A stretch of DNA of 64,000 bases from contig NZ_LMER01000016.1 of the NCBI RefSeq assembly GCF_001426435.1, positions 8,925-72,924 of the forward strand. The letters run 5' to 3'. Under the pieces are notes generated by a model. The model was not told the origin of the DNA. It saw only the letters and a program-made list of their open reading frames with translations, and made no database searches. Positions 1 through 64,000 of this stretch are shown here, in pieces. Source of the stretch: Angustibacter sp. Root456 (GTDB lineage: Bacteria; Actinomycetota; Actinomycetes; Actinomycetales; Angustibacteraceae). The first letter of the stretch is position 1. Each line of letters begins with the position of its first letter. The position numbers and the translations under genes were made by a program.

Positions 1-1212
1 TCGTTCGACAAGGCCGTCGAGTGCTCGTCGGACGGCAAGACGATCACCTTCCACCTGAACCAGCCGGCCGGTGACTTCAACTACACCGTGACGCTGTCGT
101 CCTTCGCCGCCGTGCCGAAGGCCAAGGACACCGGTGAGAAGTACGACACCTCCGTCGTGTCGGACGGCCCGTACAAGATCACCGAGTACACCAAGGGCCA
201 GCAGCTCGTCCTCGAGCGCAACCCGAACTGGAGCGCCTCGACCGACTCCTACCGCCCGGCGTACCCCGACAAGATCGTCGTGAAGTTCTCGATCGAGTCC
301 ACCACGATCGACCAGCGCATGATGGCCGACGCGGGTGAGGACCAGACCGCGATCTCGCGCGACTCGCTCGACACCGCCTCGCTGACGACCGTCTTCAACG
401 ACCCGCGCTTCGAGTCGCGTCGCGTCAACGAGTTCGACCCCTACGTGCGCTACATCGCGATCAACACGCAGAAGGTGCCGAACGTCAAGCACCGCCAGGC
501 GATCCTGGTCGCCGCTGACCGCGCGGCCCTGCGCACCATCGCCGGTGGCTCGTTCGCCGGTGACCTGGCCGACGGCGTCATCAAGCCCAACCTGCCCGCC
601 GACTACGCGAAGTCGGGCATGTGGGACGGCATGTACGGCGGCAAGGTGCCCGACACGGGCAACCCGGACCTCGCCAAGCAGCTGATCCAGGAGTCCGGCG
701 AGCCGATGCCGCCGCTCACCTACCAGTACGCGAAGACGCCGGACAACGACAAGTCCGCTGCCTCGCTGCAGGCGTCGCTGGCCAAGGCCGGCATCAAGCT
801 CAAGCTGTCGCCGCTGCCCCCGGGTGAGTACTACTCGATCGTCCAGGACCCGACGAAGGAAGAGGCTCTCGCCTCTGCCGGCTGGGGCCCGGACTGGCTG
901 AACGCCTCGACCGTCATCCCCGAGCTGTTCACCCCCACGGGTGGCTTCAACCTCTCGCGGGCCGACGACAAGGCGTTCAACGAGAAGGCCAAGGCCGCCA
1001 AGGGCGAGACCGACCGCGCCAAGCAGGGCGAGATGTGGAAGGAGCTGAACAAGGAGGCCATGCAGCAGGCGTGGGTCCTCCCGACGCGCTTCGGCCGCGA
1101 GCAGCGCCTCTCCGGTTCCAAGGTCGGCTCGGCCTCCGGTGACGGTGGCAAGGTCTACCTGTGGTCGCCCTACGGCTCCTGGAGCTACGGCGACCTGTAC
1201 GTCAAGAAGTGA
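1..1212 (+). CDS. Peptide/solute-binding protein of ABC importer (family 5), 5' end outside window
   Basis: The reading frame is open from base 1, so the gene is cut by the left edge; about 403 residues remain. The text resembles the C-terminal two thirds of family 5 (OppA/DppA-like) extracellular binding proteins: a YDTSVVSDGPYKITEY segment, then an ERNPNW motif and a long lobe-forming region ending in YGDLYVKK. The signal or lipoprotein peptide is not visible. It would capture peptides outside the membrane for the permease and ATPases encoded downstream. A strong hairpin follows it, which probably lets this message accumulate above that of the membrane components. Substrate cannot be told from sequence. 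Confidence 0.9.
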   Translation, partial: SFDKAVECSSDGKTITFHLNQPAGDFNYTVTLSSFAAVPKAKDTGEKYDTSVVSDGPYKITEYTKGQQLVLERNPNWSASTDSYRPAYPDKIVVKFSIESTTIDQRMMADAGEDQTAISRDSLDTASLTTVFNDPRFESRRVNEFDPYVRYIAINTQKVPNVKHRQAILVAADRAALRTIAGGSFAGDLADGVIKPNLPADYAKSGMWDGMYGGKVPDTGNPDLAKQLIQESGEPMPPLTYQYAKTPDNDKSAASLQASLAKAGIKLKLSPLPPGEYYSIVQDPTKEEALASAGWGPDWLNASTVIPELFTPTGGFNLSRADDKAFNEKAKAAKGETDRAKQGEMWKELNKEAMQQAWVLPTRFGREQRLSGSKVGSASGDGGKVYLWSPYGSWSYGDLYVKK

Positions 1213-1263
1213 CCTGCTGCTCGCTGAGCTAGCGAGCTGACAGTCCGCTTCACGTTCGACCGA

Positions 1264-1298
1264 GCTCGGGGGCGGGTGCACACCGCCCGCCCCCGAGC
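1264..1298 (+). promoter_or_regulatory. Intra-operon hairpin between binding-protein and permease genes
   Basis: A perfect 13-bp inverted repeat (GCTCGGGGGCGGG with its complement) around a 9-nt loop lies 51 nt after the binding-protein stop and 53 nt before the permease start. There is no T tract. In importer operons such hairpins commonly stabilise the upstream mRNA or attenuate read-through so that the binding protein is made in excess; that role is inferred here. Confidence 0.7.
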
Positions 1299-1351
1299 CC
1301 CGAACCGGGCCACGGTGCCCGGTTTCCCGCTGCCCAGAACCGGAGGCTCCC

Positions 1352-2341
1352 GTGGGGACCTACATCATCCGGCGTGTCGTCGCGATGATCCTGATGCTCG
1401 TCGCCCTGAGCGTCATCGTCTTCCTGCTCTTCCAGGCCCTGCCGGCCGACCCCGCGTCCCTGACGTGCGGCAAGTCGTGCAGCCCGCAGGTGATCGAGCA
1501 GAACCGCATCAGGCTCGGCTACGACAAGCCGCTGTACGTCCAGTACGGCCAGTTCGTGAAGGGCATCGTCGCTGGCCGCACCTACGGCTCCGGCACCCAG
1601 ACGTTCGAGTGCAAGGCGCCCTCGCTGGGCTATTCGTTCAACCGCGGCGAGTGCGTTACGACGCTCATCAAGAACCGCCTCCCGGTCACGGCGGTAGAGT
1701 CGATCGGAGCGCTGGTGCTCTGGTTGATCAGCGGCGTGTCGATCGGCGTTCTCGCGGCCCTCAAGCGCGGCCGCTGGCCGGACCGCGTCGCCATGGGCGG
1801 CGCGCTGATCGGCTACTCGTTCCCCACGTTCTTCATCGGTCTGGTGCTGCAGTACTTCGTGTTCTTCAAGTTCCGCATCATGGACTACGCCAGCTACACG
1901 CCGTTCTCCGACGACCCGGTCGCCTACGTCAAGGCGTTCATCCTCCCGTGGATCACGCTGGCCCTGGTGTACGCCGCGTTCTACTCCCGGCTGACGCGCA
2001 ACCAGATGCTCGAGACCCTCGGTGAGGACTACATCCGCACCGCGCGGGCCAAGGGACTGTCCGAGCGCCTGGTCATCGGCAAGCACGGCCTGCGCTCGGG
2101 CCTGACGCCGATCGTGACGGCCGCCGGCCTCGACCTGGCTACCCTGCTCGGCGGTGTGGTCATCACCGAGCAGATCTTCGCGCTGCCGGGTCTCGGCTCA
2201 CTGGCCCTCAACTCGGTCACGCAGTCCGACCTGCCGCTCATCATGGGTACTGTGCTGCTTGCCGCCACGTTCATCATCGTCGCCAACCTGATCGTCGACC
2301 TGCTCTACGCGGTCATCGACCCCAGAGTGAGGCTGGTATGA
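1352..2341 (+). CDS. ABC transporter permease, DppB/OppB type
   Basis: A 329-residue integral membrane protein with the first helix at about residues 8-30, several further helices and the cytoplasmic EAA loop (GEDYIRTARAKGLSERLV, near 228-245) that contacts the ATPase. Start GTG is supported by GGAGG six bases upstream. The extracytoplasmic segment after helix 1 holds four cysteines (C39, C43, C87, C101), which could form disulfides; I recall the same Cys pattern in other actinobacterial family members. Its stop overlaps the next start (ATGA). Only this one permease is encoded between the binding protein and the ATPases, although the family normally works as a DppB/DppC heterodimer; the partner may lie upstream of the window. 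Confidence 0.93.
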   Translation: MGTYIIRRVVAMILMLVALSVIVFLLFQALPADPASLTCGKSCSPQVIEQNRIRLGYDKPLYVQYGQFVKGIVAGRTYGSGTQTFECKAPSLGYSFNRGECVTTLIKNRLPVTAVESIGALVLWLISGVSIGVLAALKRGRWPDRVAMGGALIGYSFPTFFIGLVLQYFVFFKFRIMDYASYTPFSDDPVAYVKAFILPWITLALVYAAFYSRLTRNQMLETLGEDYIRTARAKGLSERLVIGKHGLRSGLTPIVTAAGLDLATLLGGVVITEQIFALPGLGSLALNSVTQSDLPLIMGTVLLAATFIIVANLIVDLLYAVIDPRVRLV

Positions 2342-3387
2342 GCCCGTTCCTCGAGGTCGACGACCTCCACGTCTCCTTCAAGACCGAGGACGGCGTCGTG
2401 CGCGCGGTCGACGGCGTCTCCTTCGACGTCGACAAGGGCCGCACGCTCGCCATCGTCGGTGAGTCCGGCTCCGGCAAGAGCGTCACGAGCGCCGCCGTGA
2501 TGGGGCTGCACAACCCCCGGCGCACGGACATCACCGGCTCGATCCGGCTCGACGGCGAGGAGATCGTCGGCGCCAGCGCGTCACGCCTGCGCGAGCTGCG
2601 CGGCAAGCGCATGGCGATGATCTTCCAGGACCCGCTCAGCTCGCTGCACCCCTTCTACACGATCGGTAGCCAGCTGGTCGAAGCCGTGCAGGTGCACCAA
2701 GACCTCAACAAGTCCGACGCTCAGAAGCGCGCCATCGAGCTGCTCCACAAGGTCAACATCCCGAACGCCGAGCGGCGGGCGGGGGAGTACCCGCACCAGC
2801 TCTCGGGCGGTATGCGCCAGCGCGTCATGATCGCGATGGCCCTGATCAACGACCCCGACCTGCTCATCGCCGACGAGCCCACGACGGCGCTCGACGTGAC
2901 GGTGCAGGCGCAGATCATGGACCTGCTGCGGACGCTGCAGGACGAGTTCGGCACCGCGATCATCCTGATCACCCACGACCTCGGCGTGGTCGCCGAGACC
3001 GCTGACGACGTCGCGGTCATGTACGGCGCCCGGGTCGTCGAGCGCGGGTCGGTGCGCGACATCTTCTACCGCCCGAAGATGCCGTACACCTGGGGCCTGC
3101 TCAGCTCGCTGCCCCGACTCGACCAGCAGGCGGGCGCACGGCTCGAGCCGATCCCCGGCCAGCCGCCGTCGCTCATCAACCTGCCTCAGGGGTGCGTGTT
3201 CCGGCCGCGCTGCGAGTACCACCAGTTCGTGCCCGACAACCTGTGCGACACCGTGCGGCCCGCGCTGGACGAGGTGGCCGACGGCCACTCGGCGCGCTGC
3301 CACCTGTCGCCGTCCGAGAAGGACCGCCTCGCGGCCGAGCGGTTGAAGTTGCTGTCCGTGGGCACCACCGAGAAGGAGGGCGCGTGA
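2338..3387 (+). CDS. ABC transporter ATP-binding protein, DppD/OppD type
   Basis: A 349-residue nucleotide-binding subunit that powers import. Visible motifs are Walker A GESGSGKS (residues 41-48), the signature LSGGMRQR, Walker B LLIADEPT and the switch histidine in ITHDLG. The C-terminal oligopeptide-transporter extension has the typical cysteine cluster GCVFRPRC. It begins by a 4-bp overlap with the permease and ends by a GTGA overlap with the second ATPase, so the three are translationally coupled. Confidence 0.95.
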   Translation: MSPFLEVDDLHVSFKTEDGVVRAVDGVSFDVDKGRTLAIVGESGSGKSVTSAAVMGLHNPRRTDITGSIRLDGEEIVGASASRLRELRGKRMAMIFQDPLSSLHPFYTIGSQLVEAVQVHQDLNKSDAQKRAIELLHKVNIPNAERRAGEYPHQLSGGMRQRVMIAMALINDPDLLIADEPTTALDVTVQAQIMDLLRTLQDEFGTAIILITHDLGVVAETADDVAVMYGARVVERGSVRDIFYRPKMPYTWGLLSSLPRLDQQAGARLEPIPGQPPSLINLPQGCVFRPRCEYHQFVPDNLCDTVRPALDEVADGHSARCHLSPSEKDRLAAERLKLLSVGTTEKEGA

Positions 3388-4406
3388 GCGACCCCATCCT
3401 GAAGGTCACCGATCTTCAGAAGTACTTCCCGATCCGCCAGGGCCTGCTCAAGCGCCACGTCGGTGACGTCAAGGCCGTCGACGGCGTCACGCTCACCGTC
3501 GGCGAGCGCGAGACGGTGGGACTCGTCGGTGAGAGCGGCTGCGGCAAGTCCACGGCCGGCCGCACCATGCTCAAGCTGCTGCAGCCCACGGGCGGCAAGA
3601 TCGAGTTCAACGGGCGCGACGTCACGCACCTGTCGCGCAAGGAGATGGTCCCGCTGCGTCGTGAGATGCAGATGATCTTCCAGGACCCGTACAACTCCTT
3701 GAACCCGCGGCACACGGTCGGCACGATCATCGGCGCGCCCTACCAGGTGCAGGGTGTGACGCCCCAGGGCGGCGTGAAGGCCGCGGTGCAGGACATCATG
3801 GAGCGGGTGGGGCTCAACCCGGAGCACTACAACCGCTACCCGAACGAGTTCTCGGGCGGCCAGCGTCAGCGCATCGGCATCGCGCGGGCTGTGACGCTGC
3901 GGCCGAAGCTGATCATCGCCGACGAGCCGGTGTCGGCTCTCGACGTCTCGATCCAGGCGCAGGTCGTCAACCTGCTCGAGGACATCCAGGACGAGTTCGG
4001 CCTGTCGTACGTCGTCATCGCCCACGACCTGTCGGTCGTGCGCCACATCTCCGACCGCGTCGCGGTGATGTACCTCGGTCACCTCGTGGAGTTCGCGTCG
4101 GCCGACGACCTCTACGGTCGCCCGCTGCACCCGTACACCAACGCCCTGATGTCCGCGGTGCCGGTGCCCGACCCCGACACCGAGAGCACGCGCGACCGGA
4201 TCATCCTGCAGGGCGACCTGCCCTCGCCGAGCGACCCGCCGTCGGGCTGCGTGTTCCGCACCCGGTGCTGGAAGGCGCAGGACCGCTGCACCACCGAGGT
4301 GCCTCTGCTGCGCGAGCTGACGCCCGGCCACACGGTGGCCTGCCACTTCCCGGAGCACGACGCGAAGCCGGCCACCGCCATGGAGTCGGAGTCCGTCGCA
4401 GGGTGA
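3384..4406 (+). CDS. ABC transporter ATP-binding protein, DppF/OppF type
   Basis: The second ATPase, 340 residues, paired with the DppD-like subunit. Walker A GESGCGKS, signature SGGQRQR, Walker B IIADEPVSALD and AHDLS are all present, followed by the C-terminal cysteine motif GCVFRTRC. GTG 3384 was chosen because AAGGAGG lies five bases upstream and the start overlaps the previous stop; the frame is open further upstream but that part is a shadow of the DppD gene. Confidence 0.95.
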   Translation: MSDPILKVTDLQKYFPIRQGLLKRHVGDVKAVDGVTLTVGERETVGLVGESGCGKSTAGRTMLKLLQPTGGKIEFNGRDVTHLSRKEMVPLRREMQMIFQDPYNSLNPRHTVGTIIGAPYQVQGVTPQGGVKAAVQDIMERVGLNPEHYNRYPNEFSGGQRQRIGIARAVTLRPKLIIADEPVSALDVSIQAQVVNLLEDIQDEFGLSYVVIAHDLSVVRHISDRVAVMYLGHLVEFASADDLYGRPLHPYTNALMSAVPVPDPDTESTRDRIILQGDLPSPSDPPSGCVFRTRCWKAQDRCTTEVPLLRELTPGHTVACHFPEHDAKPATAMESESVAG

Positions 4407-5377
4407 GCTACGCGTTCGACGGCGAGCCGGCGCTCGGGCACCTGCCCGGACGCCGGCTCGTCCTCGTTCACGCTCATCCGGACGACGAGACGCTGACCAC
4501 CGGCATCACCATGGCCCAGGCTGTCGCCGAGGGCGTCGAGGTGACGCTGGTGACGTGCACGCTGGGCGAGCAGGGGGAGGTGATCCCTCGCGAGCTCAAG
4601 CACCTCGAGGGACGCGACGACGCCGCCCTGGCCCACCACCGGGCGGCGGAGCTCGCCGCCGCCATGCGGGCGATCGGCGTCCGTGATCACCGCGTGCTCG
4701 GCGGGGGTCGCTGGCGCGACTCGGGCATGGAGTGGCTCGAGCCCGGGATCGCTGGCGGCCTCGACGCCGCCCACGCCCAGGCCGCGCACCCCGCAGCCTT
4801 CGCGCGCGCCGACCTCGATGAGGCCGCCGGCTTGCTGGCCGACGTCCTGCGCGACGTGCGCCCGCAGGTGGTGGTGACGTACGACCCGCAGGGTGGGTAC
4901 GGCCATCCCGACCACGTCATGGCGCACCGGGTGACCATGCGGGCCGTCGAGCTGGCCGAGCGCGACGCCGCGCGGCCGGGGTGGATGGTGCCGGCGGTGC
5001 ACTGGGTGCAGGTGGCGCAGTCGTGGGCCGATGCCGAGCGCCGAGCGGTGCTCGCCGCCGCCGCGGACGGCCGGCTGCCTGAGGGCATGACGGCGTCGGG
5101 CGCCAGCGACCCGTTCCCGCCGGCCGTCGTCCCTGACGACCTGCTCGACGTCGTCGTCGAGGCGCCGCAGCACCTCGACGCCGTCGTGGCTGCGCTGCGC
5201 AGCCACGTCACGCAGGTGCGGGTGGAGCCGCCGTGGTTCGCGTTGTCGAACGACGTCGCCCGCCGGCTCACCGGCCGCGAGGGCTTCCGCCGGGTGCGTG
5301 GGCCGCGAGCCGCCACGCGCGGGCGGGTGGCCGATGACCTGTTCGCCGGCCTCGACATCGGCGCACCGCGCGACTGA
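4403..5377 (+). CDS. mshB: N-acetyl-GlcN-inositol deacetylase (mycothiol biosynthesis), PIG-L family
   Basis: Predicted 324-residue zinc hydrolase that removes the acetyl group from GlcNAc-inositol, a step of mycothiol synthesis. The AHPDDE motif gives H25 and D28, and GHPDHVMAH gives H171 as the third zinc ligand. The family blocks TLGEQGEVIP, GGRWRDSGM and YDPQGGYGHPDH match MshB better than the conjugate amidase Mca. GTG 4403 overlaps the stop of the ATPase gene; a clear Shine-Dalgarno is not seen, so coupling is likely. Being placed behind a peptide importer is probably incidental. A hairpin follows it directly. Confidence 0.88.
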   Translation: MSYAFDGEPALGHLPGRRLVLVHAHPDDETLTTGITMAQAVAEGVEVTLVTCTLGEQGEVIPRELKHLEGRDDAALAHHRAAELAAAMRAIGVRDHRVLGGGRWRDSGMEWLEPGIAGGLDAAHAQAAHPAAFARADLDEAAGLLADVLRDVRPQVVVTYDPQGGYGHPDHVMAHRVTMRAVELAERDAARPGWMVPAVHWVQVAQSWADAERRAVLAAAADGRLPEGMTASGASDPFPPAVVPDDLLDVVVEAPQHLDAVVAALRSHVTQVRVEPPWFALSNDVARRLTGREGFRRVRGPRAATRGRVADDLFAGLDIGAPRD

Positions 5378-5412
5378 GTCCGTGGTGCCCGGGCGGCCGC
5401 GTCACCACGGAC
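5378..5412 (+). terminator. Hairpin after mshB
   Basis: A 10-bp perfect stem (GTCCGTGGTG with its complement) around a 15-nt GC-rich loop begins at the mshB stop codon. A second 8-bp inverted repeat (CGCAGCGT, 5412-5419 with 5441-5448) follows. No T tract; termination is inferred from position. Confidence 0.5.
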
Positions 5413-5507
5413 GCAGCGTCACCGATCGCGCCACTCCGTCACGCTGCGTGCGTGTCGCAGCCCCGAGCGGGTGACCCGGCACGCGGCGAGGCCGCGGATG
5501 CGCGAAG

Positions 5508-7529
5508 GTGAGTACCCCGGTGGCGCAGCACGGTGCGCCCGCGATGAAGGGACTCGTCGTGGCTGACAGCTCGAACCTGCTCGCCCAGGTCGCAGGCAGC
5601 ACGCCGCTGCGCGGTGCCGACGTGTCCCGCACGCGCGAGCGCACCCGCCAAAAGCGCCTGCTGCGCGTTGCTGCGGTGCTCGGCGCTGTCGCGGTGTGGC
5701 TGTGGTGGCGGCTGCTCGCGGGCGACCCCGTGGGCTGGCCCCGGCTGCCGGCGGTCGACCCGCTGTACCTCATGAGCGGCGCGTTCTTCCTGGTGCTCAT
5801 CTTCGCCGTGCTGGCCTCGACCTTCGTCACCGGCCGCTCGCCCCACACGGTCATCCGCCCCGAGCAGCTCGACGTCGGGCTCGACGACGTCGTGGGTATC
5901 GACGTCGTCAAGGCCGAGGTGGTGCGCACGCTCAACCTGTTCCTCGCCCACCGCACCTTCGCCACGCAGATGGGCGGGCGCCCGCGCCGCGGGGTGCTGT
6001 TCGAAGGTGCCCCCGGCACGGGCAAGACGCACACGGCCAAGGCCCTGGCCAAGGAGGCAGGTGTCCCGTTCCTGATGGCGAGCGCGACGTCCTTCCAGTC
6101 GAGCCTGCAGGGCGCGTCGCAGCGACAGATCCGCAGCTTCTTCAAGGCGCTGCGCAAGGCCTCGCGTCAGTACGGCGGCGCCATCGGCTTCATCGACGAG
6201 TTCGACGCCATCGCGTTGCGCCGCCCGGGCACCAGCGGGGCCGCTATGACGACCGCGCCCTCGCTGCGTGGCGAGGTCGTGGGCTGCGGGGGACTCACCG
6301 GCCTGCCGTTCAGCGCTCCCACGGCCACACCAGCCGCGGTGACCCACGCGTTCCAGGGGCCGGGCGACAGCCAGATGACGGTGAACGAGCTGCTCGTGCA
6401 GATGCAGTCGTTCGACCAGCCCACTGCGGGGCAGAAGCTGCGTGGGCGGCTCACCGACCTGGCCAACCTCGCGCTGCCGAGCCACCGCCAGCTGAAGGGT
6501 CCGGGCCTGCCCTGGGCGAACATCCTCCTGCTGGCCTCGACCAACACCGCCGACCGGCTCGACCCGGCGCTGCTGCGCCCCGGCCGGTTCGACCAGCGCC
6601 TGAGCTTCGACCTGCCGGGCAAGTCCGGCCGGCGCCAGATCATCGACCACTACCTCGCGCGCAAGGCCCACGCCGGCGAGCTGGACGGCCAGGAGCGCCG
6701 CGACGCCCTGGCCGCGATCACCCAGGGGTACAGCCCGGCGATGCTCGAGGGTCTGCTCGACGAAGCCCTCGTGCGGGCGCTGGAGGCCGGCCGCACGGCG
6801 ATGACGTGGGCCGACCTCGAGCACGCTCGCATGATCACCGAGATCGGCCTGGCCCAGCCGGTGGGCTACACCGCGCACGAGGAGCGGCTCATCGCCACGC
6901 ACGAGGCGGGCCACGCCACCATCGCCTGGCTCGTCGCGCCGCAGCGACGCCTGGAGGTGCTCACCATCGTCAAGCGCCGCGACGCCCTCGGCCTGCTGGC
7001 GCACGGTGACACCGAGGACGTCTACACGCGCTCGCGCGCCGAGCTGCGCGCGCTGATCCAGGTGGCGATGGGCGGCCAGGTGGCCGAGGAGATCTTCTTC
7101 GGCGACGTCTCCACCGGCCCCGGAGGCGACCTGGTCTACGCCACCAACGTGGCGGCCCAGATGGTCGGTGCCGCCGGGATGGTCGACACGCTCGTCTCCT
7201 ACGCCGCCGTGCAGGGCTCTTCGCTCACCGACTCCGGTCTGGTGGGGCGCGTGCTCGGCGACTCCGAGGGACGCCGCATGGTCGAGGACCTGCTGCAGCA
7301 GCAGAAGCGCCTGGTGCGCGAGCTCATGAGCAGCAACCGCCACCTCGTCGAGGCGCTGCGCGACGCGCTGCTGGAGCGCCACGAGCTCATCGGGCCGCAG
7401 ATCACCGAGGTGCTCAGCACCGCGCAGGCTCGCCACGCCGCAGGCGGTGCCCCGGCGGTGTCGCTCGCGGACGCACCCGGCGACGGCGTCGTCATCGACC
7501 TCACCGGGCAGCAGCCGCGCGTACGCTGA
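5508..7529 (+). CDS. FtsH-like AAA+ membrane zinc protease, divergent
   Basis: A 673-residue protein with two membrane helices (about 51-70 and 85-108), an AAA+ domain and an M41 peptidase domain. Walker A GAPGTGKT is at 167-174, Walker B ends in FIDEFDA (about 228-234), and the second region of homology reads STNTADRLDPALLRPGRFDQ (about 344-363). The zinc site is HEAGH at 465-469, with D541 as likely third ligand. Compared with housekeeping FtsH it carries extra sequence between Walker B and the QMTVNELLVQM helix and again before ILLLASTN, and a very short loop between its two helices. It is therefore a paralogue rather than FtsH itself. Start is uncertain: GTG 5508 or ATG 5544, neither with a strong ribosome site. 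Confidence 0.85.
   Translation: MSTPVAQHGAPAMKGLVVADSSNLLAQVAGSTPLRGADVSRTRERTRQKRLLRVAAVLGAVAVWLWWRLLAGDPVGWPRLPAVDPLYLMSGAFFLVLIFAVLASTFVTGRSPHTVIRPEQLDVGLDDVVGIDVVKAEVVRTLNLFLAHRTFATQMGGRPRRGVLFEGAPGTGKTHTAKALAKEAGVPFLMASATSFQSSLQGASQRQIRSFFKALRKASRQYGGAIGFIDEFDAIALRRPGTSGAAMTTAPSLRGEVVGCGGLTGLPFSAPTATPAAVTHAFQGPGDSQMTVNELLVQMQSFDQPTAGQKLRGRLTDLANLALPSHRQLKGPGLPWANILLLASTNTADRLDPALLRPGRFDQRLSFDLPGKSGRRQIIDHYLARKAHAGELDGQERRDALAAITQGYSPAMLEGLLDEALVRALEAGRTAMTWADLEHARMITEIGLAQPVGYTAHEERLIATHEAGHATIAWLVAPQRRLEVLTIVKRRDALGLLAHGDTEDVYTRSRAELRALIQVAMGGQVAEEIFFGDVSTGPGGDLVYATNVAAQMVGAAGMVDTLVSYAAVQGSSLTDSGLVGRVLGDSEGRRMVEDLLQQQKRLVRELMSSNRHLVEALRDALLERHELIGPQITEVLSTAQARHAAGGAPAVSLADAPGDGVVIDLTGQQPRVR
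7522..7527 (+). promoter_or_regulatory. Putative -10 (TACGCT) of leaderless gene
   Basis: The hexamer ends six bases before GTG 7534, so transcription would start at or next to the start codon. Confidence 0.4.
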
Positions 7530-7533
7530 CCGC

Positions 7534-7908
7534 GTGGGTCAGCGCAGGCGGGCGGTCGGGCACGTCGCGACCACCGTGTTGACGCTCGCCGTCGCGGCGC
7601 TGCTGGCGGTGGTCGCGCACCAGGCGACGTGGACCGAGCGCCGCTGGCCGGTGGGCGTCGCCGTGGCGGTGGGACTCACCGCGGCCGTGGCCCTGCTGCT
7701 GCGGGCGTGGGGGGTCGGGCCCGTCGCCCGCGCTGCCGGGCTGCTGACCTGGCTGGTCGTCACCTTCGCCGCCGCCCTGCGACGGCCGGAGGGTGACGTG
7801 CTGGTGCCCGCCAACGCCCGCGGGTACGCGTTCCTGGTGGTCGGGTTCGCCGTCCTGGCTGCCGGGCTGACCGCGCCGGGTGGGCGCGGCCGGCGGGCGC
7901 GCGGTTAG
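7534..7908 (+). CDS. Small four-helix membrane protein, DUF6113-like
   Basis: Predicted 124-residue integral membrane protein with four hydrophobic segments and almost no soluble part. As I recall, small proteins annotated DUF6113 sit beside mshB in many actinobacteria, which fits here except that the FtsH-like gene lies between. GTG 7534 is chosen because a TACGCT hexamer lies six bases upstream and residues before it are a shadow of the protease gene. Function unknown. Confidence 0.7.
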   Translation: MGQRRRAVGHVATTVLTLAVAALLAVVAHQATWTERRWPVGVAVAVGLTAAVALLLRAWGVGPVARAAGLLTWLVVTFAAALRRPEGDVLVPANARGYAFLVVGFAVLAAGLTAPGGRGRRARG

Positions 7909-7911
7909 GGT
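7906..7911 (+). promoter_or_regulatory. Putative -10 (TAGGGT) of leaderless gene
   Basis: It overlaps the stop codon of the upstream membrane protein gene and ends six bases before GTG 7918. Confidence 0.45.
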
Positions 7912-7917
7912 CGGAGC

Positions 7918-8445
7918 GTGAGCACACCCAGCGCGCCGTCGCCCCAGCCGGCTCTGAGCGACCCCTCGGACGTCTCGCGGTTCCGCCGCGCCATGGCTCG
8001 CTTCGCCACCGGCGTCACGGTGACCACCACCGTGGTCGACGGCATCGACCACGCCATGACGGCCAGCGCCTTCACGTCGGTCTCGCTCGACCCGCTGCTC
8101 GTGCTCATCTGCGTCGAGCAGGACGCGCGCTTCCACGACGCCGTCCTCGAGGCGGGGGTCTGGGGCGTCAGCGTGCTCGACGACACCGCGCGGGTCACCT
8201 CGCAGTGGCTCGCGACCCGAGGCCGCCCGCTGCACGGTCAGCTCGACCGCGTGGCTCACCACCGCGGAGCGACCGGCGTCGCGCTGCTCGACCAGTCGCT
8301 CTCGACGCTCGAGTGCCGTACGACGGCGGTGCACCCGGGCGGTGACCACTCCATCGTCGTCGGCGAGGTGCTGGCGATCGAGCTGCCGGACGACCCCCGA
8401 GCCCCGCTGCTGTACCACCGCGGCAGCTACACCCACCTCGGATAG
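7918..8445 (+). CDS. Flavin reductase family protein
   Basis: A 175-residue protein of the FMN-binding split-barrel flavin reductase family. Typical segments are FRRAMARFATGVTVTT near the N-terminus, AMTASAFTSVSLDPLLVLICV (the flavin-contacting strand region) and GVSVLDD. Such proteins supply reduced flavin to partner monooxygenases or act on small aromatic substrates; no partner oxygenase is next to it. The start sits six bases after a -10-like hexamer with no ribosome site. Confidence 0.88.
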   Translation: MSTPSAPSPQPALSDPSDVSRFRRAMARFATGVTVTTTVVDGIDHAMTASAFTSVSLDPLLVLICVEQDARFHDAVLEAGVWGVSVLDDTARVTSQWLATRGRPLHGQLDRVAHHRGATGVALLDQSLSTLECRTTAVHPGGDHSIVVGEVLAIELPDDPRAPLLYHRGSYTHLG

Positions 8446-8455
8446 GGCCCCCACC

Positions 8456-10150
8456 ATGGCGATCGACGAGCGTGAGGTGGACGACGCTCCCGCCGAGCGC
8501 CGGCTCCCGACGGCGGTGTCGGCGGGCCTGGCGCTGGCGGTGCTGCTGGTGCTGACCTACCTCGCCACCGCGGCCTGGGCCGGCACGCGCACGGCCCGCG
8601 GCACGACCGTCGCCGGAGTCGACGTCGGCGGCCTCGACCGCACCACCACCCAGCAGCGGCTGAGCCGCGCGTTCAGCGAACGAGCCGCGCGGCCGCTCAC
8701 CGTGACGGCCGGGCAGGGCTCGGCGCAGGTGGTGCCCGACGACGCCGGCCTCGGTGTCGACGCCCGGGCCACCGCCGCCCGGCTCGTGGGCTTCTCGCTC
8801 AGGCCGACGCGACTGTGGGAGCACCTGACCGGTGCCGGGCCGGCTGAGCCGGTGACCACGCGCGACGACGCGGCGCTCGCGGCGGCGACGCAGGCGCTGG
8901 CTGAGCGCCTCGACCAGGAGGGCGTCGACGGCGCCATCCGGTTCGCGGCTGGGGGCGCCCAGCTCGTGACGGGCGCGGAGGGCCGCCGCCTCGACCGCGC
9001 CGCTGCCGCTGACGTCCTGGCGCGTCACTGGGTCGACGGTGGCCCGGTGCGGCTGCCCGCCCGGCTCGACGAGCCTGCGGTGGCACCGGGTGAGCTGCGG
9101 CGAGCGTTCGAGGATTTCGCGAAGCCGGCGACGTCCGGGCCGCTCAGCGTCGTCGTCGGCGAGCGGTCGGTGCGCGTCCCGGTGGCCGTCTTCGCGCCGA
9201 CGCTGTCGCTCGCAGCGAAGAGCGGCCGGCTCGAGGCCGCCGTCGACGGGGCTGCGCTGCGCAAGGCCTTGCTGGACCTCGACCCTCGGCTGGAGTCGGC
9301 CCCCCGCGACGCCACGATCGACGTCGAGAACGGGCGGGTGGTGACGACCGCCAGCCGGGCCGGCGTCCGGATCGACCCCCAACGGCTCGCGGCCGACGTG
9401 CTGCCCGCGCTCACCGCGCCGAGCCGGTCGGCCACCGTCACGGCGAAGGTGCAGCAGCCCGAGGTCACGAGCGCGGACCTCAAGGCCCTCGGGATCGTCG
9501 AGCAGGTCTCGACGTTCACCACGGCCTTCCCGGTGAACCCGCCGCGGACGGCGAACATCCGGCTCGCGGCGCAGACCCTCGACGGCATCATCGTGAAGCC
9601 GGGCGAGACCTTCAGCCTCAACGCCGCGCTCGGCCAGCGCACCAAGGAGAAGGGCTACCAGCAGGCCCCGGTGATCAACGGCGGGCGGCTCACCCGAGAC
9701 TACGGCGGCGGCATCTCGCAGGTGTCGACGACGCTGTTCAACGCGGTGTTCTTCGCCGGCCTCGACACGGTGACCCACAAGCCGCACTCGTTCTACATCT
9801 CGCGCTACCCCGAGGGTCGCGAGGCCACGATCTCGTGGCCGAACGTCGACCAGAAGTTCCGCAACGACTCCGGCCACGGCATCCTCATCAAGACGCGCGT
9901 GACCGACAGCGCGGTGACGGTGTCGTTCTACGGCACCAAGGTCTGGGACATCGCAGCCACCAAGGGCCCGCGCACGAACGTCAAGCAGCCCAAGACGATC
10001 CGCGACACGGACGGCGAGTGCGTCGCTCAGTCGCCGAGCGTCGGCTTCGACGTCACGGTCACGCGCGTGTTCAAGCGCGACGGTCGCGACGTGCGCACGG
10101 AGCGGTTCTTCACCCGCTACATCCCCGAGGACCACGTCGTCTGCGGCTGA
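8456..10150 (+). CDS. VanW family protein with peptidoglycan-binding repeats
   Basis: A 564-residue envelope protein: short cytoplasmic N-terminus, one membrane helix (about residues 22-42), an extracytoplasmic part with putative PG_binding_4-like domains, and a C-terminal VanW domain (roughly 360-500, containing the VKPGETFSLNAALG and DYGGGISQVSTTLFNA motifs). ATG 8456 was chosen; the frame is open upstream only over the flavin reductase gene. Proteins of this build are thought to act on or bind cell-wall peptides, but no activity is proven. Its 3' end overlaps the convergent GNAT gene by 34 bp. Confidence 0.88.
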   Translation: MAIDEREVDDAPAERRLPTAVSAGLALAVLLVLTYLATAAWAGTRTARGTTVAGVDVGGLDRTTTQQRLSRAFSERAARPLTVTAGQGSAQVVPDDAGLGVDARATAARLVGFSLRPTRLWEHLTGAGPAEPVTTRDDAALAAATQALAERLDQEGVDGAIRFAAGGAQLVTGAEGRRLDRAAAADVLARHWVDGGPVRLPARLDEPAVAPGELRRAFEDFAKPATSGPLSVVVGERSVRVPVAVFAPTLSLAAKSGRLEAAVDGAALRKALLDLDPRLESAPRDATIDVENGRVVTTASRAGVRIDPQRLAADVLPALTAPSRSATVTAKVQQPEVTSADLKALGIVEQVSTFTTAFPVNPPRTANIRLAAQTLDGIIVKPGETFSLNAALGQRTKEKGYQQAPVINGGRLTRDYGGGISQVSTTLFNAVFFAGLDTVTHKPHSFYISRYPEGREATISWPNVDQKFRNDSGHGILIKTRVTDSAVTVSFYGTKVWDIAATKGPRTNVKQPKTIRDTDGECVAQSPSVGFDVTVTRVFKRDGRDVRTERFFTRYIPEDHVVCG

Positions 10151-11202
10151 GGGCGCACGCGGTAGTGGTAGCCGTGGTGCTCGGCGAAGCCGACCGCGCG
10201 GTACAGGCTGCGCGCGGCCGCGTTGTGCTCGGCGACCTGCAGGTAGGCCGAGCGGTCACCTCGGGCCAGCCCCCACTCGGCGATCGCACCGAGCACCAGC
10301 CGAGCGAGCCCACGGCGGCGGTAGGGCTCGACGACCTCCATCGCCGTGATGCCGGTCCAGCCCCGCGACGAGGCGGCGCGGCCGACGGCGACCGTGCCGT
10401 CGTCATCGCGCAGCGACACGAAGGCCTGGGCGGGCGCCGACAGCAGCAGCCGCCGTGCGACCTCGGGCAGCGGCTGGCCGCGGTAGCGGTACACGGCCAG
10501 CCAGGCGTCGTCCGGTGCGTCGTCGACGGTGAGGCGCAGGCCGGGCGGGACGCCGGGCGAACCGGGCTGCAGCACCGCGCGGGCGACGTCGCGCACGGCG
10601 GCGGTGAGCACCAGGGTGGGGGTGTCGAGGGCGTAGCCGCGCTCGCGCAGCACCGCGTCGAGCGTGGTGTCGCGGGCGCGCTGGCCAGCCTCGTCGGCGG
10701 CCAGCACCGGGGCGTCCAGCGGCCAGGGCACGCAGAAGCGCGTGCCCAGACCGCGGTCGGCGTACCAGCGCTCGGCGGCGTCGACCGCGGCGTCGAGCGG
10801 TATCCCGGGATCGCCCAGCGGCAGCACCGAGTTGGCGCGCCCGGTGAACCCCTCGGCCGCCCGTAGCCGCCACCCCTGGCCGCGCACGCCCAGCCACTCG
10901 AGCTCGACCGGACGCCAGCCGTCGGCCGCGACGTCCTCCAGGCCCTCCCAGCCGATCGCGCGGTGGGGCGCGCCGCGGCGCACGGGCGGTGGCGGCACCG
11001 GTTTGCCGGCGACGACCTGGCCCAGCGGCACCGACACCTCACCGTGCCGGGTGAGCACGCGGGCCACGCCGTCGCCGTCGCGGTCCCACGACAGCAGCTC
11101 CCCGAGGACGTCGGCGAAGCGGCCCTGGCCCAGCCCGCGGCGGATCACGACGCGCTGGCCCACCTGGTCGGGCCCGATGCGGGGGCCGAGTCGTGCCGAC
11201 AC
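10117..11202 (-). CDS. GNAT acetyltransferase, Rv0428c-like
   Basis: A 361-residue protein with an N-terminal SH3-like region (about 15-70), a middle part, and a C-terminal GNAT fold with the acetyl-CoA loop RRRGLARLVLGA and the AEHNAAARSLYRAVGF segment. This resembles the actinobacterial Rv0428c group. GTG 11202 is preceded by GGGAGG at good spacing. The gene is convergent with and overlaps the VanW gene. Substrate unknown. Confidence 0.8.
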   Translation of the reverse strand: MSARLGPRIGPDQVGQRVVIRRGLGQGRFADVLGELLSWDRDGDGVARVLTRHGEVSVPLGQVVAGKPVPPPPVRRGAPHRAIGWEGLEDVAADGWRPVELEWLGVRGQGWRLRAAEGFTGRANSVLPLGDPGIPLDAAVDAAERWYADRGLGTRFCVPWPLDAPVLAADEAGQRARDTTLDAVLRERGYALDTPTLVLTAAVRDVARAVLQPGSPGVPPGLRLTVDDAPDDAWLAVYRYRGQPLPEVARRLLLSAPAQAFVSLRDDDGTVAVGRAASSRGWTGITAMEVVEPYRRRGLARLVLGAIAEWGLARGDRSAYLQVAEHNAAARSLYRAVGFAEHHGYHYRVRPQPQTTWSSGM

Positions 11203-11240
11203 GAGTACCCTCCCAGTGCACGTGAGTCGGTGGTGTCCGC

Positions 11241-11246
11241 GATACT
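11241..11246 (+). promoter_or_regulatory. Putative -10 (GATACT) upstream of ferredoxin gene
   Basis: GATACTAGG lies 75 bases before the ferredoxin start. The same nine bases occur before the DUF3117 gene at 22720-22728. No convincing -35 hexamer. Confidence 0.3.
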
Positions 11247-11321
11247 AGGCGCAGACCTGGTCGCGCCACCGCGCCAGCGAACCCAGGCGGCAGAGCGCCG
11301 TCCGCACGAGGAGGACCGCAC

Positions 11322-11651
11322 GTGACGTACGTCATCGCCCAGCCCTGCGTCGACGTCAAGGACAAGGCCTGCATCGAGGAGTGTCCTGTCGACTGCATCT
11401 ACGAGGGCGAGCGGTCGCTGTACATCCACCCCGACGAGTGCGTCGACTGCGGTGCGTGCGAGCCGGTGTGCCCGGTGGAAGCCATCTACTACGAGGACGA
11501 CGTCCCCGAGCAGTGGAAGGACTACTACACCGCCAACGTCGAGTTCTTCGACGACCTCGGCTCGCCCGGCGGTGCGGCCAAGCTGGGCCTGATCCCGAAG
11601 GACCACCCCATCGTGTCGGCGCTGCCCCCGCAGGCGACGCCCGAGGGGTGA
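11322..11651 (+). CDS. fdxA: Seven-iron ferredoxin
   Basis: A 109-residue ferredoxin carrying one 3Fe-4S and one 4Fe-4S cluster. C9, C17 and C50 match the 3Fe ligands; C21, C40, C43 and C46 match the 4Fe ligands; C25 is the extra conserved cysteine. It donates electrons to cytosolic oxidoreductases. GTG 11322 has GAGGAGG upstream. Its stop overlaps the start of dapC, so the two are co-translated; this fdxA-dapC pairing is common in actinobacteria. Confidence 0.95.
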   Translation: MTYVIAQPCVDVKDKACIEECPVDCIYEGERSLYIHPDECVDCGACEPVCPVEAIYYEDDVPEQWKDYYTANVEFFDDLGSPGGAAKLGLIPKDHPIVSALPPQATPEG

Positions 11652-12766
11652 GGCTCCCCGACTTCCCCTGGGACTCCCTGGCGGGCGCAGCGGCGCTGGC
11701 CAGGGAGCACCCTGGCGGCATCGTCGACCTGTCGGTGGGCACGCCCGTCGACCCGACGCCCGACGTCGTCCAGCAGGCGCTGCGCGAGGCCTCCGACGCG
11801 CCGGGCTACCCGCAGACGTGGGGGACGCCCGACCTGCGTGAGGCCGTCGCCGCCTGGTACGCCCGGCGACGCGGCGTGCCCGACCTCGACCCAGACGGCG
11901 TCCTGCCGACCATCGGCTCCAAGGAGCTCGTCGCCTGGCTGCCGACGCTGCTCGAGCTGGGCGCCGGCGACGTCGTCGCGCACCCGCGGGTCGCCTACCC
12001 CACCTACGACGTGGGTGCGCGCATCGCCGGTGCGACACCGCTGCCGGCTGACGGCACGGCCCAGCTCGGGCCGGCACGCGTGTCGCTGCTGTGGCTCAAC
12101 ACACCGTCCAACCCCACGGGTCGGGTGCTCGGCACGCCGCACCTGGCCAAGGTCGTGGCGTGGGCCCGCGCGCGCGGCGTCGTCGTGGCGAGCGACGAGT
12201 GCTACGCCGAGCTCGGCTGGGAGGGCGAGTGGGCCGACCAGCCGGTGCCGAGCATCCTCGACCCCGAGGTCTGCGGCGGCTCGCACGAAGGTCTGCTCAG
12301 CGTCTACTCGCTGTCGAAGCAGTCGAACCTCGCGGGCTACCGCGCGGCGTTCGTCGCCGGCGACCCCGCCTTGGTGCAGCGTCTGCTGGCGGTGCGCAAG
12401 CACGCCGGGATGATCGTGCCGTGGCCGGTGCAGCGGGCCATGAAGGCCGCGCTCGACGACGACGCGCACGTGGCCGAGCAGAAGGAGCGCTACCGGCGGC
12501 GGCGCGACGTCCTGGCGCCCGCGCTGCGCGAGGCCGGCTTCGTCATCGACCACTCCGAGGCCGGTCTGTACCTCTGGGCCACCGCGGACGAGCCGGCGCT
12601 GACCAGCGTCGACCGGCTGGCCCGGGCGGGCATCCTGGTGGCTCCTGGCACGTTCTACGGCCCGGGTGGCGCACGTCACGTCCGGGTGGCGCTCACGGCA
12701 TCCGACGAGCGGATCGCCGCTGCGGCACAACGACTTTCCGGTGGCGACGCCTCGACGTCGAGATAG
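11648..12766 (+). CDS. dapC: Succinyldiaminopimelate transaminase
   Basis: A 372-residue fold-type I PLP aminotransferase predicted to make N-succinyl-LL-2-amino-6-ketopimelate's amino product in lysine and peptidoglycan precursor synthesis. The PLP lysine is K224 in VYSLSKQSNLAGYR, and the NTPSNPTG and SDECYAELGW blocks are present. GTG 11648 overlaps the ferredoxin stop (GTGA). The assignment rests on the family text plus the nearby dapD and dapE; an alternative is another class I aminotransferase of the DapC/DapL type. Confidence 0.9.
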   Translation: MRLPDFPWDSLAGAAALAREHPGGIVDLSVGTPVDPTPDVVQQALREASDAPGYPQTWGTPDLREAVAAWYARRRGVPDLDPDGVLPTIGSKELVAWLPTLLELGAGDVVAHPRVAYPTYDVGARIAGATPLPADGTAQLGPARVSLLWLNTPSNPTGRVLGTPHLAKVVAWARARGVVVASDECYAELGWEGEWADQPVPSILDPEVCGGSHEGLLSVYSLSKQSNLAGYRAAFVAGDPALVQRLLAVRKHAGMIVPWPVQRAMKAALDDDAHVAEQKERYRRRRDVLAPALREAGFVIDHSEAGLYLWATADEPALTSVDRLARAGILVAPGTFYGPGGARHVRVALTASDERIAAAAQRLSGGDASTSR

Positions 12767-12884
12767 CGCTGCGAGCCGCCGTCGGGGGTGGTCGCCGCAC
12801 CCTGGATTGGTGGACCCCCGCTACCCCCCGGTAGCGTCCAGGAGGAATTGTGCGGTGCGGCAGGGACGAAGGAGCGAACACGAC

Positions 12885-14171
<1,287 letters not shown>

Positions 14172-14178
14172 GGCCGCC

Positions 14179-15093
14179 ATGACCGCACCCTCCGGAGCCC
14201 AGCACGAGATCGTCCACGGTGACCTGCGCGCGGTGGTGGTCGAGGTCGGTGGAGGCCTGCGAGGCTTCTGGGACGGCGACCGCGAGGTGCTGCAGTTCTA
14301 CCCGCTCGACGCGATGTGCGACGGCGCCCACGGCCAGCCGCTCGTGCCCTGGCCGAACCGGCTGGCGGACGGCGAGTACGCGTTCGACGGCTCGACGTAC
14401 CAGTGCGCGCTCACCGAGCCCGACAAGCACAACGCGATCCACGGCTTCGGGCTCTGGCGCAGCTGGCACGCGGTGCAGCGCGAGGCCTCGGCCGTGACGA
14501 TGGAGCTGCGCATCAAGCCGATGCAGGGCTATCCGTTCGACCTCGCCGTACGCGTCGAGTACCGCCTCGGTGACGGCGGCCTGCAGGTGACGACGACCGC
14601 CCAGAACCTCGGCTCGGCCCGCTGCCCGGTCGGCATCGGCCAGCACCCCTACCTCTCGCCCGGCTCCGACGTGCGGGTCGACGAGTGCGAGCTGCGCGTC
14701 GACGGTGTCACGCGCGTGCTGACCGACGACGAGCGCCAGCTGCCTACCGGCACCGAGCCGGTCGAGGGCACCGACTACGACTTCCGGTCTCCTCGGCGCC
14801 TCGGTGGCCTCGAGGTCGACTACGCCTTCGAGGACCTCACGCGCGACGCCGACGGCCGGGCGTGGGCGCAGCTCACCGGGCCCGACGGGCGCACGGCCGG
14901 GTTGTGGGTCGACGAGGCGTACTCGCTGCTCGAGATCTTCACCGGTGACACGCTCTCGCCGCAGCGTCGTCGCACCGGCGTCGGCGTCGAGCCCATGACA
15001 TGCCCGCCCAACGCCTTCGCCACCGGCGACCGCGTCATCGCCCTCGAGCCGGGCGCCTCGACGTCCGCCACCTGGGGCGCCACCCTCCTCTGA
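14179..15093 (+). CDS. Aldose 1-epimerase family protein
   Basis: A 304-residue galactose-mutarotase-type beta-sandwich protein. Family landmarks include PWPNRLADGEYAFDG, the first histidine region KHNAIHGFG, GQHPYLSPG and the glutamate region LLEIFTGD. It probably interconverts sugar anomers or acts on a hexose-6-phosphate; the exact sugar is unknown. It follows citrate synthase by 7 bp and may share its transcript. Confidence 0.9.
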   Translation: MTAPSGAQHEIVHGDLRAVVVEVGGGLRGFWDGDREVLQFYPLDAMCDGAHGQPLVPWPNRLADGEYAFDGSTYQCALTEPDKHNAIHGFGLWRSWHAVQREASAVTMELRIKPMQGYPFDLAVRVEYRLGDGGLQVTTTAQNLGSARCPVGIGQHPYLSPGSDVRVDECELRVDGVTRVLTDDERQLPTGTEPVEGTDYDFRSPRRLGGLEVDYAFEDLTRDADGRAWAQLTGPDGRTAGLWVDEAYSLLEIFTGDTLSPQRRRTGVGVEPMTCPPNAFATGDRVIALEPGASTSATWGATLL

Positions 15094-15112
15094 TGCGCCC
15101 CCGGCGCCCTGC

Positions 15113-15176
15113 GGCAAAATCCCAAGAACTTGTACGCCTGAACCCCTTCAGACGTACAAGTTCCCAAGAATTTGCC
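15113..15176. repeat. AT-rich palindromic element between convergent genes, possible bidirectional terminator
   Basis: Inner arms 15126-15142 and 15147-15163 pair over 17 bp with one mismatch around a CCCC loop. Outer hexamers GGCAAA and TTTGCC pair as well. Between them TCCCAAGAA occurs on both sides as a direct, not inverted, repeat. The segment is much richer in A and T than the surroundings. Confidence 0.7.
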
Positions 15177-15191
15177 AGCTGGGGGGAGAGG

Positions 15192-16073
15192 TCAGGGGCG
15201 GGGGAGGTCGGCGTCGGTGAACAGGACGACGACGCCTCGGCCGCCCTCCGGTGACGCGCGCCAGCCGTCGTCGGGCCTGCGGTGGTCCCAGACGCGCCCG
15301 TCGACGTAGACCCGCGTGACGCCGAAGCGCTCGGCCGACCCCACCGACCACTGGGCCAGCGACCACGCCAGCGTCGGGTCGGTGACCGCGAGCCGCACGC
15401 CGGTCACGCCGGCGATCCGGCTGACGCGCACCGGGGCCTGCTCGTGCGGCAGGGCCTGCTCGTAGCGCTTCAGTCCGGTCGCGCCGCCGGGACGAAAGCC
15501 GTCACCGAGGCGGCAGGTCAGCGCGGCGGTCGAGTGGCCGGTGAGCGCGGACGCGAGCACCCGCCCCTCCGGCTCGTGGTCGGCGTAGGCCTCGGGGTAG
15601 GCGCTGCGCTGCACCTTCTGGGCCACCTTCGTGATCTCCATCGACTGGTAGCCGTGCACCTTCACGAGGGCGTCGTAGAAGGCGTTGGTGGCGTGGACGG
15701 GATCGCGCACCTGGGCCGGCGTGCCCCAGCCCTGGGAGGGGCGCTGCTGGAACAGGCCGAGGGAGTCGCGGTCGCCGTAGTCGACGTTGATGAACTTCGA
15801 CTCCTGGCGCGCCGTGGCCAGCGCGATGGTCGCCGCCCGGGCCGGCAGGTGCCGTTTGACGGCGATGCCCGCGATCGTGGCCGCGTTGGCCATCTGCTCG
15901 GGCGAGACCTGGAACGTCGACCCCGCCGCGGTGGCCTGGCACGCGGCCGGCTGGAACGGGCGGGTCGCGGACTTCCAGCCGAGCACCACGACCAGCGCGA
16001 CACCCACGGTGGCCAGGGCGAGCACCGAGTTCAGCACCAGCCGGCCGCGGTGCGACAACCTCACGAGCGGCAC
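15192..16073 (-). CDS. Membrane-anchored lysozyme-like protein
   Basis: A 293-residue protein with one N-terminal helix (about 11-33) and an extracytoplasmic part. Residues 60-135 resemble the transglycosylase/lysozyme-like fold seen in many actinobacterial secreted proteins: AATIAGIAVKRHLPARAATIALATA, the likely catalytic Glu in ARQESKF, then GLFQQRPSQGWG. It could cleave or sense peptidoglycan. GTG 16073 directly abuts the dapD stop, so it is probably the second gene of a dapD operon. Activity is inferred from fold resemblance only. Confidence 0.75.
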   Translation of the reverse strand: MPLVRLSHRGRLVLNSVLALATVGVALVVVLGWKSATRPFQPAACQATAAGSTFQVSPEQMANAATIAGIAVKRHLPARAATIALATARQESKFINVDYGDRDSLGLFQQRPSQGWGTPAQVRDPVHATNAFYDALVKVHGYQSMEITKVAQKVQRSAYPEAYADHEPEGRVLASALTGHSTAALTCRLGDGFRPGGATGLKRYEQALPHEQAPVRVSRIAGVTGVRLAVTDPTLAWSLAQWSVGSAERFGVTRVYVDGRVWDHRRPDDGWRASPEGGRGVVVLFTDADLPRP

Positions 16074-17027
16074 CTAGTTGGCGTGCAGCACGGCGTTGAG
16101 CTCGACCGTGGTGCCCGGGCGGGCCACCATCTCGACCCGACCCGTGGTGGAGTTGCGCCGCAGCAGCATGTTCGAGGTGCCCGACAGCTCGCGTGCCTTG
16201 ACGACCGTGCCGGCGTGCTCGCCGTCGACGACGGTGACCTTCGTGCCCGCGGTGACGTACAGGCCCGCCTCGACCACGCAGTCGTCACCGAGGCTGATGC
16301 CGATGCCGGAGTTGGCGCCCAGCAGGCAGCGCTCGCCCACCGACACGACGTCCTTGCCACCACCCGAGAGCGTGCCGATGATCGACGCGCCACCCCCGAC
16401 GTCCGTGCCGTCGCCGACGACGACGCCGGCCACGATGCGCCCCTCGACCATCGAGGTGCCGAGCGTGCCGGCGTTGAAGTTCACGAAGCCCTCGTGCATC
16501 ACCGTCGTGCCGCTGGCCAGGTGGGCGCCGAGGCGCACGCGGTCGGCGTCGGCGATGCGCACCCCGGAGGGGACGACGTAGTCGACCATGCGCGGGAACT
16601 TGTCGATGCCGTACACGGTGACGCGACCGTGAGTGGCCATGAGGCGCATCCGCGTCGCCTCGAAGCCCTCGACGGCGCAGGGCCCGGCCGACGTCCACAC
16701 GACGTTGGTGAGCACCCCGAACAGGCCGTCGAGGTTGAGGCCGTGAGGCTGCACCAGCCGGTGCGAGAGCAGGTGCAGACGCAGGTAGGCGTCAGCGGGG
16801 TCGGCCGGTGCGGCGTCGAGGTCGATCTCGGTGCGCACGACGTGCAGCCGCACGCCGCGGGCAGGGTCCTGGCCCTCGAGCGCGGCCAGCTCGGCCGGCA
16901 CGTCGTGCGGCGAGGCGGGCTGTGGCGCCGCGCCCAGCGCCGGCGTGGGGTACCAGACGTCGAGGACGGTGCCGTCGTCGGTGGAGGTGGCCAGTCCGTG
17001 GGCCCAGGCGGCTCGCGTGTCGGTCAT
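16074..17027 (-). CDS. dapD: Tetrahydrodipicolinate N-succinyltransferase
   Basis: A 317-residue enzyme that succinylates tetrahydrodipicolinate in the lysine/DAP pathway. The C-terminal half shows the left-handed beta-helix hexapeptide pattern ([41 protein letters not shown]), and [21 protein letters not shown] is characteristic of the actinobacterial DapD group. It is divergent from dapE with 57 bp between the starts, and its ATG follows a TACCCT hexamer by seven bases. Confidence 0.95.
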
Positions 17028-17034
17028 GGGCTCC

Positions 17035-17040
17035 AGGGTA
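17035..17040 (-). promoter_or_regulatory. Putative -10 (TACCCT) of leaderless dapD
   Basis: The hexamer on the minus strand ends seven bases before the dapD ATG. Confidence 0.5.
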
Positions 17041-17070
17041 GTTGGGTGGGCTGGGTGGTCCGGTCGTGGC

Positions 17071-17076
17071 TAGGGT
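17071..17076 (+). promoter_or_regulatory. Putative -10 (TAGGGT) of leaderless dapE
   Basis: Eight bases separate this hexamer from ATG 17085; with the dapD hexamer it makes a compact divergent promoter. Confidence 0.5.
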
Positions 17077-17084
17077 CGGTGCCC

Positions 17085-18164
17085 ATGAGCGCGCCCCTCA
17101 TCGACCTGTCCGCCGACTCCCTCGACGTCGTCGAGCTGACCCGCGCGCTGTGCGACATCGAGTCGGTCAGCGGACACGAGGGGCCGATCGCCGATGCCGT
17201 CGAGGCGGCCCTGCGCGGGCTCGGCCACCTCGAGGTGCTGCGCGACGGTGACGCCGTCATCGCGCGGACCCAGCTCGGCCGGGCCGAACGCGTCCTGCTC
17301 GCCGGTCACCTCGACACCGTGCCGCTCGCGTCGACGCCGAACCTGCCGGTGCGCGTCGAGGGTGAGCGCCTCATCGGGCGCGGCACCGTCGACATGAAGG
17401 GCGGCGTCGCCGTCCAGCTCGCGCTCGCGGCCACCGTGCGCGAGCCCAACCGCGACGTCACGTTCGTGTTCTACGACGGCGAGGAGGTCGAGTCGGCGCG
17501 CAACGGCCTCGGCCGCATCGCGCGGACGTCACCCGAGCTGCTGGCCGCCGACTTCGCGGTGCTGCTCGAGCCGACGTCGGCAGGGATCGAGGGTGGCTGC
17601 AACGGCACCATCCGGGTCGAGGTGACGGCCACCGGCAAGGCCGCCCACTCGGCGCGGGCCTGGATGGGGCACAACGCGATCCACGAGGCGGCCGTGCTGC
17701 TGGGGCGGCTCACGGCCTACGAGCCGCAGGAGGTCGAGGTCGACGGTCTGGTCTACCGCGAGAGCCTGGGCGCGGTGCGCATCGAGGGCGGCGTGGCGGG
17801 CAACGTGATCCCCGACCGCTGCGTCGTCACGGTGAACTACCGCTTCGCGCCGAGCAAGGACGTCGCGGTCGCCGAGAAGCACCTGCGTGAGCTGTTCACC
17901 GGCTACGAGGTCGTCGTCACGGACGCGGCCGGCGGGGCGCGGCCCGGACTCGACCGCCCGATGGCGCGCGCGTTCGTGGAGGCCATCGGTGCCGAGCCGC
18001 TGCCGAAGTACGGCTGGACCGACGTCGCGCGCTTCAGCGAGCTCGACGTGCCCGCCGTGAACTACGGCCCCGGCGACCCCCTGAAGGCGCACGCCGATGA
18101 CGAGTTCGTGAACGGCGAGGAGGTGCGCCGGTGCCTGCAGGCGCTCACCGCCTGGCTGGCATAG
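17085..18164 (+). CDS. dapE: Succinyl-diaminopimelate desuccinylase
   Basis: A 359-residue M20 metallopeptidase-family enzyme that hydrolyses N-succinyl-LL-DAP to LL-DAP. Metal and catalytic motifs are GHLDTVP, the bridging Asp in GTVDMKGG, and the Glu pair in FYDGEEVES; the lid domain and a late metal-binding histidine (DPLKAHADDEF) follow. ATG 17085 was chosen over the long upstream frame, which only mirrors dapD. With dapC and dapD it completes the three succinylase-branch steps in this window. Confidence 0.94.
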   Translation: MSAPLIDLSADSLDVVELTRALCDIESVSGHEGPIADAVEAALRGLGHLEVLRDGDAVIARTQLGRAERVLLAGHLDTVPLASTPNLPVRVEGERLIGRGTVDMKGGVAVQLALAATVREPNRDVTFVFYDGEEVESARNGLGRIARTSPELLAADFAVLLEPTSAGIEGGCNGTIRVEVTATGKAAHSARAWMGHNAIHEAAVLLGRLTAYEPQEVEVDGLVYRESLGAVRIEGGVAGNVIPDRCVVTVNYRFAPSKDVAVAEKHLRELFTGYEVVVTDAAGGARPGLDRPMARAFVEAIGAEPLPKYGWTDVARFSELDVPAVNYGPGDPLKAHADDEFVNGEEVRRCLQALTAWLA

Positions 18165-18167
18165 CGT
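18162..18167 (+). promoter_or_regulatory. Putative -10 (TAGCGT) of leaderless LOG gene
   Basis: It overlaps the dapE stop codon and ends seven bases before ATG 18175. Confidence 0.45.
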
Positions 18168-18174
18168 TCGGGGC

Positions 18175-18960
18175 ATGACGAGCGAGCAGCGGTCGTACCG
18201 CCAGGGCCCGGTGACCCTGCGCGGGCACCTCGTACCCGGAAGCACCACCGACCAGCACCTGCTCGACACGCGCGGCTCGACCAGCTGGGTGCACGAGGAC
18301 CCGTGGCGGGTCATGCGCATCCAGAGCGAGTTCGTCGAGGGCTTCGGCGCTCTCGCCGAGCTCGGTCGGGCGGTGAGCGTGTTCGGGTCGGCGCGCGTGG
18401 TGCCCGGCACTCCGACGTACGAGCTGGGCGTCGAGGTGGGGCGGCGCCTGGCCGAGGCCGGCTACGCCGTGATCACGGGCGGAGGCCCGGGCACGATGGA
18501 GGCGGCCAACCGCGGCGCGGCCGAAGCCGGCGGCGTGTCGGTGGGCCTCGGCATCGAGCTGCCCTTCGAGCAGGGCCTGAACGAGTTCGTCGACCTCGGC
18601 ATCAACTTCCGGTACTTCTTCGCGCGCAAGACGATGTTCGTGAAGTACGCCGAGGGGTTCGTGGTGCTGCCGGGCGGCTTCGGCACGTGCGACGAGCTGT
18701 TCGAGGCGCTCACGCTCGTGCAGACCCGCAAGGTCACGAGCTTCCCGATCGTGCTGCTCGGCACGAGCTACTGGGGCGGGCTCATCGACTGGATGCGCCA
18801 GGCGGCTCTCGACCACGGCACGGTGAACGAGCGCGACATCGACCTGCTCACCGTGACCGACGACGTCGAGTACGCCGTGCAGGTGATCGTCGAGGCCAAC
18901 GACGGCTTGGGGGAGACGAGCGGCGTCGAACCGGTGGACACCGCCGGCAGCGCGGGGTGA
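18175..18960 (+). CDS. LOG family protein (TIGR00730)
   Basis: A 261-residue Rossmann-like protein with the two family signatures GGGPGTM and PGGFGTCDE. Members hydrolyse nucleoside 5'-monophosphates to base and ribose 5-phosphate (cytokinin-activating type); in bacteria the physiological role is mostly unclear. The position after dapE matches the mycobacterial order around Rv1205. Confidence 0.9.
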   Translation: MTSEQRSYRQGPVTLRGHLVPGSTTDQHLLDTRGSTSWVHEDPWRVMRIQSEFVEGFGALAELGRAVSVFGSARVVPGTPTYELGVEVGRRLAEAGYAVITGGGPGTMEAANRGAAEAGGVSVGLGIELPFEQGLNEFVDLGINFRYFFARKTMFVKYAEGFVVLPGGFGTCDELFEALTLVQTRKVTSFPIVLLGTSYWGGLIDWMRQAALDHGTVNERDIDLLTVTDDVEYAVQVIVEANDGLGETSGVEPVDTAGSAG

Positions 18961-18969
18961 CCATGAGCC

Positions 18970-19203
18970 ATGACGGTCTCGCCGCTGCCGCACCGCGGCA
19001 CGGTGCTGCTCGGGCGCGACGCCGCGGGCCGGGCGCTGCGGGTCAGCTCGCACCCTGAGGCCGGTCGCGTCGTGCTGTCGATCTGGCAGGACACCACGTG
19101 CGTCGCGACGGTGCGGCTGGCGAGCGAGGACGTGCCCGAGCTCGTGCGCGCGCTCAGTGCCGCCCTCGTGCCCGCGGCGGGCCAGGCGGCAGCGGCAGGC
19201 TGA
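18970..19203 (+). CDS. Small conserved actinobacterial protein, function unknown
   Basis: A 77-residue soluble protein; the core HPEAGRVVLSIWQDTTCVATVRLASEDV looks like a short beta-rich domain I have seen in small hypothetical actinobacterial proteins. ATG 18970 follows GACCAT by five bases; it lies 9 bp after the LOG gene stop. Confidence 0.6.
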   Translation: MTVSPLPHRGTVLLGRDAAGRALRVSSHPEAGRVVLSIWQDTTCVATVRLASEDVPELVRALSAALVPAAGQAAAAG

Positions 19204-19250
19204 CGACGACGACCTCGATGTCGCTCGTCCCGCCCGTCGGTAGCGCGTGA

Positions 19251-19256
19251 CACCAT
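19251..19256 (+). promoter_or_regulatory. Putative -10 (CACCAT) of leaderless DivIVA-domain gene
   Basis: Six bases lie between this hexamer and GTG 19263. Confidence 0.35.
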
Positions 19257-19262
19257 GACCGC

Positions 19263-19538
19263 GTGACCCTGCTCCAGATCCTCATCGTGCTCGCCGTCGT
19301 GGCGGGCGTCGGCGCGGTGGCGGCCGGCGTCGTCCGCGGAGGGCTGCCGGACGCCGAGTCCAGCGTGCCCGAGGCGCCGCTGCCGGACGGGCCGGTCACG
19401 GTCGACGACGTGTCGGCCGTGCGGTTCTCGGTGGGCCTGCGGGGCTACCGCATGAACGAGGTCGACGCGGTGCTCGACCGCCTCAGCAACGCGCTGGCCG
19501 AGCGCGACGCCGAGATCGAGCGGCTGCGGAACGCCTGA
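19263..19538 (+). CDS. Small membrane protein with DivIVA-like segment
   Basis: A 91-residue protein: one N-terminal membrane helix (about 4-25), a linker, then VRFSVGLRGYRMNEVDAVLDRL, the DivIVA N-terminal signature, ending in a short coiled coil. It resembles Rv1209-type proteins in the same gene neighbourhood and may localise to curved or polar membrane. The stop overlaps the next start (TGATG). Confidence 0.8.
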   Translation: MTLLQILIVLAVVAGVGAVAAGVVRGGLPDAESSVPEAPLPDGPVTVDDVSAVRFSVGLRGYRMNEVDAVLDRLSNALAERDAEIERLRNA

Positions 19539-19993
19539 TGACGCGGGTGCGGGTCGATCGCGACGTCGCCGCGTCGGCGCACCAGGTGTGGGCGCTGCTC
19601 ACCGACTGGCCCTCGCACGGCCGCTGGGTGCCGCTCACGCGCGTGCGCACGACGTCGGCGCGGCCGGACGGTGTGGGAGCGTCGTTCGTGGGCCGCACGG
19701 CGGTGGGCCCCCTGGGTTTCGACGACCCCATGACCGTGACCCTCTGGCAGCCGCCGACGGCTGTCGAGCCCGGCCGCTGCACCGTCCGCAAGAGCGGGCG
19801 GGTCGTGCTGGGTGAGGCCGGCTTCGTGGTCGAGCCCGTGGGTGCCACGCGGTGCCGGTTGACGTGGGTGGAGGACATCGAGGTGGCAGGTGTGCGCCGC
19901 TTGCCGTTCGCGGGCGCGGTGACCCGCTGGGCGGGCGCCCGGGCGTTCGGGGCAATGCTGCGCAAGGTGGCGCGCGAGGCCGAGCGCGCATGA
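19538..19993 (+). CDS. SRPBCC (START-like) domain protein
   Basis: A 151-residue protein with the helix-grip layout of polyketide cyclase/START-like proteins: a first strand VRVDRDVAASAHQVWALLTDW, central strands and a long C-terminal helix (AFGAMLRKVAREAER). These proteins bind hydrophobic ligands in a cavity; the ligand is unknown. It is coupled to both neighbours by overlaps. Confidence 0.8.
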   Translation: MTRVRVDRDVAASAHQVWALLTDWPSHGRWVPLTRVRTTSARPDGVGASFVGRTAVGPLGFDDPMTVTLWQPPTAVEPGRCTVRKSGRVVLGEAGFVVEPVGATRCRLTWVEDIEVAGVRRLPFAGAVTRWAGARAFGAMLRKVAREAERA

Positions 19994-20568
19994 CGTCGCT
20001 GGTCGTCGGCGACGACGGCCTCGCGCGCTGCGCCTGGGCCGGCAGCACCCCCGACTACACCGCCTACCACGACGCCGAGTGGGGGCAGCAGGTGCGCGGC
20101 GAGCGCGCGCTGTTCGAGCGCATCACGTTGGAGGCGTTCCAGTCCGGCCTCTCGTGGCTGACCATCCTGCGCAAGCGTGAGGCGTTCCGCACGGCCTTCG
20201 CCGGCTTCGACGCCGACGTCGTCGCCCGCTTCGACGACGACGACGTCGCCCGACTGATGGCCGACGCGGCGATCGTGCGCAACCACGCGAAGATCCGCGC
20301 TGCCGTCACGAACGCACGCGCCGTCGTCGACCTGCGCGCCGACGGTGGGCTCGACGCTCTCGTGTGGGCGTACCAGCCGGCCCGCCGGCCACGTCGCCTG
20401 CCGGCGCTGAGCGACGTCCCGGCCGTCACGCCGGAGTCGACCGCGCTGTCCAAAGCGTTGAAGCGCAAGGGTTTCGTGTTCGTCGGGCCCACCACCGCCT
20501 ACGCCGCCATGCAGGCCTGCGGACTGGTCGACGACCACGTCGAGGGTTGCCACGTGACCGCTGCATGA
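19990..20568 (+). CDS. tag: DNA-3-methyladenine glycosylase I
   Basis: A 192-residue base-excision repair enzyme that removes 3-methyladenine. The zinc-snap ligands of the family are visible as C14 in RCAWAG, H27 in AYHDAEWG, and the H and C of DDHVEGCH at the C-terminus; ERITLEAFQSGLSWLTILRKR is the helix-hairpin-helix entry region. ATG 19990 overlaps the previous stop, and the stop overlaps the next start (ATGA). Confidence 0.94.
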   Translation: MTSLVVGDDGLARCAWAGSTPDYTAYHDAEWGQQVRGERALFERITLEAFQSGLSWLTILRKREAFRTAFAGFDADVVARFDDDDVARLMADAAIVRNHAKIRAAVTNARAVVDLRADGGLDALVWAYQPARRPRRLPALSDVPAVTPESTALSKALKRKGFVFVGPTTAYAAMQACGLVDDHVEGCHVTAA

Positions 20569-21770
20569 GCGTCACGACCCGTCCGTCCAGCCGTCCGCTC
20601 GCCCGCGTGCGCGGCCTGCCGGACGTCGCGAAGCTCCTCGCCGTGTACGTCGCCACGCGCGTGTGGGGCGCGGTGTTCATCGCGCGTGCCGCCACCGAGC
20701 AGGCACCGAGCATCTGGACGGGGCCGCACTCGAACTACTTCGACATGGCCCAGCTCTGGGACGCGCAGTGGTACAAGATCATCGCCGAGAGCGGCTACCC
20801 CGACGGCCTGCCCGTCGACCAGCTGGGCAACGTCCAGCAGAACCCCTGGGCGTTCTTCCCCGGCTTCCCGTACACCGTCAAGGCCGTCATGGCCGTCACC
20901 GGCCTGCCGTTCTCGCCCGCCGCGGTCGCGCTCAACCTGGTGCTGGGCGCGTGCGCCGTCTACGTCGTGATGAAGGTGCTGCAGCGCGTCGCCGGTCGTC
21001 GGGTCGGTCTGTGGGGTGCGGTGCTCCTCTGCGCCTTCCCCGCGGCCCCGGTGCTGCAGATCGGCTACAGCGAGAGCCTGGCCCTGCTGCTGCTCGCGCT
21101 GGCCACCTGGTGGCTGCTCGAGCGGCGCTACGGCTGGTCGGCGCTCGCCGTCCTGGCGCTGGCGCTCACGCGACCCATCGTCGCGCCGTTCGCCGTGGTC
21201 GTGCTCGTGCACCTCGTGGTGCGGTGGCGCGCCCGCGCCCGCGCCCGCGGCCGCGAGCCGTTCCCGGCCGGGCAGGCGCTGCAGGTGGTCGGGCTCGGGC
21301 TGCTGAGCGCGGCGTCGAGCCTGCTGTGGCCCGCGCTGGTCGGCCTGGCCGTAGGCTCGGCCGACGCCTACGAGCGCACCCAGGCGGCGTGGCGCAGCGG
21401 GGGCGTCGTCCAGCCGTTCCACCAGGCGCTCGGCATCGCCCGGCTGCTGTGGGGCGACCGCGGCCCGTGGTACCTCGCGCTCGGCGCCGTGGTGCTCGTG
21501 GCCGTCGTGCTCTCGCCGTGGGGACGCCGGGTAGGCCCCGAGCTGCAGGCCTGGACCCTCGCCTACCCCGCCTACCTGCTGGCGGTCACCGAGCCGTGGA
21601 CCAGCACCTTCCGGTACCTGCTGATGCTGTTCCCGCTGTGGGCGATCGTGGCCGCCGCGCTGCGCTCACGGTGGCTGCTGGCCGCGCTCGCCCTCGTCGG
21701 CCTGTGGTGGCAGGTGCACTGGATCGACGACCTGCTGCTCTTCCACCCGCCCACCGACTTCCCGCCGTGA
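20565..21770 (+). CDS. GT-C membrane glycosyltransferase, PIG-V-like mannosyltransferase
   Basis: A 401-residue polytopic protein with about nine to ten helices. The first extracytoplasmic loop has WDAQWYKIIAESGY, the acidic motif expected of PIG-V-type GT-C enzymes, which use polyprenyl-phosphate sugars. It probably transfers mannose or another hexose to an envelope acceptor; the acceptor is unknown. It is translationally coupled to the glycosylase gene. Confidence 0.8.
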   Translation: MSVTTRPSSRPLARVRGLPDVAKLLAVYVATRVWGAVFIARAATEQAPSIWTGPHSNYFDMAQLWDAQWYKIIAESGYPDGLPVDQLGNVQQNPWAFFPGFPYTVKAVMAVTGLPFSPAAVALNLVLGACAVYVVMKVLQRVAGRRVGLWGAVLLCAFPAAPVLQIGYSESLALLLLALATWWLLERRYGWSALAVLALALTRPIVAPFAVVVLVHLVVRWRARARARGREPFPAGQALQVVGLGLLSAASSLLWPALVGLAVGSADAYERTQAAWRSGGVVQPFHQALGIARLLWGDRGPWYLALGAVVLVAVVLSPWGRRVGPELQAWTLAYPAYLLAVTEPWTSTFRYLLMLFPLWAIVAAALRSRWLLAALALVGLWWQVHWIDDLLLFHPPTDFPP

Positions 21771-21773
21771 GGC

Positions 21774-22622
21774 TCAGCGGCCCAGGAAGGTCGGCGGCTG
21801 CTTGGCCACGAACGCCTCGACCGCGCGCTGGTGGTCGCCGCTGGCGCCCGTGAGGTCCATCAGCTGCGCCTCGTGCTCCAGCGACTCGGCGAGGTCGTGG
21901 GTCGCCGAGAAGACGACGGCCCGGCGGATCGAGGCGTAGGCCAGCGTCGGCCCGGCGGCCAGCTGCTGGGCCAGCTCGGCCGCCGCGGCCGGCAGCTCGT
22001 CGTCCGGCACGACGCGGGTGGCCAGGCCCAGCTCGAGGGCCTCCTGCGCGCGCACGGTGCGCGGGAACAGCAGGAGGTCCTTGGCCTTGGCGACGCCGAC
22101 GAGGCGCGGCAGCCACCACGACGACCCGGAGTCGCACGACAGCGCGATGGCGCTGAACGCGAGGTTGAAGCCGCCGCTCTCGGCCACGAGCCGCACGTCG
22201 GCGGCGAACGCGAACGACGCCCCGGCGCCCGCCGCGACGCCGTTCACCGCGGCGATCACGGGCTTGGGCATGGTCGCGATGAGCGTCGCGATGGGGTTGT
22301 AGTGCTCGCGCACGGTGGAGCCGAGGGCGAACGACGACGCGTCGTCGCCGGAGCCGGCGGCGCGCAGGTCGGCCACGTGCTCGCGCAGGTCCTGACCGGC
22401 GCTGAAGGCGCGGCCGGTGCCGGTGAGGACGACGGCGCGCACCTCGGGGTCGTCGGCGACGCTCTGCAGCGCCCCCAGCAGCGCCACCTTGGTGGCGCGG
22501 TCGAGGGAGTTCATCGCCTCGGGCCGCAGCAGGCGGATCGTGGCCACCGCACCGTCGCGGACGGTCTCGACGGGAGCAGCGGGGGGCTGCTGCTCGGCAG
22601 GCTGGCTGGTGGCGTCGCTCAC
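21774..22622 (-). CDS. Enoyl-CoA hydratase/isomerase family protein
   Basis: A 282-residue crotonase-fold protein. The oxyanion-hole regions are AFSAGQDLRE and AAVNGVAAGAGASFAFAAD, and the C-terminal PPTFLGR is typical. It lacks the clear Glu pair of strict hydratases (second region reads FSAIALSCDSGSSWWLPRLVG), so isomerase or a PaaG-like role is possible. GTG 22622 was chosen for its GAGGA eight bases upstream. It is convergent with the glycosyltransferase gene, stop codons three bases apart. Confidence 0.85.
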   Translation of the reverse strand: MSDATSQPAEQQPPAAPVETVRDGAVATIRLLRPEAMNSLDRATKVALLGALQSVADDPEVRAVVLTGTGRAFSAGQDLREHVADLRAAGSGDDASSFALGSTVREHYNPIATLIATMPKPVIAAVNGVAAGAGASFAFAADVRLVAESGGFNLAFSAIALSCDSGSSWWLPRLVGVAKAKDLLLFPRTVRAQEALELGLATRVVPDDELPAAAAELAQQLAAGPTLAYASIRRAVVFSATHDLAESLEHEAQLMDLTGASGDHQRAVEAFVAKQPPTFLGR

Positions 22623-22668
22623 GGTCACGGTCCTCGTCGTCGGGGGTCGTCGGGTGGTCCGGCGTGCA

Positions 22669-22716
22669 TGATCACGGCGGGTGGAGTGATCACGATTTCC
22701 ACCCACGGCGATCACG
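22669..22716. repeat. Three spaced GATCACG half-sites in divergent promoter region
   Basis: GATCACG occurs at 22670-22676, 22688-22694 and 22710-22716, twice preceded by T, between the divergent enoyl-CoA hydratase and DUF3117 genes. GATC is palindromic, so each is a partial dyad. They could be operator sites; unproven. Confidence 0.4.
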
Positions 22717-22719
22717 CGG

Positions 22720-22725
22720 GATACT
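22720..22725 (+). promoter_or_regulatory. Putative -10 (GATACT) of DUF3117 gene
   Basis: With TTCCAC at 22697-22702 seventeen bases upstream as a weak -35, this would give a leader of about 70 nt. Confidence 0.35.
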
Positions 22726-22802
22726 AGGCCCTGGCTACTCGCCGTGACCGCTCACCACCCTGGCGGTCAGCGGCGTCCGCGAACAGCGAAAGGGGTCGGC
22801 GA

Positions 22803-22970
22803 ATGGCCGCCATGAAGCCCAGGACTGGGGACGGTCCGCTCGAGGTGACCAAGGAAGGTCGCGACATCGTCATGCGCATGCCGCTTGACGGCGGCGGCCG
22901 GCTGGTGGTCGAGATGACCCCCGACGAGGCCAACGCGCTCGGTGACGCGCTCAAGGGTGCGACCGCCTGA
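22803..22970 (+). CDS. DUF3117 protein
   Basis: A 55-residue protein, too short for most ORF calls, beginning MAAMKPRTGDGPLEVTKEGR and ending in ALGDALKGATA. This matches the very conserved actinobacterial DUF3117 family (Rv1211 type) along its whole length. ATG 22803 has AAAGGGG upstream. Function unknown; the near-invariant sequence in the phylum suggests a core role. A strong hairpin follows 20 bp later. Confidence 0.93.
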   Translation: MAAMKPRTGDGPLEVTKEGRDIVMRMPLDGGGRLVVEMTPDEANALGDALKGATA

Positions 22971-22990
22971 GCCGACGGGTTCACGCCCTC

Positions 22991-23028
22991 CGACCGGGCC
23001 CCTCCCCTCGCGGGGAGGGGCCCGGTCG
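22991..23028 (+). terminator. Hairpin terminator after DUF3117 gene
   Basis: A perfect 17-bp stem (left arm CGACCGGGCCCCTCCCC) with a 4-nt loop, without a following T run. Confidence 0.75.
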
Positions 23029-23156
23029 TGCGTCCAGGGGAAGGTCATAGGGTCGGAGGCGTCCCAGCACCGGCCCGCAGCGGGCCGACCCGGGCGACGA
23101 AGCATGAAGCTGAAGCATCAGATCGAGGCGTGAAACCGAGGCGTGAAGGAGGCGTG

Positions 23157-24662
23157 GTGCGCGCTCCCCGCATCAGAGCGGCTGGCGGCAAGCTGGCCGA
23201 CGTCGTGCGTGACGGCGGTGGGCCGGTCGACGTCCTGGCTCTGCCCGTGGGCAGCGGGGACGACGGTCCGCAGGCCACGGTCGGCGTCGTCGAGGTCGCG
23301 CACCTGCTGGGCGTCGACCTGGAGGCCACCTTCACGCGCGAGCGCTTCCGTGGCGCGGAGGCGGAGGTCGTGCGCGTGCCGTGGGCGCCGGGTCCGACGT
23401 CCCCGAACGTCGAGCGGGTGGTGCTCGTCGGCGTGGGACGCGGCGAGGCGTCGTCGGTGCGCCTCGCGGCCGCGGCGCTCGCGCGTCAGCACCGCGGGCT
23501 CGACCGGATGGTCACCACGCTCGGGTCGGCGGGCAGCGCGCAGGCCCGCGCCATGGTCGAGGGGTTCGTGCTGGGCTCGTACACACCGCCGCGCTCAGGG
23601 GTGTCCGAGGGCCCGCGTCCGCCGCTGCGCCGCGTCGACGTCGTGGGCCGGGTGGCCACCGCAGACCTCGAGCAGGCGCTCGTCGTGGCCGAGGCGGCCG
23701 TGCTGGCCCGCGACCTCGCCCAGACGCCGTCGTCCACCAAGGGCCCGGCGTGGGTGGCCGGCAGGGCGCGTCGGGTCGCCGCCGAGGTGGGGCTCACCTG
23801 CACCGTGCGCGACCACAAGCAGCTGCGCGACCAGGGCTTCGGTGGCCTGCTGGCCGTCGGAGGGGCTGCCCAGCGGCCACCGCGGCTCGTCGAGCTCGGC
23901 TACACGCCGGCCGAGACCACCGCCCGCACGCCGCACGTGGTGCTCGTGGGCAAGGGGATCACCTTCGACACCGGAGGCATCTCGCTCAAGCCGCGCGAGT
24001 CGATGATCTCGATGAAGACCGACATGACCGGCGCGGGTGTGGTGCTCGCCGTTCTCAAGGCATGCGCGCAGCTCGGGGTGCGGGCCCGCGTCACCGGCCT
24101 GCTGCCGCTGGCCGAGAACGCGATCGGCGCGGGGTCGTACCGGCCCGGCGACGTCGTCCGGCACTACGGCGGCACCACCACCGAGATCCGCAACACCGAC
24201 GCCGAGGGCCGCCTGGTGATGGCCGACGCGCTCGCCTACGCCGACGAGCACCTCGACCCCGACGTGGTGGTCGACATCGCCACGCTCACCGGCGCCGCGA
24301 CCCAGGGCCTCGGGCGCACGCACGCGGCGCTGTACGCGAACGACGACCGGCTGGCCGCCGCCTTCGAGCAGGCCGGGGAGGCCAGCGACGAGCGGGTGTG
24401 GCGCATGCCGCTGGCTGACGACTACCGCTCGGCCATCGCCTCCGACGTCGCCGACGTGTGCCAGATCGCCACGGTCAAGGGCGTCGGCGGCGGCTCGATC
24501 ATCGCGGCGCTGTTCCTGCGCGAGTTCGTCGGCGACCGGCGCTGGGTGCACCTCGACATCGCCGGTACGGGCCGCAGCGAGCGCGACGCGGGCGTGCTCA
24601 GTCGCGGCGGCACCGGCTACGGCGTCCGGCTCATCGTGCGCTGGCTCGAGAAGCTGCGCTGA
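23157..24662 (+). CDS. pepA: Leucyl aminopeptidase (M17)
   Basis: A 501-residue M17 aminopeptidase that releases N-terminal residues from peptides. The family signature NTDAEGRL is at about 346-353; metal and catalytic lysine regions are GKGITFDTGGISLKP (about 265) and SMKTDMTGAG. The variable N-terminal domain is present. GTG 23157 follows AAGGAGG by four bases; GTG 23154 is too close to it. In M. tuberculosis the corresponding gene lies elsewhere as I recall, so this is an insertion relative to that order. Confidence 0.92.
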   Translation: MRAPRIRAAGGKLADVVRDGGGPVDVLALPVGSGDDGPQATVGVVEVAHLLGVDLEATFTRERFRGAEAEVVRVPWAPGPTSPNVERVVLVGVGRGEASSVRLAAAALARQHRGLDRMVTTLGSAGSAQARAMVEGFVLGSYTPPRSGVSEGPRPPLRRVDVVGRVATADLEQALVVAEAAVLARDLAQTPSSTKGPAWVAGRARRVAAEVGLTCTVRDHKQLRDQGFGGLLAVGGAAQRPPRLVELGYTPAETTARTPHVVLVGKGITFDTGGISLKPRESMISMKTDMTGAGVVLAVLKACAQLGVRARVTGLLPLAENAIGAGSYRPGDVVRHYGGTTTEIRNTDAEGRLVMADALAYADEHLDPDVVVDIATLTGAATQGLGRTHAALYANDDRLAAAFEQAGEASDERVWRMPLADDYRSAIASDVADVCQIATVKGVGGGSIIAALFLREFVGDRRWVHLDIAGTGRSERDAGVLSRGGTGYGVRLIVRWLEKLR

Positions 24663-24688
24663 CCCTCACCTGCTGCGAAGGAGCTCTC

Positions 24689-25036
24689 ATGCACGGACTC
24701 ACGGTGCGCTGGTCGCTGACCGACGCCGGCCCCGACGTCGCGCAGCAGCTGCGCGAGTACGTCTGCGGGACGTCGCTGGCGCGCTTCACCGGCATGGACG
24801 GCCTGGCCTTCAAGACCTGGCGGATGCGCGAGGGCGAGTGGTTCGAAGGCACCTACGTGTGGGCGACGGCGCAGGCGCGCGACGCGTTCGCCGAGCAGTT
24901 CGCCGGCACCGGGGCTGACAACCCCGGATCGCAGCTGATCGGCAGCGCGCCGGCCCTCATCGAGCCGTTCGAGGTCGTGGCCGTCGCCGAGGGTGGCGCG
25001 GGCTTCACGGCCGGCCCCGGCCCGGCGTCCGCCTGA
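24689..25036 (+). CDS. Small ferredoxin-like-fold (ABM/YdhR-like) protein
   Basis: A 115-residue protein with a beta-alpha-beta pattern, LTVRWSLTD, a long helix, then GLAFKTWRMREGEWFEGTYVWATAQARDAFAEQF, which resembles dimeric alpha/beta-barrel monooxygenase-like proteins of the YdhR type. ATG 24689 has GAAGGAG upstream. Activity not known. Confidence 0.6.
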   Translation: MHGLTVRWSLTDAGPDVAQQLREYVCGTSLARFTGMDGLAFKTWRMREGEWFEGTYVWATAQARDAFAEQFAGTGADNPGSQLIGSAPALIEPFEVVAVAEGGAGFTAGPGPASA

Positions 25037-25037
25037 C

Positions 25038-25112
25038 CGCAGATACCCGCCAAGAACCGGCGCGCAGACCCCTCGCAGGGCCGGCACAGCCGGACTTCGG
25101 CGGGTAACTGCG
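25038..25112. repeat. 75-bp palindrome-ended repeat, copy 1
   Basis: Left end CGCAGATACCCGCCA, right end CGGCGGGTAACTGCG (inverted, 13 of 15 paired). It has the same length as the element at 35926-36000: the left 15 bases are identical, the right 15 differ at one position, and the core is largely different. It lies between convergent genes. Confidence 0.75.
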
Positions 25113-25127
25113 GGTGAGCCGGCTGGG

Positions 25128-25760
25128 CTAGCGGACGACGGCGAGCAGCAGGCCGTCGCCGGTGGGCAGCAGCGCGGGCACGAGCCGCTCGTCGGCGCGC
25201 ACCCGCTTGCCCAGCTCGCGGATCGCCGTCGTGGTCTCGTCGCGCTGCGCCGGGTCGGCCACCTTGTCGTGCCACAGGGCGTTGTCGAAGGCCACCACGC
25301 CACCGCGCCGCAGCAGCCGCACCGCCTGCTCGAGGTAGTCGTCGTACTCGGGCTTGGCCGCGTCGCAGAGCACGAGGTCGTAGGCGCCGTCCGTGAGGCG
25401 CGGCAGCACGTCGAGCGCCCGGCCCGTGATGACCCGCGCCCGGTTGCTCGCCACGCCGGCCTCCGCGTACGCCTCACGCGCAGCGCGCTGGTGCTCCGGT
25501 TCGACGTCGATGGTGGTGAGCACGCCGTCGGCGGGCATGCCCTGCAGCAGCCACAGGCCGGAGACACCCGCGCCGGTGCCGATCTCGACCACCGAGCGCG
25601 CGGGCAGGCTCGCCGCCAGCAGCCGCAGGGCCGCGCCGACGCCGGGGCTCACCGGGGTGCAGCCGAGCTCCTCGCCCCGCGCGCGGGCGCGCTCGATGAC
25701 GTCGTCCTCGGCGATGAAGGCCTCGGCGTAAGCCCACGTGGCCGGCTTCTGACCGCTGAT
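25128..25760 (-). CDS. O-methyltransferase, Rv1220c-like, with apparent ATC start
   Basis: A SAM-dependent class I methyltransferase of about 210 residues. VVEIGTGAGVSGLWLL is the SAM loop, LTTIDVEPEHQ the acidic strand, YDLVLCDAAKPEY the metal/substrate region. From the in-frame stop at 25811 down to GTG 25652 there is no ATG, GTG, TTG or CTG in this frame. The conserved N-terminal helix (WAYAEAFIAEDDVIERARARGEE, split here as it exceeds the motif) lies upstream of that GTG, so starting there would truncate the protein to 174 residues. GGGAGG at 25766-25771 stands five bases before ATC 25758-25760, which I use as the start. A base error turning GTG or ATG into another codon is the alternative. 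It is divergent from sigE. Confidence 0.75.
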   Translation of the reverse strand: MSGQKPATWAYAEAFIAEDDVIERARARGEELGCTPVSPGVGAALRLLAASLPARSVVEIGTGAGVSGLWLLQGMPADGVLTTIDVEPEHQRAAREAYAEAGVASNRARVITGRALDVLPRLTDGAYDLVLCDAAKPEYDDYLEQAVRLLRRGGVVAFDNALWHDKVADPAQRDETTTAIRELGKRVRADERLVPALLPTGDGLLLAVVR

Positions 25761-25944
25761 GACGACCTCCCAGGTCGTGAAGGAATGGTGCGAACCGCGA
25801 CCACCACCCTAGTGCCGGGAACCGGGCACCCGGCCGGAGCGTTGACCGGTCGACTGCGGCAACCGGGCCGCCAATTCGGTGATCGGGGCGAGACAGGGGA
25901 TCATGGTAGGGACGCTGAACGTCGTTCGGTCCGGAGGTGACGCC

Positions 25945-26544
25945 ATGGGCGAGACCTCACCCGAGCGCGCCCCGTGGACTCCTCCGACGTGGGAGGAGGT
26001 CGTGCGCGAGCACTCCGGCCGCGTCTACCGCCTCGCCTACCGGCTCACCGGCAACGTCCACGACGCCGAGGACCTCACGCAAGAGGTCTTCGTCCGGGTC
26101 TTCCGCAGCCTGTCGTCGTACACGCCCGGCACCTTCGAGGGCTGGCTGCACCGCATCACCACCAACCTGTTCCTCGACGGCGTGCGCCGCAAGAAGCGCA
26201 TCCGCTTCGACGCCCTCGCCGACGACGCGCACGACCGCCTCGCCGGCCGCGAGCCCGACCCGTCCCACGTGTACGACGACACGCACCTGGACGACGACGT
26301 GCAGGCCGCGCTCGACGCCCTGGCCCCGCAGTTCCGGGCCGCCGTCGTGCTGTGCGACATCGAGGGTCTGAGCTACGAGGAGGTCGCGGTCACGCTGGGG
26401 GTCAAGCTCGGCACCGTGCGCTCGCGCATCCACCGCGGCCGCGCCCAGCTGCGCGAGGCCCTCGCCCACCGCCGGCGCCCCGGCACCGAGGTGGCCAGCG
26501 AGGGCACGGCACCGTTCAGCGAGCTCGGGGAGGGGGCGTCGTGA
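25945..26544 (+). CDS. sigE: ECF sigma factor, SigE type
   Basis: A 199-residue extracytoplasmic-function sigma factor. Region 2 reads [27 protein letters not shown] and region 4 reads [28 protein letters not shown] 25945 was chosen for GGAGGTGA four bases upstream. The order sigE, anti-sigma, htrA, tatB is the envelope-stress cluster known from mycobacteria and corynebacteria, so it probably directs genes for surface damage, kept off by the next protein. Confidence 0.93.
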
Positions 26545-27269
26545 TCTCCCGCAGCACCTCGACTCCCTGCCTCGGCGAGCGGGTCTCGGCCCTGGCCGAT
26601 GGCTCGCTGCGCGACGACGTGCGCGACCGCGCGCTCGCGCACACGCTCACCTGCCGCGCCTGCCGTGACGCGCTCGACGTCGAGCGGCTGACCATCGAGC
26701 GGCTGCACTCGCTGCCCCAGCCCCAGCCGTCGGCCGGGCTCATGGCCGCGCTGTACTCCCTGGGAGAGCCGGGGGACCCGGTGCCCCCGCGCTTCGGCCC
26801 CGGCCCGGGCATGCCACGACCCACACCGGTGCCGCTCGTGCCACCCACCTACCCGCCTCCCACCTACCCGCCGCGCGCCGGTTCTCCCGGCACCGGCCCG
26901 ACCGCGCGGCCGGGCGGCTCGCGGCGTCCGGCCGGCGTCGGCGCGCGGGCCCGGCGCACGCGCACGTTCGTCGTGGCCGCCGGCGCCCTGGGCATGGGCT
27001 TCGTGGCCGCGGGCGTGCTGACGGCGGGCGCGTCGTCGTCCGGACCCACCACCCGGACGCCGGTCGCCCAGCTCACCGTGCAGCCCTCGCCGCGACTGCA
27101 GCCGGGCGGCGGGTTCGCCGGCGGCAGCGTGCTCAACGCCGGCTTCGTGCCGGTCATGCCGTCGGCGCGCACCGGGGGCGGCTGGGGTACCGCGGCCGAC
27201 CGCTTCGACGCGCCCGCCGCGCGCGGCGTCGTCGCCCACCAGGCCGTCGTGGCGCTCGCCGGGCACTGA
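26541..27269 (+). CDS. rseA: Anti-sigma factor with zinc-binding ZAS motif (RseA-like)
   Basis: A 242-residue protein: an N-terminal ZAS domain with H34, C38 and C41 (HxxxCxxC), a proline-rich linker with repeated PPTYPP, one membrane helix (about 140-163) and an exported tail. It would hold SigE at the membrane and release it on stress. GTG 26541 overlaps the sigE stop, so both are made together. The transmembrane form differs from the soluble RseA of M. tuberculosis, so release by regulated proteolysis is plausible. Confidence 0.87.
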
Positions 27270-27371
27270 GCCCGTGCGTCCGGGGCCGTCGCGCAGCGCC
27301 GCGGGGGATAGGGAAGGATCGTGGGCGACCGTCCCACGCCGTGGGGGTGCGTGCCGCGTGAAGGAGCCTCG

Positions 27372-28814
27372 ATGAGCCAGCCGCCGTCCGGTGACGCGCC
27401 GTCGCGTGAGGAGCCGCACCAGCCGCAGCAGCCGGACCAGCCGCAGCAGCCGGACCAGCCGCACGAGCCGCAGTGGTGGACGCCCGGTCACCCTGGTGAG
27501 CCCGACCCGCCGGTGCCGTCCCCGCACGACGCGCCGCAGCCGCAGCCCCAGCCCCAGCCCCAGCCGCAGCCCCAGCCGCAGCCCCAGCCGCAGCCTCCGT
27601 ACGGCCCCGCGGCCCACGGCGTGCCGCACCCGTACGGCGACACGGCCGTCGTCCCGGTGAGCTGGCAGACGCCCGGCGACGGCCTCGGACGCCCGGCACC
27701 CGAGCCCTCCCGCCTGCCCGTCGCAGCGATCGTCGCCGGCGCCGTGTTGCTGGCGCTGGTGGCCGGCCTGCTCGGGGGAGCGGCCGGGGGCTGGTGGTCG
27801 GCACGCGCCGGGCTCGGCCAGCCCAACCGCTCGGTGTCGCTGCCGACGCCCACGCCGGGCACGACGTCGCGGTCGTCGTCGTCGATCGCGGGCGTGGCGC
27901 AGAAGGTGCTGCCCAGCGTCGTGTCGATCGAGGTGCGTGGCGCGGACGGCGCAGGCACCGGCTCGGGCTTCGTGATCCGCTCCGACGGCTACATCGTCAC
28001 CAACAACCACGTCGTCGCGGGGGCGAAGGGCGGCGGCACCATCACGGTGGTGTTCCCCGACGGCTCGCACGAGCCGGCCAAGGTCGTCGGCTCCGACGCG
28101 TCGTACGACCTGGCGGCGTTGAAGGTGGCCCGCACCGGCCTCCCGGCGCTGGAGTTCGGCGACTCCGACTCGGTCGTGGTGGGCGACGAGGTCATCGCGA
28201 TCGGCGCGCCGCTCGGCCTGCAGGGCACGGTGACCACCGGCATCGTCAGCGCGCTCAACCGGCCGGTGTCGGCGGGTGAGAGCGACTCCGCGCCCGCCTT
28301 CATCAACGCGATCCAGACCGACGCCGCGATCAACCCCGGCAACTCCGGCGGCCCGCTGGTGAACCTGCAGGGCCAGGTGATCGCCGTCAACTCCGCCATC
28401 GCGCGCGTGCCCGGCACGGGCGCCCTCGGCGGGCAGTCGGGCAACATCGGCCTCGGCTTCGCCATCCCGAGCCAGCAGGCGCGCCGCACGGTCGAGCAGC
28501 TCATCCAGACCGGCAAGGCCGAGCACCCGATCATCGGCGTGCTGCTCGACCGCACCTACACCGGTGAGGGCGTGCGCGTGGCCAGTGAGTCGCAGGCGGG
28601 TCAACCCCCGGTGAGCCCGGGCGGCCCCGCCGACAAGGCGGGCATCAAGCCAGGTGACGTGATCACGAAGTTCAACGGCCGCCCGATGAGCGACTCCGAC
28701 GCGCTCGTGGTCGCGATCCGCTCGCAGGCGCCCGGGGACGTGGTCACGCTGACCGTGCGGTCGGGTGGCAAGGAGCGCACGGTGAAGATGACTTTGCAGG
28801 CCTCCAGCGACTGA
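27372..28814 (+). CDS. htrA: HtrA/DegP-like serine protease (S1C) with PDZ domain
   Basis: A 480-residue membrane-anchored protease. Residues 1-110 are a cytoplasmic tail of Pro/Gln-rich repeats, followed by one helix (about 120-143), a trypsin-like domain with H213, D246 and S325, and a C-terminal PDZ domain (about 380-475). It would degrade or refold damaged exported proteins. ATG 27372 has AAGGAG upstream. It follows sigE/anti-sigma, its likely regulators. The tail holds tandem QQPDQP and QPQPQP runs whose length may vary between strains. Confidence 0.93.
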   Translation: MSQPPSGDAPSREEPHQPQQPDQPQQPDQPHEPQWWTPGHPGEPDPPVPSPHDAPQPQPQPQPQPQPQPQPQPQPPYGPAAHGVPHPYGDTAVVPVSWQTPGDGLGRPAPEPSRLPVAAIVAGAVLLALVAGLLGGAAGGWWSARAGLGQPNRSVSLPTPTPGTTSRSSSSIAGVAQKVLPSVVSIEVRGADGAGTGSGFVIRSDGYIVTNNHVVAGAKGGGTITVVFPDGSHEPAKVVGSDASYDLAALKVARTGLPALEFGDSDSVVVGDEVIAIGAPLGLQGTVTTGIVSALNRPVSAGESDSAPAFINAIQTDAAINPGNSGGPLVNLQGQVIAVNSAIARVPGTGALGGQSGNIGLGFAIPSQQARRTVEQLIQTGKAEHPIIGVLLDRTYTGEGVRVASESQAGQPPVSPGGPADKAGIKPGDVITKFNGRPMSDSDALVVAIRSQAPGDVVTLTVRSGGKERTVKMTLQASSD

Positions 28815-28829
28815 CCCGGCGCCAGGGGG

Positions 28830-28835
28830 GATGAT
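28830..28835 (+). promoter_or_regulatory. Putative -10 (GATGAT) of leaderless tatB
   Basis: Six bases separate it from GTG 28842. Confidence 0.4.
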
Positions 28836-28841
28836 GGAGTC

Positions 28842-29243
28842 GTGTTCGACATCAACGGCGGCGAGTTCCTCATCCTCGTGGTGGTCGCGCTCGTCGTGCT
28901 CGGCCCTGAGCGGCTGCCGCAGTACGCCCAGCAGCTGGGCCGACTAGTGCGCGAGGCGCGCGGCTTCGCCGTCCGCGCTCGCGAGCAGGTGCGCACCGAG
29001 ATGGGCGAGGAGTTCGACGACGTCGACTGGAAGGCCCTGGACCCGCGGCAGTACGACCCGCGGCGGATCGTGCGCGAGGCCCTGCTGGACGGCGACGACG
29101 ACCCGTTCGGGCTGAACGACGTCAAGCAGCCCACGGCGCGCATGCAGGCCGCCGATGACACCAGCGACCTGACGTCGTCCGAGGGTGCGGCCTCACCACG
29201 GGGCACGGCGCCGTCGAGTGCCTTCGACGCCGACGCGACCTGA
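28842..29243 (+). CDS. tatB: Sec-independent translocase subunit TatB
   Basis: A 133-residue protein with an N-terminal helix EFLILVVVALVVLGPERLP (the LGPERLP hinge is the Tat signature), an amphipathic helix and a long charged tail. It receives twin-arginine substrates with TatC, which is not in this window. Neighbouring htrA and sigE match the mycobacterial order. Confidence 0.92.
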   Translation: MFDINGGEFLILVVVALVVLGPERLPQYAQQLGRLVREARGFAVRAREQVRTEMGEEFDDVDWKALDPRQYDPRRIVREALLDGDDDPFGLNDVKQPTARMQAADDTSDLTSSEGAASPRGTAPSSAFDADAT

Positions 29244-29264
29244 CCGGCGCGGGCCGGCGCGTGG

Positions 29265-30398
29265 CTAGCGGCCGGTGGGAGTGAGGCCGAGCGAGCGGCC
29301 CGACAGCCCACGCGCCCGCCGGCTCAGCGTGCGCGCCACGCCGCGCAGCGCCACGGCCGCAGCCGAGTCGGGTGCGGAGAGCACCACCGGCGCGCCGGAG
29401 TCGCCGCCCTCGCGCAGCGCGACATCGAGGGGGACCTGCCCGAGCAGCGGCACCGGCGCGCCCACCGAACGGGTCAGGGAGTCGGCGACGGCCTGGCCAC
29501 CACCGGCACCGAAGAGCTCGACGCGCGAGCCGTCGGGCTGCTCGAGCCACGACATGTTCTCGATCACGCCGACGATCTGCTGGTGCGTCTGCAGCGCGAT
29601 CGCGCCGGCGCGCTCGGCCACCTCGGCGGCCGCGCGCTGCGGCGTGGTGACCACGAGGATCTCGGCGTTCGGGATGAGCTGGGCCACCGAGATGGCGATG
29701 TCGCCGGTGCCGGGCGGCAGGTCGAGCAGCAGGACGTCGAGGTCGCCCCAGAAGACGTCGGACAGGAACTGCTGCAGCGCGCGGTGCAGCATCGGGCCGC
29801 GCCACACCACCGGCTGGTTGGCGGGCACGAACATGCCGATCGAGATGACCTTCACGCCCAGCGACTGCGGCGGCAGGATCATGTCGTCGACCTGGGTCGG
29901 CCGCTGCTCGACGCCGAGCATGCGCGGCACCGAGAAGCCGTAGATGTCGGCGTCGACCACGCCGACCCGCAGTCCGTCGGCCGCCATCGCCGCGGCGAGG
30001 TTCACGGTGACCGACGACTTGCCGACGCCGCCCTTGCCGGACGCCACCGCGTACACGCGCGTCAGCGACCCGGCCTTGGCGAACGGCACCTCGCGCTCGG
30101 CCTGGCCGCCGCGCAGCTGCTCGCGCAGCGCTCGGCGCTGGTCGTCGGACATGACGTCGAGGTCGACCTTGACCTCACGCACGCCCTCGAGCGCTCCGAC
30201 AGCCGCGGTGACGTCGCGGGTGATGGTCTCCTTGAGCGGGCAGCCCGAGACCGTGAGGAACACCCCGACGGTCACCAACCCGTCGTCGGACACGACCACG
30301 TCGCGCACCATGCCCAGCTCGGTGATGGGCTTGTTGATCTCGGGGTCGTTGACGCTCGACAGCGCGGCGAGGAACTCGTCCTGGGTGGGCAGTGCCAT
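29265..30398 (-). CDS. mrp: Mrp/NBP35-type ATP-binding protein
   Basis: A 377-residue P-loop NTPase of the Fe-S carrier group. Residues 1-90 form a MIP18/DUF59 domain (with the SGCPLK cysteine), then the deviant Walker A GKGGVGKSS at about 118-126 and LLLDLPPGTGD. The C-terminal CxxC used for cluster binding in E. coli Mrp is absent (ENMSWLEQPDG region), so Fe-S loading may differ. The ATG follows a TAGCAT hexamer by six bases. Confidence 0.92.
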   Translation of the reverse strand: MALPTQDEFLAALSSVNDPEINKPITELGMVRDVVVSDDGLVTVGVFLTVSGCPLKETITRDVTAAVGALEGVREVKVDLDVMSDDQRRALREQLRGGQAEREVPFAKAGSLTRVYAVASGKGGVGKSSVTVNLAAAMAADGLRVGVVDADIYGFSVPRMLGVEQRPTQVDDMILPPQSLGVKVISIGMFVPANQPVVWRGPMLHRALQQFLSDVFWGDLDVLLLDLPPGTGDIAISVAQLIPNAEILVVTTPQRAAAEVAERAGAIALQTHQQIVGVIENMSWLEQPDGSRVELFGAGGGQAVADSLTRSVGAPVPLLGQVPLDVALREGGDSGAPVVLSAPDSAAAVALRGVARTLSRRARGLSGRSLGLTPTGR

Positions 30399-30404
30399 GC
30401 CCCG

Positions 30405-30410
30405 ATGCTA
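30405..30410 (-). promoter_or_regulatory. Putative -10 (TAGCAT) of leaderless mrp
   Basis: The minus-strand hexamer ends six bases before the mrp ATG. Confidence 0.5.
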
Positions 30411-30522
30411 GGCGCCGACCACCGACCCTTCCCGCGCAGGGTCGGACGGCCCCTTGAACGCCGCAATGCCTCAGTTGCTCACCGACTGACCGGATCTGTC
30501 CCGGTGCGCGGTGAGGTTCCCC

Positions 30523-30528
30523 TAAGGT
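30523..30528 (+). promoter_or_regulatory. Putative -10 (TAAGGT) of leaderless marR-type gene
   Basis: Seven bases separate it from GTG 30536; it decides the start used below. Confidence 0.5.
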
Positions 30529-30535
30529 GGCGGTC

Positions 30536-31096
30536 GTGGACCCGGGGACCTCACGCACGACCGCAGACTCGATGAGTGCAGAAGGCGACGTCATCGACCG
30601 CCTCGACACCCAGCCGGTGCGGCGCCGGCCCGCGGACGACGAGCTGTTCGCCTGGCGGGCCTTCCTGCGAGCGCACGCGACGGTCGTCCGCCGGCTCGAA
30701 GCCGACCTGATGGCGGGGCACGGCGTGCCCCTGGCCGTCTACGACGTCATGGTGCAGCTCGTGGAGGCGCCGGGTCACCGCCTGCGGATGACCGACCTCG
30801 CGAGCCGGGTGCTGCTCTCGCGCAGCGGTGTCACCCGCCTGGTCGACCGCATGGTCCGCGACGGTCACGTGCGACGTGAGGCCGACCCGCAGGACGCCCG
30901 CGGGGTGCTCGCGGTGCTCACCGACGCGGGCTTCGAGCGGCTCAAGGCCGCCTCGCCGACGCACCTCGACGGCATCACGCGGTACGTCGTCGACCGGCTC
31001 TCCGTCGAGGAGCTGCAGGCCTGGGGTGCGGCCAGCGCTCGCCTGGCCGACAGCGACGGGTCGCCGGGAGGCGAGGACGGCGAGGGCTGCGGCTAG
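30536..31096 (+). CDS. MarR family transcriptional regulator
   Basis: A 186-residue winged-helix regulator. The recognition helix region is MTDLASRVLLSRSGVTRLVDRM and the wing RREADPQDARGVLAVLT. No ligand can be inferred; it faces away from mrp and is convergent with the GspE-type gene. GTG 30536 is preferred because it sits seven bases after TAAGGT; GTG 30527 and ATG 30572 are alternatives. Confidence 0.88.
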   Translation: MDPGTSRTTADSMSAEGDVIDRLDTQPVRRRPADDELFAWRAFLRAHATVVRRLEADLMAGHGVPLAVYDVMVQLVEAPGHRLRMTDLASRVLLSRSGVTRLVDRMVRDGHVRREADPQDARGVLAVLTDAGFERLKAASPTHLDGITRYVVDRLSVEELQAWGAASARLADSDGSPGGEDGEGCG

Positions 31097-31130
31097 TCGG
31101 TTAGGCGGCTAGTCGGTTAGGCGGCTAGGA
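31091..31130. repeat. 16-bp tandem repeat spanning both stop codons of a convergent pair
   Basis: GGCTAGTCGGTTAGGC occurs twice in tandem (31091-31106, 31107-31122) with a partial third copy. The TAG of the MarR gene lies in the first unit and the stop of the minus-strand GspE gene in the third; CTAG supplies stops on both strands. Confidence 0.8.
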
Positions 31131-33086
31131 GGCCGGCGTCCGGCACCAGGGGCAGAGCTTCCACTCGGGGTCGAGCTGACGGCCGCACGAGCCGCAGCTG
31201 CTGTCGAGCGAGACCCCGCACCAGGGGCAGGCCAGCATGCCGGACTCCACGCCACGCTCGCACGACGGGCAGTGCTTGCCGCCCGTGTGGTCGGCGTGGG
31301 TGACGCGCACGGCCTCTTCGAACGTCGTCTCGCCGCGCTTGGCCTTCTCCAGCGCCGAGGCGCGCAGCGTCATCATGCCGACGGCGCGAGCCTGGGCTCC
31401 CACCGCCGCCTCGGTGGCCGAGGTCATCAGCACCGTGCGCATGGCGTTGTCGACCTCGAGCACCTCGTAGACGGCGGTGCGCCCGCGGTAGCCGGTGCCG
31501 CCGCAGTCGGGGCACCCGGCGCCCTTGAGCGGTGTGGCGTCGAGGATGTCGTCGATCCTCAGGCCGAGCAGCGCCAGCGTCCCCTCGTCCGGGATGTAGC
31601 CCTCTGCGCACGAGTCGCAGGGCTTGCGCACCAGGCGCTGGGCCACCGCGGCGGTCAGCGACGACGCCACGAGGAACGGCTCGACGCCCATGTCGACCAG
31701 GCGGGTCAGCGCGGCGACGGCGGAGTTGGTGTGCAGGGTCGTGAGCACCAGGTGACCGGTGAGCGAGGCCTTGAGCGCCAGCTCTGCGGTCAGCGCGTCA
31801 CGCACCTCGCCGACGAGGACGATGTCGGGGTCCTGGCGCAGGATCGAGCGCAGGCCGGCGTCGAACGTCATGCCCGACTTGAGGTTGACCTGCACCTGCG
31901 TGATGCCGGGCAGCTGCACCTCGATGGGGTCCTCGAGGGTGACGATGTTCTTGTCCGGCGTCATCGTCTCGTGGATCGCCGCGTAGAGCGTGTTCGTCTT
32001 GCCCGATCCGGTCGGGCCGGTGATGAGCACGAGGCCCTGCGGCACCGACAGCGCGGACGTGAACAGCTGGAGCTGCTCGGGCTCGAAACCGAGCGAGGCC
32101 AGCGAGGGCACGTTGTCGGCCCGGGTGAGCAGACGCACCACGATCTTCTCGCCGTGCAGCGAGGGCAGGGTGCTCACGCGGGTGTCGATGGCCTGGCCGT
32201 CGACGACGATGCGGCTGCGGCCGTCCTGCGGCACCCGCCGCTCGGCGATGTCGAGGCCGGACATGATCTTGACGCGGCTGACCACCGACGGGCCGAGGCG
32301 CTTGGGTGCGGTCATGACGTCGCGCAGCAGGCCGTCGACGCGGTAGCGGATGCGCAGCCCGTCGCGCTGCATCTCGATGTGGATGTCGGACGCGCGCAGG
32401 CGAGCGGCGTCGGCGAGCACCTGGTTGACCAGCTTGACGATCGGGGCGTCGTCCGTCGACCCCGTGGCGCTCTGCAGCTCGTCGGCGCTCGCCGTCTCCT
32501 GCACCTCGTCGGCGATCATGGTCACCGAGTCGTCGGCGGCCAGCGACCACGCGCGGGCGAGGTGGTCCTTGATCTGCGTGGCGGGCGCCACGACGACGTA
32601 CAGCTCGGGCGCGCGGGTGTACATCTTCACGTCGTCGAGCGCGAGCACGTTCGTGGGGTCGGACGTCGCGACGATCAGGCCGCCCTCGGGGTGGCGGTCG
32701 AGCAGCAGGACGCCGGTGCGGTCGGCCACGGCGCGCGGCAGCATCCGGACGACGTCGGGCGCCGGCACGATGCGCGACAGGTCGGCGGACTCCAGGCCGA
32801 GGTGCGTGGCGAGGGCCTCGGCGACCTCGCGCTCGGTGGCGTAGCCGAGGTCGGCGACGACCTGGCCGAGGCGGCGGCGCGGGCCGTCGGTGCTGCGCTG
32901 AGCCTGCAGGGCCGCCTCGAGCTGCGCGGCGGTGATCAGCTGCTCGTCGATGAGCACCTCGCCGAGCCGGCGGCGGCGGGCGCCGACCTCCTCGACGTCC
33001 AGCGGTCGCGCGGTGAACGGGGCCGCGCCGGCCACGGGCTGCTGCGGCACGTTCAGGGCAGGCGAGGACGGCGACATCGACGACAT
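31125..33086 (-). CDS. GspE/PilB-type secretion ATPase with C-terminal double zinc ribbon
   Basis: A 653-residue hexameric-type ATPase. Residues about 40-190 are the GspE N-terminal (MshEN) domain, Walker A GPTGSGKT ends near K363, followed by DPDIVLVGEVRD and a GspE zinc site (CDSC and CPDC). The last 50 residues add a double zinc ribbon with four CxxC-type pairs (CPSC, CPWC, CGSC, CPWC). No pilin, inner-membrane platform or secretin genes are nearby, so the partner machine is elsewhere or lost. ATG 33086 is chosen; M4 is possible. Confidence 0.88.
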   Translation of the reverse strand: MSSMSPSSPALNVPQQPVAGAAPFTARPLDVEEVGARRRRLGEVLIDEQLITAAQLEAALQAQRSTDGPRRRLGQVVADLGYATEREVAEALATHLGLESADLSRIVPAPDVVRMLPRAVADRTGVLLLDRHPEGGLIVATSDPTNVLALDDVKMYTRAPELYVVVAPATQIKDHLARAWSLAADDSVTMIADEVQETASADELQSATGSTDDAPIVKLVNQVLADAARLRASDIHIEMQRDGLRIRYRVDGLLRDVMTAPKRLGPSVVSRVKIMSGLDIAERRVPQDGRSRIVVDGQAIDTRVSTLPSLHGEKIVVRLLTRADNVPSLASLGFEPEQLQLFTSALSVPQGLVLITGPTGSGKTNTLYAAIHETMTPDKNIVTLEDPIEVQLPGITQVQVNLKSGMTFDAGLRSILRQDPDIVLVGEVRDALTAELALKASLTGHLVLTTLHTNSAVAALTRLVDMGVEPFLVASSLTAAVAQRLVRKPCDSCAEGYIPDEGTLALLGLRIDDILDATPLKGAGCPDCGGTGYRGRTAVYEVLEVDNAMRTVLMTSATEAAVGAQARAVGMMTLRASALEKAKRGETTFEEAVRVTHADHTGGKHCPSCERGVESGMLACPWCGVSLDSSCGSCGRQLDPEWKLCPWCRTPAS

Positions 33087-33125
33087 GCACCCTGCATCGG
33101 CACAAGCACCGTTCGGGTGAAGCGC

Positions 33126-33692
33126 TCAGCCGCGATCGGCTGGCTCCGTGTCGGCCGCTGGGAGGTCGTCGGTGTCAGGCGCGGAGCCCGCGGCGGCGCG
33201 GTCGCGCTCCTCGAGCTCGTCGAGCACCGCCCGCAGCTCGGAGCGCACGAAGTCCCGCGTGGCGACCTCGCGCAGCGCGATGCGCAGGGCCGCGACCTCG
33301 CGGGTGAGGTACTCGGTGTCGGCGAGGCCCCGCTCGTCTCGGGCGCGGTCCTGCTCGCCGAGCACGCGATCTCGGTCGTCCTGGCGGTTCTGCGCGAGCA
33401 GGATCAGCGGGGCGGCGTACGACGCCTGCAGCGACAGGATCAGCGTCAGGAGCGTGTAGTTCAGCGCGCGCGGGTCGAACTGCACGGACGCCGGGGCGAA
33501 CGTGTTCCACGCCAGCCAGAGCACGACGAACCCCGTCATGTAGACGAGGAACCGGGCGGTTCCCATGAAGCGCGCGAAGCGCTCCGCGAACCGCGCGAAG
33601 GTCTCTGGGTCGACCTGCGGCCGCGCGATCAGCGTCCGGCGGCTCTCGCGCGGCTGGTCCAGCCGCGGGGTGCGGCTGCGCTCACGCGCCAT
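33126..33692 (-). CDS. DUF1003 membrane protein
   Basis: A 188-residue protein with two membrane helices (about 44-62 and 76-99, ending in LQASYAAPLILLAQNRQDDRDR, the DUF1003 hallmark split here) and a charged C-terminal coiled coil. Function unknown. The start overlaps the end of the upstream MgtE-N/CBS gene by 11 bp, as in the Rv1231c/Rv1232c pair of mycobacteria, so the two likely act together. Confidence 0.9.
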   Translation of the reverse strand: MARERSRTPRLDQPRESRRTLIARPQVDPETFARFAERFARFMGTARFLVYMTGFVVLWLAWNTFAPASVQFDPRALNYTLLTLILSLQASYAAPLILLAQNRQDDRDRVLGEQDRARDERGLADTEYLTREVAALRIALREVATRDFVRSELRAVLDELEERDRAAAGSAPDTDDLPAADTEPADRG

Positions 33693-34974
33693 GGCGCACC
33701 GCCCGCGCCGGGTCCGTGCCGTCGTCCTCGTCGCGCCAGTCCTCCGGCAGCAGGTGGTCGAGGACGTCGTCGACCGTCACGGCGCCGAGCAGGTGACCGT
33801 CGTCGTCGACGATGGGGGCGCTCACCATGTTGTACGTCGCCAGGTAGCGGGTGAGCTGGGCCAGGGTCGTGCCGGGGCCGAGCGCCTCGATGTCCTTGTC
33901 GATGATGCCGCCCACCGGGACGTGGGGGGGCTCGCGCAGCATGCGCTGGATGTGCACGAGGCCCAGGTAGCGGCCGGTGGGCGTCTCGAGCGGCGGCCGG
34001 CACACGAACACGCTCGCGGCGAGCGCCGGGCTGAGCTCGGCGCGTCGGACGACGGCCAGTGCCTCCGCGATGGTGGCGTCAGGCCCGAGGATCACCGGCT
34101 CGCTGGTCATGAGACCACCCGCGGTGTCCTCGTCGTAGCTGAGCAGGCGCCGCAGCGGGGCTGCCTCCTCCGGCTCCATCAGGCCGAGCAGCTGCTCGGC
34201 GGTGTCGGCGGGCAGCTCGGAGAGCAGGTCAGCGGCGTCGTCCGGCTCCATGGCCTCGAGGACGTCGGCGGCGCGCTTGTTCTCGAGCTGGGTGAGGATC
34301 TCGACCTGGTCGTCCTCGGGCAGCTCCTCGAGCACGTCGGCCAGCTGCTCGTCGCCCAGGGCCGCGGCGACCTCGACGCGGCGCTTGGGTGACAGGTCGT
34401 GGATCACGTCGGCGATGTCGGCGGGCTTGAGGGAGCCGAAGGTGGCCAGCAGGTTCGCCGCCCCCTGGCCGGTGCCCTCGATCGACAGGCCGGTGACCTG
34501 GTCGGCGTCGACGAGGAAGCTCTCGCCGCGCCGGCGCAGCCGCCCACCGAGACCGCGGTGGTGCTCGGCGCGCCGCACGAAGACCTTGCTCACCACCCAG
34601 TCGCGGGTGCGCAGCTGGGTCATGGCGACGTCCTCGACGACCACCTGGCCCGTGCCGTCGCGCAGCGTGACGGCTCGGTCGAGCAGCTCGGCGAGCACGA
34701 GCGTCTCGCTGGGCCGCTGCTCGAACCGGCGCATGTTGACGACGCCGGTCATGATCACCTGGCCGCCGTCGATGCTCGTGACGCGCGTCATCGGCAGGAA
34801 CACGCGGCGGCGTCCAGGCACCTCGACCACCAGGCCGACCGCGAGCGGGGCGAGGCGCCCGGTGCGGAACACGACGACGACATCGCGCACCCGGCCCACC
34901 TGGTCGCCGTGGGGATCGAAGACGGCGAGGCCGGACATGCGCGCGATGAAGACCCGTGAAGGTGCGCCGCTCAC
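33682..34974 (-). CDS. PRC-barrel/MgtE-N/CBS domain protein (Rv1232c-like)
   Basis: A 430-residue soluble protein: N-terminal PRC-barrel-like region (SGLAVFDPHGDQVGRVRD), a central MgtE N-terminal superhelical domain (LKPADIADVIHDLSPKRR, AADLLSELP) and two C-terminal CBS motifs. It looks like the magnesium-sensing half of MgtE without the channel; the neighbouring DUF1003 protein may supply a membrane part. GTG 34974 follows TAGCCT by seven bases; the longer open frame upstream is a shadow of the divergent gene. Confidence 0.88.
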   Translation of the reverse strand: MSGAPSRVFIARMSGLAVFDPHGDQVGRVRDVVVVFRTGRLAPLAVGLVVEVPGRRRVFLPMTRVTSIDGGQVIMTGVVNMRRFEQRPSETLVLAELLDRAVTLRDGTGQVVVEDVAMTQLRTRDWVVSKVFVRRAEHHRGLGGRLRRRGESFLVDADQVTGLSIEGTGQGAANLLATFGSLKPADIADVIHDLSPKRRVEVAAALGDEQLADVLEELPEDDQVEILTQLENKRAADVLEAMEPDDAADLLSELPADTAEQLLGLMEPEEAAPLRRLLSYDEDTAGGLMTSEPVILGPDATIAEALAVVRRAELSPALAASVFVCRPPLETPTGRYLGLVHIQRMLREPPHVPVGGIIDKDIEALGPGTTLAQLTRYLATYNMVSAPIVDDDGHLLGAVTVDDVLDHLLPEDWRDEDDGTDPARAVRHGA

Positions 34975-34981
34975 GCGGGTC

Positions 34982-34987
34982 AGGCTA
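34982..34987 (-). promoter_or_regulatory. Putative -10 (TAGCCT) of leaderless MgtE-N/CBS gene
   Basis: Seven bases before GTG 34974 on the minus strand. Confidence 0.5.
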
Positions 34988-34993
34988 GCGCCG

Positions 34994-34999
34994 CATACT
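34994..34999 (+). promoter_or_regulatory. Putative -10 (CATACT) of phzF-like gene
   Basis: Nine bases before GTG 35009; faces the divergent TAGCCT. Confidence 0.35.
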
Positions 35000-35008
35000 C
35001 TGCGGGGC

Positions 35009-35917
35009 GTGCAGGACGCTGACCGCGAGGGGTACGAGCTCGAGTACGACGTCGTCGACGTGTTCAGCGACCGCGCGTTCGCGGGCAACCCGCTGGCGGT
35101 GGTGCACGGCACCGACGGGCTGAGCGCGCAGGCGCTGCAGGCACTGGCGCGAGAGTTCAACCTGTCCGAGACCGCGTTCCCGACGGCGCGCGGCGACGGC
35201 GCCTACGACCTGCGGATCTTCACGCCGGTGACCGAGCTGCCCTTCGCTGGTCACCCGTCGCTGGGGGCGGCGTGGGCGCTGCGGCGGCGGCGGATGGTGA
35301 CGGCCGATGCGCTGCAGCAGAGCTGCGCTGCGGGCACCATGCCGGTGAGCTTCGACGGCGACGGGCGAGTGCGGCTCACCGGGGGAGAGCCTCGGGTGAG
35401 CGAGCCGGTGGACGCAGAGGCCGCGCTGGCCGCGCTGGCCGCGGTGGGACTGGCGGCGTCCGACTTGGCCGGGCCGCCCACGCGGGTCGCCGGCACCGGC
35501 CTCGACTTCTGCTACCTGCTCGTGCGGCCGGACGCCGTGGCGCGGTGCGTCGCCGACGTGCCCGGGCTGCGGCGCGCGGGGGCGCTGCTGCGCGAGGAGC
35601 TGACCGGGCCGCTCGGGGGGATCGTCGTCGCGGCGTGGGAGGGCGACAGGGCGCACGTGCGGGTCTTCGCCGACGACATCGGCGTGCCGGAGGACCCGGC
35701 CACCGGCTCGGCCGCCCTCGGGCTCAGTGCGGCGCTGGTGGCGGCCGGGCTGCTGCCCGACGGGCGGACGCAGTACGACGTCCGGCAGGGTGCGCAGATC
35801 GGACGGCCGTCGGCTCTGTGGTGCGCGGTGGAGGCCCTGGACGGGCGAGCCGTCCGGTGCGAGGTGGCCGGGTTCGTCGTCCCGGTCGCGCGCGGCGCCA
35901 TCGCCCGCCCCGGCTGA
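35009..35917 (+). CDS. PhzF family isomerase/epimerase
   Basis: A 302-residue protein with the two-fold DAP-epimerase-like layout of PhzF: DVFSDRAFAGNPLAVV at the start, the conserved Glu in LSETAFP, FTPVTELPFAGHPSLG and DPATGSAALGLSAAL. Members isomerise small acids; substrate unknown. GTG 35009 is the first start in frame past the divergent gene. A 75-bp repeat follows it. Confidence 0.9.
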   Translation: MQDADREGYELEYDVVDVFSDRAFAGNPLAVVHGTDGLSAQALQALAREFNLSETAFPTARGDGAYDLRIFTPVTELPFAGHPSLGAAWALRRRRMVTADALQQSCAAGTMPVSFDGDGRVRLTGGEPRVSEPVDAEAALAALAAVGLAASDLAGPPTRVAGTGLDFCYLLVRPDAVARCVADVPGLRRAGALLREELTGPLGGIVVAAWEGDRAHVRVFADDIGVPEDPATGSAALGLSAALVAAGLLPDGRTQYDVRQGAQIGRPSALWCAVEALDGRAVRCEVAGFVVPVARGAIARPG

Positions 35918-35925
35918 CCTGGTTG

Positions 35926-36000
35926 CGCAGATACCCGCCAGGAGCCGGTTCCAGGAGGGCGTTTCGGGCCGCGCCTACCGGAAATCGGCGGGTATCTGCG
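35926..36000. repeat. 75-bp palindrome-ended repeat, copy 2
   Basis: Left end CGCAGATACCCGCCA pairs with right end CGGCGGGTATCTGCG at 14 of 15 positions. Same length as copy 1 at 25038-25112, with conserved ends and a diverged middle. A further GGGTACCTGCGGG follows. It lies between convergent genes. Confidence 0.78.
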
Positions 36001-36023
36001 GGTACCTGCGGGAATTCCGCCCG

Positions 36024-36554
36024 TCAGGAGCGGCGGAAGAGGCGGCGCCGGCGCCGGCCACGCAGGTGGAACGGCCGCCAGCCGGCCGTCGTCGCGGGAG
36101 TCGGCGGCGGTGGCGCGGCGTGGCTGTCGGTCGAGTAGTCGCCCGGCTGCTCGGTGGGGGCCCCGGCCGCCTCGACGCGCGTCACCACCGCGCCGACCTC
36201 GCGCCAGTGCGCGGGCAGCTGGGCCGGCAGCAGGTGGGAGTTGAGCCGCGAGCCGGCGAGTGCCTCGACGGCAGGCGCCCAGCGCTCGTCGTCCGGGTCG
36301 AGCCGCTCGCCGCGAGCCGGCACGGTGAGGATGCGGGCGCCGGTGTCCTTGCTGCGCAGCAGCAGGTCGAGGTCGCCGTCGAGTGGCGGCAGGTCCTGCT
36401 CGCCCGGGCCGCTGACCACGACGACGGCGCCCTCGTGCCAGACGTGCCACGCCGGCCACGCCCGCGCCTGCCCGCGCGGTCGCAGCCACACCAGCCCGCT
36501 CTTGGTCGCCGCCTCGGCGAGGATCGCGTCGGTGGCAGCCGGTTGCTCGCTCAC
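36024..36554 (-). CDS. Unrecognised protein, possibly FMN-binding split-barrel-like
   Basis: A 176-residue soluble protein. Residues 10-125 alternate short strands (SGLVWLRPRG, WHVWHEGAVVVVSGP, DLDLLLRSKDTGARILTVPA) in a manner reminiscent of pyridoxamine-phosphate-oxidase-like barrels, but no motif is decisive. The tail is proline-rich and ends in a basic run RGRRRRRLFRRS that could bind nucleic acid or membrane. GTG 36554 follows CAGGCT by seven bases. Divergent from the EamA gene. Confidence 0.55.
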   Translation of the reverse strand: MSEQPAATDAILAEAATKSGLVWLRPRGQARAWPAWHVWHEGAVVVVSGPGEQDLPPLDGDLDLLLRSKDTGARILTVPARGERLDPDDERWAPAVEALAGSRLNSHLLPAQLPAHWREVGAVVTRVEAAGAPTEQPGDYSTDSHAAPPPPTPATTAGWRPFHLRGRRRRRLFRRS

Positions 36555-36561
36555 GCCTGGC

Positions 36562-36567
36562 AGCCTG
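36562..36567 (-). promoter_or_regulatory. Putative -10 (CAGGCT) of leaderless gene
   Basis: Seven bases before GTG 36554 on the minus strand. Confidence 0.35.
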
Positions 36568-36596
36568 CCACACCAGGGTCGCTCCACCGAGCGTGA

Positions 36597-36602
36597 GACA
36601 GT
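36597..36602 (+). promoter_or_regulatory. Putative -10 (GACAGT) of leaderless EamA gene
   Basis: Seven bases before GTG 36610. Confidence 0.35.
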
Positions 36603-36609
36603 CCGTCGT

Positions 36610-37548
36610 GTGAGCGAGCCCGACCACGACAGCGCGACGACGACGGCGCTCCTGCTGGCGGTGGGTGTGGTGGCGGTGTCGTTCTCGGCGCCCATCGCGG
36701 CGACCACGGCGGCTCCGGCGCTCGCGGTGGCGTTCTGGCGCAACGCCTTGGCGGTGGCGGTGGTCGTGCCCTGGACGCTGGTGCGCCGCCGCGCCGAGCT
36801 CGTCCGGCTGCTGCGTCACGAGCACCGCGTCCTCGCCGTCGCGGTGCTGTCCGGCCTCGCGCTGGCGCTGCACTTCGGGCTGTGGGTGCCGAGCCTGCGG
36901 ATGACGAGCGTCACCGCCTCGACCGCCCTCGTCGCCACCACGCCGCTGTGGACGTTGCTGGCCGACCGGCTCACCGGACGCCGTCCGAGCCGCGGCGTGG
37001 TGCTCGGGGCGCTGCTCGCCTTCGCCGGTGTCGTCGTGATCACCGGGGTGGACGCCGACGCGTCGTCGCGTGCGCTGCTCGGTGACGCGCTCGCCCTGGG
37101 CGGGGGCGCGGCCGCGGCGGGCTACACGCTGCTGGGCTCGTCCGTGCGGCGCACCACGAGCACGGCGACCTACACCTCGGTCGCCTACACCGTGTGCGCG
37201 CTGGTGCTGCTGCCGGTGACGCTGATCGCGCGTCAACCCCTGTCGGGCTACTCGACGCGCACCTGGGTCGAGCTCGTCGTCCTCATGCTGAGCGCCCAGC
37301 TGCTGGGGCACTCGATCCTCAACCGCACGCTGCGGACGGCGGGAGCGACCACCGTGGCCCTCGCGATCCTGCTCGAGACACCGGGGGCCGCGCTGCTCGC
37401 GTGGGCGTTCTGGCACCAGCCGCCGCCGCTCGCGACGCTGCCAGGTGCTGCTCTGGTGCTGCTGGGGCTGGCGCTCGTCGTCCGCGCTCGCACGTCGCAG
37501 CGGCGGGTGCAGGCCGCGCTCGAGGTGGGCAACGTCACGGACGCGTGA
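36610..37548 (+). CDS. EamA (DMT) family transporter
   Basis: A 312-residue membrane protein with ten predicted helices arranged as two five-helix EamA repeats; FWRNALA in helix 2 and TPLWTLLADRLTGRRPS at the end of the first repeat are typical. Such carriers move amino acids or metabolites, direction and substrate unknown. GTG 36610 was chosen by spacing from GACAGT. Confidence 0.88.
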   Translation: MSEPDHDSATTTALLLAVGVVAVSFSAPIAATTAAPALAVAFWRNALAVAVVVPWTLVRRRAELVRLLRHEHRVLAVAVLSGLALALHFGLWVPSLRMTSVTASTALVATTPLWTLLADRLTGRRPSRGVVLGALLAFAGVVVITGVDADASSRALLGDALALGGGAAAAGYTLLGSSVRRTTSTATYTSVAYTVCALVLLPVTLIARQPLSGYSTRTWVELVVLMLSAQLLGHSILNRTLRTAGATTVALAILLETPGAALLAWAFWHQPPPLATLPGAALVLLGLALVVRARTSQRRVQAALEVGNVTDA

Positions 37549-37630
37549 CAGTGCCAGGCCGGTGACCCGTCGGTAACCTCGCGGCAGATCAGCCCGCCTC
37601 GGGCGCACCCCCAGCGAACGGGAGCTCGCG

Positions 37631-38662
37631 ATGACCGCCTCGACCGCCCTGCCCACCGCGCTGCCGAACGGGCCGCACGCCACCCCCGGCACCGCGGCCG
37701 CCCTCGTGCGTCCGCACCGCTCGCGGCGGTCGAACCTCGCCGTTCCCGGGTCGAGCACGAAGATGATCGACAAGGCCAAGGGCCTGCCCGCCGACCAGGT
37801 GTTCCTCGACCTCGAGGACGCCGTGGCCCCCATCGCCAAGGAGGGCGCACGCGCCAACATCGTCGCCGCGCTCAACGAGGGCGGCTGGGGCGACAAGGTG
37901 CGCACCGTGCGCGTCAACGACTGGACGACGAAGTGGACGTACGCCGACGTCCTCGAGATCGCGGGGGGCGCCGGCGCGAACCTCGACTGCATCATGCTGC
38001 CCAAGGTGCAGACCGCCGAGCAGGTCGTGGCCCTCGACCTGCTGCTCACCCAGGTCGAGACCGCCAACGGGCTGGACGTCGGCCGCATCGGCATCGAGGC
38101 GCAGATCGAGAACGCGCTGGGCCTCACCAACGTCAACGCCATCGCCGCGGCGTCTGCGCGCGTGGAGACGATCATCTTCGGGCCGGCCGACTTCATGGCC
38201 AGCATCAACATGAAGTCGCTGGTGGTGGGCGAGCAGCCGCAGGGCTACGACGTCGGCGACGCCTACCACTACATCCTCATGCAGATCCTCATGGCGGCGC
38301 GGGCCTACGACAAGCTCGCCATCGACGGGCCGTACCTGCAGATCCGCGACGTCGAGGGCTTCACTCGGGTCGCGAGCCGTTCTGCCGCACTGGGTTTCGA
38401 CGGCAAGTGGGTGCTGCACCCCGGCCAGATCGACGCGGCGAACGAGGTCTACAGCCCGCGGCAGGAGGACTACGACCACGCCGAGAACATCCTCGACGCC
38501 TACGAGCACTACACGTCCGAGGCCGGTGGCGCGCGCGGCGCCGTCATGCTGGGTGACGAGATGATCGACGAGGCGTCGCGCAAGATGGCGCTCGTGATCT
38601 CGGCCAAGGGCCGGGCCGCGGGCATGACGCGCGGCGAGCGCTGGACGCCGCCGGAGGACTGA
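37631..38662 (+). CDS. HpcH/HpaI aldolase family CoA-ester lyase (malyl-CoA lyase-like)
   Basis: A 343-residue TIM-barrel lyase. NLAVPGSSTKMIDKA, VFLDLEDAV (Mg-site Glu/Asp) and GIEAQIENALGL are family motifs; the long C-terminal lid and length resemble beta-methylmalyl/malyl-CoA lyases more than CitE proper. It may cleave or form malyl-CoA or a related ester. ATG 37631 has GGGAG upstream. No glyoxylate-cycle partner is adjacent. Confidence 0.87.
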   Translation: MTASTALPTALPNGPHATPGTAAALVRPHRSRRSNLAVPGSSTKMIDKAKGLPADQVFLDLEDAVAPIAKEGARANIVAALNEGGWGDKVRTVRVNDWTTKWTYADVLEIAGGAGANLDCIMLPKVQTAEQVVALDLLLTQVETANGLDVGRIGIEAQIENALGLTNVNAIAAASARVETIIFGPADFMASINMKSLVVGEQPQGYDVGDAYHYILMQILMAARAYDKLAIDGPYLQIRDVEGFTRVASRSAALGFDGKWVLHPGQIDAANEVYSPRQEDYDHAENILDAYEHYTSEAGGARGAVMLGDEMIDEASRKMALVISAKGRAAGMTRGERWTPPED

Positions 38663-38663
38663 C

Positions 38664-38699
38664 GGGGCCAGCGGGGCCAGCGGGGCTAGCGGGGCTGAC
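38664..38699. repeat. Four 9-bp tandem units with downstream complement
   Basis: GGGGCCAGC, GGGGCCAGC, GGGGCTAGC, GGGGCTGAC follow the lyase stop directly. GCTGGCCCC at 38721-38729 can pair with either of the first two units, so the tract may end transcription through alternative hairpins. Confidence 0.65.
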
Positions 38700-38805
38700 C
38701 CGCTGCGTCTGGCTGCAGCAGCTGGCCCCCGGCAAGCGCTTCTGATCGGGCGAGCGGTGGGGCGCCGACCTAGCGTGGGACGACGATCCCGACCGAGAGG
38801 AAGCC

Positions 38806-39357
38806 ATGGCTGACCAGACGCCGCGATTCACCGTGCCGGGCCTGAGCCAGGACGACGCCGCCACCGTGGGGGCGATCCTGCAGGACCGCCTCAACGCCCT
38901 CAACGACCTCGCGCTCACCTTGAAGCACGTGCACTGGAACGTGATCGGCCAGAACTTCATCGCCGTGCACGAGATGCTCGACCCCCAGATCGACGCCGTG
39001 CGCGCCATGGTCGACGAGGCCGCCGAGCGCATGGCGACCCTCGGCGTCGCGCCGCAGGGGACGCCGGGCGCGATCGTCTCGCAGCGCTCCTGGGACGACT
39101 ACTCGCTCGGCCGCGCCACGACGCAGGAGCACCTCGGGGCCCTCGACCTCGTCTTCGCGGGTGTCATCTCCGACCACCGCAAGGCGCAGGAGCAGACCGC
39201 CGACCTCGACCCCGTCACCGAGGACCTCGTCATCGGCCAGCTGCGCCAGCTCGAGCTGTTCCACTGGTTCGTGCGCGCCCACCTGGAGAACCTCGGCGGC
39301 GAGCTGTCGACGTCCGGCGCGACGACCGAGACCGAGGCCGCGCAGCAGGCCGGCTGA
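38806..39357 (+). CDS. dps: Dps family DNA-binding ferritin-like protein
   Basis: A 183-residue four-helix-bundle protein that stores iron and protects DNA. The ferroxidase site is spread over LKHVHWNVIGQNFIAVHE and DAVRAMVDEAAER, as in Dps dimers. A flexible C-terminal tail rich in Thr, Glu and Ala follows. ATG 38806 has AGAGGAAG upstream. The gene ends at a convergent hairpin. Confidence 0.92.
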   Translation: MADQTPRFTVPGLSQDDAATVGAILQDRLNALNDLALTLKHVHWNVIGQNFIAVHEMLDPQIDAVRAMVDEAAERMATLGVAPQGTPGAIVSQRSWDDYSLGRATTQEHLGALDLVFAGVISDHRKAQEQTADLDPVTEDLVIGQLRQLELFHWFVRAHLENLGGELSTSGATTETEAAQQAG

Positions 39358-39377
39358 CCGCGCACGGCCACCGAGAC

Positions 39378-39423
39378 CGCAGTAGTGGCCCACCGCGCCT
39401 CCTCCCGATGGGCCACTACTGCG
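39378..39423. terminator. Bidirectional hairpin between dps and convergent gene
   Basis: A perfect 15-bp stem (CGCAGTAGTGGCCCA) with a 16-nt loop, 20 bp after the dps stop and 12 bp before the stop of the opposing gene. Confidence 0.75.
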
Positions 39424-39435
39424 CTGGGCGAGTCG

Positions 39436-39801
39436 TCAGCCGAGCGGCCGCAGGTAGGTGTCGAGCGACGTCGCCTGCGGCCCCAGGTGGTCGCGCACCC
39501 ACCGCTGCTCGCCCCGGCGCACCACCGCGCGGCCCCTCTCGCGCAGCGCCCGCAGCAGCCGGCGCGGCCGCACGCCGAGCAGCCGCGCGAGCTCGTCGGT
39601 CTCGGCCCGCGTGAGCCACACGCCGTACTCGTACTCGGCGTCACCGAAGGGTGCGTCGTCACCGCGCATCAGGTGGTGCCCCACGAAGTGCAGGCCCTCG
39701 CGTGGCGACCAGACCGCCCACACCGACAAGCCCGGCACGTCGTGGTCGAGCTCGACGTGCCGGGTCGGCCACCGGGTGCGGAGTGAGACGTTGCCAGCCA
39801 T
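39436..39801 (-). CDS. Small protein of unknown function
   Basis: A 121-residue soluble protein. The N-terminal half looks beta-rich (HVELDHDVPGLSVWAVWSP, GLHFVGHHLMRG); the C-terminal half is a helical, arginine-rich stretch (TDELARLLGVRPRRLLRALR) that could be a helix-turn-helix. ATG 39801 is the only likely start. I do not recognise the family. Confidence 0.6.
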   Translation of the reverse strand: MAGNVSLRTRWPTRHVELDHDVPGLSVWAVWSPREGLHFVGHHLMRGDDAPFGDAEYEYGVWLTRAETDELARLLGVRPRRLLRALRERGRAVVRRGEQRWVRDHLGPQATSLDTYLRPLG

Positions 39802-39939
39802 GACTCGAGCCTTGCAGGTTGGCGCGGCCGGCCGCCGCCGTCGTCCACAGGCCCGTAACGCTGGTCACATCGGCTGTCGCCGCACGAGCGGAGCCGGGAT
39901 ACTCGCCGGTAGCCATCCCGCCGACGAAGGAGCCGACCG

Positions 39940-41139
39940 ATGGGCCGCCTGCAGCACACCGAAGGACTCACCGAAGACCAGCTCGAGCTGCTGAAGCTGG
40001 TGCACGAGTTCGTCGACGAGCAGGTCATCCCCGTCGCGACCCGGCTCGAGCACGCCGACGAGTACCCCACCGAGATCGTCGAGGGCATGAAGGAGATGGG
40101 GATCTTCGGCCTGATGATCCCCGAGGAGTACGGCGGCCTGGGGGAGTCGCTGCTCACCTACGCGCTCACGGTCGAGGAGATCGCGCGCGGCTGGATGAGC
40201 GTCAGCGGGATCATCAACACCCACTTCATCGTGGCCTACATGCTGCTGCAGCACGGCACCGAGGAGCAGAAGCAGAAGTACCTGCCGCGCATGGCCACCG
40301 GCGACGTGCGCGGCGCGTTCTCGATGAGCGAGCCGGGCTGCGGGTCCGACGTCAGCGGCATCCGCACCAAGGCCGTGCAGGACGACGGCTCCGGCGACTG
40401 GACCATCAACGGCCAGAAGATGTGGCTCACCAACGGCGGCTCGGCCAACCTCGTGGCGGTGCTCACCAAGACCGACACCGGCGCGGAGTCGGTCTACAAG
40501 AACATGACGACGTTCCTCGTCGAGAAGGAGCCCGGCTTCGGCGAGACGGCGCCCGGCGTCACGGTGCCCGGCAAGATCGAGAAGATGGGCTACAAGGGCG
40601 TCGACACCACCGAGCTCGTCTTCGACGGCTACCGGACGACGTCCGAGCAGATCCTCGGCGGCGAGCCCGGCAAGGGCTTCTACCAGATGATGGACGGCGT
40701 CGAGGTGGGCCGCGTCAACGTCGCCGCCCGGGCCTGCGGTGTCGCGATGCGCGCCTTCGAGCTCGGCACGGCCTACGCCCAGCAGCGTGAGGCCTTCGGC
40801 AAGAAGATCGCCGAGCACCAGGCCGTGCTGTTCCGCATCGCCGAGATGGCGACCAAGGTCGAGGCGGCGCACCAGATGATGGTGATGGCCGCGCGCCGCA
40901 AGGACTCCGGGCAGCGCAACGACCTCGAGGCCGGCATGGCCAAGTACCTCGCCAGCGAGTACTGCGCCCAGGTCGTGGAGGACTCCTTCCGCATCCACGG
41001 TGGCTTCGGCTACTCCAAGGAGTACGAGATCGAGCGGCTGTACCGCGAGGCGCCGATGCTGCTCATCGGCGAGGGCACGGCCGACATCCAGCGGATGATC
41101 ATCGGTCGCCGGCTACTCGAGGACTACAAGCTCGGCTGA
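39940..41139 (+). CDS. Acyl-CoA dehydrogenase
   Basis: A 399-residue FAD enzyme of the acyl-CoA dehydrogenase family. Signatures are FSMSEPGCGSDVSGI (FAD/substrate region), the second-domain WLTNGG, and IHGGFGYSKEYEIERLYRE with the likely catalytic Glu downstream near LIGEGTADIQR. It oxidises an acyl-CoA to enoyl-CoA; chain preference unknown. ATG 39940 has GAAGGAG upstream; a GATACT hexamer at 39898-39903 may be the -10. Confidence 0.92.
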   Translation: MGRLQHTEGLTEDQLELLKLVHEFVDEQVIPVATRLEHADEYPTEIVEGMKEMGIFGLMIPEEYGGLGESLLTYALTVEEIARGWMSVSGIINTHFIVAYMLLQHGTEEQKQKYLPRMATGDVRGAFSMSEPGCGSDVSGIRTKAVQDDGSGDWTINGQKMWLTNGGSANLVAVLTKTDTGAESVYKNMTTFLVEKEPGFGETAPGVTVPGKIEKMGYKGVDTTELVFDGYRTTSEQILGGEPGKGFYQMMDGVEVGRVNVAARACGVAMRAFELGTAYAQQREAFGKKIAEHQAVLFRIAEMATKVEAAHQMMVMAARRKDSGQRNDLEAGMAKYLASEYCAQVVEDSFRIHGGFGYSKEYEIERLYREAPMLLIGEGTADIQRMIIGRRLLEDYKLG

Positions 41140-41191
41140 CCGGCCGCGCCGTACAGGTGCGCTGCCGCCGCGCTCAGGGGAGGATGATCAC

Positions 41192-41704
41192 ATGGCTGGA
41201 ACCACACCGCGCCCGCGTCCCGGAGGACGGGCCGTCCTCACCCTCGACTTCCCGCAGTCCCTCGGGGTCTTCGACAAGTACGAGGAGGCCCAACGCGCCG
41301 TCGACTACCTGTCCGACCACGAGTTCCCCGTCGAGAACTGCATGATCGTCGGCACCGAGCTCAAGCAGGTCGAGCGCGTCACCGGGCGCCTCACGTGGTC
41401 GCGTGCGGCGCTGGCGGGGGCGGCGTCCGGCGCCTGGATGGGCCTGTTCGTCGGCCTGCTGCTCAGCCTGTTCAGCAGCGGCGGCAGCGCCCTCGCGGCG
41501 ATCCTCACCGGCGTGCTCATCGGCGTGATGTTCGGCATGGCCATGGGGCTCGCCGGCTACGCCGCCACGGGCGGGCGCCGCGACTTCACCTCGGTGACCC
41601 AGGTCGTGGCGACCCGCCACGAGGTGCTGGTGGAGCACCGGCTGCTTGCGCAGGCGCAGCAGCTGCTGGCCGAGATGCCGGGGCGGCCGCAGCAGCCCCT
41701 CTGA
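41192..41704 (+). CDS. General stress protein 17M (YflT)-like membrane protein
   Basis: A 170-residue protein. The N-terminal part (SLGVFDKYEEAQRAVDYLSDHEFPVENCMIVGTEL, given here as a domain outline at residues 22-57) is the YflT heat-induced stress domain; two glycine-rich membrane helices follow at about 74-97 and 99-120, then a soluble end. Function not established; members are stress-induced. Confidence 0.82.
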   Translation: MAGTTPRPRPGGRAVLTLDFPQSLGVFDKYEEAQRAVDYLSDHEFPVENCMIVGTELKQVERVTGRLTWSRAALAGAASGAWMGLFVGLLLSLFSSGGSALAAILTGVLIGVMFGMAMGLAGYAATGGRRDFTSVTQVVATRHEVLVEHRLLAQAQQLLAEMPGRPQQPL

Positions 41705-41716
41705 CCGGTCGGTGGC

Positions 41717-42301
41717 TCAGCGCAGGTGGTAGGCGGCGCGGGCCACCGAGAAGGCGTGGCGGCTGGGTCGGTGCACGCAGGTGACGCCGTCCTTGTCGCT
41801 GTCGCACCGGAAGTCACCGCGGCTGACCGAGCTGCCGTAGCCGAGGGCCTTGCCGTCGACCGGGGCGGCTGAGGTGCAGGCGAAGCTCGCCTGCTGCGCC
41901 GTCACCTGCAGGGCGTCGCCCCATGCGCCGGTGCACGACGCCGGCTTGGCGGGCGCCGTCCAGCTGTGGTCCGCGATGTCGCACCGTGCGCCCTGCGAGC
42001 TGATCTCGCACCGGATGTTGCCCGATGGCGAGCTGAACCCGACCCGGTCGTCGGAGGCTTGCGCCGTCGCGCTGGGCGACGGCGCGGCCGCAGTGGACGA
42101 CGTGCCGGCCGCGGCCGACGCCGAGCTCGAGGGCTGCGGCGGCGGCACGGACGTCAGGATGCTGCTCTCGGCCGGAGCGAAGAGCCCCTTCAGGCCGAGC
42201 ACGAGCGCCAGCAGGCAGAGGACGGCGAACGCGCCCACCGCGACGACGGTGGCCGTCCGGCGCCGCTCGCGCGGGACGTCGGGCAGGCTCGGCAGGGTCA
42301 C
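41717..42301 (-). CDS. Secreted or membrane-anchored Cys-rich protein, DUF6636-like
   Basis: A 194-residue protein: one N-terminal helix (about 18-40), a Ser/Ala/Pro linker (50-85), then a domain with six cysteines arranged in pairs (IRCE, ARCD, SCTG, FACT, FRCD, VTCV) likely to be disulfide-bonded outside the cell. It resembles the DUF6636 group. GTG 42301 overlaps the aminopeptidase stop, so it is the second gene of that operon. Confidence 0.7.
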   Translation of the reverse strand: MTLPSLPDVPRERRRTATVVAVGAFAVLCLLALVLGLKGLFAPAESSILTSVPPPQPSSSASAAAGTSSTAAAPSPSATAQASDDRVGFSSPSGNIRCEISSQGARCDIADHSWTAPAKPASCTGAWGDALQVTAQQASFACTSAAPVDGKALGYGSSVSRGDFRCDSDKDGVTCVHRPSRHAFSVARAAYHLR

Positions 42302-43791
42302 GGCAGCAGCTGCGCCATCCAGCGCTCGACGTCGTCAGGCGTACGGGGCAGGGCCGACGACAGGTTCTCGCAGCCGTCCTCGGTGACGAGCACGTCGTCC
42401 TCGATGCGCACGCCGATGCCGCGCAGCTCCGGCGGGACGAGCTCGTCGTCGGCCTTGAAGTACAGGCCCGGCTCGACCGTGAGCACCATGCCGGGCTTCA
42501 GCTCGGCCTCGAGGTACTGCTCGCGACGAGCCTGAGCGCAGTCGTGGACGTCGATGCCCAGGTGGTGGCTCGTGCCGTGCACCATCCACCGGCGGTGGTG
42601 ACCGCCCTCGTCGCCGAGAGTGGCCTCGACGTCGACGGGCAGCAGGCCCCACTCGACGAGCTTGGCGGCGATGACGCGGATCGTGGCCTCGTGCACGTCC
42701 TTGAACTTGTTGCCCGGCTTCACCGCGGCGATGCCGGCCTCCTGGGCCTCGAGCACGGCCTCGTAGACCTTGCGTTGGACCTCGCTGAACCGGCCGTTCA
42801 CCGGGAGCGTGCGGGTGACGTCGGCGGTGTAGAGGGAGTCGACCTCGACGCCGGCGTCGATGAGGAGCAGGTCGCCGTCGCGCACGTCGCCGGTGTTGCG
42901 GATCCAGTGCAGCGTGCAGGCGTGGTCACCCGCGGCGACGATCGAGTCGTAGCCGACGCCGTTGCCGGAGTGTCGTGCGACGAGCCCGAACTGGCCCTCG
43001 ACCCAGCGCTCGCCCCGGCCCTTGGCTACGGCGTCCGGGAAGCTGCGCACCATGGCCTCGAAGCCGTCCGCGGTCGCGGCGCAGGCGAGGCGCATCTGCT
43101 CGATCTCCCACTCGTCTTTGGTGAGCCGCATCTCCGACAGGAAGACGCCGAGCTCGTCGTCGAGCTGGCGGTCGGCCTCGACGTCGCGCTCCTGCGACTG
43201 CTCGCGCGCCTGGTCGATCGTGGCGGTGACGTCGGGGTCGGCGTCGCGCACGACGCGCACCGTGAGCAGGCCGAGGTCCTTCTTGACCGCCTCGGGCAGC
43301 TCGTCGAGGTGCCGGGCGGTGATGGCGAGCTCGGCCTCGATCTCCTCCAGGCTCGGCCGCACGCCGACCCACAGCTCGCCGTAGCGGGCGTCGGCGTAGA
43401 ACTCCTCGGTGTCGCGGCCGGCGCGCGGGCGGAAGTACAGCACCGCCTCGTGGCCGCCACCCTCGACCGGCTCGAGCACCAGCACCGAGTCGGGCTCGCG
43501 GTCGGCGCCCAGACCGGTGAGGTACGAGAAGGCCGAGTGCGGCCGGAAGACGTAGTCGGTGTCGTTCGAGCGCACCTTCAGCCCGCCGGCCGGCACGACG
43601 ACCCGCTCGCCGGCGAACGCCTGCGACACCGCGGCGCGGCGTTGCGCGGCGTACGTCGCGACGTCGGCCCGCGCCGGCAGCTCGCTCGGCCGGGGCGCCC
43701 AGCCTCCGGCGATGAAGCTCTTGAACGCCTCGGACGTCGGGCGGGTGCGGTGGTCGGTCTTCTTCGGCTGCTGCTCGCTCACCCGACCCAT
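42298..43791 (-). CDS. pepP: Xaa-Pro aminopeptidase (M24B)
   Basis: A 497-residue pita-bread-fold metallopeptidase that removes N-terminal residues before proline. Metal ligands are seen in LLIDAGVEVDSLYTADVTRT (two Asp), HGTSHHLGIDVHD (His), VEPGLYF (Glu) and VRIEDDVLV (Glu). The N-terminal creatinase-like domain is full length. ATG 43791 chosen. Confidence 0.93.
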   Translation of the reverse strand: MGRVSEQQPKKTDHRTRPTSEAFKSFIAGGWAPRPSELPARADVATYAAQRRAAVSQAFAGERVVVPAGGLKVRSNDTDYVFRPHSAFSYLTGLGADREPDSVLVLEPVEGGGHEAVLYFRPRAGRDTEEFYADARYGELWVGVRPSLEEIEAELAITARHLDELPEAVKKDLGLLTVRVVRDADPDVTATIDQAREQSQERDVEADRQLDDELGVFLSEMRLTKDEWEIEQMRLACAATADGFEAMVRSFPDAVAKGRGERWVEGQFGLVARHSGNGVGYDSIVAAGDHACTLHWIRNTGDVRDGDLLLIDAGVEVDSLYTADVTRTLPVNGRFSEVQRKVYEAVLEAQEAGIAAVKPGNKFKDVHEATIRVIAAKLVEWGLLPVDVEATLGDEGGHHRRWMVHGTSHHLGIDVHDCAQARREQYLEAELKPGMVLTVEPGLYFKADDELVPPELRGIGVRIEDDVLVTEDGCENLSSALPRTPDDVERWMAQLLP

Positions 43792-43868
43792 GGTGCACTA
43801 CGGCCGCGCATCGGTGTACCGGGTACTGCCCGCGCCGCCGCGACGCCGCGTCTGCTGGGATGGGCACC

Positions 43869-44936
43869 ATGACGCGCTTCGACGACGCGGCGCTGCTGTC
43901 GGACCGCTTCCGGCAGCACGCCGCCGTGTGCAGCTCACCGCTCTACGCGGCGCTCATGACCGCCATGGCCGACGACTGGGACGCCGGCGGCCCGGTGCGC
44001 GCGGTGTGCGCCGGTTGGGAGCACGCGCAGCCCGGGTCGGTGGTGCAGCTGCGCCTGCTCGCCGGCCTGCACCGTGTCGTGCTGCGCGGCGAGGCGCCCG
44101 CTCTGGCGGCCTACTACCGCAACGTCGGCGGCACCCTCGCGCCCGAGGACGCCTGGCCCGTGGCCCAGACGGTGATCGCTGACCACGTCGACGAGCTGCG
44201 CGACGGGCTCGCGCTCGCCCCCCAGACCAACGAGGTGGGTCGGGCGGCCGCCCTCGCGGTCGGGCTCGCGGACGCCGTGTGGCGCACCGGCACCGGCCGC
44301 GTGCGGCTGCTCGAGGTCGGTGCGAGCGCGGGGCTGAACCTGCTCGTCGACCGGTACGCCGTCCGGCTCGACGACGGTCGAGTGCTCGGTGACGAGGCGT
44401 CACCGCTGCTGCTCGACGGCGCCCACGGCCCGGTCGAGCCCGCGTCCTTCGAGCTGGTCGAGCGCCGGGGCTGCGACCTGTCGCCGGTCGACGCCGGCGC
44501 ACCCGAGGGCGCGACGCTGCTGTCGTCGTACGTCTGGCCCGACCACGCGCACCGCTTCGAGCGCCTGCAGACTGCCCTCGCCATCGCCCGCACCGACCCG
44601 CCGCGCGTCGAGGCGGCGTCCGCGGGTGAGTGGCTGGAGCAGGTCCTCGCCGAGCGACCGGACGACGACGTGCTCACGGTGGTGTGGCAGTCGATCACCC
44701 GCATGTACTGGCCCGCCGAGGAGCTCGCGCGCGTGCAGGCGGCGCTCGACCAGGCCGGACGCCGCCTGCCGCGGCTCGCGCACGTCGCCATGGAGTACGG
44801 GGCCGCCGAGGCCGGCGCCCAGCTCACCGTCGACGTCTGGCGTGGCGGCGCCCCCGACGGTGCCCGCACGCTCGTCGCCGGTGTGCACGACCACGGGCTG
44901 CCCGTGACGCTGCACGACGGCGTCCGCGTCGGCTAG
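43869..44936 (+). CDS. DUF2332 family protein
   Basis: A 355-residue protein of the actinobacterial/alphaproteobacterial DUF2332 family; the key stretch is LLEVGASAGLNLLVDRYAV, which looks like a nucleotide or SAM-binding loop, and MEYGAAEAGAQLTVDVW at the end. Catalysis unknown. ATG 43869 is preferred over ATG 43860 because it lies seven bases after TGGGAT, though that is weak. Confidence 0.82.
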   Translation: MTRFDDAALLSDRFRQHAAVCSSPLYAALMTAMADDWDAGGPVRAVCAGWEHAQPGSVVQLRLLAGLHRVVLRGEAPALAAYYRNVGGTLAPEDAWPVAQTVIADHVDELRDGLALAPQTNEVGRAAALAVGLADAVWRTGTGRVRLLEVGASAGLNLLVDRYAVRLDDGRVLGDEASPLLLDGAHGPVEPASFELVERRGCDLSPVDAGAPEGATLLSSYVWPDHAHRFERLQTALAIARTDPPRVEAASAGEWLEQVLAERPDDDVLTVVWQSITRMYWPAEELARVQAALDQAGRRLPRLAHVAMEYGAAEAGAQLTVDVWRGGAPDGARTLVAGVHDHGLPVTLHDGVRVG

Positions 44937-44949
44937 CTGTCTCGAGGGC

Positions 44950-45438
44950 TCAGCCGAGCCACTCGTTGCCGACTTCCTGCTCCTTCGACACCGCAGCGCG
45001 CACGGCAGGCTCGGCTGCGCGCTCGATCTTGCCGCCGAGTAGCGGCACCGCGGCCTTGAGGTCGCCCTCGACCTCCTCGAGGGTGCCGGGTCCGCCCGCG
45101 TGCATGGTGACCGTGCCGGTGAGGCGCACGGGCGTGCCCTGGATCTCCACGACGATCGTGCCGCGCCGCGTCCCGTCGCTCCCCGGTGAGCCCCAGTGGT
45201 CGACGCGCATGACGTCAAGCGTCTCGCCGACGAAGGTGCGCACGAAGTCGGGCAGCCCATCGGCCGGCAGCTTGCGCGTCGTCGTGATCGTCGCTCCGCC
45301 ATCGGCTGGTTCGACGTCGACGCTGTGGTCGAGCGCGCCCGTGGCCAGGCAGACCTTCTCGTGGAATGCCGGGTCGAGCAGCATCTCGAAGACGCGGTCA
45401 GGGTCGGCGGCATAGCGGATGTCGGCTCGGAACTTCAC
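44950..45438 (-). CDS. DUF2505 family (START-like) protein
   Basis: A 162-residue helix-grip protein of the DUF2505 group: MKFRADIRYAADPDRVFEML, central strands, and a C-terminal helix KAAVPLLGGKIERAAEPAVR. Probably binds a lipid-like ligand. GTG 45438 has AGGAG upstream. Convergent with the DUF2332 gene. Confidence 0.85.
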   Translation of the reverse strand: MKFRADIRYAADPDRVFEMLLDPAFHEKVCLATGALDHSVDVEPADGGATITTTRKLPADGLPDFVRTFVGETLDVMRVDHWGSPGSDGTRRGTIVVEIQGTPVRLTGTVTMHAGGPGTLEEVEGDLKAAVPLLGGKIERAAEPAVRAAVSKEQEVGNEWLG

Positions 45439-45543
45439 GGGGCGGCTCCTGCGGGGCGGTCGGCGGACGCGCCTACGCTACGGCGATCGTGTGACGATCG
45501 CGCGCGACCCGCCACCCGCCCTGACGCCTGCGAAGGGCAGGGG

Positions 45544-45549
45544 TAGGGT
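45544..45549 (+). promoter_or_regulatory. Putative -10 (TAGGGT) of NAD-glutamate dehydrogenase gene
   Basis: This would start transcription near 45556, giving a 50-nt leader that begins with the hairpin listed next. Confidence 0.4.
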
Positions 45550-45554
45550 CGCTG

Positions 45555-45578
45555 GAGGTACGCAACGGCGCGTACCTC
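45555..45578 (+). promoter_or_regulatory. Leader hairpin or operator before glutamate dehydrogenase gene
   Basis: A perfect 9-bp inverted repeat GAGGTACGC/GCGTACCTC around AACGGC sits at the predicted start of transcription. It could be an operator or an mRNA-stabilising 5' stem. Confidence 0.5.
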
Positions 45579-45606
45579 ACGGGTCACGACAAAGGTCACG
45601 GGAGTC

Positions 45607-48600
45607 ATGGCGCACTCGCCAGCGGGGTCCAGGTCGCAGCTTCTCGAGAAGGCGTCGGCGCTCGCCGAGCGGTCGCAGCAGGACGCCACGGCGTCCTACC
45701 TCGCCCGCTACTACCGCCACGTGTCGGACGACGACCTCGACGCGCGGCGTCCCGAGGACCTGCTCGGTGCGGCGGCCAGCCAGTACGAGCTGGCCCGCGA
45801 GCGGCCCGTCGGCACGGCGAACGTCCACGTGTTCACGCCGACCGTCGACGAGCACGGATGGTCGAGCGGCCACACCGTCGTCGAGATCGTCACCGACGAC
45901 ATGCCGTTCCTCGTCGACTCGGTGACGGCCGAGCTGTCGCGGGTCGGGCGCGCCATCCACCTCGTCGTTCACCCGGTGCTCACCGTGCGTCGCGACGCTG
46001 CAGGGCACCTGCAGGAGATCGTCGACGGCGTCGGCCCCACCGACGACCTGCCGTACGACTGCTCCCGCGAGTCGTGGATGCACCTGGAGATCGACCGCGA
46101 GACCGACCAGGCGGACCTCGGGCAGCTCACTGCCGACCTGCGGCGGGTGCTCGAGGACGTCCGCGACGCCGTCGAGGACTGGCCGAAGATGCGCGACGCG
46201 GCCCAGCGCCTGGCCGCCGAGCTCGCCGACACCCCGCCGGCCGGCGTCGACTCTGCCGAGGTCGCCGAGGCGCGGCGGCTGCTCAGCTGGCTCGCTGACG
46301 ACAACTTCACGTTCATCGGCTATCGCGAGTACCTGCTCGACGAGGACGAGGCGGGCGAGGAGGTGCTGCGCGCGCAGTCGGGCACCGGTCTCGGGATCCT
46401 GCGCTACGACCAGAAGGTCTCGGGCAGCTTCGGCCGCATGTCGCACGAGGTGCGGGCCCGGGCCCGTGAGCCGCGGGTGCTGATCCTCACCAAGGCCAAC
46501 TCCCGGTCGACCGTGCACCGCCCGGCGTACCTCGACTACGTCGGAGTCAAGAACTTCGACGCCGACGGCCAGGTCATCGGGGAGCGCAGGTTCCTCGGGC
46601 TGTTCACGTCGGCGGCCTACACCGAGTCGGTCACGCGGATTCCCGTGATCGACACGAAGGTGCAGGAGCTGTTGCGCCGCACCGGTTTTGCCATGGAGAG
46701 CCACAGCGGCAAGGACCTGCTCGAGATCCTCGAGACCTACCCTCGCGACGAGCTGTTCCAGATCGGCGTCGACGACCTGTACGCCATCACCACGAGCGTG
46801 CTGCACCTGCAGGAGCGCCGGCGCACCCGGCTCTTCCTGCGCCGCGACGACTACGGCCGCTTCATGTCGTGCCTGGTGTACCTGCCGCGCGACCGCTACA
46901 CGACGCACATGCGGCTGCGCATGGAGGAGATCCTGCGCGAGGCGTTCCACGGCGAGACCGTCGACTACACCACTCGGGTGTCGGAGTCGGTGCTGGCGCG
47001 CCTGCACTACGTCGTGCGCGTGCCAGACGGTGAGCACATCCCCGACGTCGACGTCGAGGAGCTCGAGAGCCGGCTCGTCGAGGCGACGCGCACGTGGGAC
47101 GAGGACTTCGCGGAGTCGTTGCGGGCCGACGTCGGTGAGGAGGAGGCCGCCCGGCTGCTCGCGAAGTTCGGCAAGTCCTTCCCCGAGGCCTACAAGGAGG
47201 ACTTCCCGGCTCGGGTGGCGGTGGCCGACCTGCGGCACGTCTGCGCGGTCACCGAGGGGCCCGCCACGGGGGCGGACGCGCCGGACGAGGCGCGGATGAA
47301 CCTCTACCAGGAGCCGGGTCGCCCGGCTGACGAGCGGCGGTTCAAGTTCTACCGCGCCGAGCCGCTGTCGCTGACGCGCGTGCTGCCGGTGTTCAGCCAC
47401 CTCGGGGTCGAGGTGGTCGACGAGCGGCCGTACGAGCTCGACCTGCCCGACGGCGGAATGGTGCACGTCTACGACTTCGGGCTGCGCTACGGCGGTGGGG
47501 AGGGGTGGGACCGCGACCAGGCCGAGTCGGCCCGCGCCGCGTTCCAGGAGGCCTTCGCCGCGGTCTGGTCGGGGCGCGCCGAGAGCGACGGCTTCAACGC
47601 GCTGGTGCTGGGGGCCGGGCTCACCTGGCGCCAGGCCAGCGTGCTGCGCGCCTACACCAAGTACCTGCGCCAGGCGGGCCTGACGTTCAGCCAGGAGTAC
47701 GTCGAGGCGTGCCTGTTGTCGAACGTCGACATCGCGCGGCTGCTGGTGCGCCTGTTCGAGGCGCGGTTCGACCCCGACCACTTCGGCGGCGCCGCCGATG
47801 CCGACGCGCGACGTGAGACCTGCGACGCGCTGGTCGAGGAGATCACGGGTGCGCTCGACGACGTGGCCAGCCTCGACCAGGACCGCATCCTGCGCGCCTT
47901 GCTCGGCGTCGTTCGCGCGACCCTGCGCACCAGCTACTTCCAGGTGGACGCCGACGGGCACCCCCGCAGCTACCTGGCCTTCAAGCTCGACCCGCACGCG
48001 GTGCCGGACCTGCCCGAGCCGCGGCCGGCGTTCGAGATGTGGGTGTACTCCCCGCGGGTCGAGGGCGTGCACCTGCGCTTCGGCGCCGTCGCCCGCGGTG
48101 GCCTGCGCTGGAGCGACCGCCGCGAGGACTTCCGCACCGAGATCCTCGGCCTGGTGAAGGCGCAGATGGTGAAGAACGCCGTCATCGTGCCCACGGGGGC
48201 CAAGGGTGGCTTCGTGCCGAAGCAGCTGCCCGACTCCAGCGACCGCGAGGCGTGGCTCGCGGAGGGCAAGGCGGCGTACCGCACCTTCATCTCGGCGTTG
48301 CTCGACGTCACCGACAACATCGTGGGCACCGGCGAGGCGGCGAGCGTGGTGCCGCCGCAGCGCGTGGTCCGGCACGACGGTGACGACACGTACCTGGTCG
48401 TCGCGGCCGACAAGGGCACGGCGACGTTCAGTGACATCGCGAACTCGGTGGCCATCGACTACGGCTTCTGGCTCGGTGACGCGTTCGCGTCCGGCGGCTC
48501 GGCCGGCTACGACCACAAGGCCATGGGCATCACCGCGCGCGGCGCCTGGGAGTCGGTGAAGCGGCACTTCCGCGAGCTGGGCCTCGATACCCAGAGCGAG

Positions 48601-50523
48601 GACTTCACGGTCGTCGGCGTCGGAGACATGAGCGGTGACGTGTTCGGCAACGGCATGCTGCTGTCGGAGCACATCCGGCTCGTCGCGGCCTTCGACCACC
48701 GACACGTGTTCATCGACCCGACGCCGGACGCCGCGACGTCGTTCGCCGAGCGCCGCCGGCTGTTCGACCTGCCGCGCTCGTCGTGGGAAGACTACGACCG
48801 CTCGCTCATCAGCGAGGGTGGTGGCGTGTGGCCGCGGTCGGCGAAGTCGATCCCGGTGAGCTCGCAGGCGGCTGCGGCGCTGGGGATCGGTCAGAAGGCG
48901 ACGTCGATGACGCCGGCCGAGCTCATGAAGGCGATCCTGAGCGCACCGGTCGACCTGCTCTGGAACGGCGGCATCGGCACGTACGTGAAGGCGTCCGGCG
49001 AGACCAGCGCCGACGTCGGCGACCGCGCCAACGACGCCATCCGCATCAACGGCAACGACCTGCGGGTGCGGGTGGTGGGCGAGGGCGGGAACCTCGGCCT
49101 CACCCAGCTCGGTCGCATCGAGGCGGCGCGCCATGGCGTGCGCATCAACACCGACGCCATCGACAACTCGGCCGGCGTCGACACGTCCGACCACGAGGTC
49201 AACCTCAAGATCCTGCTCAACGCGGTCGTGGCCGACGGCGACCTCACCACCAAGCAGCGCAACGCCTTGCTGGCCGACATGACGGACGACGTCGCCGAGC
49301 TCGTGCTGCGTGACAACTACGAGCAGAACGTGTTGCTGGGCAACGCCCGCGAGCAGGCGCACGCCATGCTGCCGGTGCACGCGCGGCTCATCCGCTCGCT
49401 GGTGAAGCGGGGCGAGCTGAACCGGGAGATCGAGTTCCTGCCCAGCGACGCCGAGATCGCGCGCCGTCAGGACGAAGGCCTCGGGCTGACCTCGCCGGAG
49501 TTCTCGGTGCTGGTCGCGTACTCGAAGATCACGCTCGCCGATGACCTGCTGGCCAGCTCGCTGCCCGACGACCCGTGGTTCGCCGCGACGCTTCGCTCGT
49601 ACTTCCCGCCCCAGGTGGTCGAGCGGTACGGCGACCGGCTCAACCAGCACCCGCTGCGCCGCGAGATCGTCACGACCTCGCTGGTCAACAACATGGTCAA
49701 CCGCGGCGGCATCACCTTCGCCTTCCGGGTGCAGGAGGAGACCGCGGCGTCCACCGTGCAGGTCGCGCAGGCGTACGTCGTCGCGCGCGAGGTGTTCCGG
49801 CTGCACGACTTCGTCGCGCGGGTCGAGGAGCTCGACAACCGGGTGCCGACGCGGGCGCAGACCGCGCTGTACCTGGAGTTCCGCCGGCTGATGGACCGCG
49901 CCGTGCGCTGGCTGCTGCAGACGCGGCCCACGATCACCGACATCGGTGCCGAGATCGAGCGGTTCTCGGTCGTCGTCGATGCGTTGCGCCCCAACGTTCC
50001 TGAGCTGTTGGTGGGCGCGGAGCAGCGCCGGCTGCAGCGGCGGACCAAGGAGCTCACGGACCTCGGTGTGCCCGACGACCTCGCCGTCGACTGCGCCTCG
50101 CTGCTCGACGTCTACTCGCTGCTCGACATCGCCGAGATCGGGTACGAGACCGAGACGCCGGTCGACCGCGTCGCCCCGATGTACTTCATGCTGTCGGAGC
50201 GGTTCCAGGTCGACACCATGCTCGGCCTGATCACGCGCCTGCCGCGTGACGACCGCTGGGACGCCTTGGCCCGTGCCGCCCTGCGCTACGACCTGTACGC
50301 CGCGCTCGAGCAGCTCACCGTCTCGGTGCTCACCACGAGCGACGACGGCCTCGACACCGAGAAGCGCATCGCGGAGTGGGAGCGGTCGAACCGCGCCACC
50401 CTCGACCGCGTGCGCGACATGGTGGGCGAGGTCAGCCACCTCGACCGCACAGGCATCGCCGCGCTGTCGGTGGCGCTGCGCGGTCTGCGCGGGGTGGTGC
50501 GCAGCAACAGCGCGTCGGCCTGA
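45607..50523 (+). CDS. gdh: NAD-specific glutamate dehydrogenase, large (GDH-180) type
   Basis: A 1638-residue enzyme that deaminates glutamate to 2-oxoglutarate with NAD. N-terminal ACT-like domains cover about 1-500, a linker region follows, and the catalytic GDH domain starts near 820; MVKNAVIVPTGAKGGFVPKQ (about 850-870) holds the glutamate-binding lysines, and VGDMSGDVFGNGMLLSEHIR the dinucleotide region. Length matches Rv2476c (about 1620). ATG 45607 has GGGAG upstream. This class is allosterically controlled, in mycobacteria and corynebacteria by GarA/OdhI; no FHA regulator of that type is seen here. Confidence 0.95.
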   Translation: MAHSPAGSRSQLLEKASALAERSQQDATASYLARYYRHVSDDDLDARRPEDLLGAAASQYELARERPVGTANVHVFTPTVDEHGWSSGHTVVEIVTDDMPFLVDSVTAELSRVGRAIHLVVHPVLTVRRDAAGHLQEIVDGVGPTDDLPYDCSRESWMHLEIDRETDQADLGQLTADLRRVLEDVRDAVEDWPKMRDAAQRLAAELADTPPAGVDSAEVAEARRLLSWLADDNFTFIGYREYLLDEDEAGEEVLRAQSGTGLGILRYDQKVSGSFGRMSHEVRARAREPRVLILTKANSRSTVHRPAYLDYVGVKNFDADGQVIGERRFLGLFTSAAYTESVTRIPVIDTKVQELLRRTGFAMESHSGKDLLEILETYPRDELFQIGVDDLYAITTSVLHLQERRRTRLFLRRDDYGRFMSCLVYLPRDRYTTHMRLRMEEILREAFHGETVDYTTRVSESVLARLHYVVRVPDGEHIPDVDVEELESRLVEATRTWDEDFAESLRADVGEEEAARLLAKFGKSFPEAYKEDFPARVAVADLRHVCAVTEGPATGADAPDEARMNLYQEPGRPADERRFKFYRAEPLSLTRVLPVFSHLGVEVVDERPYELDLPDGGMVHVYDFGLRYGGGEGWDRDQAESARAAFQEAFAAVWSGRAESDGFNALVLGAGLTWRQASVLRAYTKYLRQAGLTFSQEYVEACLLSNVDIARLLVRLFEARFDPDHFGGAADADARRETCDALVEEITGALDDVASLDQDRILRALLGVVRATLRTSYFQVDADGHPRSYLAFKLDPHAVPDLPEPRPAFEMWVYSPRVEGVHLRFGAVARGGLRWSDRREDFRTEILGLVKAQMVKNAVIVPTGAKGGFVPKQLPDSSDREAWLAEGKAAYRTFISALLDVTDNIVGTGEAASVVPPQRVVRHDGDDTYLVVAADKGTATFSDIANSVAIDYGFWLGDAFASGGSAGYDHKAMGITARGAWESVKRHFRELGLDTQSEDFTVVGVGDMSGDVFGNGMLLSEHIRLVAAFDHRHVFIDPTPDAATSFAERRRLFDLPRSSWEDYDRSLISEGGGVWPRSAKSIPVSSQAAAALGIGQKATSMTPAELMKAILSAPVDLLWNGGIGTYVKASGETSADVGDRANDAIRINGNDLRVRVVGEGGNLGLTQLGRIEAARHGVRINTDAIDNSAGVDTSDHEVNLKILLNAVVADGDLTTKQRNALLADMTDDVAELVLRDNYEQNVLLGNAREQAHAMLPVHARLIRSLVKRGELNREIEFLPSDAEIARRQDEGLGLTSPEFSVLVAYSKITLADDLLASSLPDDPWFAATLRSYFPPQVVERYGDRLNQHPLRREIVTTSLVNNMVNRGGITFAFRVQEETAASTVQVAQAYVVAREVFRLHDFVARVEELDNRVPTRAQTALYLEFRRLMDRAVRWLLQTRPTITDIGAEIERFSVVVDALRPNVPELLVGAEQRRLQRRTKELTDLGVPDDLAVDCASLLDVYSLLDIAEIGYETETPVDRVAPMYFMLSERFQVDTMLGLITRLPRDDRWDALARAALRYDLYAALEQLTVSVLTTSDDGLDTEKRIAEWERSNRATLDRVRDMVGEVSHLDRTGIAALSVALRGLRGVVRSNSASA

Positions 50524-50631
50524 CCCGTCGTCGGTGCAGGGAGCTCGAGTGGGGGCGTTCGGCGTACCGACGTGGGCGTGGGTGGTGGCGGCGTCGGCGG
50601 GGGTCGGGCGGCGACCAAGCGACGCTAGCGC

Positions 50632-50955
50632 TCAGTGGCTGGCGCCGCTGACCTGCAGGCCGACGACACCGACGACGATGACGCCGATCCAGAACGCCTT
50701 GGCGAGGGTCGCGCTCTCGCCGAACAGCATGATGCCGAGCACCGCCACGGCCGCCGTCCCGACGGCCGACCAGATGGCGTAGGCGACGCCCACCTCGATG
50801 GTGCGCAAGGCCCGCGCCAGCAGCGCGAAGCTCGCGACGTACCCGACCACCACGATGATCGACGGCACGAGGCGCGTGAAGCCCTCGCTGGCCTTGAGCG
50901 AGACGGTGGCGGCGATCTCGGTGGCGATCGCGAGGGAGAGCAGCAGCCAGGGCAT
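50632..50955 (-). CDS. SMR family multidrug/guanidinium efflux protein
   Basis: A 107-residue protein with four helices and the essential membrane Glu at E13 (LAIATEIAATVSLKASEGF). Length and sequence fit SMR pumps (EmrE/QacE/SugE), which work as dimers and export cations. ATG 50955 is chosen: it lies six bases after GACGAT and gives the family length. A single gene, not the paired type. Confidence 0.9.
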   Translation of the reverse strand: MPWLLLSLAIATEIAATVSLKASEGFTRLVPSIIVVVGYVASFALLARALRTIEVGVAYAIWSAVGTAAVAVLGIMLFGESATLAKAFWIGVIVVGVVGLQVSGASH

Positions 50956-50961
50956 GGGCCC

Positions 50962-50967
50962 ATCGTC
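50962..50967 (-). promoter_or_regulatory. Putative -10 (GACGAT) of leaderless SMR gene
   Basis: Six bases before the ATG on the minus strand. Confidence 0.4.
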
Positions 50968-51044
50968 TCGCATCGAATTGCGGGCATCTCGCTCGAGGGC
51001 TAGGACTGACGTGCTCGGGCCCTTCGAACAGCGAGGTGAGTGAC

Positions 51045-51617
51045 GTGTCCACTGTTGCGTCGGCGGCGACCGACCGGGAGCGCGCGACCGCAGTCGCGGC
51101 GTGGCGTGCCTGGGCGACGAGGCACCGGGTGTGGTCGGCACTGATCGCCGGCCTCGTCGCCGTGCACATCGGCACGATCGTGGGCTTCTGGCTCGGCGAC
51201 TTCGGGCTGAGCCGGATGGACTGGCCGACGGCGAACGGCCTGGTCTACGTACCCAAGGCTTCTCCGGTCGTCCAGTTCGTCATCGGAGGGATGGCGCACT
51301 ACGTGGACGGCGTGCTCTTCGCTCTCGTGTACGCGATCGCGCTGGCCCCCTTCCTGCCGTTCAGGTCGACCGCCACGGGGAACCTCCTCAAGGGCCTGGT
51401 CTTCGGCACGGTGCTGGCCGTCGTCGCGCTGCTGATCATGACGCCGCTGGTGTACGCGCCGGCGCGCGGCTCCGAGGCCGGGTTCTTCAGCAGCAACTTC
51501 GGCTGGAGCTACATCATCAGCGTCTTCATCTTCCACTGGGTCTACGGGCTCCATCTCGGGCTGATCTACAACCCCGACGACGCCGTCGCTCGCCCACCCG
51601 CTGACCGTCTGGAGTAG
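51045..51617 (+). CDS. Hypothetical four-helix membrane protein
   Basis: A 190-residue protein with helices at about 30-52, 77-102, 112-135 and 152-178. Paired aromatic residues near the last helix (FGWSYIISVFIFHWVYGLH) are striking. GTG 51045 fits GAGGTGAG upstream; GTG 51036 is the alternative. Family not recognised with confidence. Confidence 0.7.
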   Translation: MSTVASAATDRERATAVAAWRAWATRHRVWSALIAGLVAVHIGTIVGFWLGDFGLSRMDWPTANGLVYVPKASPVVQFVIGGMAHYVDGVLFALVYAIALAPFLPFRSTATGNLLKGLVFGTVLAVVALLIMTPLVYAPARGSEAGFFSSNFGWSYIISVFIFHWVYGLHLGLIYNPDDAVARPPADRLE

Positions 51618-51634
51618 ACCGGCGGCAGCGGCCG

Positions 51635-51640
51635 TAGGCT
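51635..51640 (+). promoter_or_regulatory. Putative -10 (TAGGCT) of leaderless pdtaS-like gene
   Basis: Six bases before GTG 51647. Confidence 0.5.
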
Positions 51641-51646
51641 CCTCAC

Positions 51647-53113
51647 GTGGCCTCGTTGACCGACCTGCTGCGCCAGCGCACCGAGCTCAGCGACGCGGAC
51701 GCCGAGTGGCTGCGCCTCCTGGTCGGCGACTGGCAGCTGCTGTCGGACCTGTCGTTCGCCGACCTGGTGCTGTGGGTGTCGGTGCCGGACGGCTGGCTCG
51801 CCGTCGCGCACGTGCGCCCGACCACGGGTATGACGGCGTTCGTCGAGGACGTCGTCGGGCAGGTGGCGGCGCGGGGCCGGCGTCCGCAGATCGACCGCGC
51901 GTACGACGAGCAGCGCATCTGCCGCGAGCGCGACCCCGACTGGCGCGACGACGTGCCGGTGCGCGAGGAGACGATCCCGGTGGTGTGTGACGGCCGCACG
52001 CTCGCCGTCCTGTCGCGGCACACGAACCTGTCGACGATGCGCACGCCGAGCCGGCTCGAACTCACCTACCTGGCGTGCGCCGACGCGCTCGCGGGCATGG
52101 TGGCGAGCGGCGGGTTCCCGGTGAGCGGCGCGCCGACCGGCTCTCGCCGGGGCGCCCCGCGGGTGGGCGACGGGCTGATCTGCCTGGACGTCGACGGTGA
52201 GGTCACGTACGCCAGCCCGAACGCGGTGTCGGCGTTCCACCGGCTCGGGCACGACCGATCACTGGTGGGTCAGTCGCTCGCCGAGGTGACGACGGCGCTG
52301 CTGCGCGGACGCGAGCAGGTCGACGAGGGGCTGCCGCTCGTGCTCACCGGCAAGGCGCCGTGGCGGGCCGACGTCGAGGCGTCCGGCACCGGCCTGAGCG
52401 TGCGGGCGATCCCGCTCACGGTCGAGGGCAAGCGCGACGGCGCGCTGCTGCTCGTGCGTGACGTCACCGAGCTGAGACGCCGTGAGCGCGAGCTGCTGAG
52501 CAAGGACGCCACGATCCGTGAGATCCACCACCGGGTGAAGAACAACCTGCAGACCGTCGCCGCGCTGCTGCGCCTGCAGTCGCGGCGGATGGACGACCCG
52601 GCCGCCCGGACGGCACTCGACCAGGCCGAACGACGGGTGGCCGCCATCGCGCTGGTGCACGAGACCTTGTCGACCGGCTACGACGAGACCGTCGACTTCG
52701 ACGAGGTGGCGGCGCGCGGGCTGTCGACCCTGGTGGAGGTGGCCCGGCCCGGAGGAGCGGTGCGCACGCGGCACGAGGGGCGGTTCGGCCGGATGCGCGC
52801 CGAGGACGCCACGGCCCTGTCGCTGGTGCTCACCGAGCTGGTGCAGAACGCGGTGGAGCACGGGCTGGCCGGTCGAGACGGCGTCGTGACGGTGACCGCC
52901 GAGCGCACGACGTCCGACGGCGACGACCGGCTCGAGGTGCACGTGAGCGACGACGGCGCGGGGCTCGGCGCCCAACCCGACCCCGGCGGCCTGGGCAGCC
53001 AGATCGTGCGGGCGCTGGTGACCGAGCTGCGCGGGCAGATCAGCTGGGACGAGCGTTTCGGCGGCGGCACCGACGTCCGGCTCGACCTGCGGCCGCGGCC
53101 GCTCGAGGAGTAG
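51647..53113 (+). CDS. pdtaS: PdtaS-like sensor histidine kinase
   Basis: A 488-residue soluble kinase: N-terminal GAF-like domain (about 1-150), PAS domain (175-275), then a HisKA_2 domain with EIHHRVKNNLQT (phosphoacceptor H294 or H295) and an HATPase with VLTELVQNAVEHG (N box) and DDGAGLG. This is the layout of mycobacterial PdtaS, whose partner PdtaR is an ANTAR RNA-binding regulator; PdtaR is not in this window. Being convergent with whiB1 also matches mycobacteria. Confidence 0.9.
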   Translation: MASLTDLLRQRTELSDADAEWLRLLVGDWQLLSDLSFADLVLWVSVPDGWLAVAHVRPTTGMTAFVEDVVGQVAARGRRPQIDRAYDEQRICRERDPDWRDDVPVREETIPVVCDGRTLAVLSRHTNLSTMRTPSRLELTYLACADALAGMVASGGFPVSGAPTGSRRGAPRVGDGLICLDVDGEVTYASPNAVSAFHRLGHDRSLVGQSLAEVTTALLRGREQVDEGLPLVLTGKAPWRADVEASGTGLSVRAIPLTVEGKRDGALLLVRDVTELRRRERELLSKDATIREIHHRVKNNLQTVAALLRLQSRRMDDPAARTALDQAERRVAAIALVHETLSTGYDETVDFDEVAARGLSTLVEVARPGGAVRTRHEGRFGRMRAEDATALSLVLTELVQNAVEHGLAGRDGVVTVTAERTTSDGDDRLEVHVSDDGAGLGAQPDPGGLGSQIVRALVTELRGQISWDERFGGGTDVRLDLRPRPLEE

Positions 53114-53133
53114 GCCGGGCATGGAGCGCACGC

Positions 53134-53169
53134 GACGACGCCCCGGCCGATACCGGCCGGGGCGTCGTC
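53134..53169. terminator. Bidirectional hairpin between pdtaS and whiB1
   Basis: A perfect 16-bp stem (GACGACGCCCCGGCCG) with a 4-nt ATAC loop, midway between convergent stop codons. Confidence 0.78.
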
Positions 53170-53190
53170 AGCGAACTACAGGGTGCGGGG

Positions 53191-53439
53191 TCAGACCGCC
53201 CGGCGGGCTCGAGCGTTGCGTCGCTTGAGTGCGCGGCGCTCGTCCTCCGACAGGCCACCCCACACACCGGCGTCCTGCCCGGACTCCAGCGCCCACTTCA
53301 GGCACGTGTCCATGACGGGGCAGCGACGGCAGATGGCCTTCGCTTCCTCGATCTGCAGCAGGGCGGGTCCGGTGTTTCCGATCGGGAAGAACAGCTCGGG
53401 ATCCTCGTCGAGGCAGGCAGCGCGGTGGCGCCAGTCCAT
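53191..53439 (-). CDS. whiB1: WhiB1-type iron-sulfur regulator
   Basis: An 82-residue protein with C9, C37, C40 and C46 to hold a 4Fe-4S cluster, the GVWGG turn at 58-62 and a basic tail LKRRNARARRAV for DNA. The start MDWRHRA and DEDPELFFPIGNTGPAL match WhiB1, an essential NO-sensitive partner of the housekeeping sigma factor. ATG 53439 has AGGAGA upstream. The frame stays open for 107 codons upstream, but known family length argues for the short form. Confidence 0.95.
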   Translation of the reverse strand: MDWRHRAACLDEDPELFFPIGNTGPALLQIEEAKAICRRCPVMDTCLKWALESGQDAGVWGGLSEDERRALKRRNARARRAV

Positions 53440-53832
53440 CGGGATCGATCTCCTGTCGTTGTGCGGGGGTGTCGGCACGGCCGTGCTCGACTCCGGTGGC
53501 GAGCAGGTGGTGCTGTTTCGTGCGGTGCGGGGTTCGTGCTCTTGCTGGTCGTGCTCGTGCTGGTCGTGCTCATGCTCGTCGTGCTCTCCCGACGATGGTG
53601 CGCGCCGGACGGCGACTCCGCACGTCGGATGCTTGTGAAGGGCTTCACGAGCGAGATACCAGAGCAACGCGCAGAAGATCGCCGGTGTTCCAGCCTCACA
53701 CCTCGCGTGCTCGCCGCACAAGGGGTATCCGTGATCGTTCTGTGATGGACACCGAGGCATGCATCACACAGCGTAGGTGATCAGGGCTCATCCGGTCACG
53801 CACGGTGCGATTGGACACGCTAGCGTGTCGTG
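53440..53832. promoter_or_regulatory. 393-bp divergent control region of whiB1 and a membrane protein gene
   Basis: No gene is assigned. It holds a degenerate tandem repeat of GTGCT(C/G)GTC-like units at about 53533-53587, a GTGAAG/CTTCAC dyad at about 53635-53648, TGTGATG and CATCACA as inverted 7-mers at about 53739-53767, and a 16-bp palindrome at 53814-53829. The part after 53630 is poorer in G and C than its surroundings, as promoters often are. The size suggests complex control of whiB1. Confidence 0.6.
53814..53829. promoter_or_regulatory. Perfect 16-bp palindrome over the -10 of the next gene
   Basis: GACACGCTAGCGTGTC is a full dyad. TAGCGT at 53821-53826 within it is a -10-like hexamer six bases before GTG 53833, so a dimeric regulator bound here would block transcription. 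Confidence 0.55.
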
Positions 53833-54318
53833 GTGCCCATGGCTGCCGACGACCCCCTCGACCCGCCGTCCGCAGCGCCCGACCACCCGAACGGCCGTGC
53901 GGACGACGGTGGCGACGGCTCCCGGATCGTTTCAGCCGGTGGCGCGGGCGGGCCGGACCCGCGCGCGCCGTGGCGGCTGCTCGCCCGGGTGCTGGTGGGG
54001 CTCGAGGCGATCGCGCCGCTCGCCTTCGCGCTCTTCGGCTTGGTGCAGCTGCTCACCGGCGGCTCGGTCGTGCAGCGCAACGAGACCATGCTGGTCGTGC
54101 TGCTGGCCGTCGTCGGGCTGGCGTTGCTGTACGTCGCCTACGCCGTCGGGCACGGGCGCAAGGCCGTGCGCACCGCGACCCTGCTGTGGCAGGCGCTGCT
54201 CGTGCTCGCGCTCGTGCCGGCGATGTGGGGTGCGGGTCAGCAGGCGCTCGGTCTCGGCGTCCTGATCCTCGCCGTGGTCACCGGCTACGCGACGGTGCGG
54301 GCGACGTCCGACCTCTGA
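53833..54318 (+). CDS. Hypothetical membrane protein with disordered N-terminus
   Basis: A 161-residue protein: about 55 residues of Asp/Pro/Gly-rich sequence, then four hydrophobic helices. GTG 53833 is preferred over the neighbouring GTG 53830 because of spacing from TAGCGT. No family recognised. Confidence 0.7.
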   Translation: MPMAADDPLDPPSAAPDHPNGRADDGGDGSRIVSAGGAGGPDPRAPWRLLARVLVGLEAIAPLAFALFGLVQLLTGGSVVQRNETMLVVLLAVVGLALLYVAYAVGHGRKAVRTATLLWQALLVLALVPAMWGAGQQALGLGVLILAVVTGYATVRATSDL

Positions 54319-54392
54319 CCCCCGCGCTCCCCAACCCCCCGGCGTGCAGCTCGTGCACTGCGGATCCAGAGCGCAGGCCTGGGTCGGGCCGG

Positions 54393-55151
54393 TCAGGGCT
54401 GGGCGTCGTCGACGCCGCGGCGCAGGTCGTCGACCGTGCGAGCGAGCAGCCGCGACACGTGCATCTGCGAGATGCCGAGCTCGTCGGCGATCTCGCGCTG
54501 GCTGAGCCCGCGGAAGAACCGCAGCGCGAGGATGCGCTTCTCGCGCTCGGGCAGGCGGTGCAGCAGCGGCCGCAGCGACTCGCGCTCGACCACGTCCTCG
54601 AGCGCCTGGTCGAGCTCGGCGACGACTGCCTGGTCACCGGGCTCGTCGGTGAGCGGCACCGTCGAGCTCGTGTGCAGGGCCTCGAGCGCCTCGAGCGCGT
54701 CCTCCTCGTCGACGCCGAGCCGCTCGGCGATCTCGCGCACAGTCGGCTGGCGGCCCAGCTCCTGCGCCAGGGTCGCGCGGGCACCGCCGAGCTTGGCGTG
54801 CAGCACCTGCAGCCGGCGCGGCACCCGCACCGACCACACCCGGTCGCGGAAGTAGCGCTTGATCTCGCCGACGATGGTCGGCGTCGCGTACGTCGCGAGC
54901 GTCGCGCCACGCGAGGGGTCGAAGCGGTCGACGGCGTTGATCAGACCGATGGTGCCGACCTGGACGAGGTCGTCGAGCGGCTCGCCGAGGTGGCGGTAGC
55001 GGCCGGCGAGGTAGTGCACGAGCGGCAGGTGGGCCTCGACGATCCTGTCGCGCAGCGGCCCCCGCCGCGGGTCGTCGGCGGGCAGGCGGTGCAGCTCCTC
55101 CAGGGCGTCGGCCGCGGCGGCGAGGTCAGGCAGCGCCTCGCTTACGCCCAC
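54393..55151 (-). CDS. sigF: SigF/SigB-type alternative sigma factor
   Basis: A 252-residue sigma-70 family protein of the stress/sporulation group: region 2 (LPLVHYLAGRYRHLGEPLDDLVQVGTIGLINAVDRFDP, residues about 39-76), region 3 (VRVPRRLQVLHAKLGGA) and region 4 (LSQREIADELGISQMHVSRLL). GTG 55151 overlaps the end of the anti-sigma gene by 10 bp. It ends the GNAT-rsbW-sigF operon and is likely controlled by RsbW plus anti-anti-sigma factors not seen here. Confidence 0.9.
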   Translation of the reverse strand: MGVSEALPDLAAAADALEELHRLPADDPRRGPLRDRIVEAHLPLVHYLAGRYRHLGEPLDDLVQVGTIGLINAVDRFDPSRGATLATYATPTIVGEIKRYFRDRVWSVRVPRRLQVLHAKLGGARATLAQELGRQPTVREIAERLGVDEEDALEALEALHTSSTVPLTDEPGDQAVVAELDQALEDVVERESLRPLLHRLPEREKRILALRFFRGLSQREIADELGISQMHVSRLLARTVDDLRRGVDDAQP

Positions 55152-55636
55152 TGCCCTGCACCGGCCCGCACCACGAGGCGCAGCCAGGTGCGAGGGCGAC
55201 CCGCGGCGTCGTCCTCGTAGCCCGACTCCAGCGAGTCGACGAGAGCTGACAGCACCGCCCACGCGTAGCCGGTGCGCTCCGGCAGGTCGGCGCGCGGGCC
55301 GGTGACGTCGACGGTGAGCGCGGTGTCGTCGAGGCGGAACACGCAGCTGATCTGCTCGGTGGCCTGCACCGAGCCGGGGGCGTGGACGAGCAAGGTGCAG
55401 GCTTCGTCGACGGCGATCCGCAGGTCCTCGATCCGGTCGAGGGTGAGGTCGAGCCGGGCCGCCAGCCCGGCGGTGGCCGCCCGCACCACCGCGACGTACT
55501 GCGCGAGCGCAGGCACCGAGAGCTCGACGACGTCGGTGCGCGGGGGCGTCACCTCGTCGGCGGGCGTCGTGATGGCTGGTGGCACCGCTCCATCCTCGCG
55601 CCTCTGCGCGGGTACGTCCACGCGCTGCTCCTTCAC
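55142..55636 (-). CDS. rsbW: RsbW/UsfX-like anti-sigma ATPase
   Basis: A 164-residue GHKL ATPase-like protein: an N-terminal extension of about 35 residues, then ELSVPALAQYVAVVRAATAGL, RIAVDEACTLLV (N box) and a late GYAWAVLSALVDSLE segment. The N box lacks the usual Asn after Glu-Ala-Cys-Thr, as I recall for mycobacterial UsfX, so kinase activity may be altered. GTG 55636 overlaps the GNAT stop. Predicted to bind SigF. Confidence 0.87.
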   Translation of the reverse strand: MKEQRVDVPAQRREDGAVPPAITTPADEVTPPRTDVVELSVPALAQYVAVVRAATAGLAARLDLTLDRIEDLRIAVDEACTLLVHAPGSVQATEQISCVFRLDDTALTVDVTGPRADLPERTGYAWAVLSALVDSLESGYEDDAAGRPRTWLRLVVRAGAGQWA

Positions 55637-56148
55637 GATCGCGCCGCGAGCGCGGTGAGGGCGTCACCATCCAGTCGGAACACGGTCCACTCGTCCTGGG
55701 GCGCGGCACCGAGCGAGCGGTAGAAGCCGATCGACGGCTCGTTCCAGTTGAGCACCCACCACTCCAAGCGCCCGTAGTCGCGCTCGACGCAGATCTGCGC
55801 GAGCCGGGCGAGCAGGGCGGTGCCGAGGCCGCTGCCGCGGTGCGCGGGCTGGACGAACAGGTCCTCGAGCCAGACGCCGTGGCGGCCGAGCCAGGTCGAG
55901 AAGGTGACGTACCAGACGGCCATGCCCACGATCTGGGTGTTGCCGCCGGAGTCGGTCACCTCGGCGACGATCGCGTGGCTGCGGGCGGTCGCCGGGTCGG
56001 GCGGGAAGAGCGCGGTGTGCAGGTGGGCTTCGGTGGCCTCGACGGCGTCGGGTGCGCGCTCGTAGTCGGCGAGCTCCTGGATCAGGCGCAGGATCGCCGG
56101 GACGTCGTCGGGGGTGGCGTCGCGCAGCCGCTGGGCGGTGTCTGGCAT
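55633..56148 (-). CDS. GNAT acetyltransferase, diamine/thialysine type
   Basis: A 171-residue GNAT enzyme resembling spermidine/thialysine acetyltransferases: ATPDDVPAILRLIQELADYE at the start, VWLEDLFVQPAHRGSGLGTALLA as acetyl-CoA loop (two parts), and RLEWWVLNWNEPSIGFYRSLGA. ATG 56148 follows TAGCCT by seven bases, and heads the operon with rsbW and sigF, an unusual partner for them. Confidence 0.88.
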   Translation of the reverse strand: MPDTAQRLRDATPDDVPAILRLIQELADYERAPDAVEATEAHLHTALFPPDPATARSHAIVAEVTDSGGNTQIVGMAVWYVTFSTWLGRHGVWLEDLFVQPAHRGSGLGTALLARLAQICVERDYGRLEWWVLNWNEPSIGFYRSLGAAPQDEWTVFRLDGDALTALAARS

Positions 56149-56155
56149 GCCTCGG

Positions 56156-56161
56156 AGGCTA
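56156..56161 (-). promoter_or_regulatory. Putative -10 (TAGCCT) of GNAT-rsbW-sigF operon
   Basis: Seven bases before the GNAT ATG on the minus strand. Confidence 0.5.
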
Positions 56162-56173
56162 GCGCTGCGGCGG

Positions 56174-56179
56174 TAGCCT
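56174..56179 (+). promoter_or_regulatory. Putative -10 (TAGCCT) of MFS gene
   Basis: Ten bases before ATG 56190; same hexamer as the divergent GNAT operon. Confidence 0.4.
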
Positions 56180-56189
56180 TCACGCCGAG

Positions 56190-57533
56190 ATGACACGCGT
56201 GCCCGACGAAGCCCGGCTGACCGGCGATCCCGCGGCGACGGCGTCCTTCGAGGACGTCGCCCGGCGGGCTCAGCACCGCACCCTCGGCACGCTGGTGTCG
56301 ACCCAGGCGCTCGGTGGGGTCGGTGTGAGCGCCGCGGTGTCGGTGAACGCGCTGCTGGCCAAGGACGTGTCGGGGTCGGAGAAGCTCGCGGGCCTGGCGC
56401 AGACGTCGGCGGTGGTGGGCGCGGCGGTGGTGGCCGCGCTCCTCGCGCGGGTGATGAGTCGGCACGGGCGGCGTCCGGGCCTCACGCTCGGGTACCTGCT
56501 CGGCACGGCGGGCGCGGTGATCGCCATCATCGCGGGCACGATCCGGTTCTTCCCGCTGCTGCTCGTGGGCTCGGCGCTGCTCGGCTCGGCGACGGCGGCG
56601 AACAACCAGTCCCGTTACGCCGCAACGGATCTCTCGCACCCAGACCACCGCGGGCGGCACCTCAGCCTCGTGGTGTGGGCGACGACGATCGGCTCGGTGT
56701 TCGGGCCCAACCTGGCCGGGCCCGGAGGCGCGGTGGCGCGCTGGGTGGGCGTGCCCGCGATGACCGGGCCGTTCATCTTCTCCGCGGTCGGCATGCTGCT
56801 CGCGGCCGGCGTCATGACGCTGCGACTGCGGCCCGACCCGCTGCTGCTCGCGCGCTCGCACCGCGAGGCGGAGGCGGCCGAGCTGCACCCTGCGGTGGAC
56901 GACGTCCCTGACGTCACGGGGCTCGCCCCGGCGGCCGAGGCGGCGGCGGTGCGCGCGTGGCCGGTGATCCGGTCGAGCCCGCGCATCCTCGCCGCGACGG
57001 CGGGCATGGCGCTCTCGCAGGCCACGATGGTGTCGGTGATGGTGATGACGCCCATCCACATGGACCACGGCCACGCCTCGCTCGAGATCATCGGCCTGGT
57101 CATCAGCGTGCACATCCTCGGCATGTACGCGTTCTCCCCGCTCGTGGGCTGGCTGGTCGACCGGGTCGGCAGCATCCCGGTGCTCGCCGCAGGTGGCGTC
57201 ACGTTGCTGGCGTCGCTGGCGCTCGCGGGCTCGTCGCATCCTGGGGCGTCGTGGACGCTGGGCGTGGGGCTGTTCTTGCTCGGGGTCGGCTGGTCGCTCG
57301 GCGCGGTGTCGGCGTCCACGCTGCTGACCGCTGCGACGCCGGCCGAGTACCGCCCGCAGGTGCAGGGCACCACCGACATGATCGTGGGTTTCACCGCGGC
57401 GGCCGGGGGAGCGGTGGCCGGGCTCATCGTCGGGTGGCTGGGCTTCGGCTGGCTCAACGCGTTCGCGGCGGTGCTGGCGTTCGGTGTGGTCGCCGCGGCT
57501 CAGGCTGCGCGGGCGGCGCACCGCACCACGTGA
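56190..57533 (+). CDS. Major facilitator superfamily transporter
   Basis: A 447-residue protein with about twelve helices and the inter-helix 2-3 loop RVMSRHGRRPGL typical of MFS carriers. A charged central loop (about 205-260) parts the two six-helix halves, and LVGWLVDRVG repeats the signature in the second half. Probably a drug or metabolite exporter. It ends at a perfect 19-bp hairpin. Confidence 0.9.
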   Translation: MTRVPDEARLTGDPAATASFEDVARRAQHRTLGTLVSTQALGGVGVSAAVSVNALLAKDVSGSEKLAGLAQTSAVVGAAVVAALLARVMSRHGRRPGLTLGYLLGTAGAVIAIIAGTIRFFPLLLVGSALLGSATAANNQSRYAATDLSHPDHRGRHLSLVVWATTIGSVFGPNLAGPGGAVARWVGVPAMTGPFIFSAVGMLLAAGVMTLRLRPDPLLLARSHREAEAAELHPAVDDVPDVTGLAPAAEAAAVRAWPVIRSSPRILAATAGMALSQATMVSVMVMTPIHMDHGHASLEIIGLVISVHILGMYAFSPLVGWLVDRVGSIPVLAAGGVTLLASLALAGSSHPGASWTLGVGLFLLGVGWSLGAVSASTLLTAATPAEYRPQVQGTTDMIVGFTAAAGGAVAGLIVGWLGFGWLNAFAAVLAFGVVAAAQAARAAHRTT

Positions 57534-57540
57534 CGACAGC

Positions 57541-57584
57541 AGAGAAGTGGGGCACCGCGTCAGCTCGCGGTGCCCCACTTCTCT
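57541..57584. terminator. Perfect 19-bp hairpin shared by convergent MFS and FtsK-type genes
   Basis: Arms 57541-57559 and 57566-57584 pair without mismatch around a TCAGCT loop. The right arm encodes the last residues of the minus-strand ATPase (EKWGTAS) and the loop holds its stop codon. Confidence 0.82.
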
Positions 57585-60500
57585 GTTCTGGGCGCAGCGG
57601 CCTGCGGCAGGGCGACCTGCACCGGCGTCGCCCGGCCGCGGACGACGAGCAGCCCGCGGCCCGGCGTCCGGACGTCGGGACGCTCGGCTGCGACGCCGAA
57701 GACGTCCCCGTCGAGCGGCCGCTCCGGCTGCAGCAGGACGCCCGTGCGGTGCCGTCGGACCGCGGCCGCCAGGCCGGTGAACGAGCTCGTCAGGGCGTCG
57801 GTGGTCGAGGCGACGACGAGCGCCCGGCCCGGTGACGCCCACGACGTCCACGCAAGCAGCCGACCAACGACGGCATCGGGCAGCCGGTCGACGTCGTCGA
57901 CGAGCAGGCACGCGACGCCGGGTGCCGGCTCGGAGTCGGCCAACCTCAGCGGGTCACGCACCGGCCAGGGGCCATGGGCGAGCGGTGAGGTGGAGTCGGC
58001 CACGGCCAGCACGCCGACTGCCCGTTCGTGCAGCTGCGCTGCCCAGGACGCGAGCGTCGACGACCGCCCGCTGCCTGCCGGGCCGGCCACGGTGACGACG
58101 GGTGCGCACGATACGTCCAGCTGCATCGCCTCGACCTCGTCGCCTCCGACCCCCACGCGCACTCCCAGGCCGGTCGGGTGGCCTTCGCCGTCGGCCGTGA
58201 GCTCAGCGTGGTGAGGCAACGCCCGTAACCGCAACGGCTGGGTGGCGGACGTCCGGCCGGCGTGCTGCTCACGAACCGCCTGGACCCGACGGCGAACCTC
58301 GGCGTCATCACCGGACCACACGACCTGCACCTCGTGGCCGGCCGGAAGGTGCACGGCTCGTCCCGGTGGCTGGTGGGTGAGAGGAGAGGGCGAGGCGGCG
58401 CCGGCCAGGAGCAGGTCGGTGGGGTCGGCGGTGCGCAGCATCAGCCGCTCCGGCAGCAGAGCGGACACCCGCGCGGACAGGACGGCGCGTCCCCCGGTGA
58501 CGACGGCGCGAAGACCCCACCGCTCGCCGTCGCGCAGCAACCCGAGCAGCTCGTCAGTCGTGCGGCCGTGATCGCGAGCGTCGAGGGACTCGGCCACGGC
58601 TTCCCAGCCGTCGACGAGGAGCAGGGTGTGCGGGCTGCGTGGGGGCTCGCGCAGCAGTCGCTGCACCAGTCGTGCGACGGCCGCCGGCTGGCTGCTCACC
58701 GTCGTCGTGCCCAGGTGCGGCAGGTCGGCGAGCGCGGGGCCGACCCGCGGCGACCCTTCGATGACGTGCACGTGCAGGTCATCGGCGCTGAGTTGCTCGC
58801 AGGCTGCGAGGGCCAGGGCGATGCAGGCGGTCGACTTGCCGGTGCGGGCCATGCCGCACACCGCCAGGTGGGACGAGGTGGTGGCGTCCCAGACCAGCTG
58901 ATGACGCTCGCCGAGATCGGGTCGGTCGGCGATCGCGTACGGCACCGAGGTGGCCGCTGGCGTGCCAGCGACCAGGTCGGCCGGCAGCACGAGGTCGGGC
59001 AGCGGGGGGAGCCACGGGCTGGGTGGGGGCACGGCGCGGCACGCGGCCGCAGCCTGCTGCAGAGCACGCACCAGCGGCCATGGTCCGGCGCCTGAGTTGC
59101 TCACCCGGCCGCGTCCGGCACCGGTCGTGGTCGGGCCCGTCCTGCTCGGCGTGCCGAGTGCCAGCGGCCGCACCGACACGGTCTGCGGCGAGGCCCCGTC
59201 GGTGGGTTCGGCGACCAGGGCGACCTGGACGGGCACGAGTGCGTCGGATCCCGTGCGGAGCACGGCTCGGCCGGGCACGTCGACCGGAAGCAACGCGGCG
59301 TCCGGGACGTCGACGACGTCGTCGGACTCGGCCCGGTCGCGCACGCGCAGGCAGATTCGCAGGTTGACGTTGGCCTTGATGTCGGCCGTGACGACACCGG
59401 CCGGTCGCTGCGTGGCCAGCACCAGGTGCACGCCGAGCGACCGCCCGATGCTGGCCAGCCGCACGAGCCCGTCGAGGAACCCCGGCAGCTCGTCGGCGAG
59501 CAGGCGGAACTCGTCGACCACGAGAACCAACCGCGCGAGCGGTTCAGGAGCGCGCCCGGTGTCGCGCAGTGCGAGGTACCCGGTGAAGTCGCTCGCTCCC
59601 ACGCTCGCGAACAGCCGCTCGCGGCGGGTGAGCTCGGCCTGCAACGACGCCAGAGCGCGGTCCGCCAGGTGCGCGTCGAGGTCCGTGACCAGGCCGGCCA
59701 CGTGGGGGAGGTCCGACAGCTCACGGAACGCCGCTCCACCCTTGTAGTCGACGAGGACGAAGGCCAGCTCGTCCGGGCGGTTACCCAGCGCCAACGAGCA
59801 CACGAGGGTCTGCAGCAGCTCTGACTTGCCCGCGCCGGTCGTCCCGGCGACCAGAGCGTGCGGGCCGTCGCGCAGCAGGTCCACGTGCACGGGGCCGTCC
59901 TCTCCGGCGCCGATCACTGCCCTCGTGGTGCGAGGCGAGCGCCGCCACGCGGATGCCACGTCGTCAGCGGACGACGGGTCGAAGCCGCAGACGTCTGCGA
60001 GCAGCACACGGTCGGGCAGGCGCCCCGGCTCTGGCGTGGCGTCCCTCAACGGCGCGAGGGCTCGCGCCACCTCCAGCGCCCAGACCTCGGCGACGGCGTC
60101 GACCACCAGCTCGGCGCTCCGTCCGTCGCGGCGGGTCAGCGTCGACGGCTGGCGGTCGGCAATCGTGAGCACCGCGTCGCACCGGCTCGGCAGCTGCTCC
60201 GCGAGAGCAGCGCCGGCGACGACGTGGACGCCGGCTCGCGGGCCGTCGTCGAGCAGGACGGCGAACGACGGGTCGCTCGCCCACGCCGCCACGTCGTGAG
60301 CGACGACCACCAGGCGCGGTGACAGTGGCGGCCCTGCGGGCCCGCTCACCAGCTCCAGGCGACGACGCACCTCGTGGGCCAGCCCGGCAGGCGTGTCGTG
60401 ACGGTGGTGCGGGAGCCATCGCGTCCAGCGGCCGTCGTCGTCCAAGGCCACGACGCGCACGGCCCGCGGTGAGCACTGCACGGCGAGCTGAGCCACGAGC

Positions 60501-61693
60501 AGGCGCAGAACCCCGCCGACCGCATCGGGAGAACCGCTGACACCCAGGTGCCCGGCCTCCGCCAGGTCGAGCACCACGGGCGCGTTGGCGAGCACCGGAC
60601 GCGTCGCGCCGTCCTCGGTCTGCACCTCGACCTCGGAGGGCACGTCGCCGCACCCCAGAGCGACCTGGAGCAGGTCGGAGTCGTCGGGTCCGCGCTCCCA
60701 GAGCCGGTGCCCGGGTAGTCGGGCGGTCTCGAGCAGCAACGCCGGGTCGGGGAACGCAGCCCGCCGAAGCGCCAGGTCGGCTGCGACCGCCTGGTCGACC
60801 AGCGCACAGGTGCGGCGGTCACCGGCCTGCCACGCGGCGTGCTGCTCGTGGTCGCGACGGCGACGACCCCGCCGTTCGACGAGCTGGCTCACGCCCATCG
60901 TGAGCGGGCTCATCAGCCCCAGAGCCAGGTAGGTCGGTTGGCGCGTGAACCACGCGAGCGGGGCGCAGAGCAGCAGGGGTGCCAGCATGGCGATCCACGG
61001 CCAGGGGGCGTGCTCTGCCGGCTGGGGTGGTGGACGGCGACGGAACCGGACGCCCACCGGTGCAGCGGCGGTGCGTGGACCTCGGGTGACGGCGACGAAG
61101 CCGTCGCCGGTGTCGCGCTGAGCGGCCGGACGGCTCGACGGAGTGCGGACGGCGAACGTCGTGCCTCCGGCGAGGATGCGCGTGCCCGGTGGGCATTCGA
61201 CACCGCCGGCCGGCAGCGGTGAACCCTCGACCAGCGTGCCGTTGCTCGAGCCGAGGTCGTGGAGGGTGAGGCCGCCGCTGCCGAGACGCAGCTCGTAGTG
61301 GCGGCGCGACAGCAGCGGGTCGGCGACGTCGAGGCTGGCCGAGGCGCCGCGACCCACCGTCGTCGAGCCGGCTGACAGCGGCAGGACGGTGCCGGCGTCC
61401 GGCCCGGACACCACGTGCAGGGCGAGCGTGCTGCGTGGCGTGTGCAGGTCGGTGGGCCACGTTCGGGCGGCCACGAGGAGTGCGCCGTGGACGAGCGGCC
61501 GGCGGCCGAGGGGGGTGGTCGCAGCGATGGCCGCGCCCCCCGTTGACAGCGACGTGGGCGCGTCCGTGATGCCGGCGCCGACCAGGGCGCGGACCAGGTC
61601 GGCCGCCGTCGAGCCATCCGGTGCCTCGACCTCGACGTCGCAGGGATCGCACGGGCGGTCCGCGCGGACCACGGTGCAGCGCAAGGAGATCAC
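57560..61693 (-). CDS. FHA-FtsK/SpoIIIE ATPase, EccC/EssC-like, orphan
   Basis: A 1377-residue membrane protein. Residues 1-80 are ubiquitin-like (YukD-like guess), 91-184 an FHA domain (VGRG, SRRH, SSNGT), then two helices (231-250, 254-272), a pre-ATPase region and three FtsK-like domains. Domain 1 has intact Walker A GTTGAGKS (K623) and VVDEF; domain 2 has GMARTGKS (K953) but LLLVDGW instead of DE; domain 3 has GPAGSGRSS with Arg for Lys (R1210) and LLVDDVD. This matches type VII secretion motors (EssC type), but no WXG100 substrate, EccB/D/E or mycosin gene is nearby. It is divergent from the Tad operon. Confidence 0.88.
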   Translation of the reverse strand: MISLRCTVVRADRPCDPCDVEVEAPDGSTAADLVRALVGAGITDAPTSLSTGGAAIAATTPLGRRPLVHGALLVAARTWPTDLHTPRSTLALHVVSGPDAGTVLPLSAGSTTVGRGASASLDVADPLLSRRHYELRLGSGGLTLHDLGSSNGTLVEGSPLPAGGVECPPGTRILAGGTTFAVRTPSSRPAAQRDTGDGFVAVTRGPRTAAAPVGVRFRRRPPPQPAEHAPWPWIAMLAPLLLCAPLAWFTRQPTYLALGLMSPLTMGVSQLVERRGRRRRDHEQHAAWQAGDRRTCALVDQAVAADLALRRAAFPDPALLLETARLPGHRLWERGPDDSDLLQVALGCGDVPSEVEVQTEDGATRPVLANAPVVLDLAEAGHLGVSGSPDAVGGVLRLLVAQLAVQCSPRAVRVVALDDDGRWTRWLPHHRHDTPAGLAHEVRRRLELVSGPAGPPLSPRLVVVAHDVAAWASDPSFAVLLDDGPRAGVHVVAGAALAEQLPSRCDAVLTIADRQPSTLTRRDGRSAELVVDAVAEVWALEVARALAPLRDATPEPGRLPDRVLLADVCGFDPSSADDVASAWRRSPRTTRAVIGAGEDGPVHVDLLRDGPHALVAGTTGAGKSELLQTLVCSLALGNRPDELAFVLVDYKGGAAFRELSDLPHVAGLVTDLDAHLADRALASLQAELTRRERLFASVGASDFTGYLALRDTGRAPEPLARLVLVVDEFRLLADELPGFLDGLVRLASIGRSLGVHLVLATQRPAGVVTADIKANVNLRICLRVRDRAESDDVVDVPDAALLPVDVPGRAVLRTGSDALVPVQVALVAEPTDGASPQTVSVRPLALGTPSRTGPTTTGAGRGRVSNSGAGPWPLVRALQQAAAACRAVPPPSPWLPPLPDLVLPADLVAGTPAATSVPYAIADRPDLGERHQLVWDATTSSHLAVCGMARTGKSTACIALALAACEQLSADDLHVHVIEGSPRVGPALADLPHLGTTTVSSQPAAVARLVQRLLREPPRSPHTLLLVDGWEAVAESLDARDHGRTTDELLGLLRDGERWGLRAVVTGGRAVLSARVSALLPERLMLRTADPTDLLLAGAASPSPLTHQPPGRAVHLPAGHEVQVVWSGDDAEVRRRVQAVREQHAGRTSATQPLRLRALPHHAELTADGEGHPTGLGVRVGVGGDEVEAMQLDVSCAPVVTVAGPAGSGRSSTLASWAAQLHERAVGVLAVADSTSPLAHGPWPVRDPLRLADSEPAPGVACLLVDDVDRLPDAVVGRLLAWTSWASPGRALVVASTTDALTSSFTGLAAAVRRHRTGVLLQPERPLDGDVFGVAAERPDVRTPGRGLLVVRGRATPVQVALPQAAAPRTEKWGTAS

Positions 61694-61858
61694 ACCCCGA
61701 GTCTGGCCATCGCGGCGCGGTGTGGTCTGCCGTCATCCACAGGTGGGCTGTGACAGTGCAGTTTTCCACAGCACGAGGCCCGGGCGCTTTCGGTGATATG
61801 TCCGGATCTTCTACAGTGGCCCCGGCTGCCTCGGGGGCGGCCAGGACGGGGGCACATC

Positions 61859-63100
61859 ATGGAGGCGCTGCGCCGGGTCGAGGCGGACGTGCGCGAGCTG
61901 ATCCGCCGGTCGAACGTCGACCCGGACACCGACCGTGCAGCGGTGACCCGGATGGTCGACGAGGCGCTGGCGGACTACGAGGAGCGGTCGCTTCGCAGTC
62001 AGCTGCCACCCCTCGGTGACGTCACGTCCGCCCGCCGTCGGGTCATCGACGCGGTCGCCGGCTTCGGTGCCCTGCAACCGTTCCTGGACGACCCAGCGGT
62101 CGAGGAGATCTGGATCAACGAGCCGGGGAAGGTGTTCGTGGCCCGGGCCGGGGTCGCGGAGCTGACGACGACGATCCTCGGCGCTGCTGAGGTCTGCGAC
62201 CTGATCGAGCGCATGCTCAAGTGGTCGGGCCGACGCATTGACCTGTCGTCGCCGTTCGTGGACGCGATGCTCCCCGACGGATCGCGGCTTCACGTCGTGA
62301 TCCCTGACGTCACGCGAGAGCACTGGGCGGTCAACATCCGCAAGTTCGTCGTGCGCGCCAAGCACCTGGACGACCTCGTCGGGCTCGGCACGCTGACTCC
62401 GCAGGCCGCCCGGTTCCTGACCGCCAGCGTCGCCGCCGGTCTGAACGTCCTGGTCTCCGGCGGCACCCAGGCAGGAAAGACCACCCTCCTGAACTGCCTC
62501 GCAGCGGCCGCGGGTCCACGCGAGCGCATCGTGACCTGTGAGGAGGTGTTCGAGCTGCAGATCGACGCCCGTGACGTCGTGGCCATGCAGTGCCGTCAGC
62601 CCAGTCTCGAAGGCACAGGCGAGATCCCCTTGCGGCGCTTGGTCAAGGAGGCGTTGCGCATGCGCCCCTCGCGGCTGGTCGTGGGTGAGGTGCGACAAGG
62701 CGAGAGCCTCGATCTGCTGCTGGCGCTCAACAGCGGGCTGCCCGGCATGGGAACGGTCCACGCGAACAGCGCGCGGGAGGCGCTGACGAAGATGTGCACC
62801 TTGCCTCTGCTGGCCGGTGAGAACGTCAGCGCCCGCTTCGTCGTGCCCACGGTGGCCGCCAGCATCGACCTCGTCGTGCACGTGGCCTTGGAGCCGTCCG
62901 GTCGGCGTCGGGTACGCGAGGTCGTCGCCGTACCGGGACGGGTCGAGGGGGACGTCATCGAGACCACCGACCTGTTCAGCACCCGGGGCGGACGGCTGGA
63001 GCGCGCCAACGGGTTCCCACCGCACGTCGAGCGGTTCGAGCGAGCGGGCATCGACGTGGCGGCCCTGCTCGCTGCCGACGGCGAGCTGGTGGCCTCGTGA
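61859..63100 (+). CDS. cpaF: CpaF/TadA-type pilus ATPase
   Basis: A 413-residue secretion ATPase of the Tad/Flp system that powers pilus assembly. Walker A GGTQAGKT is at 201-208, then VTCEEVFELQ (Asp-box variant), RPSRLVVGEVRQGESLDLLLALNSG (in parts) and GTVHANSAREAL. ATG 61859 has a GGGGG stretch upstream; a TACAGT hexamer at 61812-61817 could be the -10. It shares a divergent control region of 165 bp with the FHA-FtsK gene. Confidence 0.9.
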   Translation: MEALRRVEADVRELIRRSNVDPDTDRAAVTRMVDEALADYEERSLRSQLPPLGDVTSARRRVIDAVAGFGALQPFLDDPAVEEIWINEPGKVFVARAGVAELTTTILGAAEVCDLIERMLKWSGRRIDLSSPFVDAMLPDGSRLHVVIPDVTREHWAVNIRKFVVRAKHLDDLVGLGTLTPQAARFLTASVAAGLNVLVSGGTQAGKTTLLNCLAAAAGPRERIVTCEEVFELQIDARDVVAMQCRQPSLEGTGEIPLRRLVKEALRMRPSRLVVGEVRQGESLDLLLALNSGLPGMGTVHANSAREALTKMCTLPLLAGENVSARFVVPTVAASIDLVVHVALEPSGRRRVREVVAVPGRVEGDVIETTDLFSTRGGRLERANGFPPHVERFERAGIDVAALLAADGELVAS

Positions 63101-63110
63101 GCGGCGGTGG

Positions 63111-63968
63111 GTGGTGACGGCACTCGGACTCGGGCTCGTGCTGGGCTGCGGTCTGTTCTGCCTGTGGTGGTCGTGCTGGTCAGTCCCCGCGCGCTCATCG
63201 AGGCGACGACCTTCACGGTTGCGTGAGCTCGTGCACCAGGCCGGGCTGCCAGAGCTCGCGCCGCGGGCCGTCCTGGCGGCATGCGTCCTGTGCGCCGGCC
63301 TGGTGCTCGTTCTGGCTGCAGCCATCACTCGCACGCTGCCCGTGGCGGCCTGCCTCGCCCTGCTCGCCGGTGGCTCACCGCTGATGGCCCTGCGCGCGCG
63401 AGCGCAGCGGCGCCAGACCGACCTCCGACACGCCTGGCCGGACGCCGTCGACCACCTGGCCTCGGCGGTGCGCGCCGGGCTGTCGCTGCCGGAGGCGCTC
63501 GCAGCGCTGGCCGTGCGCGGTCCCGCCGACCTGCGCGCCGGCTTCGCGGCCTTCGAGGTGGACTACCGCGCGACGGGGCGCTTCGATCTCGCGCTCGACG
63601 AGCTGAAGGTCCGGCTCGCGGACCCGGTCGCCGACCGCGTGGTCGAGTCACTGCGCCTCGCCCGACAGGTCGGTGGCACCGACCTGGGGCGCCTGCTGCG
63701 CACGCTGGCGGACTTCTTGCGCTCTGACGCCCGGCTGCGTGGCGAGCTCGAAGCGAGACAGAGCTGGACCGTCAACGCGGCCCGCCTGGCCGTCACGGCG
63801 CCGTGGGTCGTCCTGTTGGTGCTCGCCACGAGGCCCGAGTCGTTGGCGGCGTACTCACGCCCGGCCGGCGTGGTCGTACTGGGCGTCGGGGCCGCGGTGA
63901 GCGCCACCAGCTACGCCCTGATGCGGCGCATCGCGCGCTTGCCCGCTGAGCGGAGGGTCCTGCGGTGA
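63111..63968 (+). CDS. tadB: TadB-like pilus inner-membrane platform protein
   Basis: A 285-residue protein: two N-terminal helices (about 3-22 and 45-85 as a pair), a cytoplasmic GspF-type domain (AWPDAVDHLASAVRAGLSLPEAL, in two parts) and two C-terminal helices. This is the TadB layout. GTG 63111 or 63114 are both possible; neither has a strong ribosome site. The stop overlaps the next start (GTGA). Confidence 0.87.
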   Translation: MVTALGLGLVLGCGLFCLWWSCWSVPARSSRRRPSRLRELVHQAGLPELAPRAVLAACVLCAGLVLVLAAAITRTLPVAACLALLAGGSPLMALRARAQRRQTDLRHAWPDAVDHLASAVRAGLSLPEALAALAVRGPADLRAGFAAFEVDYRATGRFDLALDELKVRLADPVADRVVESLRLARQVGGTDLGRLLRTLADFLRSDARLRGELEARQSWTVNAARLAVTAPWVVLLVLATRPESLAAYSRPAGVVVLGVGAAVSATSYALMRRIARLPAERRVLR

Positions 63969-64000
63969 CGCCGACGGGCTTGCTGATCACGGGTTCCCTC
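63965..64000 (+). CDS. Start of next tad gene (probably tadC), cut by window end
   Basis: GTG 63965 overlaps the tadB stop and opens a frame of twelve codons (VTPTGLLITGSL) that becomes hydrophobic. Position after tadB predicts TadC; the sequence here is too short to show it. Confidence 0.5.
   Translation, partial: MTPTGLLITGSL

Follow-up and report, generated by a model that had tools for sequence, protein, structure and literature searches.

In the 64,000-nucleotide stretch of contig NZ_LMER01000016.1 of Angustibacter sp. Root456 analyzed here (the window), the gene downstream of mshB encodes an FtsH-like protein which, judged by its sequence, is a member of a distinct, conserved and widespread actinobacterial subfamily of AAA+/M41 proteases. 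We think it reasonably probable that this protein is a catalytically competent FtsH-like protease in which signaling between subunits has been altered and a cysteine-bearing tentacle has been added to pore loop 2. The features that bear on this proposal are collected in Table 1.

Table 1. Positions in the window of the protease gene, its neighbors and the motifs discussed in the text.
Feature	Coordinates	Strand	Remarks
FtsH-like AAA+/M41 gene	5508..7529	+	Open reading frame, 673 aa from the listed GTG
mshB, mycothiol biosynthesis deacetylase	4421..5377	+	NCBIfam TIGR03445, about 286 bits, cut-off 224
10-bp inverted repeat right behind the mshB stop	5378..5412	+	Terminator-like hairpin, no T run
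Small predicted membrane protein, downstream neighbor	7534..7908	+	Open reading frame
First membrane helix, about residues 51-71, preceded by a basic segment	5658..5720	+	Modeled helix 38-71; membrane extent inferred
Second membrane helix, residues 85-108	5760..5831	+	Model
Walker A EGAPGTGKT	6003..6029	+	Residues 166-174
Pore loop 1 region SFQSSLQGA	6090..6116	+	Leu in place of aromatic residue
Walker B region AIGFIDEFDAIA	6180..6215	+	Asp-Glu; Walker B residues 225-231
Insert 1, residues 240-288, pore-loop-2 segment	6225..6371	+	Predicted disordered; pLDDT <50 at 242-280
Cysteine motif CGGLTGLP, residues 260-267	6285..6308	+	Contains the only cysteine of the protein
QSF at the place of the FtsH signaling motif DGF	6405..6413	+	Alignment
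Insert 2, residues 306-336, ordered helix directly after QSF	6423..6515	+	Alignment and model
Zinc motif HEAGH	6900..6914	+	Residues 465-469; H465/E466/H469 in 89/89 rows
Third zinc ligand D541	7128..7130	+	Asp in 88/89 rows, Ala in L049

Results and discussion

A divergent AAA+/M41 protein in a genome with a housekeeping FtsH

The models for AAA (91.5 bits), AAA_lid_3 and Peptidase_M41 (103.6 bits) all matched the window protein above their Pfam cut-offs. The joining of AAA to Peptidase_M41 places it in the AAA+/M41 protease superfamily, as does the presence of the HExxH and distal Asp zinc ligands, Walker A, the catalytic Glu, the sensor Asn and the SRH arginines, and both domain models also matched all of the 64 family members scanned. 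Against the FtsH equivalog TIGR01241, however, the protein reached only 252.9 bits (cut-off 600), well short of FtsH proper and in keeping with the original prediction, made from the DNA letters and open reading frames, of a divergent FtsH-like protease. The separate housekeeping ftsH that this prediction presupposed was found on contig 15 of the same genome (G000; L001), where it scores 870.9 bits with TIGR01241, and contig 17 carries one more M41 paralogue (L002 142-2094), which at 571.5 bits stays slightly below the FtsH cut-off. With three M41 genes in the genome, the possibility that the window gene is its sole FtsH was ruled out. The true start of the gene is probably the GTG at 5559 and not the listed GTG at 5508, since AAGGGA lies upstream of the former and a homologue from the same genus begins at about this point.

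Retained catalytic residues and a reduced membrane part

The alignment shows that every residue expected to serve nucleotide binding, hydrolysis and zinc catalysis has been retained, and the earlier description of the zinc site and Walker motifs as intact holds for HEAGH, D541, Walker A and Walker B alike. The sensor N346 and the arginines R357 and R360 are also present. Throughout the family alignment of 89 rows (the window protein plus 88 non-duplicate loci, with six duplicates and the distant L048 omitted), the arginine-finger and zinc residues were invariant with the sole exception of D541A. This Asp to Ala replacement of the third zinc ligand occurs in the MAG homologue L049 (3588-5558), the protein of which is identical to that of L035.

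Two positions of the ATPase vary. Pore loop 1 of FtsH proper has an aromatic-hydrophobic-Gly sequence, which the window protein lacks, having LQG. Most of the family keeps the aromatic residue (YYG, WYG or FYG), and it is within a clade of nine rows including the window protein (support 97/79) that the loop drifts away from these forms, its members having FYG, FQG, MQG and, in the window protein, LQG. The Asp-Glu form of Walker B defines this same clade; the other form, Glu-Glu (FIEEID), is found in 80 of the 89 rows. Most simply, Glu-Glu would be ancestral to subfamily 1, the family of the window protein, with one reversion to Asp in the clade of nine, a polarity that is unsure because long outgroup branches meet in the tree. 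The LQG of the window protein could lower the rate of threading or ATP hydrolysis, and so could the Glu-Glu of the family.

An AlphaFold2 model of the window protein (64-row alignment, mean pLDDT 81.4) has only about 13 residues joining the two N-terminal helices (38-71 and 85-108), as expected from the tiny periplasmic loop first noticed in the sequence. FtsH proper is marked by a folded extracytoplasmic domain between its membrane helices, and the predicted topology shows this domain to have been lost in the window protein. The best fold matches of the model were FtsH, AFG3L2, YME1 and Ycf2-FtsHi (Foldseek E from 8e-32 to about 1e-24; VIA-align Z about 24-26).

Two family-wide inserts at control sites of the ATPase

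Alignment against the canonical FtsH copies of the genome, with L001 as the reference, delimited two inserts whose boundaries lie close to those first proposed (about residues 236-288 and 304-337). The inserts do interrupt the control region of the ATPase, as had been claimed, but pore loop 1 is not hit; they fall instead in pore loop 2 and behind the signaling motif, sites that in relatives control substrate engagement and communication between subunits, and to that extent the original prediction is supported. Walker B and the helix preceding the signaling motif flank insert 1, whose location we take, from FtsH anatomy, to be the site of pore loop 2. Insert 2 follows QSF, a sequence found in 89/89 rows at the place where L001 and L002, like FtsH proper, have DGF. 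A 2026 review (PMC12994072) describes DGF as the inter-subunit signaling motif of YME1L. A search for the same insertions elsewhere found both in the homologues and neither in L001 and L002, and as they are family-wide, a chance or local insertion was rejected.

Insert 2 measures 31 residues in 88 rows and 29 in the remaining one, with N320 invariant and L323, P324, R327, Q328 and P332 almost invariant, and its residues 307-322 form a confident helix of high pLDDT in the window model. Insert 1, in turn, ranges from 24 to 67 residues and contains a cysteine in 80/89 rows. When the rows are anchored on this cysteine, information peaks at C, G (+2), L (+6) and P (+7), the flank on the N-side being weak, and the resulting motif, C-x-G-x3-L-[P/S], is conserved in two subfamilies against a variable background. 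A second model, that of the Kineococcus xinjiangensis homologue L069 (53-row alignment), agrees with the first, with disorder at 239-284 and a helix at 307-320, and neither model gives the cysteine motif a confident position or docking (pLDDT about 31-42). The notion that the segments might be both disordered and unconserved thus applies to the disorder of insert 1 only, as this insert nevertheless carries a conserved motif, and insert 2 has both an ordered structure and an unvarying length.

Distribution of the family and a second subfamily with the same inserts

Near full-length homologues with 59-82% identity were present in 15 of the 59 genomes searched, Angustibacter itself being counted. 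At the class level, 84 of 394 genomes passed a threshold of 1e-60, which leaves 69/394 by score after subtraction of 15 with distant-group proteins. Carriers include Kineococcus, Quadrisphaera, Kineosporia, Nocardioides and Cellulomonas as well as many MAGs. The named loci comprise the best 80 of 414 candidates, and the conservation figures therefore lean towards closer relatives. The titles of two records look wrong, as L103 ('Bifidobacterium breve' MAG) groups with the actinobacterial MAGs L106, L117 and L128, and L111 ('Streptomyces sp. NP160') groups with Quadrisphaera. A sub-clade, L122-L126, has a short, cysteine-free insert 1, with mshB absent from the available sequence; in three of its members (L124, L125 and L126) the gene is divergently oriented next to hrcA-dnaJ-like heat-shock genes, as judged by eye.

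A second actinobacterial subfamily (L165-L181) shares with that of the window protein the AAA and M41-type protease domains (here with HEACH) and both inserts at the same places, but differs in sequence (about 33% identity), in having Asp-Glu at Walker B and in an insert 2 of 21 residues. Sixteen of its 17 loci were aligned, all but L177, which has an in-frame stop, and all 16 aligned rows carry the insert cysteine in the pattern C-[H/N/R]-G-x-x-[Y/F/H]-L-[S/A/D]. Most of these proteins have two or three cysteines in total, one of them within HEACH. A gene for a predicted lipoprotein (about 215-233 aa) adjoins the subfamily-2 genes L183, L184, L186 and L187, and of five loci read, four have such a gene upstream of the FtsH-like gene. 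For L184 and L187, the lipoprotein/FtsH-like pair is flanked by hisS/aspS-like genes on one side and rarA/alaS-like genes on the other, as identified by eye.

A more distant relative, the 'AAA family ATPase' WP_012643090.1 from plasmid NC_011961 of Thermomicrobium roseum (35% identity), resembles the window protein in its tiny extracytoplasmic loop and, by eye, in a comparable segment following the signaling motif. Its pore-loop-2 segment, unlike that of the window protein, is short and has no cysteine motif. As it has the one and not the other, the post-signaling segment appears to predate the cysteine-bearing loop.

The mshB neighborhood

After exclusion of four loci whose upstream sequence was too short, 84 family loci were decidable; in 69 of them mshB immediately precedes the protease gene in the same orientation, and five of the 15 non-adjacent loci have it 2-5 kb upstream. 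This makes mshB followed by the protease the normal order, and the original proposal that the window gene splits a usual pair of mshB and a small membrane protein was not supported. A homologue of the small membrane protein is detectable at only 6 distinct related loci, and in those relatives without the FtsH-like gene that were read (by eye), the gene after mshB is flavin-reductase-like or VanW-like. Because of the inverted repeat in the gap, co-transcription with mshB is not assured. The fold of 5370-5430 (-32.5 kcal/mol, z -1.91) was equaled by 7 of 200 shuffles, and no U-tailed terminator was found at the gap between mshB and the protease gene. The same genome has a second mshB-like gene on contig 1 (519495-520376; L136), scoring 322 bits, above the family cut-off, versus 285.5 for the mshB of the window.

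Loci with the insert cysteine are linked to mshB in 66/75 cases and those without it in 3/9. On the tree, loss of the cysteine and loss of the mshB link showed no association (median p 1), and as this comparison comprises only two supported independent pairs, no such association is claimed. Co-occurrence with mycothiol was likewise set aside as uninformative, since MshC scores above its cut-off in 351 of the 394 class genomes. The co-location with mshB hints at a possible involvement in thiol or envelope stress.

Comparison with known systems

FtsH, as represented by TIGR01241 and L001, has in common with the window protein the AAA and M41 domains, the Walker motifs, the arginine fingers, the HExxH...D ligands and two N-terminal helices. 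The window protein differs from L001 in that it has no extracytoplasmic domain, has QSF for DGF and LQG versus FVG, and carries the two inserts. The Ycf2-FtsHi plastid motor is among its best structural matches; the zinc motif, which is degenerate in FtsHi proteins, is intact in the window protein, and HEH is kept in 89/89 rows of its family. AFG3L2, the mitochondrial m-AAA protease, is similar in fold and, according to PMC12994072, engages substrate through a 4-residue insertion in its pore loop 2. The window family differs from it in the size of insert 1, in its disorder and cysteine motif, and in the extra insert after the signaling motif.

A phage origin was rejected, as only 34 of 50,697 phage records matched, none above 60% identity and none covering 80% of the query in one place, and so was a plasmid origin, the matches among plasmids (690 of 72,556 records) all being below 60% identity. 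In the anti-phage system IetAS, the IetA ATPase adjoins the IetS protease. The PADLOC models for IetA matched the AAA part of the window protein only, and both its M41 domain and its location beside mshB argue against IetAS, so a defense gene was also discarded. Among the titles and abstract openings returned by searches of the PMC library, no description of such an FtsH-like family, of an mshB-FtsH gene pair or of inserts of this kind was found.

Proposed function and alternative explanations

We propose that the gene product would be a membrane-anchored, ATP-driven zinc metalloprotease, a paralogue of the housekeeping FtsH, whose hexamer would draw specific substrates into the M41 chamber, probably proteins in or close to the membrane. 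From its position alone, the helix of insert 2 after QSF may replace or reshape the DGF-based signaling between neighboring ATPase subunits. Insert 1 would give pore loop 2 a flexible tentacle where the ATPase pore ends, from which C-x-G-x3-L-[P/S] could face the substrate path or the protease chamber. The cysteine of this motif might serve as a thiol gate, as a zinc 'cysteine switch' or as a hook for substrates.

The Glu-Glu Walker B of most rows, the loss of the pore loop 1 aromatic residue in the window protein and its nearest relatives, the D541A of L049 and the presence of Ycf2-FtsHi motor complexes among the structural matches would all fit a different protein, one that is mainly an ATPase or chaperone and remodels membrane proteins but does not degrade them processively, in the manner of an incipient pseudo-protease. 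This is unlikely in our view, because the conservation of HExxH in every row and of the third ligand in all rows but one would be unexpected were proteolysis dispensable. It seems less probable still that the gene is a second general-purpose FtsH decorated neutrally by its inserts: the low complexity and variable length of insert 1 are what such decoration would produce, but the constancy and conservation of insert 2, the short cysteine motif kept across two subfamilies and the large gap in TIGR01241 score from the ftsH of the genome all argue for something more specialized than that.

The meaning of the neighborhood is more evenly balanced. That it represents inherited synteny, with mycothiol and the protease functionally unconnected, has a little less than an even chance of being correct; mshB and the protease gene are about 130-180 bp apart and have a terminator-like hairpin between them, 15 of the 84 decidable loci are non-adjacent, the subfamily-2 genes that were read occupy other contexts, and the losses of cysteine and mshB link are unassociated on the tree, yet adjacency and orientation have been kept in 69 loci from many different genomes. 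In another reading, the cysteine of insert 1 would keep the protease or the pore closed until oxidized or mycothiolated, either as a ligand of the M41 zinc or as one of six ring thiols gating the pore. There is precedent in the zinc protease Wss1, for which PMC4559962 describes a cysteine switch activated by chemical stress, and besides the mshB next door, the flexible arms around the cysteine (16-36 residues on the N-side and 27-47 on the C-side, with residues 236 and 292 as the limits) may have the length needed to extend into the chamber. Such a gate is nevertheless quite improbable, given that the motif is undocked in the models, that 9/89 rows have no cysteine and that subfamily 2 keeps the motif although no mshB was recognized by eye in five of its neighborhoods. 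If it were true, the family would be one of redox-switched AAA+ proteases encoded beside a mycothiol gene and released under oxidative or mycothiol stress.

FtsH-type proteases have mostly been treated as one housekeeping family, with their control sites worked out in few models. A natural family in which both control sites, pore loop 2 and the signaling motif, have been rebuilt would offer a direct test of the roles of those sites. Moreover, the cysteine motif common to subfamilies that are only about one-third identical points to a possible route from thiol state to membrane protein turnover in actinobacteria.
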